Assembly (NCBI RefSeq): GCF_027595985.1
Contig: NC_073302.1
Span: forward strand, 217,713,854 to 217,777,853
DNA: 64,000 nt
Origin: Sorex araneus
Taxonomy: Eukaryota; Chordata; Mammalia; Eulipotyphla; Soricidae
Direction: 5' to 3'
Shown here piece after piece: positions 1-64,000 of this stretch. The notes beneath the pieces are model-generated. The model was not told the DNA's origin. It did not search any database and saw nothing but the letters and a program-made list of their open reading frames with translations. How positions within the stretch are numbered: position 1 is the stretch's first letter; each line of letters begins with the position of its first letter. A program made the translations under genes and the position numbers.

Positions 1-656
1 ACTAACATATGCTTCAGAGACCTGGGCCCTATGCAAACAGGATGAGAATGCTGTTAGGGTATCCCAAACAGGAATCGAAAGAGCTATGCTGGAAATATCA
101 TGTCTCACTCAAGTGAGAGAAGGAATCCGAAGTTTTGGCCTCCGTCGACAGTCAAAAACAAGATGCTGGGGGCTGGAGTGATAGCACAGCGGGTAGGGCA
201 TTTGCCTTGCACGCAGCTGACCCGGGTTTGATTGCCAGCATCCCATATGGTCCCCTGAGCACCACCAGGGGTAATTCCTGAGTGCAGAGCCAGGAGTGGC
301 CCCTGTGCATTGCCAGGTGTGACCCAAAAAAGCCAAAAAAAAAAAAAAGATGCTCTCTTGTTTGCCAAGGCATGAAATATCAGATGGGCTGGTCATGTAA
401 TGCGATTCAGAGATGACCGCTGGACTAGAATTCTAACCAACTGGATTCCACGGTATGTCAGAAGACCTCGTGGCTGCCCACTAACTAGATGGTCATATTT
501 CTTTGTCAAATCCCTAAATGAACGATTTGAGGCTCTTCTTGTTTCTGGAGCAAGCAGATACCATTGGGCTGCACTAGCACGCGACAGGGACAAATGGAGA
601 CGTTACTGGCGCCCGCCCAAGCAAATCGAAGATCAACGTTACTACAAGTAATTTTT
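1..656 (+). mobile_element. RTE-clade LINE (RTE1-like), 3' end, running off the left edge
   Basis: The C-terminal part of an RTE-type non-LTR retrotransposon ORF, split by a SINE at 168-347. Before the SINE the plus strand reads peptides such as ETWALCKQDENAV and RGIERAMLEISCLTQVREG. After it one open frame (400-651) gives MRFRDDRWTRILTNWIPR, then FFVKSLNERFEALLVSGAS and LARDRDKWRRYWRPPKQI. This conserved C-terminal block is shared with the copies at 4917-5690, 35707-36880 and 44494-44812. The 3' end lies near the ACTACAAG at about 643-650, a shortened version of the short-repeat tail of the other copies. Similarity to nematode RTE proteins is from memory of the family. Confidence 0.88.
168..347 (+). 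mobile_element. Shrew tRNA-derived SINE inserted in the RTE copy
   Basis: Full-length SINE with tRNA-related head (box B-like GGTTTGATTGCC), CATCCCATATGGTCCCC body, GTGTGACCC motif and a poly(A) tail. It is flanked by the direct repeat AGATGCT (161-167 and 348-354). Removing it restores the RTE sequence, so it inserted after the RTE copy. Confidence 0.92.
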
Positions 657-659
657 TGA

Positions 660-1050
660 GGCATTTTGATTGATAATTCTGTCATTGGTAGTTTTGCTTT
701 AACATCATATCCACCACCAGGCCACCTGCTAGCTACAAACAAGGTCCCAAAGTCAAGAACTGTAAAACAATTCTCCAGTGCTATTGACAATTTTTTTTCT
801 CCCTTCACTATAAGTCCAATATATGAGAGAAATAATTTTCTGTCCATTCATTTCTTATGACAGACTTCACTCAATATTATATTCTCTAGTTCTATAGATG
901 CTATGGGAAATTGAATGAGTTTTTTTCTTCTTTGCAGCTGCATAGTATTCCATTGTGTATACATACAATGGCTAATTATTATAAATGGGCATTTGGGTTG
1001 CTTTTGTATCTTGACTATCATACCAAGTACTGCATTTAGTACTGGTGTGA
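660..1050 (-). mobile_element. Old, eroded L1 3' fragment (minus strand)
   Basis: The stretch around 935-965 (GCATAGTATTCCATTGTGTA) is the complement of the conserved end of L1 ORF2, found also at 32905-32935 and 56540-56560. The preceding 800-930 reads like the complement of neighbouring ORF2 sequence but is heavily decayed. The part at 660-800 is unassigned. No target duplication was seen. Confidence 0.6.
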
Positions 1051-1129
1051 CTCAGAATAAATTTTTTATTTAACTTTTTAAAATTAATTTTGAATTATGA
1101 TTTTTGCGATTTAGAGGCAGCTGCCAAAA

Positions 1130-2465
1130 ATGATATTGTTCATTGGACCGAAGAATTGTTTGTCCATTTTTCCTTTGACCTGGGTTTCTTGAGGGCCTTT
1201 GCGTCGATGAGTTTTTGGTAGGGGCATTAGTGTGAGGGGCCTGAGGTTAGGCTAATGTTTAAGTGAGTGTATTCCATTCATTGGAACTAATAATTACAGT
1301 GTAACAGCAGCAGTTCACTTCTTACTACAGTTACAGCTATAGTTTAAGGTTTTTCTATTTTTGTTCTGACCCAGCTTTCATGAAGGATTTCCTTCGAAGG
1401 GTTTTCAGTGTTAGTGAGAGGGTTTTGAAGTTATGCTAGCATTTAGGTGAGTATGTTTCATTCACTTGCACTAAAAATTGAGGTTTGCCCATTTTTCGTC
1501 CAACCTGGGTTCATGAAGGCCTTTGTTTTGATGAGTTTTTGGTATGGGTGTTATTGAGAGAGCCTTGAAGTTAGTCTACCATTTAGGTGAGTGTGTTTCA
1601 TTCATTGGAACTAAGAATTACAGCATAGCATTCGCAGTTCACTTTTAACTATGGTTATAGCCATAGTTTAAGGTTTGTCAATTTTTTGTCCAACCCAGGT
1701 TTTATGAAGGCCTGAAGGCCTTTGCTTCCATGAGTTTTCAGTAAGGGTAGGACCTTGAAATTAGGCTAACAATTAGGAGTTTGTGTTTTGTTCTTTGGAA
1801 CTAAGAATTACAGTATAGCTGTCATAGTTCACTTTTAACTATGGTTATCGCTATAGTTTAAGGTTTGTCCATTTTTCTGCCCAACCCAGATTTCATGAAG
1901 GCTTTGCTTCAATGAGTTTTCATTAAGAGTGTTAGTGAGAGGGCTTTGAAGTTAGGCTAATGTTTAGTGAGTGTGTTTCCTTCTCTAGACCTAAGAATTG
2001 TGTTTTCCCCATTTTTTTGTCCAACCCGGTCTCATGAAGGCCTTTGCTTCCATGAGTTTTTGGTAAGGGTGTTAGTGTGAGGGTGTTGAAGTTAGGCTAA
2101 CGGTTAGGTGAGTGTTTCATTCATTGGAACTAAGAATCACAGTGTAGCACTCGCAGTTCACTTTTTCCTATGGTTATAGCAACAGTTTAAGTTTTGCCCA
2201 TTTTTCATCCAACCCGGGTTTCATGAAGGCTTTGCTTAGATGACTTGTCGGCAAAAGAGTTAGTGAGAGGGCTTTGAAGTTAGGCTAACTTTTTGGTGAG
2301 TGTGTTTCATTCATTGGAACTAAGAATTATAGTGTAGTAGTTGCAGTTCACTTTTTACTACGGGTTCAGCTATACTTTAAAGGTTTGTCCATTTCTCATC
2401 CGACCCCAGTTTCAGGAAGGATTCGCTTTGATGATTTTTTGGTAAGGGTATTAGTGTGAGGGCTT
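1130..2465 (+). repeat. Tandem array, about 190-bp unit with shortened 135-141-bp units
   Basis: The phrase GTTTGTCCATTTTT, with variants, recurs near 1158, 1349, 1484, 1674, 1862, 2003, 2194 and 2385. Spacings are about 191, 135, 190, 188, 141, 191 and 191. Each unit then reads CAACCCGGGTTTCATGAAGG, GCCTTTGCTTCGATGAG, TTTTGGTAAGGGTGTTAG, GTTAGGCTAACATTTAGG and TTCATTCATTGGAACTAAG. The long units add about 50 bp around AGTTCACTTTTAACTATGG, which the short units lack. The long-short-long order repeats twice, suggesting a three-unit higher-order repeat of about 520 bp. I see no coding frame and do not recognise the family. Confidence 0.9.
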
Positions 2466-2469
2466 AGAA

Positions 2470-3155
2470 AAAGAGATGGGTCACTCAGAGAAAGAGGTGT
2501 ACTAGATATACCATGGAAAGAGTGGTGAAAAAAATAAAAATGTCTTGTAAGAAAAAACGATATATAAGTATATATATTTAGGACATATATGTTTAGGATT
2601 GGTCTGTACACTGGGATTCATTTACTGAGCTATACTTTGGGGCATGGGGCATACCTGTCAGTGATTAGGTGTTACTCCTGGCACTGCTCAGGCCACCATT
2701 TAGTATACCAGGGATGGACTCTAGGTGACCAAGATCAATGCAAGTGTCAAGCTTCTGGACTATCCCTCTGGGTTCATTCTCTGGGAGTTAAATTGTGTTT
2801 CTGAAACTGCCACTTGGGGTGTTCCTTGTAGATGAGAGTTCATTGGTCGCCTGTTTTCAAGGGGTAGCACAATGACTGGGCAGTGCTCTCTAATGTTCTT
2901 ACCAACCTTTGCTCCTGTTCCAGTGTCTCTCCAGCTCTCTTGGTTGCTTGGCCAGTTCCTCTCTGCATCTCCAGGCCTGGCTTTGGAGTCACAGCTTTCA
3001 CACATCTTAATTGATCACTTCCCTGAAAAACACATTGTCCCTGACCCACCCACCACCTACCTGCCTGTTTTACCTTGAATCAGCCCGCAGGTGTTTTTCC
3101 TTTTGACTCCTGTGTGAAAGCATTAGTTTAAATGAGCATTAGTTTAAATTAGTTT
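2470..3155. other. Intergenic, no recognised element
   Basis: AT-rich sequence with a poorly conserved SINE-like patch at about 2640-2770 (ACTCCTGGCACTGCTCAGG on the complementary side). The rest gave no exon, RNA gene or clear repeat. Confidence 0.4.
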
Positions 3156-3157
3156 AA

Positions 3158-4790
3158 TTATGGTACTGGAACAAAGGCAGAGCTTCAGACCAATGGAACA
3201 GGGTTGAATACTCTGACACACACCCCCAAATATACGATCATCTAATCTTTGATAAGGGAGCAAGAAATGTAAAGTGGTGCAAGGAAAGCATGTTTAACAA
3301 ACTGTGCTGGCAAAACTGGACAGCTACATGAAAAACAATGGGCTTAGACCTCCACCTATCACCATGTACAAAAGTCAGATCGAAATGAATTAAAGACCTC
3401 AACATCAGACCAGAATCCCTAAGGTACATTCAAGACAAGATTGGCAAAACCCTCCACAACATTGAAGCAAACGGTATCTTCAAAGCTGGCCAACCAAGTG
3501 AAAACAGAGATAAATAAATGGGACTATCTCAAACTAAGAAGTTTCTGCACCTCAAAAGAAACAGTGACCAAAATACAAAGACAATCTACAGAATGGGAAA
3601 AGATATTTACGCAGTACCCATCCAATAAAGGGTTGATATCAAGGATATACAATGCATGGTTGAACTCCACAAGAAGAAAACTGCCAACCCAGTCAAAGAA
3701 TGGGGTGATGAAATGAACAGAAACTTTCCCAAAGAAGAAATCCGAATGGCTGAGAGGCACATGAGAAAATGTTCAACATCACTAATCATCAGGGAGATGC
3801 ATATCAAAACAACAATGAGATATCATCTCACATCACAGAGACTGGCCCACATCCCAAAAAACAAAAGCAACCAGTGTTGGCAGTGTTGGCGTGGATGTGG
3901 GGAGAAAGGGACTCTCCTTCATTGCTGGTGGGAATGCTGACTGGTCCAGCCCTTTTGGAAAACAATATGGTTGATTCTCAAAAAATTAGAAATTGAGCTT
4001 CCATTTGACCCAGCAATACCACTCCTGGGAATATATCCCGGAGAGGCAAAAAGGTATAGTAGAGATGACATCTGCATTTCTATGTTCATTGCAGCACTGT
4101 TTACAATAGCCACAATCTGGAAAAAAACAGAGTGCCCAAAAACAGATGACTGGTTAAAGAAACTCTGGTACATCTACACAATGGAATACTATGTAGCTGT
4201 CAGAAAACATGAAGTCATGAAATTTGCATATAAGTGGATCAACATGGAAAGTATCATGTTGAGTGAAATGAGTCAGAAAGAAAGAGACAGACATAGAAAG
4301 ATTGCACTCATATGTGAAATATAAAGTAGCTGAGAGGTACAAGCTTGCAATGATGCAATTTCTGGCAGATATTCTTTGGACTTAGTTACTTAAATACTAA
4401 AATACAGAAATCCAAAACTGTACGGCCGCTAGTGTGGCCACTCGACCTCATATCTCTTCATTCTCAGCAATGGAAAACAAATTATCAAATGCTTCCTTTT
4501 CAGCAGGTCCTACTTTAGGGGGGAGAAACTCCGAACAATAATAGTGAGTTTTTTGTTGAAATATTGAATGTAATCAAAAAAGTGAAAGTAAAGATAAATT
4601 TATCAGTTACACAGGTGGGGTGGGGGACTGTGGAGGTGGGGGGAGTGGGGAGGTATACTGTGATTCTTGGTGGTGGAATATGTGCACTGGTGAAGGGATG
4701 GGTGTTCAAGCATTGTATGACTGAGACTTAAACCTGAAAGCTTTGTAACTTTCCACATGGAGATTCAATAAAAGAATAAATTAATTAAAG
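3158..4790 (+). mobile_element. L1 retrotransposon, 5'-truncated: ORF2 C-terminus plus 3' UTR
   Basis: It starts inside ORF2 (TGGTACTGGAACAAA) and runs through frame-broken ORF2 C-terminal sequence. Recognisable peptides are [19 protein letters not shown] and ELPFDPAIPLLGIYPGEAKR, then WYIYTMEYYVAVRKHEVMKF, ending at a stop near 4323. The 3' UTR follows with a G-rich tract (4612-4660), GTGCACTGGTGAAGGGATGG and a final ATTCAATAAAAGAATAAA tail at 4766-4790. Several shifts make it dead. The 3' UTR type matches the minus-strand copy at 32281-33150. Confidence 0.9.
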
Positions 4791-4916
4791 AATAACTGAG
4801 CAGTTTTGCATCAGGACTTCTCCTTCCCACAACCTCCACTGTGTGACCGACCACTCCAGCAGCTGCCTCTACACTTTTCTATCTGAACCAATTCCAGTTG
4901 CATCACAGATTTACCA

Positions 4917-5690
4917 CTTGTATCACTTGTCCTCCTGTTGATCTCCAATTTGCTCAAGCGGGCACCAGTAACATCTCCATTTGTCCCTGTTGTGCACTAG
5001 TGTAGCCCAATGATACCTGCTCGTTCCAGGAACAGGAGAAGCCTCAAACCATTCATTCGGGTTTTTGACAAAGAAGTCTGATCCTCTCATTGGTGGGCGG
5101 CCATGTGGTCTATTGACGTCCAATGGAATCCAGTCGGTAACAGTTCTAGTACTGCAGTCATATCTGAATTACATTATATGTCTGGCCCATCTGATTTTTG
5201 ATGCCTTGGCAAACGAGACAGCGTCCCTGATTCTTGACCGTCAATGCAGGTCAGAACTCCGGATTCCTTCTCTCACTTGAGTGAGATGTGATTCTCCTAG
5301 CATGGCTCTTTCAATTCCTCTTTGGGATATCCAAATAGTGTTCTCATCCTGTTTGCGTAGGAACCAGGTCTCTGAGGTGTATGTTAGTGCAGGAAGAACA
5401 GTGGAATCGAAAAGATGTGCCTGGAGTTGGAGGTTCTTTGTTCTCTTAACCACTTCTTCAACACTCTAGAAGGCGTCCCACGCTGCTCTCTTCCTCTGTG
5501 CAGTTCTGGCGACAAGTCGTTCCTCATGTTGAGTTCTCGACCCAGGTACACATAGCTACAGCATTTGAAGATGTTCATTCCATTGAGAGCAAATGGAGCA
5601 TCAGGGACTAGTTCATTTTTCATGAGCATCGTCTTGTTGAGATTCAGCTGCAGTCTGACCTTTCCACACTTGTGGTTGAAGTCGGCAAGC
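4917..5690 (-). mobile_element. RTE-clade LINE (RTE1-like), 5'-truncated copy with target duplication
   Basis: Minus-strand RTE ORF 3' region in three frames: from 5692 leftward MLADFNHKCGKVRLQLNLNK and YVYLGRELNMRNDLSPELH, then ALTYTSETWFLRKQDEN and RGIERAMLGESHLTQVREG, then DVNRPHGRPPMRGSDFFVK and NRDKWRCYWCPLEQIGDQQ. The 3' end carries the short repeat motif ACAAGTGATACAAG (complement at 4918-4932). The 8-bp direct repeat ATTTACCA occurs at 4909-4916 and 5691-5698, so this is a discrete 5'-truncated insertion of about 770 bp. Confidence 0.9.
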
Positions 5691-5719
5691 ATTTACCAGA
5701 TTGGTCAAAAAGATTCTCT

Positions 5720-6900
5720 CAGCACCTAGAGCCTGGCCCTTTGAGGAGCCTTGTAGTAAAGGAAGTGATGACACACACAGGCCTGTGATTGCCTGGCTGT
5801 AAGGAGAAGCCCTGGGGCCAAGAAGGAGAGACTTTTGCAGTTAGGGTCTAAGGTCCTTCTCTGGCTTGGACCCTGAGCAGTGTGTGAGTCCCATATGTGT
5901 TGCTGACCCCAGGTCTTTCGGGCTCCCAGATGTATATTTTTGCACTTCACTCACACTGCGCTTTTCTCCTCTGTGCTTTGCTTTCTATGCTTTGCTTCAT
6001 TGTTCATCTATTATACATCCATGAGATTTGGGACCCTTCACTCCCAGTATTTCTCTTACTAGGCTGGCTGCTTGCCTTCAGTGTCAGGGTGCCCTTTTCA
6101 GGAGCAGCTGAAACCCCACCCACTCTCTCTGTCATCAGGCTTGTCTTTGCCTCACATCATGAGCATGGTTTTGAGTATACTAATAAAATCATTTTTTTCC
6201 TATAGGCCTGGTGTTGCTTTGGGGCTATTCCTGGTCATCATCAGCGGATCCTTTGGGCACTTCTCAGGGATCAGTCCTGTAACCCTTATGCAAGGAAGAT
6301 ACACTAGCTGTTCTCTCTCTGACCCACTAAGGAATATTTTTTCACTTTTTTGTTAAAAAGTGAATGAGTGTGCCCCTAACAGAGCAAGCTTGGGCCAAAG
6401 TGATAGTACAGCGGGGTGGGTGATTGCCTTACATGGTTTAATCCGCAGCATCCCATATGATCGCCCAAATATCACTGGATATGGTCAAATACAAAACACA
6501 AAAAGCTAGTTTGGGGATTGACAAGCTCATCAACAATCCTACCAAAGGATCTTCCCTTTCTATGGGCCTGTTGGGACTGAGAATCATAGCAGATTTCTCA
6601 CCTGCTCTGCACATTAAACCAGGTGTCACTCAACTAATTCTTATTTTGTTTTTGTGATTTGTTTCAAAACTCAAAACCTTCAAAATTTGCTGCAATTCAA
6701 ATTGTGTTGCTACGCTTGGTCACTGAATATGATTGAACTGGTAAAATTCACACATTCAAAATATTTGTATCAGGCAGGATAGCTCAGTGGAGCAAGGGTG
6801 TGACTTGAAGGATGGGGGATCATGCACCATCCTTGCCACCATATCTGGTTTCCCAGCACTGCAGAGAGCATATCAGAACCTAATCCTGGGAGTATAGGAC
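5720..6900 (+). repeat. Duplicated segment (copy of 14880-15800), with degenerate first-exon core
   Basis: Collinear with 14880-15800: shared landmarks include CTTTGCTT...TATTATACATCC at 5980-6020, the block AAAAAGTGAATGAGTG (6357) followed by a SINE remnant (6394-6480), and GAACTGGTAAAATTCACACATT (6734). Its left end (5727, GAGCCTGGCCCTTTGAGG) matches the start of the promoter-like segments at 9650 and 54465. I see no intact exon, so it is probably non-coding or pseudogenised KRAB-cluster sequence. Confidence 0.65.
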
Positions 6901-7190
6901 CCTTAGTCTCACTTGGCACTGACACCCAAGGAAATTTTATTATTTTTCATATCAAAGAAATGCTGTAACTTGGGATGTCAGGGCTCCCATACCGTCAGAT
7001 TCTGTTTGGGCCCTCAAATGTTGTGGGGTCATGATCCGAAACCAACGAGACATAAAGAAAATTACATTTGGAGGAGTGTATTCACACCACCTGGCAGCCT
7101 GTCCTTGGAATGAGAAACAGTCTCCCAGCAGAAGCACAGACTTTTGGTTAGGAAAACCCACATCCAGGCATATCTGTCTCTCTTTATGTC

Positions 7191-7354
7191 TTTTTGGGTC
7201 ACACCTGGCAATGCACAGGGCTTACTCCTGGCTCTGCACTCAGGAATTACTCCTGGCGGTGCTCAAGGGACCAGATGGGATACTGGAATTGAACCCAGGT
7301 CAGCTGCATGCAAGACAAACACCCTACCTGCTGTACTATCACTTCAGCCCCAAC
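7191..7354 (-). mobile_element. Shrew tRNA-derived SINE, minus strand
   Basis: Complement of the SINE: TTTTTGGGTCACACCTGG at the left, AATTGAACCCAGG (complement of box B) and ACTTCAGCCCC at the right. Moderately diverged. Confidence 0.85.
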
Positions 7355-7649
7355 CTGTCATTTTTAAGCACCTACAAATTTAATTTACTCACCAGGCCCA
7401 TATCCTGGCACCGAATAAATTTATGTAAGCACAGTAAAGCAAGAATTGTTACAAATAAAAGTGATTACACAAAGCAATCAACTATTGATCTTTAATCACC
7501 TCATTTTGGGTGACCCTAACTCATGGTTCCTATTTGCATTCTGTGATGAGTTGAGACCTTAGTGGAGCATTTACAATAAATTCAGTATAGTTACAGAATG
7601 ATTCTTCTACAAAGATAAGCTTCTAATCTAAACTTCATATTCTTACTAT

Positions 7650-7674
7650 CACTGTATCACTGTCACTATCAGTG
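7650..7674 (-). mobile_element. 25-bp insertion resembling only the 3' tail of the RTE/SINE, with target duplication
   Basis: The insert's complement reads like the short-repeat tail (GATAGTGACAGTGATACAG). It is flanked by the 11-bp direct repeat ATTCTTACTAT (7639-7649 and 7675-7685). The paralogous position near 53420 has a single TTTTTACTAT and no insert. An extremely truncated tail-only retro-insertion fits, but a microsatellite-like local duplication remains possible. Confidence 0.45.
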
Positions 7675-7885
7675 ATTCTTACTATTCTTACTATAACATA
7701 TCAAATCATCCTAACCGAATAATGGGTCAACATGTCTGAAAAGAGACTTCCTCCCACACACCTGCAGTACAGTTATTCTTGCCCACTGATTCAAATTTTG
7801 AAGAATTTCATTCTTGCTCGATAGTCTAATATTAAACTACTAAAAGACCACTCAGCAGTACGGCAGTGAAGGGGCTTTCCATTCA

Positions 7886-8139
7886 TGTAGGGAGCCAGAG
7901 CACATTGCGCATGCGTGGCGGCCATGACAGAATGACCTCATATGGGGTGATTGGCGAGAGCCAATAGATGAGCGCCACGTCAGAGGCGGGGCAACCAGGG
8001 CTATATAAGGACTGCCGTTACCCGGGTTGGGGTTCTTTCTCTTCGTCAGTTAACTGAATAAATGTCTGCAGAAGGATCCTCAACCCGTGTCGTCTCACTC
8101 TTTGCTGGCGAAGGGAAATCGCGACGTGGGCGACGAACA
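7886..8139 (+). mobile_element. Solo LTR, class II (ERVK/IAP-like), 254 bp
   Basis: Starts TGTAGGGAGCC and ends GACGAACA. Both ends abut the 6-bp direct repeat CATTCA (7880-7885 and 8140-8145), the duplication length of betaretrovirus-type integrases. Inside are a TATA box (CTATATAAGG, 8001-8010), a poly(A) signal AATAAA (8057-8062) and many intact CpGs, including GCGCATGCG and CGCCACGTCAG. The paralogous site near 53730 is empty. TGTAGGGAGCC resembles the TGTTGGGAGCC start of rodent IAP LTRs (recalled). The intact CpGs suggest a young insertion. Confidence 0.9.
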
Positions 8140-8882
8140 CATTCATGTGTCCAATCCATTTATAACCTTCTTGAATTCACTGCATTGTCAAACTTGTGCA
8201 CTGTTTGAAGAGTTGCTGAACACAAATCTCCAGGAGTAAGTGGAGAGCACCTATGGCTCTGAACACATACTCACATACAGACACGGAGGAATTTTGCTTA
8301 CATGTATGTTTTCCCCGTCATCACCAATTCTGGCACCCCTTTCTGGGCCACTCTTTACCCCACTCTGGTCCACATGATTCACTTAGTTTTTAACCTCACT
8401 CCTGTAATTGTATGAACATTAACAGGGGAAGCTACTCAGGAACAAGAAGTTCAATGACATATAAACAAACGTCAGGGCTCGGAGAGATGGGCCAGCTGGG
8501 AATTTGCAGCCCAGATTCCATCCAGATGCACCAGAGGGTTCCCTAAGCCCAGTGTGGAGTGATCCCTGAGCAGAGTCAAGAATAAGTCCTTATCACTAGT
8601 GAAGTAGGACTCCTGAAAATATTGAGTAAACAAAATATCATGAATATATGAATATTGTTGCCCAGTGATTTCTGAGATAACTGGGGTAGGGGAGTGGATG
8701 GATTTTGGTGGGACAGGGCTGGATCATGGCACTGGTGGCTGTTTGCAAAGGAATCTGAATTTTATTCCCTTAGTGAAAACAAAAACTTTCTCCTTCATGT
8801 GCTGTCTGTTCAGCCTATTCTTCATTTAATCTGGATCCCCAGATGTCCAGGTCACCTAAGCCTACCCCAGAAACCGAGTTAA

Positions 8883-9591
8883 GACCGCTGCCAAGATGTG
8901 ACCCCGGGTGCCGCACGCATGTGCGGCTCCTCCACAGCTGCACCCGCGTGAATCCAGACCCAGCTGAACCAACTACAACATGGACTGCTCTTGCAGATTG
9001 TTTCCTGCCAGAGAACTAAGCTGCGACCCCATGCCCGCCCGGGAGGGGAAAGGTATTTCTCTCTCTCTCTCTCTCTCTCGCCTGTCCCTTCCCGGGGATG
9101 AAGGGCATGGGGACCGCCATATTATGATGACCACAGATGGGGTTTACAAGCTTGCAATGATCGAATATCCGGAAGAAATCTCCCTGGACTTAGTTGTTAA
9201 AGTACAGAAAAACAAAACCGCGCGACCGCTACTGCGCCGCGTGACCTCATTTCTCTTCACAACAGGTCTGACTCTAGTGGGGTGCTCCTAATAATAATGG
9301 TGAGGTTTGTGTTGAAATATTGAATGTAACCAAAGTAAATAGAAAGTAAAGTGAAATTTATCAGTTACAAGGCGGGGGTGGGCGAAATTGGAGGTGTACT
9401 GTGGTTTTTTTTGTGTTTTCTTTTTTGTCTTCGGTGGTGGGATATGGGCACTGGTGAAGGGATGGTTTTTTCAGCATTGTATGACTAAGACTTAAGCCTG
9501 AAAGCATTGTAGTTTTCCACATGGTGATTCAATAAAATAAAATTTAAAAAATAAAATAAAATGGAATATGCTCAACTTAAAAAAAAAAAAA
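8883..9591 (+). mobile_element. L1-tailed composite retro-insertion with CpG-rich 5' part
   Basis: Bounded by the 14-bp direct repeat AGAAACCGAGTTAA (8869-8882 and 9592-9605). The 3' part (about 9147-9540) is L1 3' UTR: ACAAGCTTGCAATGAT, GGACTTAGTTGTTAAAGTAC and ATTCAATAAAATAAAA, as in the L1 at 4340-4790. The first 264 bp are unrelated to that L1, CpG-rich and contain a (CT)n run at 9057-9080. A second A-tract follows 19 bp of extra sequence after the first tail. It could be an internally deleted or spliced L1 (5' UTR joined to 3' UTR) or a non-autonomous element using the L1 tail. Confidence 0.75.
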
Positions 9592-9641
9592 AGAAACCGA
9601 GTTAAAAGTGAATTGTTCTGAGTAGAAAGAAGCTGGTCAGG

Positions 9642-10030
9642 AATATTTGAAGCCTGGCCCTTTAAGGCTCTGACTGGACATGCAGGTGACATCACAGAAT
9701 CCCGGTTTGTTTGTTTGTTTGTTTGTTTGTTTGTTTGTTTTTTCCTCTTTGGGTCTTCTGGGTCATTGTGCCTTCAGCCCCCTTTTCTGTCGTGGTGTAG
9801 CACGGAAGCCGGCTACCCAGAGGTTACAGAGGGTTCTCACAAGGTCTTAGTGGAGCCCGTTTTCCTCACGGGCAGCCGAGTGGTCGCTCTGAGCACCCTG
9901 AACCTCGGTGGTCTCCGCCTTGTGAGCGGCGGGGTCGCTCGGAATGTGGCTGAGGTGGCGGTCCTCACCCGGGATGCACCAAGCGCTCCTGTGGAAAGAT
10001 TAGTCTTACTTATTGTGTTGAGGGAATAAG
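9642..10030 (+). promoter_or_regulatory. First-exon/promoter-like segment of KRAB unit 1
   Basis: Starts GAAGCCTGGCCCTTTAAGGC and continues with a CpG-richer stretch to about 10030. The left part matches 54460-54530 (GCCTGGCCCTTTAAG, then GACATCACAGAATCC versus GATGTCACAGAATCC). KRAB zinc-finger genes usually begin with a short GC-rich non-coding exon, so this is the likely start of the duplicated gene. A (GTTT)n run at about 9704-9740 interrupts it. Whether it is transcribed cannot be read from sequence. Confidence 0.5.
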
Positions 10031-10209
10031 GGAGTTTTCACTGAAGAGAACTTATTTCAAAAGGTGCGTAAGGGGGGACATTAGTCCTGAGAAAAGGACG
10101 GGGGCTGCACCCCGTGGTGCTCAGGACTGATGCTTGAGGTGGAGTAAAAAGTCGAGTTTGAGAAGCAAAGGTTAGTCTGAAAGTTTCAGAAACAAGGAAA
10201 ATAAGAACA

Positions 10210-11300
10210 AACAGAAGAAAAAGTGTTTTCTTTTTAAATTCGTTTTTTAATTGTTTCAGGGCCGCACCCGGCATTTCTCAGGGCTGACTCCTAGCTCAGG
10301 TGACCCCATGGGGTGTCAGAACACGAGGCCAGTGCCCTCCCCGATGACCTATTGCTCTGGTCCCCAACCAGAGAGAAAGTGTCGGAGTCGGAGGGACCCC
10401 CAGTTTGCCCGCAGATCTCATGGAACGTATGTGACCACCACAGCTTTTGCAGGGACATTTGGAGCCTGGGATAGTCACTAGGGTGGGGCATGGGGTCATT
10501 CTGAGAAAGTCCCCAGGCTGGCCTACTTACATCACCCGCTTCCCTGGGTGCTATTCATGTCTTAGGCAGGTTGAAAAGAAGATAAAAGGTTTCCCTCATG
10601 AAGGATACCTGGGGGCTCATTCTTTCTCCTTTTTGGGGGGAGGTTTAGGGCCTCATCTGGTGGTGTTCAGGAGTCAGTGCTTACTCTTCACTCAGAAATC
10701 AGCCATAGCAGTGTTCAGTGTACCCCATGCCCTTCAAGAAGCATGAAGGCATATACTCACCCCACTGCCTGGGGTGAAGGTGGGCGCTGGGTGCATTTTT
10801 CATTTACTTGGGGCTCAAATGCTTTGGGCAGAGCATTTGATTTTCACTTGTTCCTGGTTCAGCCATTAGGTTTGGAGGTCCAGGGAAGTGCAGAGCTTTT
10901 ATTCTTTTTCCTTTCTTCCCCCGCCCCCCGCCTTTGTTTTCTTTTTGCTTTTATGGTCCCGCCTCATGATGCTCATGCAGTTATTTCTGGCTCTGAAGTC
11001 TATGATCACTCTCTGTGGTGCTCAGGATATCATATGGGATGCTGGGGAATAAATCCAGGTCGGTCACCTGTAAGTCAAACACTTCTGGTGCTATTTGTCC
11101 TGCCCAATATGCAGTGTTAAGAGAAGTCAGGCTTGAAGTAAGGTGGGGGGAATGGGAGACACATCAGGGCTTGGCCACAAAGGGTCCTTCAACCAAAAGT
11201 GCAATCTTAGCAGGAAGTAGCCCACGGGCTTCGAGGTTGTGTCCCAAAGCCTCTTATAATGCAATCTAGGATTACCCTTGGCCACCACATCTTTATTTAT
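10210..11300 (+). repeat. Duplicated intronic segment of KRAB unit 1 (copies at 50310-51240 and 55100-55900)
   Basis: Matches both other copies through GGCCGCACCCGGCATTTCTC, GAGAAAGTGTCGGAGTCGG, CCCCAGGCTGGCC (10512) and CTCTTATAATGCAATCTAGG (11250). Two eroded minus-strand SINEs lie at about 10950-11105 and 11312-11484. No exon was recognised. Confidence 0.65.
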
Positions 11301-11311
11301 TTCATTGAATT

Positions 11312-11484
11312 ATTCCGTTTGGGTAGTACAGCTGGCAGTGTTCATGGGTTACTCCTCCTGCCTCTGCACTCAGGTGTCACTCTTGGCAATACTCAGGGAA
11401 CCATATGTAGGATGCCAGTAATCATACTTGTGTTGGCCAAGTACAAGACAAGCACCTTGCCCACTGTACTATGTCTTTAGCTCC
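11312..11484 (-). mobile_element. Old shrew SINE relic, minus strand
   Basis: Complement of the SINE body is readable: CTCTGCACTCAGGTGTCACT, ACCATATGTAGGATGCC and ACAAGCACCTTGCCCACTG. Another decayed one lies just left, about 10950-11105. Confidence 0.7.
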
Positions 11485-11709
11485 TTTACACAGAAACTTT
11501 ATTTTTTAATTGTAAGTTTTGTGCTTCAGCATGCAGATCTCATGTCTTACTCTTGGATCAGAGCTCAGTCATCATTCCTGGCATTTCTGGGGTGGGGACC
11601 CTATGTGGTGTTGCATACTGACCCCAGGTAAGCGGCTTAAAAGAAAAGCATCTTATCAACTGTACTTTCTCTGCTAATACTGTTTTACTTTATTTTTCGC
11701 TGGAAAAAG

Positions 11710-12450
11710 AATTTATGCTTTGGCTGACAATTCTGAGCATCCCCCACTGTCCATCTCTCCCAGACCAAGGGCCCCCCTGCTATTAGGGTGAGTACATGCG
11801 AAAGGGGGTTTCCAAGGACCAGCTGCAACAGGCTTTAAATGTCTCACTCTAGGGGTCTGTGCAATAGGGACAGACAAGAGGGCATTTGTCTTGTGCACTG
11901 GTATGCCATAGGGCCCCCCCAGCATCATCAGGTATGGCTCCACCCCATCCCCCCAGATTGTCTCCAGAATTTGTCTTGACACATGAGGATTATTAGAAAC
12001 TTGGGGGGGGGGCTGGGGCGGAATCTCTACTGCAACTTCTTTCCCCTCTTTGCTACAAATATGGAGCTGATCAGGGACTCTGCTCCTCTGTCCAGGTGTC
12101 TCTGAGATACAGGGGAGCCATGCTGTGTCCCCCACTGGTAAAGCCGGTACTCAGCCCTCTGAACTCCTCTCCCTGGGTCTAACTACTCGGGGAGCAGATG
12201 GAATTGAATTTGGAGCCACATCTGACAGTGCCTGAGGGCTGCTCCCTGCTCTGTGCTCAGGGAACCAGTGGACAGTGGGTATCATTTATTCCATCCTGGT
12301 GTGCTCTCCCATGCCTCTCTGTTCCTACCTTCAGTGGAAGTTTTTATATGTGAACATTCTGGAATACTTTCAACAAGAGATTGCCAGGAGGAGGAAAAGG
12401 ACTTGTAGGCTCTGAGCAAAATTATGGATTTTCACCATGGAAATTTGTTT
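11710..12450 (+). repeat. Duplicated intronic segment (copies at 45850-46200 and 57590-58550)
   Basis: Shared with 57590-58550 across GGTTTAAATGTCTCACTCTA-type sequence (11833), TGTCTCTGAGATACAGGGG (12101), CAGCCCTCTGAACTCCTCTC (12153), GGAAGTTTTTATATGTGAAC (12335) and TCTGAGCAAAATTATGG (12410). A central part also matches 45950-46150. No conserved frame is shared among the copies, so it is treated as non-coding. Confidence 0.7.
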
Positions 12451-12539
12451 TAGGATAAGTATGATTTTCCCTCTCCTTTTTATTTTATAAAATCACATAC
12501 GCAGAAGATAAATATCATATATAATCACTGAAAACTTAG

Positions 12540-13187
12540 CCTGTAATCTCTGAGAAGTTCTGGTTGTGCCCCCTAAAATAAAATCCAAAGGGCTGTCCCT
12601 GGACAACATACTACTGAATTTCACACCTGTGCTCTTGGCAGATAACTTTCTCTTTGTCTTTATTTGTGGAGCAGAGACATTGGATATAGGGTCTTCTGCC
12701 AAACTGTGAGTTCAGAGTCTTATAGGCATATATGTCCACACACAATATTAGGTCACTTGCTGGACATTGAGTGTCTCCTTCTTGTCCCTAGTGTCATGGG
12801 TTGTGGGATCCATCAGAGTGATGGGGAATGTTTAGTGTTTTGTGCTGCACCCAATGTCACTCTTTTCTGTCCCACTGAGTTTATGGTCAGGACTTACTCT
12901 TGGCAGTGCTTGCTGGACCAGTGGTGCTGAGATTAACCATGGGGTGAGTGTATTGTGCAAAACTGTTACCTCCAGGAATGTCCTAGTTTAGCATACTTAC
13001 ATTGCTGCATATCTGGCTGCCTTAGATTGAATTCTGGGAACCGTCCGCCAAGAATGCACATGGATCTGGTTCCATCTGAGAGGAGAGGCCCTGAGCCCCT
13101 CTAGAGCCCTGGAAGATCCCGTCCTTTTGGCCCAGAAAACAGGTTGGGGTCAGGTTCTGACTCCTGCCCTCTGTGTGTTTCTATTAA
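12540..13187 (+). repeat. Intronic segment upstream of KRAB exon, unit 1 (copies near 19670, 48150, 58830 and 63880)
   Basis: Contains TGCTCTTGGCAGATAAC (12630; compare 58885) and the block GTTCAGAGTCTTATAGGC then TGGACATTGAGTGTCTCC (12709-12780). That block is repeated at 19699-19760, 48180-48250 and 63917-63970. It is always about 0.4 kb upstream of the KRAB-A exon where the exon is in view, so it marks unit register. Confidence 0.7.
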
Positions 13188-13315
13188 AATTGCGGTGACC
13201 TTCTCCAACCTGGCCATCATCTTCATACCGGAGGAATGGACATGCCTGGATGGCCCTAAAAGAAAGCTCTACGGGGACGGGATGCTGGAGATACACCAGC
13301 AACTGTGGGCTGTTG
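13188..13315 (+). pseudogene. KRAB-A box exon, unit 1 (probably inactive)
   Basis: Open frame encoding IAVTFSNLAIIFIPEEWTCL followed by DGPKRKLYGDGMLEIHQQL, a clear KRAB A-box (repression domain that recruits TRIM28 in zinc-finger repressors). A donor-like TTG|GTGAGA follows at 13316. The acceptor expected before the exon is lost: sister exons have CAG|GAT, here it reads TTAAAAT, and one base is added relative to them. No zinc-finger exon was found downstream. Splice loss and lack of fingers suggest a relic, although the KRAB frame itself has no stop. Confidence 0.75.
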
Positions 13316-13489
13316 GTGAGAGCTGTGTGGTAAAGGGAACACCCTGCTGCCACAGACCTACATGAACTTCTGGGGTGCTGCCAGCATGTGTGTTCAACAG
13401 GGGTCTTGATCCAAATAGTTCCTTCCATTGCTAAATCAATTTACTTCTTGTATTATACTCTTCACTGTGTTTTGGGGGGGTTGCTTTTG

Positions 13490-14270
13490 CTTTTGTTTTG
13501 TGGTCAATCTCACATTCCAGCTGGCCTGTGCTAAATGATCACTCCTCAGAGTGCTCAGGAACCCTGGGTCTACTGACTATTGAACCTTGTTGCCAGCTTC
13601 AGCGTTTGGTGCCTTACACCCAGTATAATTGCACCATGCCATCACATTGAAGAATTTTGTTTTATTTTCTTTTGATTTTGTTTTGGGATTGCATGCAGCA
13701 ATGCTAAGGTTTTATTCTTGCCTTTGTATTTGGGAATTAGCCTGTCCGTGCTCTGGGACCATATGGGCTGCCCGGGATCAACCCATACATCTGGGCAGCA
13801 CATTTGCCTTTCCTGCTGTAATATGTCTCCCACCACAGTTCATTTATTTCTTTGGGCTCACCCCGTCAGATACTGCCCTGTTCCAATGCTCAGGGTTACT
13901 TGAATGGTTCTTGGGAGACTTCATCAGAATCTGGGGTTTACTACTGGGCTCGGCATTCAGGGATCATTCCTGGCTGGCTTGACGGACCCTACGGAATGTT
14001 GGGAATTGAACCTGGAATAGCCGTGCGTAAGGCAAGTGCTGCATTTCTGTTCTGTCTGTCTGGATACTTTTTTACAATTGGGATGTCTTGCCATCTTTGG
14101 CTATTTTTGGATTTATTAAGCTCTTGGGTTTACAGCCCTTAGTGATAACTTTGAGAGGGGCTCGGGAAAAGTCCATGTGGTGTTGGGCCTAAAGTGATAG
14201 TACAGCGGGGAAGGTGATTGTCTTGTAAACCGTGGGCATGGGCTCAATTCCCGGCATCTTATGGGGTCCC
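13490..14270 (+). repeat. Duplicated segment downstream of the KRAB exon (copy at 48900-49830), rich in old SINEs
   Basis: Collinear with 48900-49830, ending in the same AGTGATAACTTTGAGAGGGG / AGTAATAACTGAAAGGGG block (14139; 49741) and a SINE start. It holds minus-strand SINE relics at about 13680-13835 and 13850-14065 and a plus-strand one at 14188-14270. Confidence 0.65.
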
Positions 14271-14826
14271 TGTGAGTTTACGTGTGGGGTTCCCCAGTGG
14301 AGGAGCAAAGAGATGTGGGACCAAATATTGATGATCAAAATGGCCAATTTAATGCAGAGTTAAAAGCATACTTACAGAATATCCAAGGGGGATTGAGATA
14401 CAGGACTGCATTTAGTTGTGAGGGTCATTTACAGACATAAAGTGTTGCAATGGAGGCAATTCTCTTGGCGGGATTAACTCAAATAGTCTATCGGACATTT
14501 CTTTGACATTTCCTTTTTCCTTGTAGTTTTCGATAATCAACAATTAAGTTTACTTATGAATGCTTGCAGTTTATTTGGATTAAATACAAGCTGGGCCCTG
14601 AGGGCAAGCAAGGCTTTCACCGTATGTCCCAGACTAAGTCTTCAGGCTGGTTAAGCTTTTCCTTCCCCTTGGGGGTCCTGTCCCATAAGTCATAATACTT
14701 TATTCAAAACTGTGCTTTTATGCTTTCTAGACTGCCCCTTTTTGATTTGGGGTAGCTTTGCCAGGTCCATCCAAGACCCACCTTGTGACCTCCCCCCCTT
14801 TGTTGGCTGTCGGGAACTATGGTAAC
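14271..14826 (-). mobile_element. LTR-like element, minus strand
   Basis: It runs from TGTGAGTTTACG to a GGTAACA end, so the minus strand has TG...CA ends. The minus strand contains CTCTGCATTAAATTGGCC (14345-14362), closely resembling CTCTGCATTAAACGGGCC with its ATTAAA poly(A) signal in the LTR at 61260-62499. No matching duplication was found at the ends. It is probably a diverged solo LTR of a related family. Confidence 0.5.
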
Positions 14827-14879
14827 AGAAGCTTTGTCACTAATATGTGATTCTATCTCCCTGCCGGCAGGGCATTCCA

Positions 14880-15800
14880 GAGTGAACCCGGCGGTGTTCT
14901 CCTGCCTGGAAGGAGGAGCTCTGAGGCCAGGAAGGAGAGGCATGTGTGCAGGTGAGTGTCTGAGGATCCTCCCTGGCTCCAGCCCTAGCCAGTGTTGGGG
15001 TGCTCTGAGAGCGTGTGAATTGTGCTGCTGACCCGGGGACCTCGGAGTCCTTGATCCAGGCCTCTGTGCTGCGCTCACATTTCTTTTCCTTGTCTGCACT
15101 CTCCCTCAAGAATGATCCTATGCTTTACTTTATTGGCGTTGTCATTATTCATCCTCATTGTAATTCCATAAGATTCACAGCCCTTCGTCCCCCCAATCTG
15201 TGCCTTTCCAGCCTGGCTGCACAGCCTACAGTATTGGGGTGCCTACAAAATATCTTTTGCCTTTTTTCTGTAGATAGTGAATGAGTGAACCCATAACAAA
15301 GTTAGTTTGGGTCTGAGTAATACTACAGTGGTGACTGCTTATCGTGCACTCAGTCAACCCGGTTCAGTAACCTGCATCCCATATGTGCCCTGAACATTAC
15401 GGGGCCTGGGCAAAAAGCAAAACCAGAATATCTTGTCTGGATTGCCATGCTGCTCGCATCCAACCTGAAATCAGATCTTCTGTTTGCTGTAGGCCTGTTT
15501 GGATTGTAAGAACCATAGAGATGTCCTCCACCCGCACTGTCTCATTCAACTAAATTTCTTTCGGTGAATTCTTATATTGTGTATTGTATTTGATTTCAGA
15601 ACTCAAACCACAGATTCAGGATTTGGCATTGCAGCAATTTGATTTGGGAATGGGGTCACTGAGAATGAGTAAGCTGGTAAAATTTACACATTTGGAACAG
15701 ATATGCTACAGTAAACCAATCATGTGATTTTTAAGGAGGACTGGGCAGTGCAGAGAGGAAATCTAGAGCCTAATACTTGGGGTAGAGGCCCTCAGCTTCA
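14880..15800 (+). repeat. Duplicated segment (copy of 5750-6900)
   Basis: Paralogous to 5750-6900 (GTGAATGAGTGAACCC, GTAGGCCTGTTTGGATTG, AAGCTGGTAAAATTTACACA). The left part (14880-15060) is CpG-containing, with a GTGAGT donor-like site at 14951, and may be a decayed first exon of a KRAB unit. No coding sequence was recognised. Confidence 0.6.
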
Positions 15801-15929
15801 CTGGGTGATAAAATAGCTGCTCAAAACCTAAAGAAATTTCTATTTTTTCCTGCATCGAATAGTTGATATTTCATTTGATTGAAACTGGAAATTGGTTCAA
15901 AATAACTAGTTTGGGTCTGTAGTTTGGGA

Positions 15930-16240
15930 CTGGGATAGTACAGTGGGTACGGACTTTGCTTTGTATGTAACTGACCCGGGTTTGATTCCTGGTGTCCCAT
16001 GTGGTCCCCTGAGCACCACCAGGAGTAATTCCTGAGTGCAGAGCCAGGAGTAACTGCTGTGCTTCGCCAGATGTGAACCAAAAAGCCAAAAAAATAAAAA
16101 CTAGTTTGAGGGCAGTAGTGATAGTGCAGTGAGAAGGACATTGCTTTGCATGAGGATGGACAGTCCATCCCCAGCACTCCATTTGGTCCCCAGGGACCCT
16201 CAAAGAGTGATCCCTGAGCACTGTTTGGTGTGGCCTAAAA
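15930..16240 (+). mobile_element. Two adjacent SINE copies of different age, plus strand
   Basis: The first (about 15930-16105) is a typical shrew SINE ending AACCAAAAAGCCAAAAAAAT. The second (about 16112-16240) is an older variant with GACAGTCCATCCCCAGCACT in the body and TTTGGTGTGGCC near its end. Confidence 0.8.
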
Positions 16241-16289
16241 AACTGAAACTACAAAACAAAGGCCAAAAATTATATTAATTCTGAGAGCC

Positions 16290-17600
16290 ATTCATTTATG
16301 GTGAGATGTTTTCCAAGGCCCCTGTGGTTCACTTCAGCTTTGTGGGGATGCAGTGATGCCTTCAGTACATGCAATCAGGTGCTCCACACTGAGCTTGAAC
16401 TGAACCCTTACTCAAGTCTATTTTATTTTCTCTTGGAATGGTGTGTCAGTGTTCTGCAGAGGGAGTTATTTCAGAGTCGTTTCTGGTGCATTTTTATCAG
16501 GGATAAGGTCAATGGCTCATGACCCCGTCAGTGACTCAGGCCCCCATCAGTCACATGGATAAAAGATAAAGTGGTACCCCAGAGTGGAATGGGGACTCTG
16601 AAGGACAATTTTGTGGCAGGAGACAAGTGGCCTCCAGTGAGCACCCTGTACTTCCCCGTCTCAGCACTGTGTAACGCAGAACCATGCCAGCTTGGGTGGT
16701 GCCTTCGTGCTTGTTTTTCACTGGCTCTCTGATATCCAGGCGGTTCCTGAGACTCGGTGGAGGTTTAAGGTGGATGTGGAGCTTTGGGGGGTGCAGTGGG
16801 GGCTGTACCGGAGTGCACGGATCACCTATGTGAGTCCGTGGGGTCCCCTACAGCCAGGATCACCTCCACTTCTGGGATGGGGCAGCGGCAGGTGGGCACA
16901 GCGCTGAGTGTGGGTGCTTCGGACCTTGGGGGTATGGAAATTGCCAAGGGCTGTGGCCTGGCTGGCCCAACACTCCCAACATGGTACTTTCTGGGTCCTG
17001 TCTTGAACCCTTTAGCCTTGACATAGATTCTGTAGAATCTGCAGATTCAGGTTCAGGGGCAGGGCCGCCGTCCCCTAAAGGTAAGAGACCCTGTTGCCAT
17101 TGGTCATTTACATTAGCGACTGTGATGAGTGTGTGGGGAGGGGGCAGTCTGCGCAGGTGGCAAGTGGGAGGTTTTGGCAAATGAAATTTTAATTTGGGGG
17201 TTATTTTTAGCTTTTGAGGGTATAGGGGGAGAGGACACACCTGGTACTCATTCCTGGCTTTCGCTCAGAAATTATTCCTGGCAGTGCTCTGGGATCTGGG
17301 GTGCTGAGGCTTCATCGGAGTCAGAAGGGCAAGCATCCTACCTTCTTTACTGTCTTTCTAACCCCAACATTAGTGTTTTTTCCAGGTTAGGAATTTCTAC
17401 TCCCTCATGCCTAGTTGCATAAAATTCTCTACTCTTCATCTCTCACTGACTGGGAAATCCCTGGATACTAGCTCTTGGGTAAGTACAGTAGGTTAAGTGT
17501 TTATTTATTTATTTTTCTTGAAGAAAGATGTTTTTATTATGGGGAGAGGGAGCTTTTCTCAGGAGTCACTTCTCGTTTACTGGGAAGAAATTTACTTCCA
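16290..17600. other. Gene-poor stretch of the KRAB cluster
   Basis: GC-rich patches with open frames at 16692-17240, but none with recognisable domains or codon-like conservation against a paralogue. An eroded SINE lies at about 17230-17360 (complement: ATTCCTGGCAGTGCTCTGGG). No RNA gene or KRAB sequence was seen. Confidence 0.4.
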
Positions 17601-17604
17601 AAGG

Positions 17605-17765
17605 GCCAGAGCAATAAATATTACAGCGAGTAGGATGCTAGCCTTGCATGCAGCCAACCCAGGTTTGATTGACTGCATCCCAGTAAACCTTCCAGGACTG
17701 ATCCCTGATTGCAGAGCTAGAAACACTCCTGACACTGTTTTCTCTGGCCCAGACACACATACACA
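17605..17765 (+). mobile_element. Old shrew SINE, plus strand
   Basis: GGCCAGAGCAATAAATATTA at the head and GCCTTGCATGCAGCCAACCC then GGTTTGATTGAC (box B) identify it. The 3' part is diverged and ends in an ACACA-rich tail. Confidence 0.75.
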
Positions 17766-18429
17766 AACAAACACACACAGGAAATATCTGACAGCAGTGT
17801 AGGAAGAATAAGTATTCAGGAGAAACCGTGTGCTCCTGCGGCATAAAGAGCTGGGAAACAGGGTTTTAAGGACTTGCTGTTTGACTCTAAAAATGTTTCA
17901 CACTAAAATTTGTTCTTGTACTTGGATTTTTTTCTCTGTTTAGATAGTTTCCTTTTTGTTATTGCTGTATTTTGGGGGCGCACTCTACAGTGCTCAGGCC
18001 TTACTCCTGACTCTGAGCTTAGGGATCACTGCTGCTGAGATCAGGCAATCATAGGGTGCCTGGCTAGAAGACTTGGGTCAGCCAACTGCAAGCTGATAAT
18101 AAATGCTGTTTTATCACTACCCCCAAGATAGAATATTTATAGTTAAAAGGTAGACACACATCATAGTTCTTAGTCAACAGCCTGGATAGTAGGATAATGT
18201 TGTTGTATAACTCACTGTGTGCATGGTTTTCAAATATATTACTGCACAACGGAAGCGAGTGCTGGATGAGGCTCATGCAGATGTGCTGATTCAGGGTTGT
18301 TGTGATTCAGCACCTAGATCCACCTGGGTCCAGCAGAATAGAGCTAGAATTGTGTTTTATGCTCAGCTGGGCCCAGGAATGACCCTGGTTCTCAGAAGAG
18401 AACGCCCAGTTGCACGTCCCTGTTTGCCC

Positions 18430-19070
18430 TGAGGTGGGAGACAATGAAGTTTTGTCCATGCTGAGTGTCTGTGGCTGCCCAGATGGCAGAGCCACTTTCA
18501 AGGCTGTGGTCACCTTGATGCCGGCCTGCAGGGGGTGCTGATGCCCTGAATAACTATGCTCAGATTCAGCTCCTGGCTGAGCCTGTGGGCATCTTCCTGT
18601 GGGACCATCAATGAGTCCCAGGACTGAAGCATAGAATGAGCCCAGGGGTCCTGTCTCCACAGGTAGCCCAGATCGCAACATGCTTTTGCAGAAGTAGGAG
18701 AGGAAGGAGCCTCTATCAGTATCTTCCCCAAATGGGCCTGTGAGCTGGTTCCTGAGGGAATGGCTCATCAGTGTGTATCCGGCTCCAGTTCAGGGACTTT
18801 CGTTCAGGACCCTGGGGGTTGTGCTCCTCTCTAGTGCTCACGGCTCTGCTATTTTCCGAAGTCTTTGAACTGAGCCTCCAGCTAATCCTCAGGAATAACA
18901 GATGCTGGAAAAGATGGTGGCCTGCCATCTTAGCACACTCTCTGCAAGTGAGAGGACAGTGACATGATGACATGATGCAGTGACAGGAGCGCACATGCTT
19001 CCAGAGACAACTCCGAGTTATTTCAGGAGGGAGCTCTGAATGTGATTTCTGGTAGGGGTATTAACTCTCT
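18430..19070 (+). repeat. Duplicated segment upstream of KRAB unit 2 (copies at 46690, 51620, 60340)
   Basis: The right part (from about 18770) matches 51800-51990 and 60530-60790: CAGGACCCTGGGGGTTGTGC, TCTAGTGCTCACGGCTCTG, then AATAACAGATGCTGGAAAAG and GACATGATGACATGATGCAG. The same module occurs four times in the window at a similar place in each unit. No coding frame is conserved. Confidence 0.65.
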
Positions 19071-20160
19071 ACTGTTTGAGGCCATGTTTGTGTCTGTTTG
19101 TTTTGTTTTCTTTGTTTTTGAGGCCACACCCAGATGTGTTCAAGGTGCTCAACCCCAGTTTACTCCTCAAGGATCATTCACTCCTGCCAGGTCTAGGGTA
19201 TCTTATGAGGTGTCAGGGGTCCAAGGCTGATTTCTTGGATCTGTTTTGTTTTATTTTGGAAGGTGATGGGGGGGCCATATCCAGCAATTCTCAGGATTAC
19301 CCCTGTCTCTGCACTTCGGCATTGCATCTGGCAGTGCTTGGGGGACCATATGGAACGGTGGGGATCATCAGCTCTACCCACTGTCTCCGGACTCACTGTC
19401 CTGTTACTCCATCTTGCAGCTTTGTTTTCTTTTGTATTTATAATTATGCCACAGTAGAGATGCTCAGGGCTTCCTCTTGCATCTGAGATCTTGATTCACA
19501 TCCCAGGACATGTGTTTCCCCTATTTTGTCCTTTCTGCTTTAGAGAGCCTTGCCTGCTTAGTCACACAGTCTCACATTCTCACATAGTTATGCCCATAGT
19601 TCTGGACATATGCCAGCAAAGGATCTCTGGGGCTGGCAGAGGTGTTTGAGGTCAAGACACTTTTACCTCTTTGACAGAGATTTGGGGCTCTGTAGTGAGT
19701 TCAGAGTCCTACAGTCCACACATAGCTTTGAGTCACTCTCTGGACATTGAGTGACCCCTTATCAAACCTAGAATTGGGGATATGGCATGGGGAAGGGGGT
19801 GTCTGGTATTTTGGTCCAGCTCATTGTCACTTTTCTTGGGTTCTTCTGCATCTGTGTTCAGGTGTTACTTTTTGCAGCGTTCACTGGATGAGTGTTCATA
19901 GGGTTTGTCCTTGAGGTGACTGCATGCAAGGCAAACACCTCCAGGAAACTTCAAGTATAGTGTCCTCATTTCATTGTTGTAGATCTAATTTCCTTCAAGC
20001 AATCACTGAGGCCATCAGTTCAGAATGTGGGGGTGTGGGTGGAGGTGGATTTCTCCTGATGGGAGTGGGGAATGGGGAAGGCCCTGAGCTGCTCGAGGGC
20101 ACTTGGGTGTCTCATATCATGCTCCATGGAACGATATGGGATAGCTGTGTCCTGGCACAG

Positions 20161-20287
20161 GATGTGGTGACCTTTCTCAAGGCAGTCGTGAGCTTCACCC
20201 CAGAGGAGTGGACGTGCCTGCATACCTCTGAGAGAAAACTCTACAGGAACATGATGCTGGAGACCTACAAGCACATTCAGGCTGTCA
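20161..20287 (+). pseudogene. KRAB-A box exon, unit 2 (status uncertain)
   Basis: It encodes DVVTFLKAVVSFTPEEWTCL followed by HTSERKLYRNMMLETYKHI, a well-preserved KRAB A-box including the MLETY core. The acceptor is intact (CCTGGCACAG|GATGTGG) and a GT follows (GCTGTCA|GTGAG), though the donor is weaker than in units 1 and 3. Of the three KRAB exons this looks healthiest. Without a zinc-finger exon in the window it is either a relic or the exon of a gene whose fingers lie elsewhere. Confidence 0.75.
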
Positions 20288-20775
20288 GTGAGAGCCAGTA
20301 GGGCTGGTGCCCATGCCCAGATGGACCTGTATGGGTTTCCAGGGGCTGGGCTGGGCTTGTGTTCAACAGGGGTCATGATTGTGATGGGTCAGGGAATTTG
20401 ACAGCCATGAGAATAGACTTTTCTCTACCTCCCTCTTTTTTTGGGGGGAACCAGACTCCACTCACAATGATAGCCGATGAGTGCCACTAATCACTCCAAG
20501 GAAGCCATATCTGCTACAATGAAATGAGCACACTACTCTAGAAGGTTCCTGAAAATGCTGGCGTCGCATAGTCACCTCAGAGACAAATACCGTTGATGTT
20601 AAGAAGTTTCTCCTGACTCTCCACTCAGGAATCACTCTTCGTGGGCATAGAGGACCATATTGGATGCCCAGTATTAAACCCTGGTCAGCCACATGCATGA
20701 CAAGTACCCTACACGCGGTATTAAGACTCATGTTCCTCTAAGTAGTTCCTTCATTTACTAAATAAATTTGTTTTG

Positions 20776-20929
20776 GGCCAGTGTGATAGTATAGTTTGTA
20801 TGGCAAAGCCCTTGCACATAGCTGCTCCGGGTTCAATCCCTGGTATTTAACATGTCCCTGAGCTCCACCATGAGTATTTCCTCAGCCCAGAGCCAGGAAT
20901 AAGCCCATGACATTGCTGAATGTGTTCCC
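20776..20929 (+). mobile_element. Old shrew SINE interrupted at its 3' end by an LTR
   Basis: GGGCCAGTGTGATAGTATAG, box B-like GGTTCAATCCC and CAGAGCCAGGAATAAGCCC are readable. The LTR at 20930-21624 follows directly, and CTCAAAACAAAATT after it (21628) looks like the rest of the SINE tail. Confidence 0.7.
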
Positions 20930-21624
20930 TGTTGAGTGAATATTCGTGTGGTCAGAGGCGCTGAGACAAGGAACGTGGAAGAAATGTATGTCATGGAGGG
21001 TCTAGGTTCTCTTTGACTCTGAGACAAAGGTAGAGAGCCCTCTGATCTCCTTTTATTGATCATGGTACCCCTTAAGGGTACAATACGGTGATGTCACCAA
21101 AGGCATCAAAAGAAGTTACAGGAAGAACATCGAGGCAGTAGAATATGCATTGTTTCCTTGCATCTGCAGGCCAGTAATTTGGGCCCCTGGAAAGAAGATA
21201 CAAAACCAAAACCAAAACCTTTCTTGGGCTAAAAGCACTTGGATTTACATCCCAAGGACAAGGCTAGGCTGCCATATGAAATCTACATTTCAATTACAAA
21301 CTCAGCAGCACCTGAAATCTACATCCTAAAGACTAGACTGGGCCAGAGCCAGCAATCTACAATGTCAAAGATCAGGCCTGGCTTGCACCTGAGATCTGCA
21401 TGTCAAAGACCAGCCAGGCTTCTGTGAACAAAGGAAAACTGCCCCTTTAAATATACTTATAATTATTTAATGAAGGCAGCTTGAAGGGAGAAAGTGTTCA
21501 GCTTCATCCAAACCAGTCAGGTCACATGAGAAATCTCGCCCATTTTCATGGGTCCCTATGTTCCTGTCCATTGTACGGTACAGTCTACATGGGCTCGCCC
21601 TGATAGCTCAGTCCAGCCCCAACA
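20930..21624 (-). mobile_element. Solo LTR of the same ERVK family as the 26-35 kb provirus, minus strand
   Basis: The left end TGTTGAGTGAATATTCGTGT and GTGGTCAGAGGCGCTGAGAC are the complement of the provirus LTR 3' end. TTTTATTGATCATGG (21051-21065) is the complement of its poly(A) signal region. The right end (CTCAGTCCAGCCCCAACA) is the complement of the LTR start. At 695 bp it exceeds the proviral LTRs (458 and 425 bp), largely through degenerate repeats in U3 (21220-21425: repeated ATCTACAT...AAAGACTAG-like units). Flanking hexamers GTTCCC and GACCTC do not match. Confidence 0.8.
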
Positions 21625-21699
21625 GACCTCAAAACAAAATTAATTTACTCCTGTTACTACACTATTACTTCTATTATTTTAATGTTTCAGTTTTGCTTC

Positions 21700-21855
21700 G
21701 GGTTTTGTTTGGGGTCATACTCAGTATTCCCTCTGGGTGAATGCCAAAGAATCACTCCTGGCAGTTCTCGGGACCACAGGGATGCCAGACATTGCATCCT
21801 GGTCAGTAGCTTGCAAAGTGAGTGCCTCTGCCACTGTATTATCGCTCCAGGCCTC
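21700..21855 (-). mobile_element. Old shrew SINE, minus strand
   Basis: Complement of SINE: AGAATCACTCCTGGCAGTTC, GGGATGCCAGACATTGCATC and the end TATTATCGCTCCAGGCC. Confidence 0.75.
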
Positions 21856-21916
21856 AACTTCATGTATTTTTTACAAAGCTTTCAAATTTGAGCCTTGATT
21901 ATATAATCAAACTTAT

Positions 21917-22672
21917 TGATGTTGGTGGACCCCCATGGGTAACTTCCGTGAAGCACGGAGGAGAAAGATGGTCACTTTCTTCCCAACAGCCTCTACCACC
22001 CAGGACCCAGGCTTACTGGGTTCTTGTCTTGCTCGTGGAAAAGAATTTCAGGAGTAGACAAGCAATGAAATAAACAGATTTTATTCAGAGGTTTCTGACA
22101 GAAGGAGGAAGGGATACGTGGGAGAGAGAATAATAAGAATAACGTGCTCAAGAGAGAACACGGGCTTCTCCAAGGGTGGAGAGAGCTCTACACACATCCT
22201 GACACTGGACACAAGAGCATGAAAGTGCACATCTCAAGGGGGGGAGATGCGGGCGACACATGTGCTCAGGCACCACATGTGCTCGGCCACGTGGGCACAA
22301 GCAGCACATAGACTCAGGCAGCATATGAACACGCTTCCTTTGTTCGCGGTGTCTTTTATAGGGTCTCTTCAACCTGCCCTCACGTTCGGAGTGGGGCTTC
22401 TTCCCAGGTAAAAGTCTATTGCTAAGGAGGTTACCAGGGAGGCTGGGTCTTCTTCAGGCTGGATCACATTTTAATCAGATTAAGGGAGAGGTCAAGGAAA
22501 TTCGAAGAACTTCATGGGGAGAGGTCCAACCTCCTCAGGGTCTGCTGGAGGTCTTTTCAGGTCTGTTTTCTGTATCAACAGGGTGGGTCAGTCTCAAGAT
22601 TCTCCTTTCCAGAGACTTTGTTAATCTAAGTTTCATTGTCAAGGGCCTTTCCCAATCTACCTGCCTACATCA
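21917..22672 (-). mobile_element. Solo LTR, class I (ERV1-like), minus strand
   Basis: Ends are TGATGT (21917) and ACATCA (22672), a 6-bp inverted terminal repeat. The 4-bp direct repeat TTAT lies on both sides (21913-21916 and 22673-22676), the duplication size of gammaretrovirus-type integrases. The complement carries a TATA-like CTATAAAAGACACC (about 22348-22361) and AATAAAATCTG (22073-22083). No primer-binding site or internal sequence adjoins it, hence solo. Confidence 0.88.
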
Positions 22673-22730
22673 TTATCACTTCACCATTGCAAATTTTCCG
22701 ACAACAAAATTTCCAGTATCACCCCCATTC

Positions 22731-23488
22731 TGATGTAGGCAGGTAGATACTGAAAGGCCCTTGGCAATGAAACAGATTAACAAAGTCTCTGGGAAGGAGA
22801 ATCCTGAGACTGACCTACCCTTTGGTTACAGAAAATAAACCTGATAAGACCTTCAGCAGACCCTGAGGAGGTTGGACCCTCCCCATGAAGTTCCTCAAAT
22901 TCCCTCGACCTCTCCCTTAATCTGATTAAAATGTGATCCAGCCTAAAGAAGACCATCACCACTCCCAACCTCCCTGGTAACCTCCTTAGCAACGGACTTT
23001 TATCTGGGAAGAAGCCCCCACGTGGGGGCAGGTTGGAGAAACCCTATAAAGGTCACCTTGAACAAAGGAAGTGCACGCATATGCTGCCTGGGCCCATGTG
23101 CTGCTTGTGCCCACGTGGCCGAGCACATGTGGTGCCCGAGCACATTTGTCTCCCGCATCTCCCCCCTTGAGATGTGTACTTTCATGCTTTCGTGTCCAAT
23201 GCTAGGATGTGTGTAGAGCTTCCTCCACCCTTGGAGAAGCCCGCGTTCTCTCTTGAGCGTGTTATTCCTACTGTCTTTTCCTTTCTACTTATCCCTTCCT
23301 CCTTCCCTCAGAAACCTCTAAATAAAATCTGTTACTTCACTGCTTGTCTACTCCTGAAATTCTTTTCCGCGAGCGAAGACAAGAACCCAGTAACTCTGGG
23401 TCCCGGGTGGTAGAGGCGGCTGGGGAGAAAGTGACCGTCTTTCTCCTCCCCGCTTCACGTAAGTCACCCGTGGGACCCACCGACATCA
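22731..23488 (+). mobile_element. Solo LTR, class I (ERV1-like), plus strand, inverted partner of 21917-22672
   Basis: Same family and terminal repeats as the LTR to its left (TGATGTAGGC to CCGACATCA) but opposite orientation. It has its own 4-bp direct repeat ATTC (22727-22730 and 23489-23492), so it is an independent insertion. It has TATA-like CCCTATAAAGG (23042-23052) and AATAAA (23321-23326) in the order expected of U3-R. The two LTRs make a 750-bp inverted repeat with a 58-bp spacer. Confidence 0.88.
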
Positions 23489-23492
23489 ATTC

Positions 23493-24080
23493 CACCCTTT
23501 CCCCTGCCTGTGTGGCAGACAATTTACACAATACTCTCTACTTTGGTTACATTTGATATTTTGATACCAGTCCACCACCACATAAATCTGCCGAAAAGGC
23601 AATGCTAGAGAATTTATTTTGTATTGCTTGTTATGAGTAAAATACAATGCCATGCAGTCATGTGTTCTAGGAATTCTAAACTTTTAATAATTAGTTTATG
23701 GAGAGATGTCTGCAGGGAGCTGCTCAGTTCTGAGATTTGTGTGTGTGTTTCTGGATCATAGCCATGTGGGACCTTAAGTAGCTGGTGGCTGTCTGTGGGC
23801 GTTATCTCAGAGTCTCAACAGGGCGGAGGGAAGGAGAGCGGCCAGCTCTTCCCCTGTTCGGTGAGGCCTGGCATGTTCCCCCAATGCCACAACATACCTG
23901 GAGCTTTTGTTGAGTTCTAAAAGATGGAGTCTGCCGAGATTCCTAGGGGGCAGGCATCAGGAAAGCATCTGCTCCTGTGTAGAGTGGCCTGGCTAACGTG
24001 GCCTATTGCAAACTCTGGAGGCATCTCTGCAGCAAGCTGCTAGGTTCCCAGATTCGTGCATGGGTCTAACTTCATGTATT
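23493..24080 (-). mobile_element. Probable L1 3' UTR fragment (minus) and unassigned sequence
   Basis: CTGCCGAAAAGGCAATGCTAG then GAGAATTTATTTTGTATTGC (23588-23628) resembles the complement of L1 3' UTR at 32598-32640 (CTGCTGAAAAGGAAGCATTAG). The remainder to 24080 has no recognised gene or repeat. Confidence 0.45.
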
Positions 24081-24084
24081 TTTT

Positions 24085-24455
24085 TTGTTTTGTTTTTGAT
24101 GCTATTCTGAGGCCGCACCATGTGATGCTCAGGACTGACTCCCACTTCTGCACTCAGCAATCATTCCTAGCAGTGCTTTGGAGACCACTGGGATGTGGTG
24201 GATCAGACCTGGACTGGCCACATGAGAGGCAGCACCCTACCTGCTAGGGTCTCTTTGGCCCTCTTTTTATTTCTTTAAATGTCATTTTATTTATTTGAGG
24301 GGGTTGTTTGGGCCAAACACGACTGTACTCCTGCTCTACACTCAGAGATTAGTCCTGGAGGTGCTCGGGACCATATAGGATGCCTGTGATTGAACCCGGG
24401 TGGGCTGTGTTCAAAGCAAGTGCCCGCCCCACTGTACTATCAATCTGGTCTTGAA
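24085..24455 (-). mobile_element. Two old SINEs in tandem, minus strand
   Basis: Complement of SINE bodies at about 24100-24262 (TGCACTCAGCAATCATTCC, GGAGACCACTGGGATG) and 24300-24455 (CGGGACCATATAGGATGCC, ATTGAACCCGGG, CACTGTACTATCAATCTGG). Confidence 0.75.
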
Positions 24456-24739
24456 AATTTGTTTTATAGTGAGGATCATAAGGTATATAGCCCTGACTCA
24501 CAGAGCACATTTCTTTAGCTCTGTTGGGGATAATGACATGATCTCTACCACCTCTAGTTATTGGGACCCACAGTTTCACAACCCCAAGCATAGCATAAAT
24601 AATGCCCCTCCCCCCACCACCATCAGGGTCATCATTGCTGAGATAGGCACAAAAATCTTTTAAGGAAAATTCAAGTGCCTTATCCTTTGTGCCACAAGCA
24701 TTTGAGTTATGAGGCTTATGATTTTCCCCTTATGACTGA

Positions 24740-26228
24740 CTGAGACAAAAAAGGCATCAAAAAATTTACGCCGTTTTCAACACTGGAGAAGAACTGTTCC
24801 TCAGAACATGTGAGAGTAGAAGTGTCGGTGGTGTCGGTGTCCTTGTCAAAATGAACTTGGCCATGAAATTGACTCGTTCAAATGCCTAACAACCTGAATC
24901 AGATGCTTACGTTTGAATAGATGTGGCTCATTGCCGGCAGTTTCTATATTCGTCATCTACACACCAACATCAAACTACGGTGAAGAAGAAATTGAGAAGT
25001 TCTACATGGAGCTGGAGAAGCTCTATAAAGAAGACCACACCGTCTACAAGGTCATTGTTGATAATTTAATGCCAAGATAGGACCTAGAAGGTCATCCAAA
25101 GAAATCCACATCGGGACCCACAGCCTAGAATGCAACAAACAGGGTGAGAAACTGAGTTCATTATGTCAACCAAGGCCATCCATGGTAACACATAATTCAA
25201 GAAGGTCGAATCTAATCGCTGTACATGGGAGTCTCCCAGTGGACAGTTCCACAATGAAATTGACCACATCATATTCAAATAACAGTTTTGCCTGACCCAT
25301 GTCGCTGTTGTCCCAAAATTCCAAACAGGATCATACAACCATCCGCTCATGCAAAATTCTACATCATGGAGCAGGGAGAAAGGGCTGTAAAGTTTAAGAA
25401 GAGAACTCCCAGAATGACCACCACCTGGGAGCTCTTTTGCAGCAATATGGGAAGATGCTGTCATTGACAACATCGACAAGGAATACGATTGGCTGGTTCA
25501 GCACTTCCATGATTGTGCGAGGAATGCAGAGAGAGAGAAAGCCACAAAAAATCACTTGTCTCCAGATACTCTGGAGCTCACTCACCAACGTGGTCTGGTG
25601 AGAGCCTAAGGTAATCACAAGCTAACATCTGAGCTGCAAAATCGTGCAGAAAGTGATAAAGGAAGAACTCAAAGAGAGAAGAGCAGCAGTGTTGGCTGAT
25701 GTGGCAGAAGTCGGGAAAAATATTCGCACCACCCACCTGCCCTTCGCCAACTATAAAACCAAGATGACTGCCCTCTGACGTCCTGATGGATCTACCACAT
25801 CTTCAAAGGGTAATGGAAAAGGTTATGCACGACAACCCGAATGCCTAACAACCCGAATATACTTGGATCTCTTTGATAGCCACATCCATCTGCCCATATA
25901 CCAAATTATGCAGGATGGATATGTCGTTCCCAGCACTCTCCCTTCCAAAATCCGACATGCCATTTTGTCAGTAAAGAAGCATACAGTCACCCAGTCCAAA
26001 CAAGGTCAGGCCCAAACACCTGAAGAATCTGCCACCAGTACTTGTCAATACACTGGCTCAGCATTTCACACGAACCTGTCTGAATGCAAGTTTCCATCCC
26101 AATAGAAAAGTAGCAGGACCATCCTATTGTACAAGAAGGGAGACATCCATGACATCGGCAGCTATTGCACGATCTGCCTGTTGTCTGTAATCGACAAGTT
26201 ATTCACTCGAGTCATCCTGAATATGATT
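24740..26228 (+). pseudogene. RTE-clade LINE (RTE1-like), 5' part: endonuclease domain and start of RT
   Basis: Frame-broken coding sequence of an apurinic-like endonuclease. 24950-25080 gives FVIYTPTSNYGEEEIEKFYM then ELEKLYKEDHTVYKVIVDNF, where family members have GDFNAKIG. Around 25180-25330 it gives RCTWESPSGQFHNEIDHI and LTDVAVVPKFQTGSYN (family: GSDHR). Later pieces include DLFDSHIHLP (25867), SECKFPSQ and LLYKKGDIHDIGSYCTICLL (26130-26190). It stops at the provirus and resumes at 35707, so this and the pieces at 35707-36880 and 44494-44812 are one element. Confidence 0.88.
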
Positions 26229-26234
26229 GGCAGA

Positions 26235-26692
26235 TGTTGGGGCTGGACTGAGTGACCAGGATAAGCCAAGTGGTTTGGATGAAGTTGAACATATTCTTTT
26301 GGCTGCCTTAGTGAATAATTTCCTAATTATAACAAAATTGTCAGTCTTCCTTTTCTCACAGATCCCTGGTTCTGCTTAAGTCTGTTTGTTGTCAGTATGC
26401 AGATCCCAGGTACTAAGCCTGTTTGTTGTCAGTATGTAGATCCTACATTGTTCCCTCCCCTCTGTATGCAGAAAAACTTTGCATGATCTTCCCATAACTC
26501 CTTTGGTGTCTGTATTGAGCCCTTAATTGGTGACTGTATTGCGCCCTTAAGAGTTTCCATGATCAATAAAAGAAGATTATGGGGCTCTTTACCTTTGTCT
26601 AAGAGTTAGAGAGAACCTAGACCCTCCATGAAATACAACTCTTCCTCCTTCCTTGTCTCGGTGCCTCCGACCACACAGACGTTCACGAAACA
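26235..26692 (+). repeat. 5' LTR of the ERVK provirus
   Basis: Starts TGTTGGGGCTGGACTGAG and ends TTCACGAAACA. U3 has a duplicated module around TAAGCCTGTTTGTTGTCAGT. AATAAA at 26565-26570 precedes a GGGGCTCTTTACC R/U5 region. It is longer than the 3' LTR mainly because of an extra tract around 26515-26545. Confidence 0.93.
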
Positions 26693-26694
26693 CC

Positions 26695-26712
26695 TGGCAC
26701 CCAATGTGCCGG
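26695..26712 (+). other. Primer-binding site, tRNA-Lys type
   Basis: TGGCACCCAATGTGCCGG lies two bases after the 5' LTR. It resembles the lysine tRNA (Lys1,2-type) primer site of HERV-K-like viruses (TGGCGCCCAACGTGGGGC, recalled) with several substitutions. Confidence 0.75.
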
Positions 26713-26781
26713 TACGGAAGAAATCGAGAGGAAAAATGTTGCACTGAGCTTGCATAGCCTCTCGGAGATTGGAGTAAAAGG

Positions 26782-27110
26782 GTGATGGGCAATGGGCAGT
26801 TTCATAACGTCGCAGAGGGAGGTTTATTTAGATATCTTGAATTCTGACAAAAGCAGCTGGTCTGCCTTTGAAGGAGCAAATAGTGCGACGCCTCCTTGAG
26901 AGGGTAAATAAGTATTGTTATTGGTTTGAGCCCAAAAATAGAGATCAGTTTAATTTAGAACTGTGGAAAAGAGGAGAAGAAATATTTCATGCCCATCAGA
27001 AAAACGGACTTGATCCCTGCAGAGGAACTGGATGCCTATGGTGTAATCACCATGGCCCTGATTCCTTTCCAGTCCGACTCCGAGTTGGAAGAGGCTCCTT
27101 AGAGTGAGCG
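26782..27110 (+). pseudogene. ERVK gag remnant (matrix region)
   Basis: ATG at 26782 opens MGNGQFHNVAEGG; after frame breaks the frame at 26868-27107 reads LLERVNKYCYWFEPKNRDQF and LELWKRGEEI. The aromatic-rich CYWF followed by a LWKR-type block is the pattern of betaretrovirus matrix domains. The rest of gag (capsid, zinc knuckles) was not recognised, so it is deleted or decayed. Confidence 0.65.
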
Positions 27111-28445
27111 TGGTCCTTTGTTCCCTGAGTTGATGGTGAGTATGAATGCAAAATGCACAGTCCGCAGATTGGGGAGTGTGGGAGACATCCCCATTGTCCC
27201 TGAGACACCCCAGGAATGGGGCACTGTTTGGTAGGACATCTTGGCCTGTCAGGAGTTAGCTGAACTAGTTTTTAACAGGCCTAGTTAAAAACAAGAGCTT
27301 TTGTGAAACAGTGCAGAGGTAAAATTCTGGTGTTTTCTTATGCTGCTATTTAAAAGTTTAGTGTGCCAATGGCTGTGTGTGTGTGTATGTGTGTGTAAGT
27401 GTGTGTGTCTCAAAGCATGTTTGTAGTGTGAAATTGTTAGTGTCAAGGTCTGGTGTGAAGATTTTTATGATTTAAGGTAATTAAGAACTTTTTGAAGTCA
27501 AGGTAAAAAATGGTCAACATTTTACCAACTTTGGTTTACAATAACTGTCATAATTGCCAGATTTATAGTAACAAAAGTGCTTTTTGACCCAATTTGAATA
27601 AGCAGGAGACAGGCTAGTTAGACTGAGAAAGGGGGAACAGTCCCATTGGCTGAAAGGGAATTTTACCCTAGTGACTGCCCTTCCATTCTCAGCCTATCAG
27701 TTTTTCCCCTACCATTCTTGAAGGGTTAGATCGATCCATCAAGTATATATGAGTGCACATGTACGTGTGAAGTTTGTTGTCTTTGTCTGTCTGTCTGTAT
27801 TGAGTACTCAAGTGTTGGAGTCAGGTTAAAATCAGAAGTAAAAATCCTTAAACCATCCAGCAATTCAAAAAGTTTAAGTGTGTTTGAAACTTGTTAGGCA
27901 AAGGTTTAAACAAAGATTACTAATCAGAATATGGCGCCACAGAGAAATTGAAATACTCAATCTAAAATCTCTTATTAGAGAAGAATTAGTGGTTATTGAT
28001 AGTTGAAATTCTTTTTAACTTAAGAATCTAAGAAGAGCTGTGGAACTAGAGCCTGAAACTAAGTCAAATAAGAATTCATGGAATCTAAGGCTTCATCTTA
28101 GAAGTCTCAGCAAATTGTAGTGAAGAATTTGGGTTGTTTTACAAACAATGAAGGTATAAAAGCCATCAAAATAAACCAAGAAGGTTTTCTTATGTTTCCA
28201 TAAACATTGGCAGTTCAAGTTTTCAGCATGTTTCTAAAACTCATGATTTGAAATAAGTAAAGTATAAGAAGGTATAAGAACAATTAAGCAAGAGATTTTC
28301 CTCATGCATAGTAAAAATTGGTTACAAGTTCTTATGGTGGTATGTCTATATATTTTGTTTGTTTGCATATGCATTGCATTAGATTGTTAAAATGAGAGTT
28401 GAAATAATTGTGTTCTCTACAAAACAGGTTCAAAAGTTACTGATT
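27111..28445 (+). other. Provirus interior without recognisable genes
   Basis: AT-rich, stop-rich sequence with a (GT)n stretch at about 27376-27412. Neither capsid nor protease motifs were seen. It may be highly decayed gag-pro sequence or a non-coding leader. Nothing further is supportable. Confidence 0.4.
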
Positions 28446-28981
28446 GAGAGAAGAATCAGGGTGTTCTGCTAAGTGGTGCAGGCTGGAGACTGCTCCGGAT
28501 CCCAGACCGGGCCAGCAACACTGGGAAGCCAGATGGAGGAGGCACAGCCAGTAGGCCTTCTCCAGATGGAGCCCCGGCGACACTGAGCAACGACTAACAC
28601 GGCTCCGGGATACGGGACTGGGACAACTCCAAACTGTGGGGGGTCATTGGAGTGGGGCGTTGCCAGCCCTTTTCTAAAGGCGCGACCTTTTCTAAAAAAT
28701 GAAAACATACAATCTATTGATGCCATCCAACATGTCTGACTGGTGGAGGAAAACCTCCAAATAATGATAGTGAGATTCTTGTTGAAAATTGAACGTAATC
28801 AAAGTAAGGAAAAAGTAAAGTGAAAAATGTCTGCCACACAGGCAGAGAGGGAGTGGGAGGGGGGTATGTGGGGTTTGGTGGTGGATCAAATATGAAAACT
28901 TTGTAACTATATCTCACAGTGATTCAATAAAAAAATAATAAAAATAAAATAAAATTAATTTCTTACAACAACAACAACAAT
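28446..28981 (+). mobile_element. L1-tailed composite retro-insertion inside the provirus
   Basis: Flanked by the 13-bp direct repeat AAAGTTACTGATT (28433-28445 and 28982-28994). The right part (about 28748-28960) is L1 3' UTR: CCTCCAAATAATGATAGTGAG, GAAAATTGAACGTAATCAAAG and a GATTCAATAAAAAAATAATA tail. The first 300 bp are GC-rich and do not match the L1 ORF2 or 3' UTR copies elsewhere. It has the same architecture as 8883-9591, but I see no shared 5' sequence between the two. Confidence 0.75.
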
Positions 28982-28994
28982 AAAGTTACTGATT

Positions 28995-30020
28995 TGGTCA
29001 AAATATTAGTTCCTAGAGTTATCAAATTGGTTGCAAAAATTATTCTACCAGTGTTTTATTTGATCTAAGGTTTTTGTTAGCTAAAATTTCTAGAGCTAAT
29101 TAGCAAAGAGTTAAATTGGATTAATCTCAGATATCAGCCTGACAGCCTGAAGCAAATGAAGCAACTAAAGCCCAAAAAAACGCTCTTTTTTGGGCTTTAG
29201 TGATCTTGCAGGGGAAGAGAGAAACTTTCCTCCTCCCACCTTCTTTTTAATATTCTGTCCCTCTGCCCTTTCTCAGCCTTCTGATTTCAGTTTTGAAGTT
29301 AGGAAGTTAATATCTAAAGTGTTAAAAGTTTTGAATGCCTTTCAAATTGAGTATATCCAGAAAACAAAATATGCATTCATGGTAAAAAGAGAATTTAAAT
29401 TCTAAAAATATTCTGGCAGAAGAGTTTCATCTCAAGAATTATGGAAAGAAATAGGAAATAAAACAGGAATTTGGAAGGAATATTTGGCTTTCATAATAAG
29501 ATAGATATAGACATTCTAAAACTTTGCTCCCTTTCTCAATATTATGTGATTTTTCAAGGATTTTTTAAAATGCAAGGCTAAACTGCATAAATGACCATTG
29601 CGCTATATAATGTGGAGAGAGTAAAAAATTGAGATTAAAGTCATTTGATAGAATAAAACATAAAATGCAGTCCACGTGAGGTGATGAACTGGGCAAAGAT
29701 TGAAAGAACATGTAGGTGAATGAGATATAATAATCTTATGAGCATTTTAACCCTCTTTTATCTGTTTCTCCTACAGTCTGGAATTCTGTATCATAAGATC
29801 ATATCATATGAGCATTGCAATAAACCTTTTGAAGATATATAGGACTAATGTAATGCTTTTGAAAGAGTACTACAGAGTACAACTTAGTCATGGTAAATGA
29901 GAATGATTAGCAATCTTAAGAACTCTAAATTATATCTGCAGAATTGTTTTAGTATCGGACTCATTACAGTGCTCCTAGATACCCAATAGTCTGAAAACAG
30001 GTTCAGCCTATTTGGGTTGA
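28995..30020 (+). other. Provirus interior without recognisable genes (protease region expected)
   Basis: AT-rich with many stops. No DTG protease motif or other domain could be read on the plus strand. The reverse transcriptase starts right after. Confidence 0.4.
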
Positions 30021-30023
30021 GCA

Positions 30024-30930
30024 GTGACACTTGATAAAAGAAAAACTTTGCGAGAATTGGTTACAGAGCAGCTTGATTTGGGACATATTATTACTAGCTC
30101 TAGTCCTTGGAATTCACCTATATTTGTTATTAAGAAAAAGACTGGTAAATGGAGGAGAATGTTAGCTGATTTAAGAAAAGTCAATGATTGTATGGAGCCC
30201 ATGAGTCCTTTACAGCCGGGCCTGCCTAATTTGGCTATCGTTCCAAAGCAGTGGAATATTATTATAATTGATTTAAAAGATTGTTTCTATAACATTTCTT
30301 TAAGGAAAGAGGATAGAAAGAAATTTGCTTTTACTGTGCCTTCTTTAAATGAGCATCCTAATAAAAGATATCAGTGGATTGTTTTGTCACAAGGGGTGAT
30401 GAACATACCAACAATGTGCCAATGTTTTGTTAATTCAACCATTGGATGTAATAAGGACATGGTACCCTGAGATTAAAATTATCCATTATATGGATGATAT
30501 TCTAATCACTGCTGCAACTCAGAAAATGCAGAAGGTTTATGAAACTGTAATTTATGAATTAGTAGTGGGTTTAAAAATTGCACAGGATAAAATTCAATGC
30601 CAGTTTCCTTGGGAATTTTTAGAACAATATGGGAGAGTAAAATTACACCTCAAAAAGGTCCAAATTTAGAGAGATGAGTTATAAATCTTAAATTCTTTTC
30701 AGAAACTATTGGGAAATATAAATTGGCTACAGCCTTCTCTAGGCATTCCGACCTATGCCTTACAAAACTTGTTCCATACATTGAAAGGTGATTCTTCTCT
30801 TAAGAGCCCGAGGCAACTCAGCCCTGCAGCTGAATGTGAATTGGAATTAATTGAGGAAACTGTAAATAAGGCTCAACTGGATAGAATTGATTCCTTAGAA
30901 AATTTAAATCTGATAGTGTTTCAAATTTAA
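30024..30930 (+). pseudogene. ERVK pol remnant: reverse transcriptase
   Basis: Frame 1 (30024-30470) reads [20 protein letters not shown], then [20 protein letters not shown], the conserved palm and fingers blocks, and [14 protein letters not shown] with the first catalytic Asp. After a frame change the catalytic box appears as YMDD in IHYMDDILI (30484-30510). A further frame break leads to the connection region (QPSLGIPTYALQNLF at 30730). Betaretroviral type; at least two shifts make it inactive. Confidence 0.9.
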
Positions 30931-31860
30931 ATCCGATAAGCATTGCGGACTTCACATTGTAGCACTGGGATTCTGGTACAAGGAACTATAATATTGTGGA
31001 ATGGAGTCTTTTTTTTAACATAATAAGCCTACTAAAAAATTGGCCACTTATGTGTATAAAATATTTCATACAATTCTTGAAGAAAAAGAACTAGACAATA
31101 GGGAGTGATCTGCTGAAATTATGTCATCGACCAATGAACAAATTCAAGCACTATGGGAACTTGATCAGGATTAGCAAATTCCCTGCACTGATTATTTGAG
31201 CAAAATTCATAACAGCCTTTCCAAAGCAAAAGATGTTTCAATTTTTTAAATTTACTAATTGAATTTGGCCTAGCATTATAAAAGTTGAACCTATTGAATC
31301 AGTGGTTACATTCTTCACAGATGCTAGCGAAGAAGGAAAGGCTACTTATACTGATGCAAAATGATAAAGTTTTTTAAAAAAAACACTCCATGTAATTACA
31401 GGAATTCCTTGTAATAGTACAGGACAAGCTATTATTGAAAGAGCAAATCGCTCACTTAAAGAAATGTTGCTTAAATAAATAGGGGGAATATACGGATTCT
31501 CTCAGACAGCATACAGAGCACTGTTTACTTAAATTTTTGAAATGCTTTGATAAAATAATACCTGCAGAAAAACATTGGGAAAGTTCAAAATAGCTTGGAA
31601 GAAACAAGTTCTAATGCAAAGAGAAATAACTCAGAAAAAACTATTCAGAAATGTAAAGTTCTTTATAGGGACCCAATCTCTGGAAATTGGATATTAGGCC
31701 GGGCAGAAAGATGGGGTCGAGGTTTTTGCTCTTATTTCCACAGACAAAGAACGTTTCTGGTGTCCCATCAAAAGGCTTAAACTTATCCATGAGCCCGATC
31801 AAGAAGAAACATATGAAATGGCTAAGAAAAAAGATAAAAAAACCTCCGGATCAGTGATCT
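30931..31860 (+). pseudogene. ERVK pol remnant: RNase H start fused to integrase core and C-terminus
   Basis: VTFFTDASEEGKATYTDA (about 31302-31365) is the RNase H N-terminal strand with its catalytic Asp. Within 60 bp the sequence passes to ITGIPCNSTGQAIIERANRS (31397-31455), which holds the glutamate of the integrase DDE triad. The rest of RNase H and the integrase zinc-binding region are thus missing, an internal deletion. The integrase C-terminal DNA-binding module is visible as DPISGNWILGRAERWGRGF (31671-31730). Confidence 0.8.
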
Positions 31861-32260
31861 GAATCTGGATGAGAATGCGCTCCCTCAAGGTAGATGCCTT
31901 CCAACAACACAGCAAGAGGGGGTTCCAACATGGGAAGATATTAGGGCCCTGACTACGGTGTTGAAAAGGTATTGTACAACACTAATACAAAGAAAACTCC
32001 TGAAGCTTTTTTTTTTTTAGCTATCCTATTTCTAATGAAACAATAAATAAGTACCTCTATTTAAAATCTAACCTATTGTGTTTACCTTCCTAACTTAACT
32101 TTACTAAGGCATATGTCTTGATAGAACGAAGTGTTACCTATTTAAAATAAGGAAATCTTTTGGCTGCAAATATATCTATTCTGGAGAGTATAAAAATTAT
32201 ATTGGATTTGTTGGAAAAATTGTAGAGGATTAGTCTCAAACTTTTAAATTAATGATTTTC

Positions 32261-33222
32261 CTTTTTTTATGGTGCACAAGGATTCCATTTTATTTTTTTT
32301 TTAATTTTTTATTGAGTCACCATGTGGAAAGTTACAAAGTTTTCAGGTTTAAATCTCAGTTATACAATGCTCGAATACCCATCCCTTCACCAGTGCTCAT
32401 ATTCCACCACCAAGAATCCCAGTATAGCTCCACCCCGCCCCCCCACACCCCTAACCCCCCACGCCCTTAGCCCCCCACCCTTAGCCCCCCCGCCTGTGTA
32501 ACTAATAAATTTCACTTTACTTTCACTTTGATTGCATACAATATTTCAACAAAACTCACTATTATTGTTTGAAGAGTCTCTCCCCTAAAGTCAGACCTGC
32601 TGAAAAGGAAGCATTAGATAATTTGTTTTCCATTGCTGAGGATGAAGAGGTATGAGGTCGAGTGACCACACTTAGCGGCCTCTCAGTTTTGGGTTTCTGT
32701 AATTTAGTATTTTAGTAACTAAGTCCAGAGAGATATCTGCCAGAAGTTGCATCGTTGCCAACTTGTACTTCTCAGTTACATTATATTCCACATATGAGTG
32801 CAATATTTCTATGTCTGTCTCTTTCTTTCTGACTCATTTCACTCAACATGATACTTTCCATGTTGATCTATTTATATGCAAATTTCATGACTTCATGTTT
32901 TCTGACAGCTACATAGTATTCCATTGTGTAGATGTACCAGAGTTTCTTTAACCAGTCATCTGTTTTGGGGCACTCTGGTTTTTTCCAGATTCTGGCTATT
33001 GTAAACAGTGCTGCAATGAACATAGAAATACATATGCCATCTCTACTATACCGTTTTGCCTCTCCGGGATATATTCCCAGGAGTGGTATTGCTGGGTCAA
33101 ATGGAAGCTCAATTTCTAATTTTTTGAGAATCGTCCATATTGTCTTCCAAAAAAAAAAATATGGAACGCTTCACGAATTTACATGTCATCCTTGTGCAGG
33201 GACCATGCTAATCTTCTCTGTT

Positions 33223-33254
<32 letters not shown>

Positions 33255-33261
33255 GGAGCAC
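32261..33261 (-). mobile_element. U6-L1 chimeric retrocopy (U6 snRNA joined to L1 3' end), minus strand
   Basis: On the minus strand a full U6 sequence (33261 down to 33155) is joined to the L1 3' region (ORF2 end and 3' UTR, 33150 down to 32282), ending in A-rich sequence. The unit is flanked by a 17-bp direct repeat with one mismatch: TTAAATTAATGATTTTC (32244-32260) and TTAAATTAATGACTTTC (33262-33278). So it entered as one event. This is the known class of U6-L1 template-switch products. After the first A-tract there are about 20 extra bases (complement of ATGGTGCACAAGGATTCC) and a second A-tract. Confidence 0.9.
33155..33261 (-). pseudogene. U6 spliceosomal snRNA pseudogene (part of the U6-L1 chimera)
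   Basis: The minus strand starts GTGCTCCCTTCGGCAGCACA and continues TATACTAAAATTGGAACGA, then AGAGAAGATTAGCATGG and GTGAAGCGTTCCATATT, i.e. U6 from first to last base with about six substitutions by eye. The altered positions and retroposed setting, with target duplication around the whole chimera, argue against a functional U6 gene. No U6 promoter elements (PSE, TATA at -30) were seen upstream. Confidence 0.9.
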
Positions 33262-33513
33262 TTAAATTAATGACTTTCTTAAAATTATTAATTGGAACCC
33301 AAAAAGTTAAGTTATTCAAACAGACAACAGAGGAACAGAAATAAGCTTGGTATGGCAATTTAAAAATTATCAATATATTGATGCAGTATTGGAAGAATGA
33401 GGGGTTTTCCCTTCCTGCATCATTTCAACTTGGATTTTCAAAATGAATTTACTTACAGAAAATTGGCCCTACTTTTCATGAAGGCCAAACTAAGAATGGT
33501 AATTAAGATCTGG

Positions 33514-34490
33514 TGGTTAGGATATCATTGGGTTGACCTTTCCCCACTGGCACAAGGAGCTTAGGTTTATCCGGGTCATACCCGTCAAGGAGTTCCCAAG
33601 TCACTCCCATTTCTTTGTTGATCTGTAAACTGTTCTCTATGCTCTCTTCCCCAAACAGTTAATTAGCTTTTCCTCTAATCAGATTTTGCTAATTTGTAAG
33701 GTCAGATCTTTCTAGGACACTGAACTTATATTGTAAGTTAATACTGCCTTTCTCCTCTCCCTATTTCTTTTGAATAGTTTACTTTAAAGTAATGACCTTT
33801 TTGTATGGACAAAGGAAGACAGCTGTTAATATGCTTTTATAATTTGGGATTTAGGTGGCTTTGAATATTATTCATTCCCAGGCATCTGCTTTCTCGACCT
33901 AAGCCTCAGTTGCCCTCAGTTCCTAGCACCCCAAAAGCAGGGTCCCGACGGATTCAGGGCAAGCGGTGAGTTATGTGCTACCCTGGCATCGAGATGGGCC
34001 TGGCCAAAGTGCCTAATTCTTAACTATAAGTTAAGAGCTTGATCATGGACAAATTCTGTCATGATCCAAAAGTAATGACGAGACAAAGACCCTGCTAGGG
34101 ATAGGAAAGACTATAATCTGGCCTGAGCACTGTAGTCTGAGATCGAGATGGCCCCTGGAGAGCAATTCTATAAGCTTAATGCACCTCTTGCTGTGTCCAT
34201 ACAAAATGATTAATATTATAAATTCTTATATGTTTGTTGGACAAGGAGAGGAGAAACACATCATGGGATTCCGCCCTTGGGTGGGTTGTCCTGCCAAAAG
34301 AGAATCTGTCCTAGAAGCAGCATCCCCTGAAGGAAAGAACTTTACCCCTATTTATTGTGACCACACTTATGTGTAAGCCCAAACCCCCTCATTCTTGGTG
34401 GTTAACTAGGCTGTAAGAGTGGGCTGGGAGTTCCAGTGCTGGATCCAGACCCAGATCCAGAGCGAGAAGGAATGATTTCCTGTAGACAGT
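33514..34490 (+). mobile_element. LTR (family B, same as 41091-42352), plus strand, inside the provirus
   Basis: It matches the complement of 41091-42352 along its length: CATCTGCTTTCTCGACCTAAG (33886), CAAAAGCAGGGTCCC (33933), AGTTAAGAGCTTGATCATGG (34027) and CTTGCTGTGTCCATACAAAA (34188). The start is near TGGTTAGGATATC (33514). The right end is uncertain (about 34380-34490), and a clear target duplication was not found. Confidence 0.7.
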
Positions 34491-34599
34491 ATTCCATGTA
34501 TGCTTGTATTACCCATCTATGAGACTCTTCAGGGAGGAAGTTGTTTTTTTTTTTTCAGAGCCGGAGTAGGTGTTTGAATGCTGGTGACTTGTCATCGAC

Positions 34600-34860
34600 C
34601 ATGGGAGGAGTATTCAATGATGGGAGCATTTTGTCAACTGACAGAACAAGAGATTCCTTGGCCTGTTCATTGCTACTACCAATGGGGAATCATTGCAGTG
34701 ACATCGGCAATGGCCGCGGCAGACATAGCTCTGAAGCAAGGAACATAGACTGTGGATTTTTTCCAGAAATAGCATGAGAACTCTGGGAAATTATGGACTA
34801 CTCAAAGACAAATTGACTCTGAACTGCAGTCTGAATTGGATAATGTTTTTTTGCTTGGTG
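34600..34860 (+). pseudogene. ERVK env remnant (transmembrane subunit, residual)
   Basis: After frame shifts the plus strand gives short peptides with an alanine-rich stretch (MAAADIALKQG, about 34711-34742) followed by a glutamine-rich heptad-like stretch (QRQIDSELQSELDNV, about 34803-34846). This is the layout of the fusion-peptide-proximal part of betaretroviral transmembrane proteins. It sits in the expected place, between pol and the polypurine tract, and is broken by stops. The assignment rests on position and pattern only. Confidence 0.5.
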
Positions 34861-35261
34861 AATAGTCAGCGAGTCTCCCCTGTCAGGTGTTTTTAAAATG
34901 TGATTAGAATACTGCTTTTTTCTATATAACACATGTGCTGTATAATGTGATTGAGTTTTCATGGGATAGGGTAAAAACATCTGTCAATGAATAAGAAAAT
35001 AATAGTTAGAATACTGACTTATGGTACCTGCAAAAAAATTTTCTGGTATTGGATTTTCAGAATTATGGCAAAAGATTTCTGATGGCTTAACTTCTTTTAA
35101 TTCTAAGAGACTGCTGGGAAGATCTGTGAGAATAGGTGTTCTGTTCTTGTTATTGGCCATTTTTGTGCCTAGCATTTTACTTTAAGGATAAGGGATTGGA
35201 AGTTAAAATCCAAAAAGGAAAGGCAGCTTAAATTTTTACGATGGTTAAAACCCGTCATAAA

Positions 35262-35275
35262 CAAAAAGGGGGAGA
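35262..35275 (+). other. Polypurine tract of the provirus
   Basis: The purine run AAAAAGGGGGAGA-type sequence directly abuts the TG of the 3' LTR at 35276, as required for plus-strand priming. Confidence 0.85.
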
Positions 35276-35700
35276 TGTTGGGCCTGGACTGAGCTACCAG
35301 GATGAGCCCAGTGGTTTGGATGAGGTTGAACATATTCTTTTGGCTGCCTTAGTAAATAATTTCCTAATTATAACAAAATTGTCAGTCTTCCTTTTCTCAC
35401 AGATCCCTGGTTCTGCTTAAGCCTGTTTGTTGTCAGTATGCAGATCATAGGAACTAAGCCTGTTTGTTGTCAGTATGCAGATCCTACATTGTTTGTTTTC
35501 CCATATGCAGAAGAACTTTGCATGATCTTCCCTTAACTCCTTTGACGACTGTATTGTGCCCTTAAGAGTTTCCATGATCAATAAAAGGAGATTGTGGGGC
35601 TCTCTACCTTTGTCTAAGAGTCAGAGAGAACCTAGACCCTCCATGAAATACATTTCTCCCTTGTCTCAGCGCCTCTGACCGCATGGACATTCATGCAACA
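35276..35700 (+). repeat. 3' LTR of the ERVK provirus
   Basis: Starts TGTTGGGCCTGGACTGAG and ends TTCATGCAACA. Collinear with the 5' LTR, including the duplicated TTTGTTGTCAGTATGCAGAT module and AATAAA (35580-35585). It is about 33 bp shorter than the 5' LTR. Confidence 0.93.
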
Positions 35701-35706
35701 GGCAGA

Positions 35707-36880
35707 GCACTAGATGAAGGAGAACCATGCGAGCAAGCCAGATTCTGAAAAGGATTCAGCACGATCGACCATATCCACGACAGTGACCAAGCTCTTTGAG
35801 GTTTTGCAAGAGTTCAAGATGCCACTCTGTCTAACGTTTATTGTTTCAAGAAGGCCTTTTATTCTGTTGAGACTGAAGCAGTCACTGAAGCCCTTGCCAA
35901 ACAGGGTGTTAAAACTCAATACATCAGGATCATCCATGAGCTGTATTACAGATTCACCTCCAGGATCTCACCTTTCTACAAGAAGTGATCATTGACGTAA
36001 AGTGAGGGGTCCGGCAGGGTGACACCATTTCACCTAAACTCTTGAGTGCCACCCTCGAGAACATCATGCAACGACTGGAATGGGAAGGAATGGGAGTTAA
36101 GATAGACGGTCAGCAACCACACTACCTCTGCTTCACTGATGACATTGTTCTCATAACACCAAATATCAGCCAGGCGGCACGAATGCTGGCCGACTTTAAC
36201 CCTTAGTGTGGAAACTAACTTCAGTTTCATCAGCTAAAGCTCATGAAGACAATGTTCATAAAAAACGTCCTGGTGGGGCCGGAGCGATAGCACAGCGGGT
36301 AGGGCGTTTGCCTTGCACGCGGCCGACCCGGGTTCGATCCCCGGCATCCCATATGGTCCCCCAAGCACCGCCAGGAGTAATTCCAGAGTGCAAAGCCAGG
36401 AGTAACCCCTGAGCATCGCTGGGTATGACCCAAAAAGCAAAAAACAAAAAACAAAAAACAAAAACGTCCTGGTTCCTGATCTTCCATTTGCCCTCAATGG
36501 AACAAACATCTCGAAATGCAGCAATTATGTGTACCTAGGTCGAGAACTCAACATGACAAATGGCCTGGCACCTGAACTGTGCAAGAGGAACAGAGCAGCG
36601 TGGAATGCTTCAAGAGTGTTGAAGAAGTGGTTAAAAGGGCGAAGAACCTCTGGCTCCAGGCACATCTTTTCTCCTCCACTGTTCTTCCTGCACTAACAAC
36701 CGCATCAGAGACCTGGGCCCTATGCAAACAGGATGAGAATGCTATTTGGGTTTCCCAAAGAGGAATCGAAAGAGCTATGCTTGGAGTATCATGTTTCACT
36801 CAAGTGAGAGAAGGAATCCAGAGTTCCGAACTCCGTTGATGACCTAGAATCAGGGATGCGGCTCATTCTATCAAGGTATC
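35707..36880 (+). pseudogene. RTE-clade LINE (RTE1-like), central part: reverse transcriptase, continued after the provirus
   Basis: It resumes the RTE ORF with stops and shifts: SDSARSTISTTVTKLFE-like sequence, then KKAFYSVETEAVTEALAKQG (about 35848-35910), HELYYRFTSRISPFY and GVRQGDTISPKLLSATLEN (36008-36065). The catalytic box reads FTDDIVL (36132-36153; family usually FADDIVL). Then LNGTNISKCSNYVYLGRELN (36494-36555) and SETWALCKQDENAIWVSQR follow. A SINE lies at 36275-36459. The ORF is cut again at about 36880 by the L1 and continues at 44494. Confidence 0.9.
36275..36459 (+). mobile_element. Young shrew SINE inserted in the RTE LINE
   Basis: Nearly consensus copy with all head CpGs intact (CACGCGGCCGACCCGGGTTC) and an (AAAAAC)n-type tail. 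Flanked by the 14-bp direct repeat AAAAACGTCCTGGT (36261-36274 and 36460-36473). It can serve as the local reference for the family. Confidence 0.95.
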
Positions 36881-37200
36881 GGCCCATGTCACGCTTCCTA
36901 CACAGAGCCACGTTTCTAACCAGGAAAGCCGGTTTCCATCCTTGGTCTGCGGGGGATGGGACTTGAGGCATCCCGCTTGCACACCCCAAGCTGCAATGTT
37001 CAGCACATTTTGCTAATCCCATCTCGGTATCGGCCTATATCTAGCCAGTCCTCAGGAAAGCCGGTTTCCATCCTTGGTCTATGGGTGATGGGAATTGAGG
37101 CACACCATGTGTGCACCCCAAGCCACAATGTTCCGTGCATCCTCTGCTCGTCCCATCCAAGTATCAACCCGTTTCAGGGCTCCTTCCTAGAGTTGCAGCC
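36875..37200 (+). promoter_or_regulatory. L1 5' UTR monomers
   Basis: Two tandem units of about 150 and 134 bp start at GGTATCGGCC (36875 and 37026), and a third partial one at AGTATCAACCC (37160). Each holds AGGAAAGCCGGTTTCCATCC, TTGGTCT, GATGGGA, GAGGCA, CACCCCAAGC and GTTC. Tandem 5' UTR monomers act as L1 promoters in rodents; that they do so here is inference. Confidence 0.75.
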
Positions 37201-37400
37201 GCTAATGTGGCCACGAGTTATTCTCTCCCCTACATATCCCATAAGAACCATAAGTTATCCTCTTAGTTGGAACTTTCACCATGTTAGCTTAACCACCAGA
37301 AGCACATTAGCCAATAACTCAATTAGCCCACCTCAATTAATACTGCATCATAAGCAGAATAGTAACAGTGAGCATGAAGGGCTAAACCAGATAGGTCACA

Positions 37401-38300
37401 ATGGTAAAGCAATGCAGATCCCCACAAAACTTACTTATTGAAGAGGCTAGCCCAGAAGACCCCAACAGCAATGTAGTGCTAGACAACCTCTCTGACAAGA
37501 AATTTAGAAGGGAGCTACTGAGAATTCTTAGGGAGCTAAAAGAAACAATGGAAAGCAATGCCAATAAAATACAAAAGGATTTGAAGGTAGAAATGCATAA
37601 AATGCAAACAAAATTACAAATGGAAATGTCAGACCTTAAAAAACTGGTAGGCAAATTAAAAAACTCAGTGGAAGGCCTCAGCAGCAGAGTAACAGCTGCT
37701 GAGGACAGAATCAGTGAGCTCAAAGATAAAGTACAGAGACTCCCTAGAAAAGAACAGAAAATGGAAAAGAGACTGAAAATCCGGGAAAAGATGGCAAGAG
37801 ATCGTGTTGAAGTTAAGAGGAGTAATATAAGAATTATTGGAGTCCCAGAGGGACAGGAAGAAAACCCTGATGAAGAAGAAACTGTCAAAGACATCATAGC
37901 TACGATGTTCCCAGAGATGAAGAAAACATGTTACCACTTTCAGGAGACCTGAAGCATACCAGCTAGAAAAAAATCCAAATAAAAACCCCGACACATCCTG
38001 ATCAAAATGACCGAAACCTTAGATAGAGACAAAATCCTGAAAGCAGCATGATCAAAGAAAGAAATTGCCTATAAAGGAGCATCCTTAAGATTCACAGCCG
38101 ACTTGTCTGATGAAACCCTCAGCGCCCAAAAACAGTGGTAGGATATAGTGAAAAAACTCAATGAAATAAATGCCTCACCAAAAATACTTTACCCAGCTAG
38201 ATTCTCATTCATAATAGAAGTAAGAACACACAGTTTCACAGATAAACAACAGCTCGGGAACTTCATAGACTCAAAACTATGGTTACAAGAACAACTGAAT
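37401..38300 (+). pseudogene. L1 ORF1 (RNA-binding protein), broken
   Basis: Frame 37401-37952 encodes the N-terminal part and a heptad-rich coiled coil (LRELKETMESNANKIQKDL to VTAAEDRISELKDKVQRL), then SNIRIIGVPEGQEEN, the start of the RRM. After a shift the C-terminal domain continues (TLDRDKILKAA, KKLNEINASPKILYPARFSF) to about 38300, with in-frame stops. ORF1p is the trimeric RNA chaperone of the L1 RNP; this copy is dead. Confidence 0.88.
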
Positions 38301-38303
38301 GAG

Positions 38304-38478
38304 GGGCTAGAGCAATAGCACAGTGTGTAGGGCGTTTACCTTGCACATGGCCAACCCAGGTTCGATTGCCAGCATCCCATATGGTCCCCTGAGTAATTCC
38401 TGAGTGCTGAGCCAGGAGTAACCCCTGTGCATTGCCGGGTGTGACCCAAAAAGCAAAAAAAAAAAAAAAAAAAAAAAG
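38304..38478 (+). mobile_element. Shrew SINE inserted between L1 ORF1 and ORF2
   Basis: SINE with a small internal deletion (GGTCCCCTGAGTAATTCCTG lacks the usual middle) and a long poly(A). Direct repeat AACTGAATGAG at 38293-38303 and 38479-38489. Confidence 0.92.
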
Positions 38479-41090
38479 AACTGAATGAGCGACTTTAAGA
38501 CAAGACAGTCCCCTCAAATACACCAAATTCAGCAGAAAAATGGGACAAAACCCCATAACAATAATCTCTGTCAACGTCATTGGGCTAAACGCACCAATTA
38601 AAAGACACAGAGTGGCAGGATGGATTATAAAACTGAACCCAACATTCTGCTGCCTACAAGAAACACATCTCAACAGTCAGAGCAAACACAGGCTCAAAGT
38701 CAAAGGTTGGAAAACAATCCTACAGGTGAACAACTCCCATAGAAAAGCTGTGGTAACCATCCTAGTATCAGACCACATTGATTTCAGACTGAAGAAGGTC
38801 ACAAGAGACAGTGAAGGTCATTTCTTATTGATAAAGGGATCTGTACAACAGGAAGAACAAACTATTAAATATATATGCACCTACTGAGGAATCAGCAAAG
38901 TACTTAAAACAACTACTCATAGACTTGAAAAAAGACATCGATAGCAACACAATACTAGTGGGAGACTTCAACACCGCTTTATCACCTCTTGATAGATCAA
39001 TCACACTCAAGCTTAGCAAGAGTATACTTCATGTATACTCTTGCTAAGAAATGGAAGAAATGGAAGAAAGTGACCTGAGAAAGGATGTATATATCTATAT
39101 ATCCAAGATATATGCAGGACACTTCATGCTCAAAAAGATGAATACACATTCTTCTCAAGTGTGCATGGAACATTCTCCAAGATAGACCACGTGCTGAGCC
39201 TCAAAACAAACCTCCATAAAAAAATAAATAAAAATTAAAAAAACATACCTCCATAAAATGAAGAAGATAGATATCATATCAATGATCTTCTCAGACCATG
39301 ATGCGCTGAAATTAGAAATAAATCACACACACAAACAGAAAACTGAATCAAACACAAACACCTGGAAATTAAACAGCTCACTATTGGACAACGGGTGGCT
39401 TAGAAAGGAAATCAAAAGATTCCTGGAAACAAAATTGAGGACATGAGTTACCAAAACTTATATGACAGCAAAAGCTGTGTTAAAGGAAAATCAATAGCAC
39501 TACAAGCATTCCTCAGGAAGGAGGAGCAAGCCCACATAAGTAACCTAACCTCACAGTTTAAGAGCTTGGAGAATGACCGACAAAAGAAACCCAATCCGAA
39601 CAAGAGGAAGGAAATAATAAAACTCAGCAGAAATTAACAAGATGGAAACCCAAAAAACAATCCAAAATATCAATGAAACCAAGAGCTGATTCTTTGAGAA
39701 AATAAACAAGATCGAGAAACCTCTAGCAAGACTCACCAAAAAATGGAGAGAAAATCCTAATAAACCAAATCAGAAATGAAAAGGGGACGTCACAACAGAA
39801 ACTACAGAAATTCAAATTATCCTCAGAGATTACTTTGAGAATCTTTATGCCACGAAACACGAACACCTCGAGAAAATGTATAAATTCATAGATTCCTATA
39901 GCCTCCCAAGGCTGAACCAAGAAGACTTCTATTACCTGAACAGACCTATCACCATCAAGGAAATTGAAACATAATAAAAAGTCTCCCAAGCACAAAAGTC
40001 CTGGCCCAGATGGATTCATTAGTGAATTTTTCTAAGCCTTTAAAGAGGACTTACTCCCAATCCTCTTTAAGCTTTTCCAGGAAATTTAAGTATCAAAAAC
40101 ACTCCCAAACACTTCTATGAAGCAAATATCACCCTGATACCAAAAGCAGACAAAGATACCACAAAGAAAAAGAATTACAGACCGATATCCCAGATGAACA
40201 CAGATGCAAAAGATCCTCAACAAAATATTAGCAAATAGAATCCAACGACTCATCAAAAAGATCATACCCCATGACCAAGTAGAATTCATCCCAGGGATGC
40301 AAGAATGGCTTAACATTCGCAAATCAACATAATTCAACAACATCATATCAATAAAAGGAATAATAAAAACAATATGATCATATCAAGAGATGCAGAGAAA
40401 GCATTTGACAAGATCCAACACTCGTTTATGACAAAAATTCTCAGCAAAATGGGTATCGAAGGAACTTTCCTCAATATCGTCAAAGCCATCTACCACAAGT
40501 CCATGGCAAATTATCATTCTCAATGGGGAAATACTAAAAGCCTTCCATTTAAGATCGGGCACAAGACAAGGTTGCCCATTTTCGACACTCCTATTCAATA
40601 TAGTACTGGAAGTGCTGGCCATAGCAGTTAGACAAGAAAAAGATATCAAGGGCATACAGAAAAGAAAGGAAGAGGTCAAGCTATCACTATTTGCAGATGA
40701 TATAATGCTATATTTAGAAAACCCTAAAGACTGTAGAGAAAAGCTCCTAGAAACAATTGGTCAATATAGTAAAATTGCAGGCTAAATAATCAACACCCAA
40801 AAGTTCATGACTTTCTTATATACAAATAATGAAAGAGAATAAAGAGACATTTAAAAAACAATCCCGTTCACAGTAATACCTCAGAAAATCAAGTACCTTG
40901 GAATCAGGTTAACCAAAGAGGTAAAGGACCTATACAAGGAAAATTACAAAACTCTACTTTAAGAAATAAAAGAGGACACTAGGAAATGGAGACACATCCC
41001 CGGCTCATGGATAGGGAGAATTATCATTATCAAAATGGCAATACTGCCCAAAGCACTACACAAATTTAATGCAGTCCCTATCAGGATACC

Positions 41091-42352
41091 TGTAAAAAAC
41101 ATCTGCCACGGGGCGACGTTGAGAATACTGGCGGTTCTCCCTGTTGGTTGCCCCCGGGTTCAAGGGGTCTGTCATGGACCACTCGCCCAGGCGGAGCGGC
41201 CCAGGGCCATGGGGCAGATGGAGGAGGAAAGGAGGGCCAATCTGGTTGATTGATCAGTTGCCGTTTATTTCATTCTCTCCTAACTCTCTCTCTGCTACTC
41301 TCCTGGCTCTTGCATCCTCTCTCTGGATCTACCATAGTCCCTTCTCTCATTTCTCTCCACTCTCTGTCTCTCTTCACCTTGCCCTCTAGGCTACACACAG
41401 TCAGGTAGGAAAATCAACATAAGAAAACCCTTCCAGGGGCTGGAGCAATAACACAGCGAGTAGGGTGTTTGGCTTGCAAGTGGCCAACCCAGGTTCAATT
41501 GCCAGCATCTCATATGGTCCCCTGAGCACCGCCTGGAGTGGTTCCTGACTGCAGAGTCAGGAGTGGCCCCTGTGCATTGCCAGGTGTGACCCAAAAAGCA
41601 AAAAAAAAAAAAAAAAGAAAAGAAAAAAAGAAAGAAAGCCCTTCTTGAGGGTCGGGCATTTCAAAGCCCTTCCTGACTGCCAGCAGGCAAAATACCTCTT
41701 AAGGTTTTTCTCCTTTCGCTAGCCCAAGAACTTATTCACATCTTAATACTAGTTATTTTTGTATGGACATAGCAAGAGATACATTGAGGCTTGCAAGGCA
41801 GCTCTCCTGGCAACATCTTGCCACAGACTCAGACTACAATGCTCAGGCCAGATTAATAATTCCTAACCCTAGCAGGGTCCAAATCTAGTTATTACTTTTT
41901 GGATCATGGCAGCATTTGTCCATGACCAAGCTCTTAACTTGTAGTTAAGCATTAGGTGCTTCGGCCAGGCCCATTTCAAAGCCAGGGTATAACACATCTC
42001 ACTGCTTGCCCTGGGTCTGTCTCATCCCTCGTTGGGACCCTGCTTTTGGGGGTGCTAGAAGTAAGGGCAGCTGAGGCTTAGGTCGAGAGAACAGATGCCA
42101 AGGAGGAAAATATCATGTAGAGTCAAATGACTCCGAAGTTACAAAAGCATAGCATTTGCTAAGTCTTCCTGTGCCCATAAAAAAGGACATGGCTCTGAAT
42201 AAACTATGCAAAGGAATTAAGGAGAAAAGAAAAAAAAATATTTATGTCAACAGAACACAAAGAAAGAAGTTACAAACAAATACAGAGGAATGGAGCACTG
42301 TGATGGGAGCAACACAATAAACTTAAACTACCTGAGGCTATGTTATCCTACA
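41091..42352 (-). mobile_element. Solo LTR (family B), minus strand, inside L1 ORF2
   Basis: Ends TGTAAAAAACATC (left) and TATCCTACA (right), with the 6-bp direct repeat GATACC (41085-41090 and 42353-42358). The 6-bp duplication fits a class II (ERVK-type) integrase. A SINE (about 41435-41635) splits it, so the LTR itself is about 1.06 kb. On the minus strand GAAATAAACGGC (about 41253-41264) supplies the poly(A) signal. Removal restores L1 sequence (CCTATCAGGATACC then TTTGACATTTTTC). Confidence 0.9.
41435..41635 (+). mobile_element. Shrew SINE inside the solo LTR
   Basis: GGGGCTGGAGCAATAACACA head, CATCTCATATGGTCCCC body and GTGTGACCCAAAAAGC tail with A/AAAG-rich end. Short flanking repeat AAAACCCTTC / AAAGCCCTTC. 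Confidence 0.88.
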
Positions 42353-43350
42353 GATACCTTTGACATTTTTCAAAGAAATAGACAAAACACTCCTGAAATT
42401 CATATGGAACAATTACCCCCCACGAATATCTAAAGCAATTCTTGGGAAAAAGAAGATGGGGGGGCGTCACCTTCCCCAACTTCAAACTCTACAAAGCAGT
42501 AGTAATTAAAACAGTATGGTACTGGGATAAAAACAGACTTGCAGACCAATGGAAAAGAGTTGAATATGCTGTCACAGACCCCCAAATATATGGCCACTTA
42601 ATCTTTGACAAAAGAGAAGAAATGTAAAGTGGAACAAGAAAAGCCTCTTCAACAAGTGTTGCTGGGAAAACTGGATAACTACCTGCAAAAAAATGGACTC
42701 TGACCTCTGTCTAATGCTAGGCACAAAAGTCAGATCAAAGTGGATTAAAGACCACAATATCAGACATGAATGTCTAAGGTACATAGAAGAAAATGTAGGC
42801 AGAACTCTCCATGACATTGAAGCTAAAAGCATCTTTAAGGATGAAACAGCACTGACCATGCAAGTGGAAGCAAACATAAACAAATAGAACTACATCAAAC
42901 TGAGAAGCTTCTGAACTTCAAAAGAAACACGTGACCAAAATTCAGAAAGAGCCCACAGAATGGGAAAGTATATTTACCCAATACTCATCTGATAAGGGAT
43001 TAATATCCAGGATACAAGACACTAGTAGAATTGTATAAGAAAAAAACCTCCAACCCGATCAAAAAATGGGGAGAATAAATGAACAGAAGTTTCCTCAAAC
43101 AAGAAATACAAATGGACAAAAGGCACGTGAAGAAATGCTCCACACCACTAGTCATCTGGGAGATGCAAACCAAAACAATGAGATATCATATCACACCACA
43201 GAGATTGGCACACATTCAAAATAATAAAATCAACCAGTGCTCTCATGGATGTGGGGAAAAGGAACGCTCTTTCACTGTTGGTGGGAATACCGGCTGGTGC
43301 AGCTTTTTTGGAAAACAATATAGACAGTCCTTCAAAAACTAGAAATTGAG

Positions 43351-43543
43351 GCTGGAGCGATAGCACCGCGGGTAGGGCATTTGCCTTGCACGTGGCCGAC
43401 CTGAGTTCGATTCCCGGCATCCCATATGGTCCCCTGAGCACCGCCAGGAGTAATTCCTGAGTGCAGGAGCCAGGAGTAACCCCTGTGCATCGCTAGGTAT
43501 GACCCAAAAAGCAACAACAACAACAAAAAAAAACCAAAAAAAC
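43351..43543 (+). mobile_element. Young shrew SINE inside L1 ORF2
   Basis: Near-consensus SINE flanked by the 12-bp direct repeat CTAGAAATTGAG (43339-43350 and 43544-43555). The tail has CAA repeats before the A-run. Confidence 0.93.
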
Positions 43544-44334
43544 CTAGAAATTGAGCTTCCATATGACTCCGCAATACCACTTCTGGGAATATATTCCGAG
43601 GATGCAAAGAAGCACAGTAGAAATGACACCTGTACCTATATGTTCTTTGTAGCACTGTTCACAATAGCCAAAATCTGGAAACAACCCAAGTGCCCTAGTA
43701 CATATGACTGATTAAAGAAACTTTGGTACATCTACACAATGGAATACTATGCAGCTGTTAGGAGAGATGAAGTCATGAAATTTGCTTATAAATGGATAGA
43801 CATGATACATGGAGAGTATCATGCTAAGCGTATTGAGTCAGAAAGAGAGGGATAGATATAGAAGGACTGCACTCATTTGTGGAGTATAGAATAACATCAC
43901 ATGAGACTGACTTCTAACGACAGTAGATACAAGGGCCAGAAGGATTGCCCCATAGCTGGAAAACTGCTTCACATGTAGAGGGGAGAAGGCAGATGGAACA
44001 GAGAAGGGATCACTAGGAAAATGATGGCTGGAGGAATCAGTTGGGATGGGAGGTCCGTTCTGAAAGTAGATAATGGACCAAACATAATGGTCTCTCATTG
44101 TCTTTGTTGCAAGCCATGATGCCCAAAATTAGAGAGAGAGTATGGGGAATATTGTCTGCCATAGAGGCAGGGGGAGGGTAGGAAAGGTGGGGTATATCGG
44201 GGATATTGGTGGTGGGGAGTGTGCACTGGTGGAGGGATGGATGTTTGATCATTCTGTGATTGCAACCCAAACATGAAATCTTGAAAGCTTGTAACTATCT
44301 CACAGTCATTCAATAAATTTTTAAAAAAGAAGTC

Positions 44335-44493
44335 ACAAATAATCTTACTGTACTAAACAACATTAATTTTAGAACTATGAATGTAAGATATGTACAGTTA
44401 ATATATCAATACTTATAGAGAAAATTTTAACTGTTAAAATATGAGTAAAACTTGAAGAAAATCATAAAGTTCAATCAAAATAAAAAATGAAAA
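44335..44493 (+). other. Candidate L1 3' transduction
   Basis: After the L1 tail (CATTCAATAAATTTTTAAAA, 44308-44327) comes about 150 bp with no L1, SINE or RTE similarity. A second A-rich stretch (AAAATAAAAAATGAAAAA, 44480-44497) follows, then RTE sequence resumes. This is the layout of read-through transcription past the L1 signal. Alternatively it is an independent small insertion. Confidence 0.6.
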
Positions 44494-44812
44494 AATCAGG
44501 GAACACTCTCATTTGCCAAGGTGTCAAAAATCAGATGAGCTGGACACATGATGCGATTTAGAGATGACTGCTGGACTAGAGCTGCTATTGACTGGATTAC
44601 ATGGGACATCAAAACCCTCCATGGCTGCCCACCTACGAGATGGTCAGATTATTTTGTCAAGACCCTGAAAGAACAGTTTGAGGCTCTTCGTGTTCCTGGA
44701 GCAAGCCTACACTAGCACATGACAGGGACGAATGGAGGTATTACTGGCACCCTCTCAAATAAATCGACAAACAATGGATGGCAAGTGATACAAGTGATAC
44801 AAGTGATGGTTT
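44494..44812 (+). pseudogene. RTE-clade LINE (RTE1-like), 3' end, continued after the L1
   Basis: It picks up where the 36880 segment stopped: FAKVSKIRWAGH-like sequence, then MMRFRDDCWTRAAIDWITW (44545-44600), RWSDYFVKTLKEQFEALRV and a degraded C-terminus. It ends in tandem TGATACAAG units (GTGATACAAGTGATACAAG at 44785-44812), the short 3' repeat typical of RTE elements. Confidence 0.88.
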
Positions 44813-44931
44813 TTCCCCAAATGTCCCCCTGCTCCTGCTATTTGAATGTTCCACTGGAAGCTGAGGAGATGATGAGGGGAATGCACAGTCTGGTTCAAAG
44901 GACTACTGCAGTCATCCCAGCTACCTGGTAT

Positions 44932-45245
44932 ATTGGTTATTAACCCCAAGTGTTTTTTTAAGCTTTGTCAGCCAATTCTCCCTTTTCCTTTCCTCAGAGA
45001 AGCATAAGAGTACTTCTAATCCCCTGTGTTTACCTTTAACCTTTCCTTTGTGCTTTACCTCTTTTCTGTTAGATACGAAATTCCCCATTAGGGAATTTGG
45101 CTTGGTTACTTAAACTTTCTGGGGACTTTGGGCTTTGTATCTGTAGTGAATCATTTGCTTTTCTATTTCCACTATAACCTTTTCATATTTTATATAGGGC
45201 AATGTTCTTTACATAAATACAGGAAGATTATTAATACTCTATTGT
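44932..45245 (+). mobile_element. LTR fragment (family A), plus strand
   Basis: Matches 61388-61720 in order: TTATTAACCCCAAGTG, TTTAACCTTTCCTTTG, CTTTTCTATTTCCACTATAA, ATATAGGGCAATGTTCTTT. It stops near 45245, where family A sequence resumes in the opposite orientation. Confidence 0.7.
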
Positions 45246-45259
45246 TCTATAGTAAAATA

Positions 45260-45475
45260 TTTTTCTATTCTATAGTAAAATAAAATATGAACACCTTATA
45301 GAGGAGCAAGAAAAATAAATAATTCACCACAGATATAAAGTCCAGAGTCACCATACATTTTGACTTTATGTGTAACTGAGTCTGACTTGGGAAATTTAGT
45401 AGCTAATGGGATTAGACATAATGCACAAGGGAAGGTAAAAGATAAACTCCGGGGATTATAGGTGCTTGTAAGAGC
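45260..45475 (-). mobile_element. LTR fragment (family A), minus strand
   Basis: The complement matches 61500-61690: TAGTAAAATAAAATATG, CAAGAAAAATAAATAATTCA, GACTTGGGAAATTTAG and GGGAAGGTAAAAGATAAACT. With the plus fragment just left of it, it forms a short inverted arrangement. Confidence 0.65.
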
Positions 45476-45539
45476 ACTGTAAGATTATCTGGGGGAGAAA
45501 AAAGGGGCAATTCATTCATGTAAACTGAAGAACTTGGGG

Positions 45540-45750
45540 TGTCAGGTACCCACACCAGTTTCTGGTGCAGTAATATAGCCAGGAGGATGTTTGTCTTGCT
45601 TGTGGCTGACCCAGGTTTAATCCCAAGAATCAAAGAAATAAAGGGAGGGAGGGAGGGAAAGAAGAAGGGAGGGAGGGAGAGAGGGAGGGGGTAGGGGGAA
45701 GAAGGAGGAAGGGAGGGAGGAATGGAGGAAGGGAGGGAGCAATAGGACAG
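45540..45750 (+). repeat. SINE head with (GGGA)/(GGAA)n purine tract
   Basis: A SINE-like head (GGTGCAGTAATATAGCCAGG then GGCTGACCCAGGTTTAATCC) runs into a GGGAGGGAGGGA/GGAAG tract at about 45640-45745, presumably grown from the SINE tail. Confidence 0.75.
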
Positions 45751-45849
45751 TATGGCGCTTGCCTAGCACTTGGCCTCAATCACAAGCATTTCATCGAATC
45801 CCCTGAATGCTGCTAACTGTGGCCCCAACCATCTCACCAGCCCCCTGAA

Positions 45850-46250
45850 AAAGAAGTCTCACTCTAGAGTATGTTTTGACACATCAGCATTCTTTGAACT
45901 TCTTTTTGGGGAATGGGGTTATCTCTCCTGCCTTTTGTTTCCCCCTTTTGCTACAGACAGACCTGGTCATGGACTCTGCCCCTCTGTCCATGTGTCTCTG
46001 GATGCAGGGGAACTGTGCTGCGTTCCCCATCCAGTAAACCAGGTGCTCAACCCTCTTAGCTCTTCTCCCTGGGTCTATCTCACTGATCAGGGAGCAGATG
46101 GGGTGGAATTTGGGCCACACCTGGCCATGCTTGAGGGCTTCTCCCTGCTGCTAACTGCATACTCTCCAGCCTGGTGTGCAAGGCCAATATCCTACTAGAC
46201 TATAGTTCTGGCCCCTAAATATATTTAATTGTGATTGGAATCCACACCCA
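45850..46250 (+). repeat. Duplicated intronic segment, unit 3 (copies at 12030-12250 and 58070-58330)
   Basis: CTCTGTCCATGTGTCTCTGG, ATGCAGGGGAACTGTGCTG, CCCTCTTAGCTCTTCTCCCT and GGGAGCAGATGGGGTGGAAT occur in the same order in the other two copies. The open frame here is not shared with them. Confidence 0.65.
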
Positions 46251-46419
46251 GTGATTGTTGGGTTACTTTTTTCTCTGCTTATTGATCACCCACTTAAGGC
46301 TTGGGGTCCTAAAGGCTGATGGGGATTGAACCTAATTGGCTGCATTCTGGGCAAGCACCCCATGGTCCTTGCTATCTCTGGATAAAATGCTTTTACACTG
46401 GGTAAAGTCCAGAAAGTTG

Positions 46420-46900
46420 TGAAATTAAATGTTCTTTTTTTCTTTTTAGTACTCAACTCAGTTTTTCATTTGTGTGCTTTTGTTTTGGGCTCACACCCAA
46501 CAAGACTCCTGGCTTACTCTACTCTGAGCTCAGGAATCACTCCTGGTGGGCTTGGGAAACCCTATGGGATGCCAGGGATCAAACCAGGGTCAGCTGCATG
46601 CGAGGCATATGCCCTTCTGTGTGTTCTCTTGCTCTCGCCCCAGGACCTAATTTTCATTTGTTCTACTAGATTTGTTTAATATTATAACACTTTCCGTTAT
46701 AGTGGACCCAAGGGGCCTGAGAGAGAGGACAGCAGGTCATCTGTTTGCCTTGACCTCCCTGAGAGTGATGGGCAGCCCGTATCCCAACCCACTTCTGCAT
46801 CCCCAGAGAGGCAGTGTCTTCCCTTATTCGTCTGACTGTTTCAGGAAGGAAATGTGGGGTCTGATTGTTGGTCAGTGATAAGTTTTGGGGACTCTGTCAA
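46420..46900 (+). repeat. Duplicated segment upstream of KRAB unit 3 (copies at 51420-51990 and 60100-60775)
   Basis: Minus-strand SINE relic (46485-46645), then CCCCAGGACCTAATTTTCAT and TAGTGGACCCAAGGGGCCTG (46699). These recur at 51560/51621 and, more diverged, at 60275/60343. Relative to 51700-51990 a block is deleted, so this copy jumps early to TTTCAGGAAGGAAATGTGG (46839). Confidence 0.7.
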
Positions 46901-46951
46901 TTGCAGACAGAGGGACAGAGGAAAATAAAGTAAATAAATAATAATTTTGGG

Positions 46952-47115
46952 GGCCGGAGTGATAGCACGGTGGCTAGAGCATTTACCTCGCACGCGGCCG
47001 ACTTGGGTTCAATTCCCTGCATCCCATGTGGTTTCCCAAGCACCTCCAGGAGTATTTGCTGAGTTGTAGTGCCAGGAGTAGCACCTGATGATGATTGGGT
47101 GTGACTCAAAGAGAA
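46952..47115 (+). mobile_element. Shrew SINE, plus strand
   Basis: GGGGGCCGGAGTGATAGCAC head with CGCACGCGGCCGACTTGGGTTC, and a diverged 3' part ending GGGTGTGACTCAAAGAG. Confidence 0.88.
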
Positions 47116-47199
47116 AAAAAAGAGTTTTTATAAAGTGAGGAAATAGAGAAGTGTGCTCCTGGGTGAAATCCCCACCCCCTAACCCCAGCTCCTGGTGAG

Positions 47200-48280
47200 T
47201 CTGGGGTAGAGTCACACCCTGGGAAAGACTAAGAGGGCTTTTAAGTTGTCTTGGGCAGGAAAAGGGAACAAAGACCCCTGGGACCAGAACATTTGGCCTA
47301 TTCTTTTGTCTATAGGGGTTGATGTGAGGAAGCATGGAATGCAAACTGGGGGCTTCCTGGCGCCAGGTGGGCCATATTCTATGCTGGGGGGCAGGGTGAT
47401 TTTCGATTCTGGGAATGCTGTTGTCTCAGCAGCCAGCTGCCATTTGGTTCAGTCATATAGAGTCAGAGTCCCAGACTCTATGCTGCTTGGGGACACTTTT
47501 GTCCCTGTTTGTTTTGTTTTATTTGGGTTTAAGGCCATACCCAGAGGTGCCTGAGGATTACTCCCAGCTCAGTGCTCAGGGATCAGGTCTCAGGTACCCT
47601 CTAGAGTGCTGGGGATCCAAGACTGTCTTCTTTAGTTTGTTTTGTTTTCTTCTGAAGGTGATAGGAGGATCACACAAAGTTATTACCAGGGTTTTTCCTG
47701 ATGTGCACCGCGATATTGCACCTGGCAGTGCTGGGGGACCCATGGGACGCCAGGGGTCTCCAGCCCTACCTGCTGTCTCTGGAAAAACTATACTGTTACT
47801 CCATCCTGTGGTTTGTTTTTTTCGTATTCGTTTTTGTCTGACAAGGGAAGTGCTCAGTGCTCCCTCTTGGCTCTGTGCTCCAGATTCACACCTAACAAAC
47901 ATCACGGGCCTCCGGGATGTGCCGGCTCCATATGCACCCTGGCAGTTACAATGACTCTGGCCGCAGGACATGTGTTTCCACTATTTTGTCATCCTTACTC
48001 TGGAGAGCCTCGCTGGCTTTGTCACAGTCTCACATTCCATTGCTGCTGTATGCGCAGTTCGGGCATGACTGCTACCATGGAGACTGAGCAAAGGATCTCT
48101 GGGGCCAGCAGAGGTGTTGAGAGTTAAGTCACTTTGACCTGCCTCGAGAAGGATTTGGGGTGGCCCAAAACTATGACGACCAGAGTCCTACAGAAGCATA
48201 TATTCACGCACAGCTTTTGAGTTGCTCACTAGAAATTGAGTGTTTCCTTCTCATCACTAGCATGGACTGTGGGATACAGG

Positions 48281-48332
<52 letters not shown>

Positions 48333-48632
48333 GCGCGCGTGTTCATTCAGTGTTTTGGACCAAATTGATGTTGACTCTTTTGGGTCCTGCTGGGTCTGTG
48401 CTCTGCTGTTACTCTGTAGTACTCACTGAACCAGTGAGCGTCCTCACATTTTACCAGGTCTTGCTCCTTAGTGTGATTTGTGGGGCCCGTCAGCGAGGAA
48501 TGTGCATGGAGGCTGTTCATCCCCAGGGGAGAGGCCCTGAGACACTCTAGAACCCTTGAATCCTGGCCTTACAGCAAAGGGAATGGAGTAGGGATAGGCC
48601 CTAACTCCCACCCCCTGTGTGTGCTGACTCAG
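47200..48632 (+). repeat. Duplicated upstream/intronic sequence of KRAB unit 3
   Basis: Collinear with 19060-20160: CTTGGGGACACTTTTGTCCC (47484), a minus-strand SINE relic (47520-47600), GGGGGACCCATGGGACGCC (47733), CAAAGGATCTCTGGGGCCAG (48090) and GAAATTGAGTGTTTCC (48232). A (TG)n microsatellite of about 46 bp sits at 48283-48328, followed by GCGCGCGCG. No coding exon before the KRAB-A exon was recognised. Confidence 0.65.
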
Positions 48633-48764
48633 GATGTGGTGACCTTCCCTGATATGGCCGGGAGCTTCATCCCAAAGGAGTGGACGTGCCTAGATGCCTC
48701 TCAGAGGAAGCTTTTCAAGGATATGTTGCTGAAGACCTATCATCAATGGACCTGCTGGCCGTTG
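48633..48764 (+). pseudogene. KRAB-A box exon, unit 3 (probably inactive)
   Basis: Encodes DVVTFPDMAGSFIPKEWTCL followed by DASQRKLFKDMLLKTY. Acceptor GACTCAG|GATGTGG and donor CCGTTG|GTGAGA are both intact. The exon is about 4 bases longer than its sisters (132 versus 127-128), near ATCATCAATGGACC. This shifts the frame at its end, so an ordinary KRAB-A to KRAB-B splice would be out of phase. No finger exon follows within the window. Confidence 0.75.
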
Positions 48765-48899
48765 GTGAGAGCAGTTTGGGGGCAATCATGTCTGGACAGC
48801 CTCTCGTGGGCTCCCAGGGGCAAGCTGCAGCTGAGTATCCATGGTTGCTGGGATTCTGACAGGCTGGAAAGTTTACCAGTTTTGCAGTAGCTGTTCCTT

Positions 48900-49830
48900 T
48901 TCTTTCTTTCTTTTTTTTTTTTTTTGTATTTGGGTTACACCTAGTGTTTCCCAGGGCTTCCTCTCAGCTCTGTAGTCAGGAATTACTCTTTGTGGGCTTG
49001 TGCGACCCTGTAGGGTGCTGGGGATCGATCCTGGTGGGCTGCATGCATGGCAAGCTTCCTACATGCTGCACTACCGTTCAGGACCCTCTACTTACTTACT
49101 TTGGTAAATCAATCTAAATCTTGTCCTCCACATACCTTCAGTGTGTTTCCTTTGGGCCTACTTCTGCAGTCCACCTGGCTCTGTGCTGAAGGATCACTCT
49201 GGGAGTGTGTAGAGGTCATGGGCGTGCTGAGGGTTAAATTCAATTGGCAGCTTAGAGGTTGGTGCCTCACCACCAGTACGACTATACCTGGCCCTCATGT
49301 TCAAACTTTTTGTTTTATTTTGAGGTTACACCCGGCAATGCTCAGGAATTATTCCTAGTATCCAGAAATTACCCCTGGCTATGGTCTGGGAACATATGGG
49401 CTGCTGGGGGTCACACTCGTATGCGTGAGCAGCGCCTGTGCCATACCCGCTTAGCGTCTCTCCCACCACAGTCCTCACACCATCAAACGCTGCTCCATTT
49501 CAGTACTTGGGGTCAATTCCCAAGTTTCTTGGGAGACTTAAACTGGACTCAGGAATCACTCCTGGCTGGCTTTAGGGACCTAAAGAATGTTAGGGTTCAA
49601 ACCTAGATTGACAGAGCATAGGCCAGTGCCCCACCTGCTGTGCTGTCTGGATACTTTTATTTTAATTTAAAAAAGGGGGAAGGTTCTTGCTAACTTTGTT
49701 CATTTTGGGATTTACTGAGCACTTGGGTTTACTACACTCAGTAATAACTGAAAGGGGCTAAGAAAACTCCCATGTGTGCCAAGCCTAGAGAGAAAGAATA
49801 GTGAGGAAAGTGATTGTCTTGCAAGCAGTG
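48900..49830 (+). repeat. Duplicated segment downstream of KRAB exon, unit 3 (copy at 13490-14270)
   Basis: Old minus-strand SINEs at about 48925-49085, 49310-49460 and 49545-49650, and the shared GGTTTACTACACTCAGTAAT / GGTTTACAGCCCTTAGTGAT block (49725; 14127). An eroded plus-strand SINE (49785-49940) follows. Confidence 0.65.
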
Positions 49831-50031
49831 AACACAAGTTCAATCCCTCACATCCACTGTATCCCCAAGAACCACCAGTGGTGATTCCTGAGAACAGAAC
49901 CTGGAAAAATCACTGAGCTTCACACCAAAATAAAAAAAAAATAAAATAAAAAAGGACAGGATAGTGAAAGGAAGCATAGTGTCCAGGAAGAAATAGAGCT
50001 TGAAGAGAAAAATTCCTTTCAGAAGTTTTAG

Positions 50032-50271
50032 CACTGTCATCCCTTTGTTCATTGATTTGCTTGAGCAGGCACCAGTAAAGTCTCCATTGTGAGACTTATT
50101 GTTACTGTTTTTGGCATATTGGATAAGCCACGGGTAGCTTGCCAGGCTCTGCTGAGCAGGCAGGATATTCTCAGTAGCTTGCTGGGCTCTCCGAGAAGGA
50201 CGGAGGAATCGAACCCGGGTCGGCCACGTGCAAGGCAAACACCCTACCCCCTGTGCTATTGCTCCAGTCCT
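50032..50271 (-). mobile_element. Chimeric SINE: shrew tRNA head with an RTE-derived 3' tail
   Basis: The minus strand starts GACTGGAGCAATAGCACAGG with box B GGGTTCGATTCC, as in the common shrew SINE. It then has a different body (GAGAGCCCAGCAAGCTACTG, AAGCTACCCGTGGCTTATCC, ACAGTAACAATAAGTCTCAC) and ends AATGGAGACTTTACTGGTGC, CTGCTCAAGCAAATCAATGA, ACAAAGGGATGACAGTG. The last 55-60 bases match the RTE LINE 3' end at 592-640 (AATGGAGACGTTACTGGCGC, CCGCCCAAGCAAATCGAAGA). Flanked by the 10-bp direct repeat GAAGTTTTAG (50022-50031 and 50272-50281). Confidence 0.88.
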
Positions 50272-50309
50272 GAAGTTTTAGAAAGAATGAAAATAACTAA
50301 CAGACGATA

Positions 50310-51240
50310 AAATATTTTCTTTTGAAATTTATTTTTAATTGCATTTTAGCCTCACACCCACTGGTGCTCAGGGTAACTCCTGGTGCTGCACTCAGGGATC
50401 CCTCCTGAGGGTCAGAGGACCCCATGCAGTGTTGGGACAAGAGGCCAGCAACCTGTCCATTGACTTATAGCTCTGCCCAATCAAAGAGAAGTGTCAAAGT
50501 CAGAGGGAGCCCCAGTTTCCTCAGAGATCTGATGGGGCGTGCCCAGCCACCACAGTGTTAACTTCTATGGCAGTTACACTTGGAGTTCCGGGCTGTCACA
50601 GGTGTGTAGGATCAGTGGGGGTGGGGGGGTGTGATGGCGAATGTCCACAAGCCAACCCATTGCTGGCTGCTTTGCATTCCTTAGGGTAATTATGGAGTCA
50701 GTGAAAAAGTGTCGGTTTCCCTCATATTAGCTACCTGAAGGTGGCATTCTTTAATTTAAAAAAATAATCTTTTTATTGTTCTTTATTAAGCTTTATCCAG
50801 CATTATTCAGGGGGGTCACTCCTGGCTCTGCTTTCAGGGATCTCCTGGTGGTGCTCAGGGGATGCTATGGGATTCTGGGGCTCTATCTGGGTCAGCTTCA
50901 CGCAAGGCAAACCCCCTCCTGCCCTGTGTGGGGGGTGGGAGAGGGGGTGTGCATTCTTCACAAGCTTGGGACTCAAAAGCATTTGGTGGAGCCTCTTGGT
51001 TTTTATATGTTTCCCATACATCGAGTAGGTTCTGGGGATCCCGGAAGATGTGGAGCTTTAAGAGAAGGCAGGGCTGGGGCGGGAGCATCAGGGCTGTGCT
51101 GGGCCACAGGGTTCCTGTAACCAAGTATGGAATCTTAACAGAAAGTAGCCTGGCCAATTCCAGGGTATGCCCTAAGCCCTCCCATAATGCAATCTATATC
51201 ACCACTGGCTACCCTCCCTTATTGATTTATTAAATTTTAG
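50310..51240 (+). repeat. Duplicated intronic segment (copies at 10210-11300 and 55100-55900)
   Basis: Shares GTGTCAAAGTCAGAGGGAGC (50490), GGCAGTTACACTTGGAG, TTCCTTAGGGTAATTATGG (50678) and CCCATAATGCAATCTATATC (51182) with the other copies. A purine/GT tract occurs at 50615-50632. No exon was recognised. Confidence 0.65.
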
Positions 51241-51990
51241 GTCTTTTGGGGGGGACACAACTAGCAATATTCAGGGGTTTTTCTTCCTGCCTCTGCACTC
51301 AGGGGTCACTCCTCGAAGTGCTCACTCAGGATGTAAGGAATCAAACCTGGGTTGGCCATATGCAAAACAAGCACCTCACCTGCTGTAGTATCTCTCAAGC
51401 CCTTGTGCTTTGGGCTTCATAGGTGAGTTGCCCCTTTTCCTCTGAGCTCAGGAATCACTCCTGGAGGGCTTGGGGGGATCCTATGGGATGCAGGGGATCA
51501 AACCAGGGTGTGCTACATGCAAGGCAAGTGCCCACCTATGTGTTCTCTTGCTCTCGCCCCAGGACCTAATTTTCATTTGATCTACTAGATTTCTGTTTAA
51601 TATTATATTTTCTATTAGAGTGGACCCAAGGGGCCTGAGGGAGAGGACCACAGGTCAGCTGCTTGCCTTGATTTACCTGAGAGCATGGGCAGCCCAGATC
51701 ACAAGCCTTTTCTGTATCACCGGAGAGGAAGGAGCATCTGGCAGTGTCTCCCCTTGTGTGTCTGCTTGTACCCACGGGTGCAGCCGGTCAGGGCATTTCT
51801 TGCTCCAAATCAGTGACTTGCAGTCAGGGCCCTGGGGGGTGTGCTCCCATCTAGTGCTCATGACTCTGACTTCTCTTTGCACGGAACCTCCTGCTTACCC
51901 TCGGGAATTAGAGAGTCTGGAGATATTGGTGACTTGCTGTCTGACGCATTGTCCTCAGGTATAGAAGAGTGACATGATGACACCATGCAG
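51240..51990 (+). repeat. Duplicated segment (copies at 46420 and 60100) with SINE relics
   Basis: Minus-strand SINE relics at about 51265-51405 and 51430-51560, then GAGTGGACCCAAGGGGCCTG (51618), CAGTCAGGGCCCTGGGG, CATCTAGTGCTCATGACTCTG and GTGACATGATGACACCATGC. It is the least deleted copy of this module. Confidence 0.7.
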
Positions 51991-51999
51991 TAATAGGGG

Positions 52000-52290
52000 T
52001 TACTATACTATAGCACAGAGTTAATCAACTCTCAAATATTAGGAGCATAGCATTACCAGTCTCTGTGTTTAAGCAAAGAACATTGTTGTGTAGTAAAATA
52101 TGAAAAGGCTATCGGGAAATTAGAAAAGCAAATAATTCACTTCAAATACAAAGTTGAGAATCACCAGTAACTTTGGCTGATACGAAACCAACTGACTCTG
52201 GTAATGTAACAATGAGAGGTAAAGCACAAAGGAAAGGTTAAAGAGATAGTCGAGAATTGGGGTGCTCACAAGAGCACTGTAAGTTTTCTG
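52000..52290 (-). mobile_element. LTR fragment (family A), minus strand
   Basis: The complement matches the LTR at 61500-61745: GTTTAAGCAAAGAACATTG, TAGTAAAATATGAAAAGGCT, GAAAAGCAAATAATTCACTT, CACAAAGGAAAGGTTAAAG. Both ends are lost. Confidence 0.7.
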
Positions 52291-52980
52291 GTGGGGGATT
52301 CACTGATCAAATCTAAAATATTAAGGGCTAATAATCCAGCAAAAAAAGAAATTCTATTATTTTTCACACAAATGAAATACTTGTGATTTTTTCCTTTTAT
52401 AGATAGTAAGTACAAGTGGCAATTGTTTTAAAAAACTAGCTTTTTGGGTCTTAATTATAGTGCAGTGGGAAGGGCACTTGGTTTGCACGAAATTGAAACC
52501 TGGGCTCCATCGCCAATACCACAGAGGGTCCCCAGAGCCCCACCAGGAGTCATCCCTGACCCCTGCTTGATGTCTTCTCCCCAAATGAATACAAACAAGA
52601 AAACACAGAAGAATAAAAACTCATTGATCCTGAACATGATGTGTCTGTGTTGGGATGTTTTAAATGGACCTTGTGCTCAGTCTAGACGAGTCGTGCCTGG
52701 GCCTGATTGGGGCAGTAGCGCTGCATCCAGCCTTCCCCACAGTCCCAGATAATGACTATAGTCCCAGAAAGAAGATTATCAGCAACTCCCCAGTGAGGAA
52801 CAGAGGACTCCTGATAGCCAAATCCAAGAGATTTTTGGGCAGCGATTCTGCTCACAACCTGGAAAACCAGGAAAAGGTTTGAACAAAGCAAAGGCAAAGT
52901 AGCTGTGGCCATCCCCAGGGACCTGGGATTCCCTCAAATCCCAGACAAGCCCCTAAAAGTTGTGGAGTAGTGATCAAAGC
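52290..52980. other. Intergenic, with one diverged SINE
   Basis: An old plus-strand SINE at about 52460-52570 (CATCGCCAATACCACAGAGG, CCCACCAGGAGTCATCCCTG) is the only feature recognised. The rest shows no coding or RNA signal. Confidence 0.45.
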
Positions 52981-54250
52981 CCCCCGGAGCCATCATGAAA
53001 ATCAAATGTTGAGTATATTCACACCAGCTGGCAGTCTGTCCTGTCAGGCAAGAGCAGCAGCTTCACAGCACTTGCATGAGCTTTTGATTAGGAAAAACTG
53101 TATCCTGGCATACCTGTAACTTTCATAAGCGCTCACAAAATTAGTGTTAAGTCAGCAGACCCATATCCTGGCACCCAGTAAATTTATGTAAGCATAGTGA
53201 GGCCAAGCATTTTTATGGAAGTGAGAAAAAGTGATTACACAAAGTAATCATCTATTGATCTCTAATCACCTCACTTTTGGGTGTCCTAACATTTGTTGCT
53301 GTTTGCACTCTGTGAAGGAATGGTGCCCTCATGGTTGGTTACAAGAAATTTCGATAATTATGAAATAACTCAGAGAACTAAAAAGTAAACTCTAAACTAA
53401 CCTACTTTTATGTTTTTACTATAAAAAATATCAAATCATTATAGCCAAATAATAGTCAATATTTTTAATTTTAATGAATGATCATGAGATAAATTTACAG
53501 ACTTAAAAATTTTCATGATTGCATTTCAATCAAACAATGTTTGAGTACCCATCCCTCCACAAATTAATAGTCAACATTTCTGAAAAAGAGACTTTCTCTC
53601 GAACACCTGCTATACAATAGTTCTTGCCCACTGATTCCAATATTGAATGATTTAATTTTTGATGGATACTCTATCTACTACCAAACTACCAAGAGTCTAC
53701 TCAACTGTACGGTGGTGAAGGGACTTCTGTTCATGTGTCTGAATCATGTTAGATCCTGGTCAAATTCACTGCAATGTTGACTGAAGCACTGAAGAGTTGT
53801 TCAACACACATAGATTGGAATAACTTGAGAGCAGCAATGGCTATAACACAGAGGAATATTGCTTACATATATAATATATTCCTACTCATCACCAATCCCC
53901 GAGCCCCGTTCTGGAGCACATGATTCACTTAGTTTCTAGTCCACTCCTGTAACTGAGAACATGAAGGTGAAGTTATACCAGGAACTCGAAGTTCAGTTCA
54001 ATGTAAACAATCACAAGTCTCAGAGAGATGGTCCAGCAGGAAAGTAACTGACCCAGGTTCCATCCTTAGCACCCCAGAAGGTTCTCTGAGCACAGTCTGG
54101 GGTGATCCCTGAGCACAGCGTCATGAATAAGTCCTCAGCACTACTGGACATGCCGCCCCCAAAGGAATCAATAAACACAAAACATGAACATCTGAATATT
54201 ATCGCCCTGTGGTTTCTCTGTGAATTTTGCAAGAGTAAGAGGATGGTGGG
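52980..54250 (+). repeat. Duplicated upstream segment of KRAB unit 4 (copy of 7000-8660)
   Basis: Collinear with 7000-8660 but without the SINE, the tail insertion and the solo LTR seen there. It contains its own 105-bp L1 scrap (53460-53565). It therefore supplies the empty sites against which the unit 1 insertions can be defined. Confidence 0.75.
53460..53565 (-). mobile_element. Very short 5'-truncated L1 insertion, minus strand
   Basis: About 105 bp ending in the L1 3' UTR pattern on the complement (TTTGAGTACCCATCCCTCCA is the complement of the 3' UTR phrase near 44230 and 4690). Direct repeat AATAGTCAA on both sides (about 53450 and 53567). Absent at the paralogous site near 7725. Confidence 0.7.
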
Positions 54251-54454
54251 GCAGGGCTAAGGCACGGTCCTGCCAGCTGTTTGCAAAAATATTGTGAATT
54301 TTATTCCCTTAGTGAAAAAAATAAAAACTTTCTCCTCCATATGCCATCTCTTCAGCTCCTCCCTCCCCTCTTTCCCGGACCTGTCGACCCCCCAGATGTC
54401 CAGATCACCTGATCCAACCCCAGAAAAGGGAAACACATTAACATTCCTGACCTG

Positions 54455-55400
54455 GAATACTAAGAGCCTGGCCCTTTAAGCTCTGACCGGAAGTGCAGTG
54501 ATGTCACAGAATCCAGGCCCTTTTGCCCTAGGAGTCTCCGGCGTTGGGAACCCAAATGCGTTTCCGCTGCCTGCCGAGGTGAGGAGCGGATGGGCAGCGG
54601 GGATGGGGGATGGGGTGAACGGGAAGTTCTTCTCCTCCGGCTACTGACTGGCCTCCGTGCCCCCCAAACCTCCGCCGCCGTCTCCGCCTGGGGGGCAGCC
54701 GGGTCGCTCTGCGGAGGGGGCCGGAAGGCCGCCCCTCACCCCGCGCGCACTGAGCACTGTTGCGGAAAGACTCCTTCCTTACAGGGTTCCGGGAAGCAGG
54801 TAGCGTTTGCCAAGAGCGCTTGCCCGGGAAGAGGCGCAGCGCAGGAGGCGCTAGTCGAGCGGGTGGGCGCGGCCTCGCAGGCACAGCCGGGTGCTGCCCC
54901 AGAGTCCCGCCTGCGCCTCAGATCGCCGCCCGGGGAGCCCCGGGCTTCGCCCCCGTGAAAGGCCGGGCTGGGCAGAGGAAGCACGTGGTCCCACGAGAGA
55001 GAAGTTTGAACATAGACGCTCGTTTTTCAAGTTAGAAACAACGAGAAAATAGCCAGCGGCTGCTTCCCTTTTAAACGCAAAGGGGACTTTTCTAAGCGCC
55101 GCACCCGGTGTTGCTCGGGCTGAATCCAGGCTCTTCGGCCCAGGGTCCCTCCTGGGGGATCGGGGCCACCACAGGGTGTCGGGATGTGAGGCCAGCGCCC
55201 TCCCGCCCCCAGCCAGAGGGACAGCGCCAGAGCCAGAGGGAGCCTCGGTGTCCCCCAGACCTGAGGGGCCACGTGCAGCCACAGCCGTGTGAGCGCCAGT
55301 GCTGGGACACTTGGAGCGCCCATGGCGGTCACAGGGGTGGGGTGGGGGTCCTCCAGGAGTGTCCCCAGGCTGGCCCTTTGCCGGCCGCCTTTCGTTCCTT
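54455..55400 (+). promoter_or_regulatory. CpG-island-like first exon/promoter region of KRAB unit 4
   Basis: Starts GCCTGGCCCTTTAAGCTCTG, then GTGATGTCACAGAATCC. It becomes strongly GC- and CpG-rich (GCCGCCGTCTCCGCC at 54673, CCGCGCGCACTGAGC at 54740, GGAAGAGGCGCAGCGCAGG at 54829). A first-exon donor may be CGAG|GTGAGG at 54579. CpG retention here, against decay in the 9.65-kb copy, suggests this promoter has stayed unmethylated in the germ line. Long open frames here, one of 192 codons on the minus strand, are expected from base composition and lack domains. Confidence 0.6.
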
Positions 55401-55935
55401 AGGCTGATTACGGTCAGGGCTAAAGTCAAATTTTTCTCATTAAAGGGACTGGGGGCACTTTATTCTCTTAAAAATGAATCTTTTTGAGGCACAGCTAGTA
55501 CTGCTCTGGGGACGCTCCTGTCTCTGACAGGGATCCCTGCTGTTGGTAGTCGGGATCCTATGGGACACCGGGGTACAGTCGGTCATGTGCATGCAAGGCA
55601 AACACTATCCCAGTGTATGAGCCTCCTGCCCTCAGAAGGTGGGGGACGGAGACCCATTTTTAACATGCATTTGTTGGAGCATTTTTATTTTCTTATGTTT
55701 TAACATATTCAGTGTATTCTGGGGGAGTCGGGGAGATGTAGAGCTTTTAAAGAACACAGAGTGGAGGTGGGGGGATGCATCAGGGTGGGTTTACTCCTGC
55801 CTCTGCTCTCAGACATCACTCCTTGCAGTGCTCAGGAACCTTTTGGGATGCCGGTAATGAAACTGAGTCAAACCTTGCATGACAAGCAGCTCACCCACTT
55901 TACTGTATCGTCAGTCCCTTTGTACAGGGGATTTT
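55400..55935 (+). repeat. Duplicated intronic tail of unit 4, with a minus-strand SINE relic
   Basis: Continues the 50680-51230 alignment (CGTTCCTTAGGCTGATTACG, GAGATGTAGAGCTTTTAAAG). Eroded minus-strand SINE sequence lies at about 55495-55615 and 55790-55915. Confidence 0.55.
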
Positions 55936-55939
55936 GCAT

Positions 55940-56565
55940 TTATTATTTTTTTAATTTATTTTTTAATGAGTCACCGTGAGGGTACAGTTACAGATCTACA
56001 CATTTTCGTGCTTGTGTTTCCCTCATACAGTGTTAGAGAGCCCATCCCTCCACCAGTGTCCATTTTCCACCACCAATGAACCCAGTATCTCTCCCACCCC
56101 GCAATCGCATTCCCCCCCCCTGCACCCCACCCCGCCTCTGTGGCAGGGTATTCCATTTTGTTCTCTCTCTCCTTTTGGGTGTTGTGGTTTGCAATAGGGG
56201 TATTGAGTGGCCATCATGTTCAGTCTCTAGTCTACTTTCAGCACACATCTCCCTTCCCGCGCGGGATCTCCAATCACATTTTACTTGGTGTTCCCTTCTC
56301 TATCTGGGATGACTTTCCCCCAACATGTGAGGCCAGCTTCTAAGCTATGGAGCCAACCTCCTGGCATTATATACTACTATTCTTGGGTGGTAGTCTCCTA
56401 CTCTGTTATTTTATATTCCACAGATGAGCGTAGTCTTTCTTTGTCTGTCCCTCTCTTTCTGACTCATTTCACTTAGTGTGATACTTTCCATGTTGATCCA
56501 CTTATATCCAAAGTTCATGGTTTCATCTTTTCTGACAGCTGCATAGTATTCCACTGTATAATAAT
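55940..56565 (-). mobile_element. L1 3' end, minus strand, 5'-truncated
   Basis: Complement of an L1 3' UTR with T-rich start (poly(A) complement), CCATCCCTCCACCAGTGTCC, CCACCAATGAACCCAGTAT, and ORF2-end sequence GTCTTTCTTTGTCTGTCCC and GCATAGTATTCCACTGTATA at the right. The 3' UTR type resembles the L1 at 44000-44330 more than the one at 4340-4790. Confidence 0.85.
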
Positions 56566-56696
56566 TTTGTGTTTATTATTATTATTAATTGCAATTTTGG
56601 GACCACAGCCACAGCACACAGCGCCCAGGGATCTGAGTTCAGGCATTGTTCCTGGAAGTGCTAGTGGGAAATCCTTGGGCTTTTTTTTTAATGTGT

Positions 56697-56866
56697 GTGT
56701 GCTTTTTGGATCACACCCAGCAATGCTCAGGGGTTACTACTGGCTCTGCACACAGGAATTACTCCTCGTGGTGCTCGGGGAACTATATGGGATACTGGAA
56801 ATTGAACCCGGGTTGGCCGTGTGCAAGGGAAATGCCCTACCCACTGTACTATCTCTCCAGCCCTGG
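56697..56866 (-). mobile_element. Shrew SINE, minus strand
   Basis: TTTTTGGATCACACCCAGC, TGCACACAGGAATTACTCC, AATTGAACCCGGG and the head complement TACTATCTCTCCAGCCC. Confidence 0.88.
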
Positions 56867-56919
56867 GCTTTTGGAAATTGAACCCAACTTAGCTGCTTGA
56901 ATGAAAAGTACCCTATTCA

Positions 56920-57057
56920 GGCTGGAGCAATAGCAGAACACATAGGGCATACAGTAGTAATTCCTAAGTGCAGAGCCAGGAATAACCCCTGTGCATTGCT
57001 GGGTGTGACCCAACAAGATAAAAAGAAAGAGAGAAGGAGAGAAGGAGAGAAAGAAAG

Positions 57058-57128
<71 letters not shown>

Positions 57129-57147
57129 AAAAGAAAGGAAGAAAGAG
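56920..57147 (+). mobile_element. Internally deleted shrew SINE with a (GAAA)n tail
   Basis: Head GGCTGGAGCAATAGCAGAAC, then a deletion of most of the tRNA part, then GAGCCAGGAATAACCCCTGT and the usual end. The tail has expanded to an AAAG microsatellite of about 100 bp (57045-57139). Confidence 0.85.
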
Positions 57148-57149
57148 CT

Positions 57150-57329
57150 GGGGCTGGAGAGATAGCACAGCGGGTAGGGCATTTGCCTTGCACACGGCCG
57201 ACCCGGGTTCAAATCCCAGCATCCCATATGGTCCCCTGAGCACGGCCAGGGGTGATTCCTGAGTGCAGAGCCAGGAGTAACCCCTGTACATCGCCAGGTG
57301 TGACCCAAAAAGCAAAAAAAAAAAAAAAA

Positions 57330-57397
<68 letters not shown>

Positions 57398-57495
57398 GAA
57401 AGAGAGAAAGAAAAAGGGAAGGAAGGAGGGAACGAAGGAGGGAAGGAGGGAGGGAGGGAAGGAGGGAGGGAGGGAAGGAGGGAAGGAGGGAAGGA
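57150..57495 (+). mobile_element. Shrew SINE with (GAAA)n then (GGAA/GGAGG)n tail
   Basis: Full-length SINE (57150-57330) directly after the previous SINE tail, so it probably inserted into that A-rich tail. Its own tail is another AAAG tract (57330-57410) grading into GGAAGGAGGG. Long Lys/Glu/Arg or Ser/Phe frames across it are artefacts. Confidence 0.9.
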
Positions 57496-57559
57496 ACCAT
57501 AACAACTCTCCTATTGCTGCTAAACTTCTGTGATTTTATTTTACCCCAGAAAAAAATTG

Positions 57560-58560
57560 TTTCACCTGTCAAGTTTTTGAGTACCTTCCAATTGTCAAAC
57601 CAGGGGCGCCCCCTGCTGCTCTGGTGAGTACTTGCAAAAAGGGGATTTCCAGGAACCTGCTGCCACAGGTTTAAATGTCTCACTCTAGGAGTCCGTGTAC
57701 AGCCAGGAGGGCGTTTGTCTTGCTCTTGGCTGACCTGGTTTGTATCCCTGTTAGCTTATAGTGTCCTCTGAGCCAACATCTCCATATGTGTCCCTTAAAT
57801 AAAAAAATGAAAATTTTAAAGGCTGGAGTGATAGTACAACAGGTACGGCATTTGTTTTACACATGGCAGAACTGTGTTCGATCCCTGCACCCAATAGGGT
57901 CCTTGGAGCATTGGCAGAAGTGGCACAGAAGTCAGAACACTGTATAAAATTTTATAGACAGCTCTGAGCACATGTGGCCCAAATCACATACACTCATCCC
58001 CTCCCAACACACTGCCAAAAAAAAAGTATTACTCCAGGATTGACAACTGAGAATTCTTTCAACCTTTTTTTTTTTGGCGGGTTGGAGTTATCACGACTAT
58101 TTTGTTGTTGTTTTTGTTGTTGTTGATCTTTCCGTTTTGTTACAAACTTGAGATGGTCAGGGACACTGCCCCTCTGTCCATGTGTCTCTGGATGCAGGGG
58201 TGCCATGTCATATCCCTACCAGTAAAGCAGTTCCTCAGCCCTCTGAGCTCCTCTTCCAATGTCTATCTCACTACTCGGGAAGCAGATGGAGTGGGACTTG
58301 GGGCCACAACTGACAGTGCTTGAGGGCCGGTTCCTGCTCTGTTCTCAGGCTGCCAGTGGATAGTAGGTACCAGGGAAGGCCTCAGAACTTCCACCTGGCC
58401 AGCATCCATTCCAGCCTGGTGTGCTATCTTGTTCCTACCTTCATTGGAAGTTTTTAGATGTAAACATTCTGGAATATACTCAACAAGAATCTGTCACAAG
58501 GGAAAGGAGTTAGAAACTCTGAGCAAAATTCTGTGCTATCTATCACCATGAAGCTTGTAC
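57560..58560 (+). repeat. Duplicated intronic segment, unit 4 (copy of 11710-12450)
   Basis: AGGTTTAAATGTCTCACTCT, GATGGTCAGGGACACTGCCC, CAGTTCCTCAGCCCTCTGAG, GTTCCTACCTTCATTGGAAG and TCTGAGCAAAATTCTGTG are shared in order with unit 1. An extra old SINE (about 57822-57975) interrupts this copy. Confidence 0.7.
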
Positions 58561-58597
58561 ACCAAGTGTAATTTTCCTCTCCTTTTTTTTTTCTTTT

Positions 58598-58756
58598 TGG
58601 ATCACACCCAGCGATGTGATCGAAAGAGGGGTTCCTCTTTGCTCTGCACTCAGGAATTACTCCTAGTGTTGCTTGGAGGACCATATGGGATGCCAGGGAT
58701 TGAACACCAGTCGGCTGCATGCAAGGCACCCGCTGTACTATCACTCTGGCCCCTCT
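58598..58756 (-). mobile_element. Shrew SINE, minus strand
   Basis: GGATCACACCCAGCGATG, CTGCACTCAGGAATTACTCC, GGACCATATGGGATGCCAG, TACTATCACTCTGGCCCC. Confidence 0.87.
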
Positions 58757-58819
58757 TTCCTTTTCCTTATCCAAAGTCATATACCAAAAATCGAGTAAAA
58801 ATATAGTCTGTGAGAAGAT

Positions 58820-59835
58820 GTCCTATAAGCACAGAGCTGAGTGTGGCTGCAAAACAAAATCAGAACTTAACCTTGAGACTTTGCTCTTGGCAGAAAACTT
58901 CCTCTTTGCTTTAACTGGGTGTGTGATTGGGAGTGGAGATGGGTGTCTGCCAAACCAGCAGTGCTCAGGGATCGTCCCTTGGGGATTCAGGGTGTATAGT
59001 TGAGTCTCTTGTATGCATGGCAAGTGCCCTGCCCAATGGTCTCTCTTTCTGGCCCCTACTGGCAATTCAGACCTTTGAATTTTCAGCCTGTGCCTATAGC
59101 TCAAGGTCATATCAAGAGCTTCTAGGTGCCAGCAGCCCTGCCATGGTTTCTACAAGCTGAGCCTCATCCCTGCCCCCTTCATGCCAATCTATGTCCTTCT
59201 CACAAGGTTCACAGGATTTATACAGAATTTTAATTCCTGGGGTCAAAGATAGTCCAGGAGTGCAGACTCTGGCCTGCCAAGTGGCCTGCCATCGTACAGT
59301 CTCCGGCACAATGAAGAATCCTCAGGTACCTCCAGCAATAGGCACTAAGTGCTGCCTCTGTGGCTCCAACACCTGTGCCCTGTAAAACTGACAGGGAGGA
59401 TTTGACACATAATTTATCCTTTTCTTTCTGTTGGATTTTGGGCCATGCCTTGTAGTTGCTGCTTCTGATACCTAGTAAGGAGCCAGAGACAGACCCAGGT
59501 CAGCCGTTGCAAGGCAAATACCCTAGCAGACTATAGTCGAGTCTTTAAATTTAGTGACTTCTTTTTGGTTAGAAGACATGCCTGGCATTGCTCAGCGGTT
59601 ACTCCAAGCTCTGTGCTCATTTGATACCTCTATGCTCTGCTTGAGGACCCTATGGGGTGATGATGATTGAAACAGGTTTCGGCACATGCCAGGCAAGCAC
59701 CCAATGCTCCATAGTGTCTCTGTGGATACCATTAAAAAACTTTTACCCTGGGTACAGTCCAGAAAGTTGTGAAATTAGGTGTTCTTTGTTTTCTAAGTAC
59801 AGAACTTTTTTTTTCATTCAATTTACTTTACATTG
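58820..59835. other. Unit 4 intronic sequence, no exon recognised
   Basis: The left part (58820-58930) matches 12560-12680. Beyond that, two decayed minus-strand SINE traces (about 58950-59060 and 59570-59720) and unassigned sequence. No KRAB or finger motif in any frame. Confidence 0.45.
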
Positions 59836-59847
59836 TCAGAACATAGT

Positions 59848-60082
59848 CACTGTCACTGTCATCCCGTTGCTCATCGATTTGTTCAAGCGGGCACCAGTAA
59901 CATCTCTCATTGAGAGACTTATTGTTACTGTTTTTGACATATCCAGTATGCCACGGGTAGCTTGCCAGTGCAGGCGTGATACTCGGTAGCTTGCTGGGCT
60001 CTCCCAGAGGGGCGGAGGAATTGAACATGGGTTTGCCGCGTGAAAGGCGAATGCCCTACCACTGTGCTATCGCTCCAGCCCA
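59848..60082 (-). mobile_element. Chimeric SINE: shrew tRNA head with an RTE-derived 3' tail (second copy)
   Basis: Same architecture as 50032-50271. Minus-strand head GGGCTGGAGCGATAGCACAG, body with GAGAGCCCAGCAAGCTACCG, and tail AGATGTTACTGGTGCCCGCT, TGAACAAATCGATGAGCAAC, GGGATGACAGTGACAGTG. The tail matches the RTE copy at 4930-4985 (complement: GGAGATGTTACTGGTGCCCG, CTTGAGCAAATTGGAGATCA). Exact 12-bp direct repeat TCAGAACATAGT at 59836-59847 and 60083-60094. The two copies differ from each other more in the body than in the head. Confidence 0.9.
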
Positions 60083-60099
60083 TCAGAACATAGTAAGAG

Positions 60100-60775
60100 A
60101 ACTTTTGTAATTTGTTTGTTTTGTTTTTGATTCTCAGCTAGCAGTGCTCCTAGCTTTCTTCTGACTGTGTGCTCAGGAATCACTCCTGGTGGACTTGGGG
60201 GACCCTATGTGATATGGGAATCAAACCAGAGTCAGCTGTGTGCAAAGCAAGTGCCATATCTGATGTGCACTCAGGCCTCATAAACTAATTTTTATCTGTT
60301 CCACTAAATTTCTGTTTAGATGTTACATTTTTTTGTTATAGTGGACCCAAGAAGGCTGAGAGACAGGACAGCAGGTCCACTCCTTGCTTTGCCTTCCCTC
60401 GCAGTGATGGACAGCCTGGATTCGAACCCATTTCTGCATTCCCTAGAGAGGAAAGAGCATCTGCTGCAGTATCTCCCTTGGGTGGGTCTGTGAGCTGATG
60501 CCTAAGACTGTGGCCGGTCAGATCGTTTCCACCTCCAGTGCAAGGACTTCCGGTCAGGGCTATATGATTTGTGCTGCTCTCAGTCCTCATGGCTCTGACT
60601 TCTCTAGGTTTTTGTCAAATCCTCGCTGGGGATCCTCAAGATTAACAGGCTGGAGAAGATGGTGATGCGTCATCTGACATGCTGTCCCCAGGTAGGAGGA
60701 GATTGACACGATGACGCACTTTGGTGACAGGAGTGCACAGGCCTTGGACTGTTTCAAATCATTTCAGGAAGGAGA
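60100..60775 (+). repeat. Duplicated segment upstream of KRAB unit 4 (copies at 46420 and 51420)
   Basis: Minus-strand SINE relic (60115-60275), TATAGTGGACCCAAGAAGGC (60338), GACTTCCGGTCAGGGCTATA, TCAGTCCTCATGGCTCTGAC, then TTTCAGGAAGGAGATGTGGG. The last phrase is shared with 46839 and is where an LTR has entered. Confidence 0.7.
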
Positions 60776-63199
60776 TGTGGGATGTGGCAGCGGTTGGTGT
60801 GTATTACTAAGGAGCTGTGGCACTCTATCTCTCCTGCTGCTTGCATTCAGTGGTCTCTGCTTTCCCCACCCCAGGGAGGCCGACTGCAATGGGTAGGCGA
60901 AGGAGGGAATGAGGGCCAGGCTGGTCGGTATCAATTGCAGTTTATTCCAGTCTCCTCTCCATTCTTCTCTGATTCTCTCTCTGGACCCCACTTTGTTCTC
61001 CTTCTTGCTCCCCTCTCATTATCCTTCTGGCCTTCCCAGCCCACTCTTACAGCCTAGTTTTAGAAATCATGTAGGGTGGGGATATAAAGGTGAGGTTAAA
61101 CATTAAAAATCAACAAAGAGAGGTAATACCACTCCTCCAGGACATTTAAATCAAGGACAAAATCTCACCTAAGGAGGTTACTCCAGATTACTAGGAGATC
61201 CACTCAAGGGCAGCATTCCACTCTGGGTGTGTTGCTTTCTTCTTTCCTCAGCTAGTAATTGTTGGATGTCAGCCCTAAGTGTTTTAGGCTTCACTGCTAA
61301 TTGGCCCTTTCCTTATCCCAGAGAAGTTTCCCATGCCCTTGCTAACATCCATAATTTGGTTAAAGTCTATCTTCAACCTTTCTTTTGTGTTGGGTATTAA
61401 CCCTAAGTGCTTTAGGCTTCATCAGTTAATTGCCCCCATTCTTCCTTCCTGAGAAGTTTAACATGCCATTGCTAGCATCCTTAACTTAGTTAAAGTTTAT
61501 CTTTAACCTTTCCCTTGTATTTTACTTCTCACTGTAACAGTTCCCAAGTCAATCTTGATTACTTGTAAGCCAAAACTTTCTGGTAATTGTGAACTTGTAT
61601 TTGTACTGCTTTGTATTTGAAGTGTTGTATGTTACTACCTGCTTTTCTATTTCCCCTATAGCCTTTTTATATTTTACTATAGAGCAATGTTCTTTGGTTA
61701 AGCACAGAAAGACCATTAATGCTATGGTCCTAATATTTGGGAGTTGATTGATGCTGAAATATATCTACTCCTGGGCATAATTACTTGGCCATAACTTCTT
61801 GACTCCGGCTTCAGTTTCTGTAGTTCCTAACACCCCAAAAGGGAGGTTCTGCCATGGGACTGGGATGGAACTGGAGCAAGTGGCAAAACTACCTGGCATT
61901 GAAATGAGACATTCTAGAAAACATAAATGCATGGTCTTGATGCAAACTGTTACAACGTAAGAGACAGGACCCCATGGTGAAGGACTAGCTAAACTGGCCT
62001 GAGGACTTAGTCTGGGATTTACAGTAAAAGCCTTGCTTGCTCTCAGAGCCCAGACAAATGTTAAAAGCCTTCCTTGCTCTCAGCCCAGAGAACTAAGTTT
62101 TGGGATCTTTGTCTCTTACTATGTTTATCCAAACAACTGGAAGTATTGATAACTTATATAATTAGACGGAAATATAAAAGCAATGTAGTTGTCCCTGGGA
62201 GACAGAGTATCTTCTTGAGTTGATCTTTCTAAGAGAATTTCCTCCGCCAAATGTTTATCTATGTAAATGACCAATCACACCTGTCCTTATCTCGACCCCA
62301 CTTCAGATGTTCTATAAGTATGCTAGCAACTCTGCATTAAACGGGCCATTTTCACCATCAGACTGTGTTCCCCAGCCTCCCCATGCTCCCCATCTGGGGA
62401 CCCGTGGGGAGGTGGAGAGGCAAGGAGGGGATCAGGGCAACCAAACGCACACGTGTCCAGCAGCAGCAGCAGTCCCCGAGGATTATTTTGTGAATTTAAA
62501 GTAATCCACTTAAATATTGTAATAAATTTACTTCTGATATTTCTAGCAGTGTGATTTTGTATGAGTACAGTAAAAGATATATCAAACTTAAAGTTTGGTT
62601 CTTCCTGAGGACATCTCACTATATATCCCAGACCATAGTCCTCAAGCCAGGTCAGTCTTCCTAACCTCAGCAGGGTCCTAATCTCTTCATAACCTTTGGA
62701 TAATGATAGCATCTGTCCATGACCATGCTCTTAACTTATAGTTAAGTATTATGATGCTTTGGCCTGGCCCATTTCAATGGCAAGGTAGCTCGCAGCTTGC
62801 CCTGGGTTCATTCAGTCTCTCGTCAGGACCCTGCTTTTGGGGTCCTAGGAACTAAGGGTTACTGAGTTGAGAAAGCAGATGCCCAGGAGTAAATATTATT
62901 TGGAGTCAATCAACTGCCAAGCAACAAAAGCATAATATTAACTGTCTTCCTGTATCCATACCGAAAGGACATTGCTTTAAGGTATACTATGTAAAAGACA
63001 TAACTTATAAGTTCAGTGTCCTTAGAAGGATCTGATATTAGGAGCTAACATAATCTGATTAGGGGAAATGTGATTAAGTGGTTGGGCACAGAGAAAAGTT
63101 TACAAATAAAAAAGGAACAGGAGTGACTGTGGATGAAACCTGATAAACCCTAAGTTCCCTGCGACAAGGGTGAAAGGACAAACCCAATGTTATCCTGCA
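60776..63199 (-). mobile_element. LTR (family B), minus strand, split by a family A LTR
   Basis: The right part (62500-63199) is collinear with 41700-42352: CTCAGCAGGGTCC, TGTCCATGACCATGCTCTTA, CCTGCTTTTGGGGTCCTAG, ending TATCCTGCA. The left part (about 60780-61259) matches 41150-41430 plus 41640-41740: GGAATGAGGGCCAGGCTGGT, TGCAGTTTATTCC. The left end is approximate and no clear duplication was found. The original LTR without the nested one is about 1.2 kb. Confidence 0.75.
61260..62499 (+). mobile_element. LTR (family A), plus strand, nested in the family B LTR
   Basis: Starts TGTTGGATGTCAGCCC and carries a 128-bp tandem duplication of its 5' end (second start TGTTGGGTATTAACCC at 61388). 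Promoter-like CTATAAGTATGC (62312-62323) precedes CTGCATTAAACG (ATTAAA poly(A) signal, about 62335-62340). The hexamer AGTAAT at 61254-61259 recurs at 62500-62505 and may be the target duplication, although the LTR end there would read TTAA rather than CA. A CAGCAGCAGCAG run lies at 62458-62472. Confidence 0.7.
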
Positions 63200-64000
63200 G
63201 TTGAAGTGCCTGATTCTGCTGTCTGAGGCCACTTTTTGTCCCTGTTCATTTTTTATTTTGTGTTTGGCTTTGTGGCAACATCCAGTGGCTCTCAAGGAGG
63301 GATCACAGTTTACTGGTAATTGTCAATCCTGACAGGTCTTGGGAAGTTTGTCAGGTGACAGGAGTTGAAGGCTGACTTCTTGAGGTGTTTGCTTTTTTTC
63401 TTGGGTAGTAGTTAGGGGACAGAGCCACTCATTATGGTTCTTGAAGTTACTCCACTCTGGCATTGCACCTGCAGTGCGTGGAGAACCATATGGGACGTGG
63501 GGATGGCCATATCTTCCTGCTGTTCCTCTTCCCCTGACTGTTACTTCGACCTTCTACTTTGTTTCTTTTTATATTTCTCTTTTGTGCCACAGTGGAGGTG
63601 CTCAGGGCTTCTAAGAGAAAGTGCTCCAGATTCACACCTGACAGGAATTTCAGGGTGTGCTGGCCCCTGCAATGAGTCCAGACCCCCATAACTTGGATTT
63701 TGCCTGCTTTGTCCTTCCCTTTCTTGAGAACGTTGCCTGCTCCATCACACAGTCTCAGTTTCACACGCTGCTGTGTGCACAATTCCATACATGCACCGGG
63801 CCTAGGGAAATGGATCAAAGGATCTCTGGGGCCAACAGAGGTACTGGGGGTCAAGTAACCTTTACCTGCTTCTAAGGTGATTTTGGTCACTCTGAAAGCC
63901 ATGACTTGCAAGTCCTACACCACATATACATGTACAGCATTGACTTTGTGACTGGACATTGAGTGTCCCCTTCTTATCCCTACAACAGATGTGGGGATGA
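63200..64000 (+). repeat. Start of KRAB unit 4 proximal sequence (copies at 19060-19770 and 47470-48250)
   Basis: CTGAGGCCACTTTTTGTCCC (63224), GGAGAACCATATGGGACGTG (63479), AAAGGATCTCTGGGGCCAAC (63817) and GGACATTGAGTGTCCCC (63954) align in order with units 2 and 3. In those units the KRAB-A exon follows this last motif by about 0.4 kb, so a fourth exon is predicted just beyond the right edge. Confidence 0.65.

Follow-up and report, generated by a model that had tools for sequence, protein, structure and literature searches.

The window, as we call the whole stretch of 64,000 nucleotides of Sorex araneus DNA that was analyzed, carries two copies of a SINE that is a chimera: a 66-nt head of the Sor type is followed by about 117 nt from the 5′UTR of an RTE-type LINE, by about 53 nt from the 3′ end of this LINE and by a short-repeat tail. 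On balance, we favor a history in which an RTE that was exchanged with nematodes gave rise to a headless element consisting of the RTE 5′UTR and the RTE 3′ end (henceforth mini-RTE), in which a template switch joined this mini-RTE to Sor, and in which the product grew into a major, undescribed SINE family of a mammal, with on the order of 10^5 copies that account for 1-2% of the genome.

The two copies in the window are 79.6% identical to each other (Table 1). In a preliminary description of this DNA they had been recognized as separate insertions with perfect target duplications of 10 and 12 bp, and direct reading of the sequence confirmed their coordinates as well as their structure.

Table 1. 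Parts of the two SINE copies, and RTE fragments of the window (positions are those of the window).
Feature	Position	Strand	Basis or remark
RTE C-terminal fragment (1-170 and 349-650), presumed partner LINE	1..650	+	Sor SINE between the two parts
RTE C-terminal fragment	4915..5438	-	extends to ~5710 by translation
RTE fragment, part of the reverse-transcriptase domain	35700..36880	+	Sor SINE at ~36281-36450; left end approximate
RTE C-terminal fragment ending in a separate short-repeat tail	44500..44810	+	GATACAAGT units
Copy 1, target duplication (3′ copy in SINE sense)	50022..50031		GAAGTTTTAG, read directly; a duplication scan recovers the same
Copy 1, entire	50032..50271	-	perfect 10-bp target duplication
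Copy 1, RTE 3′ end (final codons of its ORF) with short-repeat tail	50032..50088	-	alignment to RTE copies
Copy 1, body from the RTE 5′UTR	50089..50205	-	colinear with the mini-RTE consensus and with the 5′UTR of L224
Copy 1, Sor-type tRNA-derived head	50206..50271	-	comparison of consensus heads (65/66 identical)
Copy 1, target duplication (5′ copy in SINE sense)	50272..50281		GAAGTTTTAG
Copy 2, target duplication (3′ copy)	59836..59847		TCAGAACATAGT
Copy 2, entire	59848..60082	-	perfect 12-bp target duplication
Copy 2, RTE 3′ end and ACAGTG tail	59848..59909	-	alignments to the consensus and to RTE 3′ ends
Copy 2, body from the RTE 5′UTR, shortened by small deletions	59910..60017	-	BLAST against the consensus body, 80.7%
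Copy 2, Sor-type head	60018..60082	-	BLAST to the consensus; comparison of consensus heads
Copy 2, target duplication (5′ copy)	60083..60094		TCAGAACATAGT

The family is large. We sampled the assembly (2.41 Gb, 65 contigs) with 20 stretches of 10 kb placed at round coordinates, and the 190 kb without N in this random sample contained 14 near-full-length SINE copies. Extrapolation of this count gives about 177,000 copies in the genome (95% Poisson range 97,000-297,000), which at 240 bp per copy would correspond to roughly 1.8% of the genome, that is, to an order of 1-2%. A 28-mer from the SINE body is present in 2643 exact copies genome-wide, while its reversed control yielded 0. A genome search with the SINE returned 6433 first-look candidates, and the 40 that were scored are, with the exception of the window's own copy, 88-91% identical and nearly full length. 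For the study of tails and insertion sites we pooled 66 SINE copies with enough flanking sequence from the window, from the random stretches, from query-similar loci and from loci selected with the 28-mer; 48 Sor copies served as the control.

The Sor SINE of shrews was reportedly described by Borodulina and Kramerov in 2001. The head of the SINE studied here is tRNA-derived and represents a predicted pol III promoter with A and B boxes. When the consensus of 16 copies of the SINE was compared with that of 52 Sor copies from the same 254 kb of sequence, 65 of the 66 head bases were the same. The sequence shared with Sor stops where the B box ends (GGTTCGATTCC); the best local match past the head is 11 nt long and includes one mismatch. 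This agrees with the ordinary shrew tRNA-derived head that the preliminary description had attributed to the SINE. Sor differs from the SINE in its unrelated body and tail, in the A-rich nature of the latter and in its L1-like target sites; neither the Sor body nor the A-rich tail was found in the SINE when we searched for them by consensus comparison and in the tails of the 66 copies. The covered parts of the literature link Sor to shrews and to Sorex araneus (PMC11240701; PMC7279448), and one of these studies used it as a control that is expressed in HeLa cells after transfection (PMC7279448).

The head might have been drawn independently of Sor, from the tRNA gene from which Sor itself once originated, in which case the fusion would not have involved Sor RNA. 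Sor heads are still tRNA-like, as seen from the fact that ARAGORN calls one of them a tRNA-Ala, and the head is the sole part of the SINE in which such a comparison can be made. We nevertheless consider an independent origin unlikely in view of the near-identity of the two consensus heads and the greater abundance of Sor in the same sequence (52 vs. 16 copies), and we prefer Sor as the donor of the head.

At the opposite end of the SINE, the last ~53 bases are those of the end of the RTE ORF (...RDRDKWRRYWRPPKQIEDQR), and the repeat tail follows. An alignment of the last 60 bp with RTE had been proposed in the preliminary description. With local RTE copies as the reference, the 3′ end of the SINE consensus reached scores of 46-83 against RTE-type 3′ ends, of which three lie in the window and two in random stretches (L141, among these five, is a 75-nt piece at a stretch edge and maybe a mini-RTE), well above the shuffle maxima of 25-33 (2000 shuffles each). 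Ten further genomic RTE 3′ ends, fetched from 40 matches listed, match the SINE end as well. The tail had been described as TGACAG repeats in place of poly(A). It is indeed a short repeat, and the predicted lack of poly(A) was borne out, as 0/66 SINE copies vs. 27/48 Sor copies have 8 consecutive A in the 45 nt past the core; the repeat unit, however, is mostly (C/A)TACAGTG, of which the ACAGTG of copy 2 is a variant. The motifs ACAGT or CAGTG occur within 25 nt in 53 of the 66 SINE copies and in none of the 48 Sor copies.

The middle part of the SINE is also found in elements without the Sor head. Three of them, present in random stretches (L142, L148 and L156), consist of the SINE middle, a spacer and the RTE 3′ end. 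A genome search with L156 yielded 4320 candidates, of which 40 were scored; eight of these 40 were fetched, and inspection by eye showed that all eight lack the Sor head and have the body, the spacer and the RTE 3′ end. From base 67 of the SINE to its tail, the mini-RTE consensus runs colinear with it, except that the SINE lacks one stretch of ~85 nt and has a 3-nt gap.

The source of this middle part became apparent from the regions upstream of RTE copies, ten of which were fetched from C-terminal matches and then eight from 40 scored reverse-transcriptase matches. In the first ten regions, the body was never found in front of the RTE ORF. Locus L224, in contrast, carries body and spacer in the sense orientation ~30 nt upstream of the start of the ORF (KMTVCTFNTRTLASEASIKDL...); its 5′UTR matches the SINE body with a score of 127 (maximum of 500 shuffles: 30), and the match opens at the very base (CTCC) at which the SINE body opens. 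The last 101 nt of an L224-type 5′UTR precede the same ORF start in L223, and a 42-nt piece of it is located at the edge of the stretch in L221. The 5′UTR is therefore present in the sense orientation in just 3 of 18 upstream regions, and the body part is present at length in L224 alone. Read across frames, the ORF of L224 and L226 matches the endonuclease family PF03372 with 30.7 bits (cut-off 24.5); RVT_1 reached 27.4 bits on longer RTE readings, which is below its cut-off of 29.6, and no RTE domain was detected by Pfam on short RTE fragments. Because L224 carries the body ahead of an ORF that reads as an endonuclease, the middle ~117 bp of the SINE are RTE 5′UTR, and the RTE-derived share therefore comes to ~170 of 240 bp. 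Hence, the RTE-homologous 3′ terminus of the preliminary description stands with the ~53 bp that align with RTE ends, but not as the 55-60 bp to which the RTE contribution had been confined.

In its simpler form, the scenario proposed at the outset held that a Sor SINE took only the 3′ tail of an intact RTE and that its middle is unrelated host sequence. Although the ~53 bp of the 3′ end would by themselves suffice for recognition by RTE, this version is highly improbable: the body matches the RTE 5′UTR, so that L224 already refutes it unless this locus has itself been rearranged, and the SINE and the mini-RTEs have derived bases in common that are mostly absent from RTE copies. What persists of the proposed tail capture is the presence of the RTE 3′ end; what has to be added are the RTE 5′UTR and the mini-RTE-like bases.

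These bases indicate an order of steps. The diagnostic base in GA[A/G]CAAC is G in 11, A in 2 and T in 2 RTE copies (n = 15, with the row of L141 maybe representing a mini-RTE), A in 9 and T in 1 of the mini-RTEs (n = 10), and A in 47, G in 7 and T in 1 of the SINE copies (n = 55). Likewise, the tail form ACAAG is found in 14/15 RTE copies, 0/10 mini-RTEs and 0/55 SINEs, and the form ACAGT in 2/15, 9/10 and 50/55, respectively. Since the derived states are common to the SINE and the mini-RTE, an intact LINE was probably not the direct source of the SINE; a route from RTE to mini-RTE and then to a fusion with the Sor head is likely, and a mini-RTE that gained a Sor head fits better because the SINE combines the RTE 5′UTR with the derived bases of the mini-RTE. 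According to this scheme, the mini-RTE (5′UTR plus 3′ end) would have come first, already equipped with the altered bases that the SINE now displays; a template switch at or near the RTE 5′ end would then have fused it to Sor RNA, at the cost of ~85 nt of the 5′UTR. That two different sequences, a 5′ extension of mini-RTEs (see below) and the Sor head, join at the start of RTE suggests that template switching at this site made the joins.

Distances to the consensus, calculated without CpG sites, range from 0.033 to 0.134 (median 0.080) for 16 SINE copies from the window and the random stretches and from 0.038 to 0.147 for 10 mini-RTEs, eight of which had been picked by similarity to L156. Five RTE C-terminal copies are 0.078-0.160 from their own five-copy consensus, too few for an age order of SINE vs. 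RTE. Pairwise distances obtained with a cruder filter are similar (SINE median 0.247; RTE mostly 0.18-0.33, with one 37-site value left out). The mini-RTE at L193 carries in its tail a SINE copy in reverse orientation; SINEs were therefore still mobile after this mini-RTE had inserted.

The sites of insertion provide a separate line of evidence. A recognizable target duplication is present in 28 of the 66 SINE copies and is lacking in the other 38, compared with 6/644 among mismatched flank pairs. The duplications are 9-16 bp long with a median of 12, whereas the Sor control has duplications in 33/48 copies with a median of 17, and 31 of these 33 measure 14-22 bp. An A-rich start of the duplication (at least three A in the first four bases) is found in 1/28 SINE and 27/33 Sor duplications (Fisher p ~3e-10). 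Upstream of the SINE, T occupies 61% of the sites at each of positions −12, −11 and −10 and 71% at position −1, against a background of 34%. The target signature reported for the RTE clade, in the covered part of the source, is a run of T about 10 bases upstream together with T before and A after the cut (PMC13295347). The fit of the SINE to this signature is partial because the T-A pair at the cut is no commoner in the SINE (8/28) than in Sor (11/33), T being as common as A as the first base of the SINE duplication. Of the RTE-type target preference expected in the preliminary description, the T-run and the T at −1 are thus present, and the A as the first base is not. Its central claim, a SINE with a Sor head and an RTE 3′ end, holds, and the SINE inserts in a manner unlike that of the L1-type Sor with respect to duplication length, duplication start and tail.

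Mobility driven by RTE is therefore supported by the insertion signatures, and we have little doubt that the enzyme which copies the SINE RNA is that of the RTE LINE residing in the same genome, very probably RTE1_Sar. Since the SINE is built from the promoter end of Sor and both ends of RTE, it most likely spreads by means of the RTE enzyme. The RTE protein would recognize the RNA 3′ end that is common to SINE and RTE, and would prime reverse transcription of the SINE at its own nick sites. That L1 instead moves the SINE as it does Sor, with the RTE-derived part as a mere passenger, finds some backing in the head common to both elements and in the fact that duplications of 9-16 bp are possible with L1. 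Such a mode of transfer is nonetheless very hard to reconcile with the contrasts between SINE and Sor in long A-runs of the tail and in A-rich duplication starts, and we consider it most improbable.

As to the partner of the SINE, an 88-aa piece of the window RTE has three protein matches, and the sole match with a name belongs to Haemonchus contortus (52% identity). RTE1_Sar, an RTE that is abundant in Sorex araneus and has relatives in nematodes, was reported together with an exchange of RTE between shrew and strongylid nematodes, in the covered part of the study (Dunemann and Wasmuth, 2019; PMC6542046), whose text makes no mention of SINE, tail or UTR. The arrival of the RTE from another phylum, as assumed in the preliminary description, is supported by that study and by the Haemonchus contortus match. 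The RTE of the window is very probably RTE1_Sar, which would be the presumed autonomous partner of the SINE. It is scarcely credible that the RTE parts derive from a more ancient RTE of mammals (BovB-like or similar) instead of the nematode-type element, as the SINE end fits RTE copies of the same genome, the material used for this comparison, nearly base for base, and the Haemonchus contortus match belongs to the same RTE.

The design of the SINE is already known from the AviRTE SINEs of birds and in part from Bov-tA and the Afro SINEs, as far as the sources were covered (PMC4844689; PMC3747384). The AviRTE SINEs (ManaSINE1, GymnSINE and others) comprise a promoter head and pieces of the 5′UTR and 3′UTR of a transferred RTE (Suh et al., 2016; PMC4844689), and hence exhibit the same combination of a promoter head with a bipartite tail from an RTE shared with nematodes; the counterpart of their 5′UTR piece follows the head in the shrew SINE (L224, partly L223). 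They differ in RTE, host and head, as the shrew SINE has that of Sor, and the RTE 3′ end of the shrew SINE is mostly coding (last codons) rather than 3′UTR. The copy number of the shrew SINE is far above the 141-8,306 copies reported for avian AviRTE itself (PMC4844689). In ruminants and elephant, a tRNA-headed SINE is paired with a headless element listed as "5′-end of RTE": Bov-tA/Bov-A2 are grouped with Bov-B, and AFRO SINE/RTE1-N1_LA with RTE1_LA (Ohshima, 2013; PMC3747384, Table 1). The SINE and the mini-RTE of the shrew likewise form a tRNA-headed and a headless element beside one RTE, although the RTE lineage is another one. The word shrew is absent from the text of that article (PMC3747384).

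We found no description of the shrew RTE-tailed SINE in the openly accessible literature that was searched, although repeat libraries such as Repbase or Dfam may well already contain so large a family. If our reading is correct, the SINE is a mammalian counterpart of the AviRTE SINEs in which each step of SINE birth can be read in one genome; the order of these steps is readable because RTE, mini-RTE and SINE coexist and have derived bases in common. Within the parts of the literature covered, only AviRTE offers an earlier independent instance of SINEs that carry both LINE ends and descend from an RTE common to a vertebrate and nematodes; the mammalian host and the very high copy number would be new. 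The A-tailed Sor, with its equivalent head, offers an internal control for the role of the 3′ end in setting which LINE copies an RNA and at which site the RNA lands.

Several observations on the mini-RTEs and RTE copies accompany these results. The mini-RTEs of L190-L197 possess an extension (..ACTGATGTACCTAAAGCAGCACACATGTGTTTGGTTTTAACATAC..) on the 5′ side of their RTE-derived part; it recurs in part, without RTE, at L204:451-795 (71-73% identical), and resembles part of some other repeat, perhaps an LTR, that was fused to the mini-RTE. In L148:3296-3501, a mini-RTE displays another internal junction, from the 5′UTR to a longer RTE 3′ coding end, hinting that such deletion products arose repeatedly. 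A search for a ribozyme in the RTE 5′UTR (Rfam, E up to 1, eight mini-RTE loci) found none; its five matches were all under the gathering scores, and four fell on one stretch of L194. The ten upstream regions from C-terminal matches include SINE insertions (L199 and L202) and a mini-RTE insertion (L204). In L225, an RTE ORF start lies reversed upstream of an RTE copy, perhaps through a 5′ inversion or as a second copy.

The shrew SINE was also considered in viral contigs, where a 14-mer is found in 109 IMG/VR stretches; these matches are due to chance, because BLAST reveals no SINE in the 109 stretches (best match 31 bp, E 0.004). Within the window, the sole tRNA call by ARAGORN (tRNA-Ala, 174-246) is the head of a Sor SINE inside an RTE fragment, and a U6 snRNA copy on the minus strand at 33155-33261 scores 111.6 bits against a gathering score of 44 and is either a gene or a retropseudogene.
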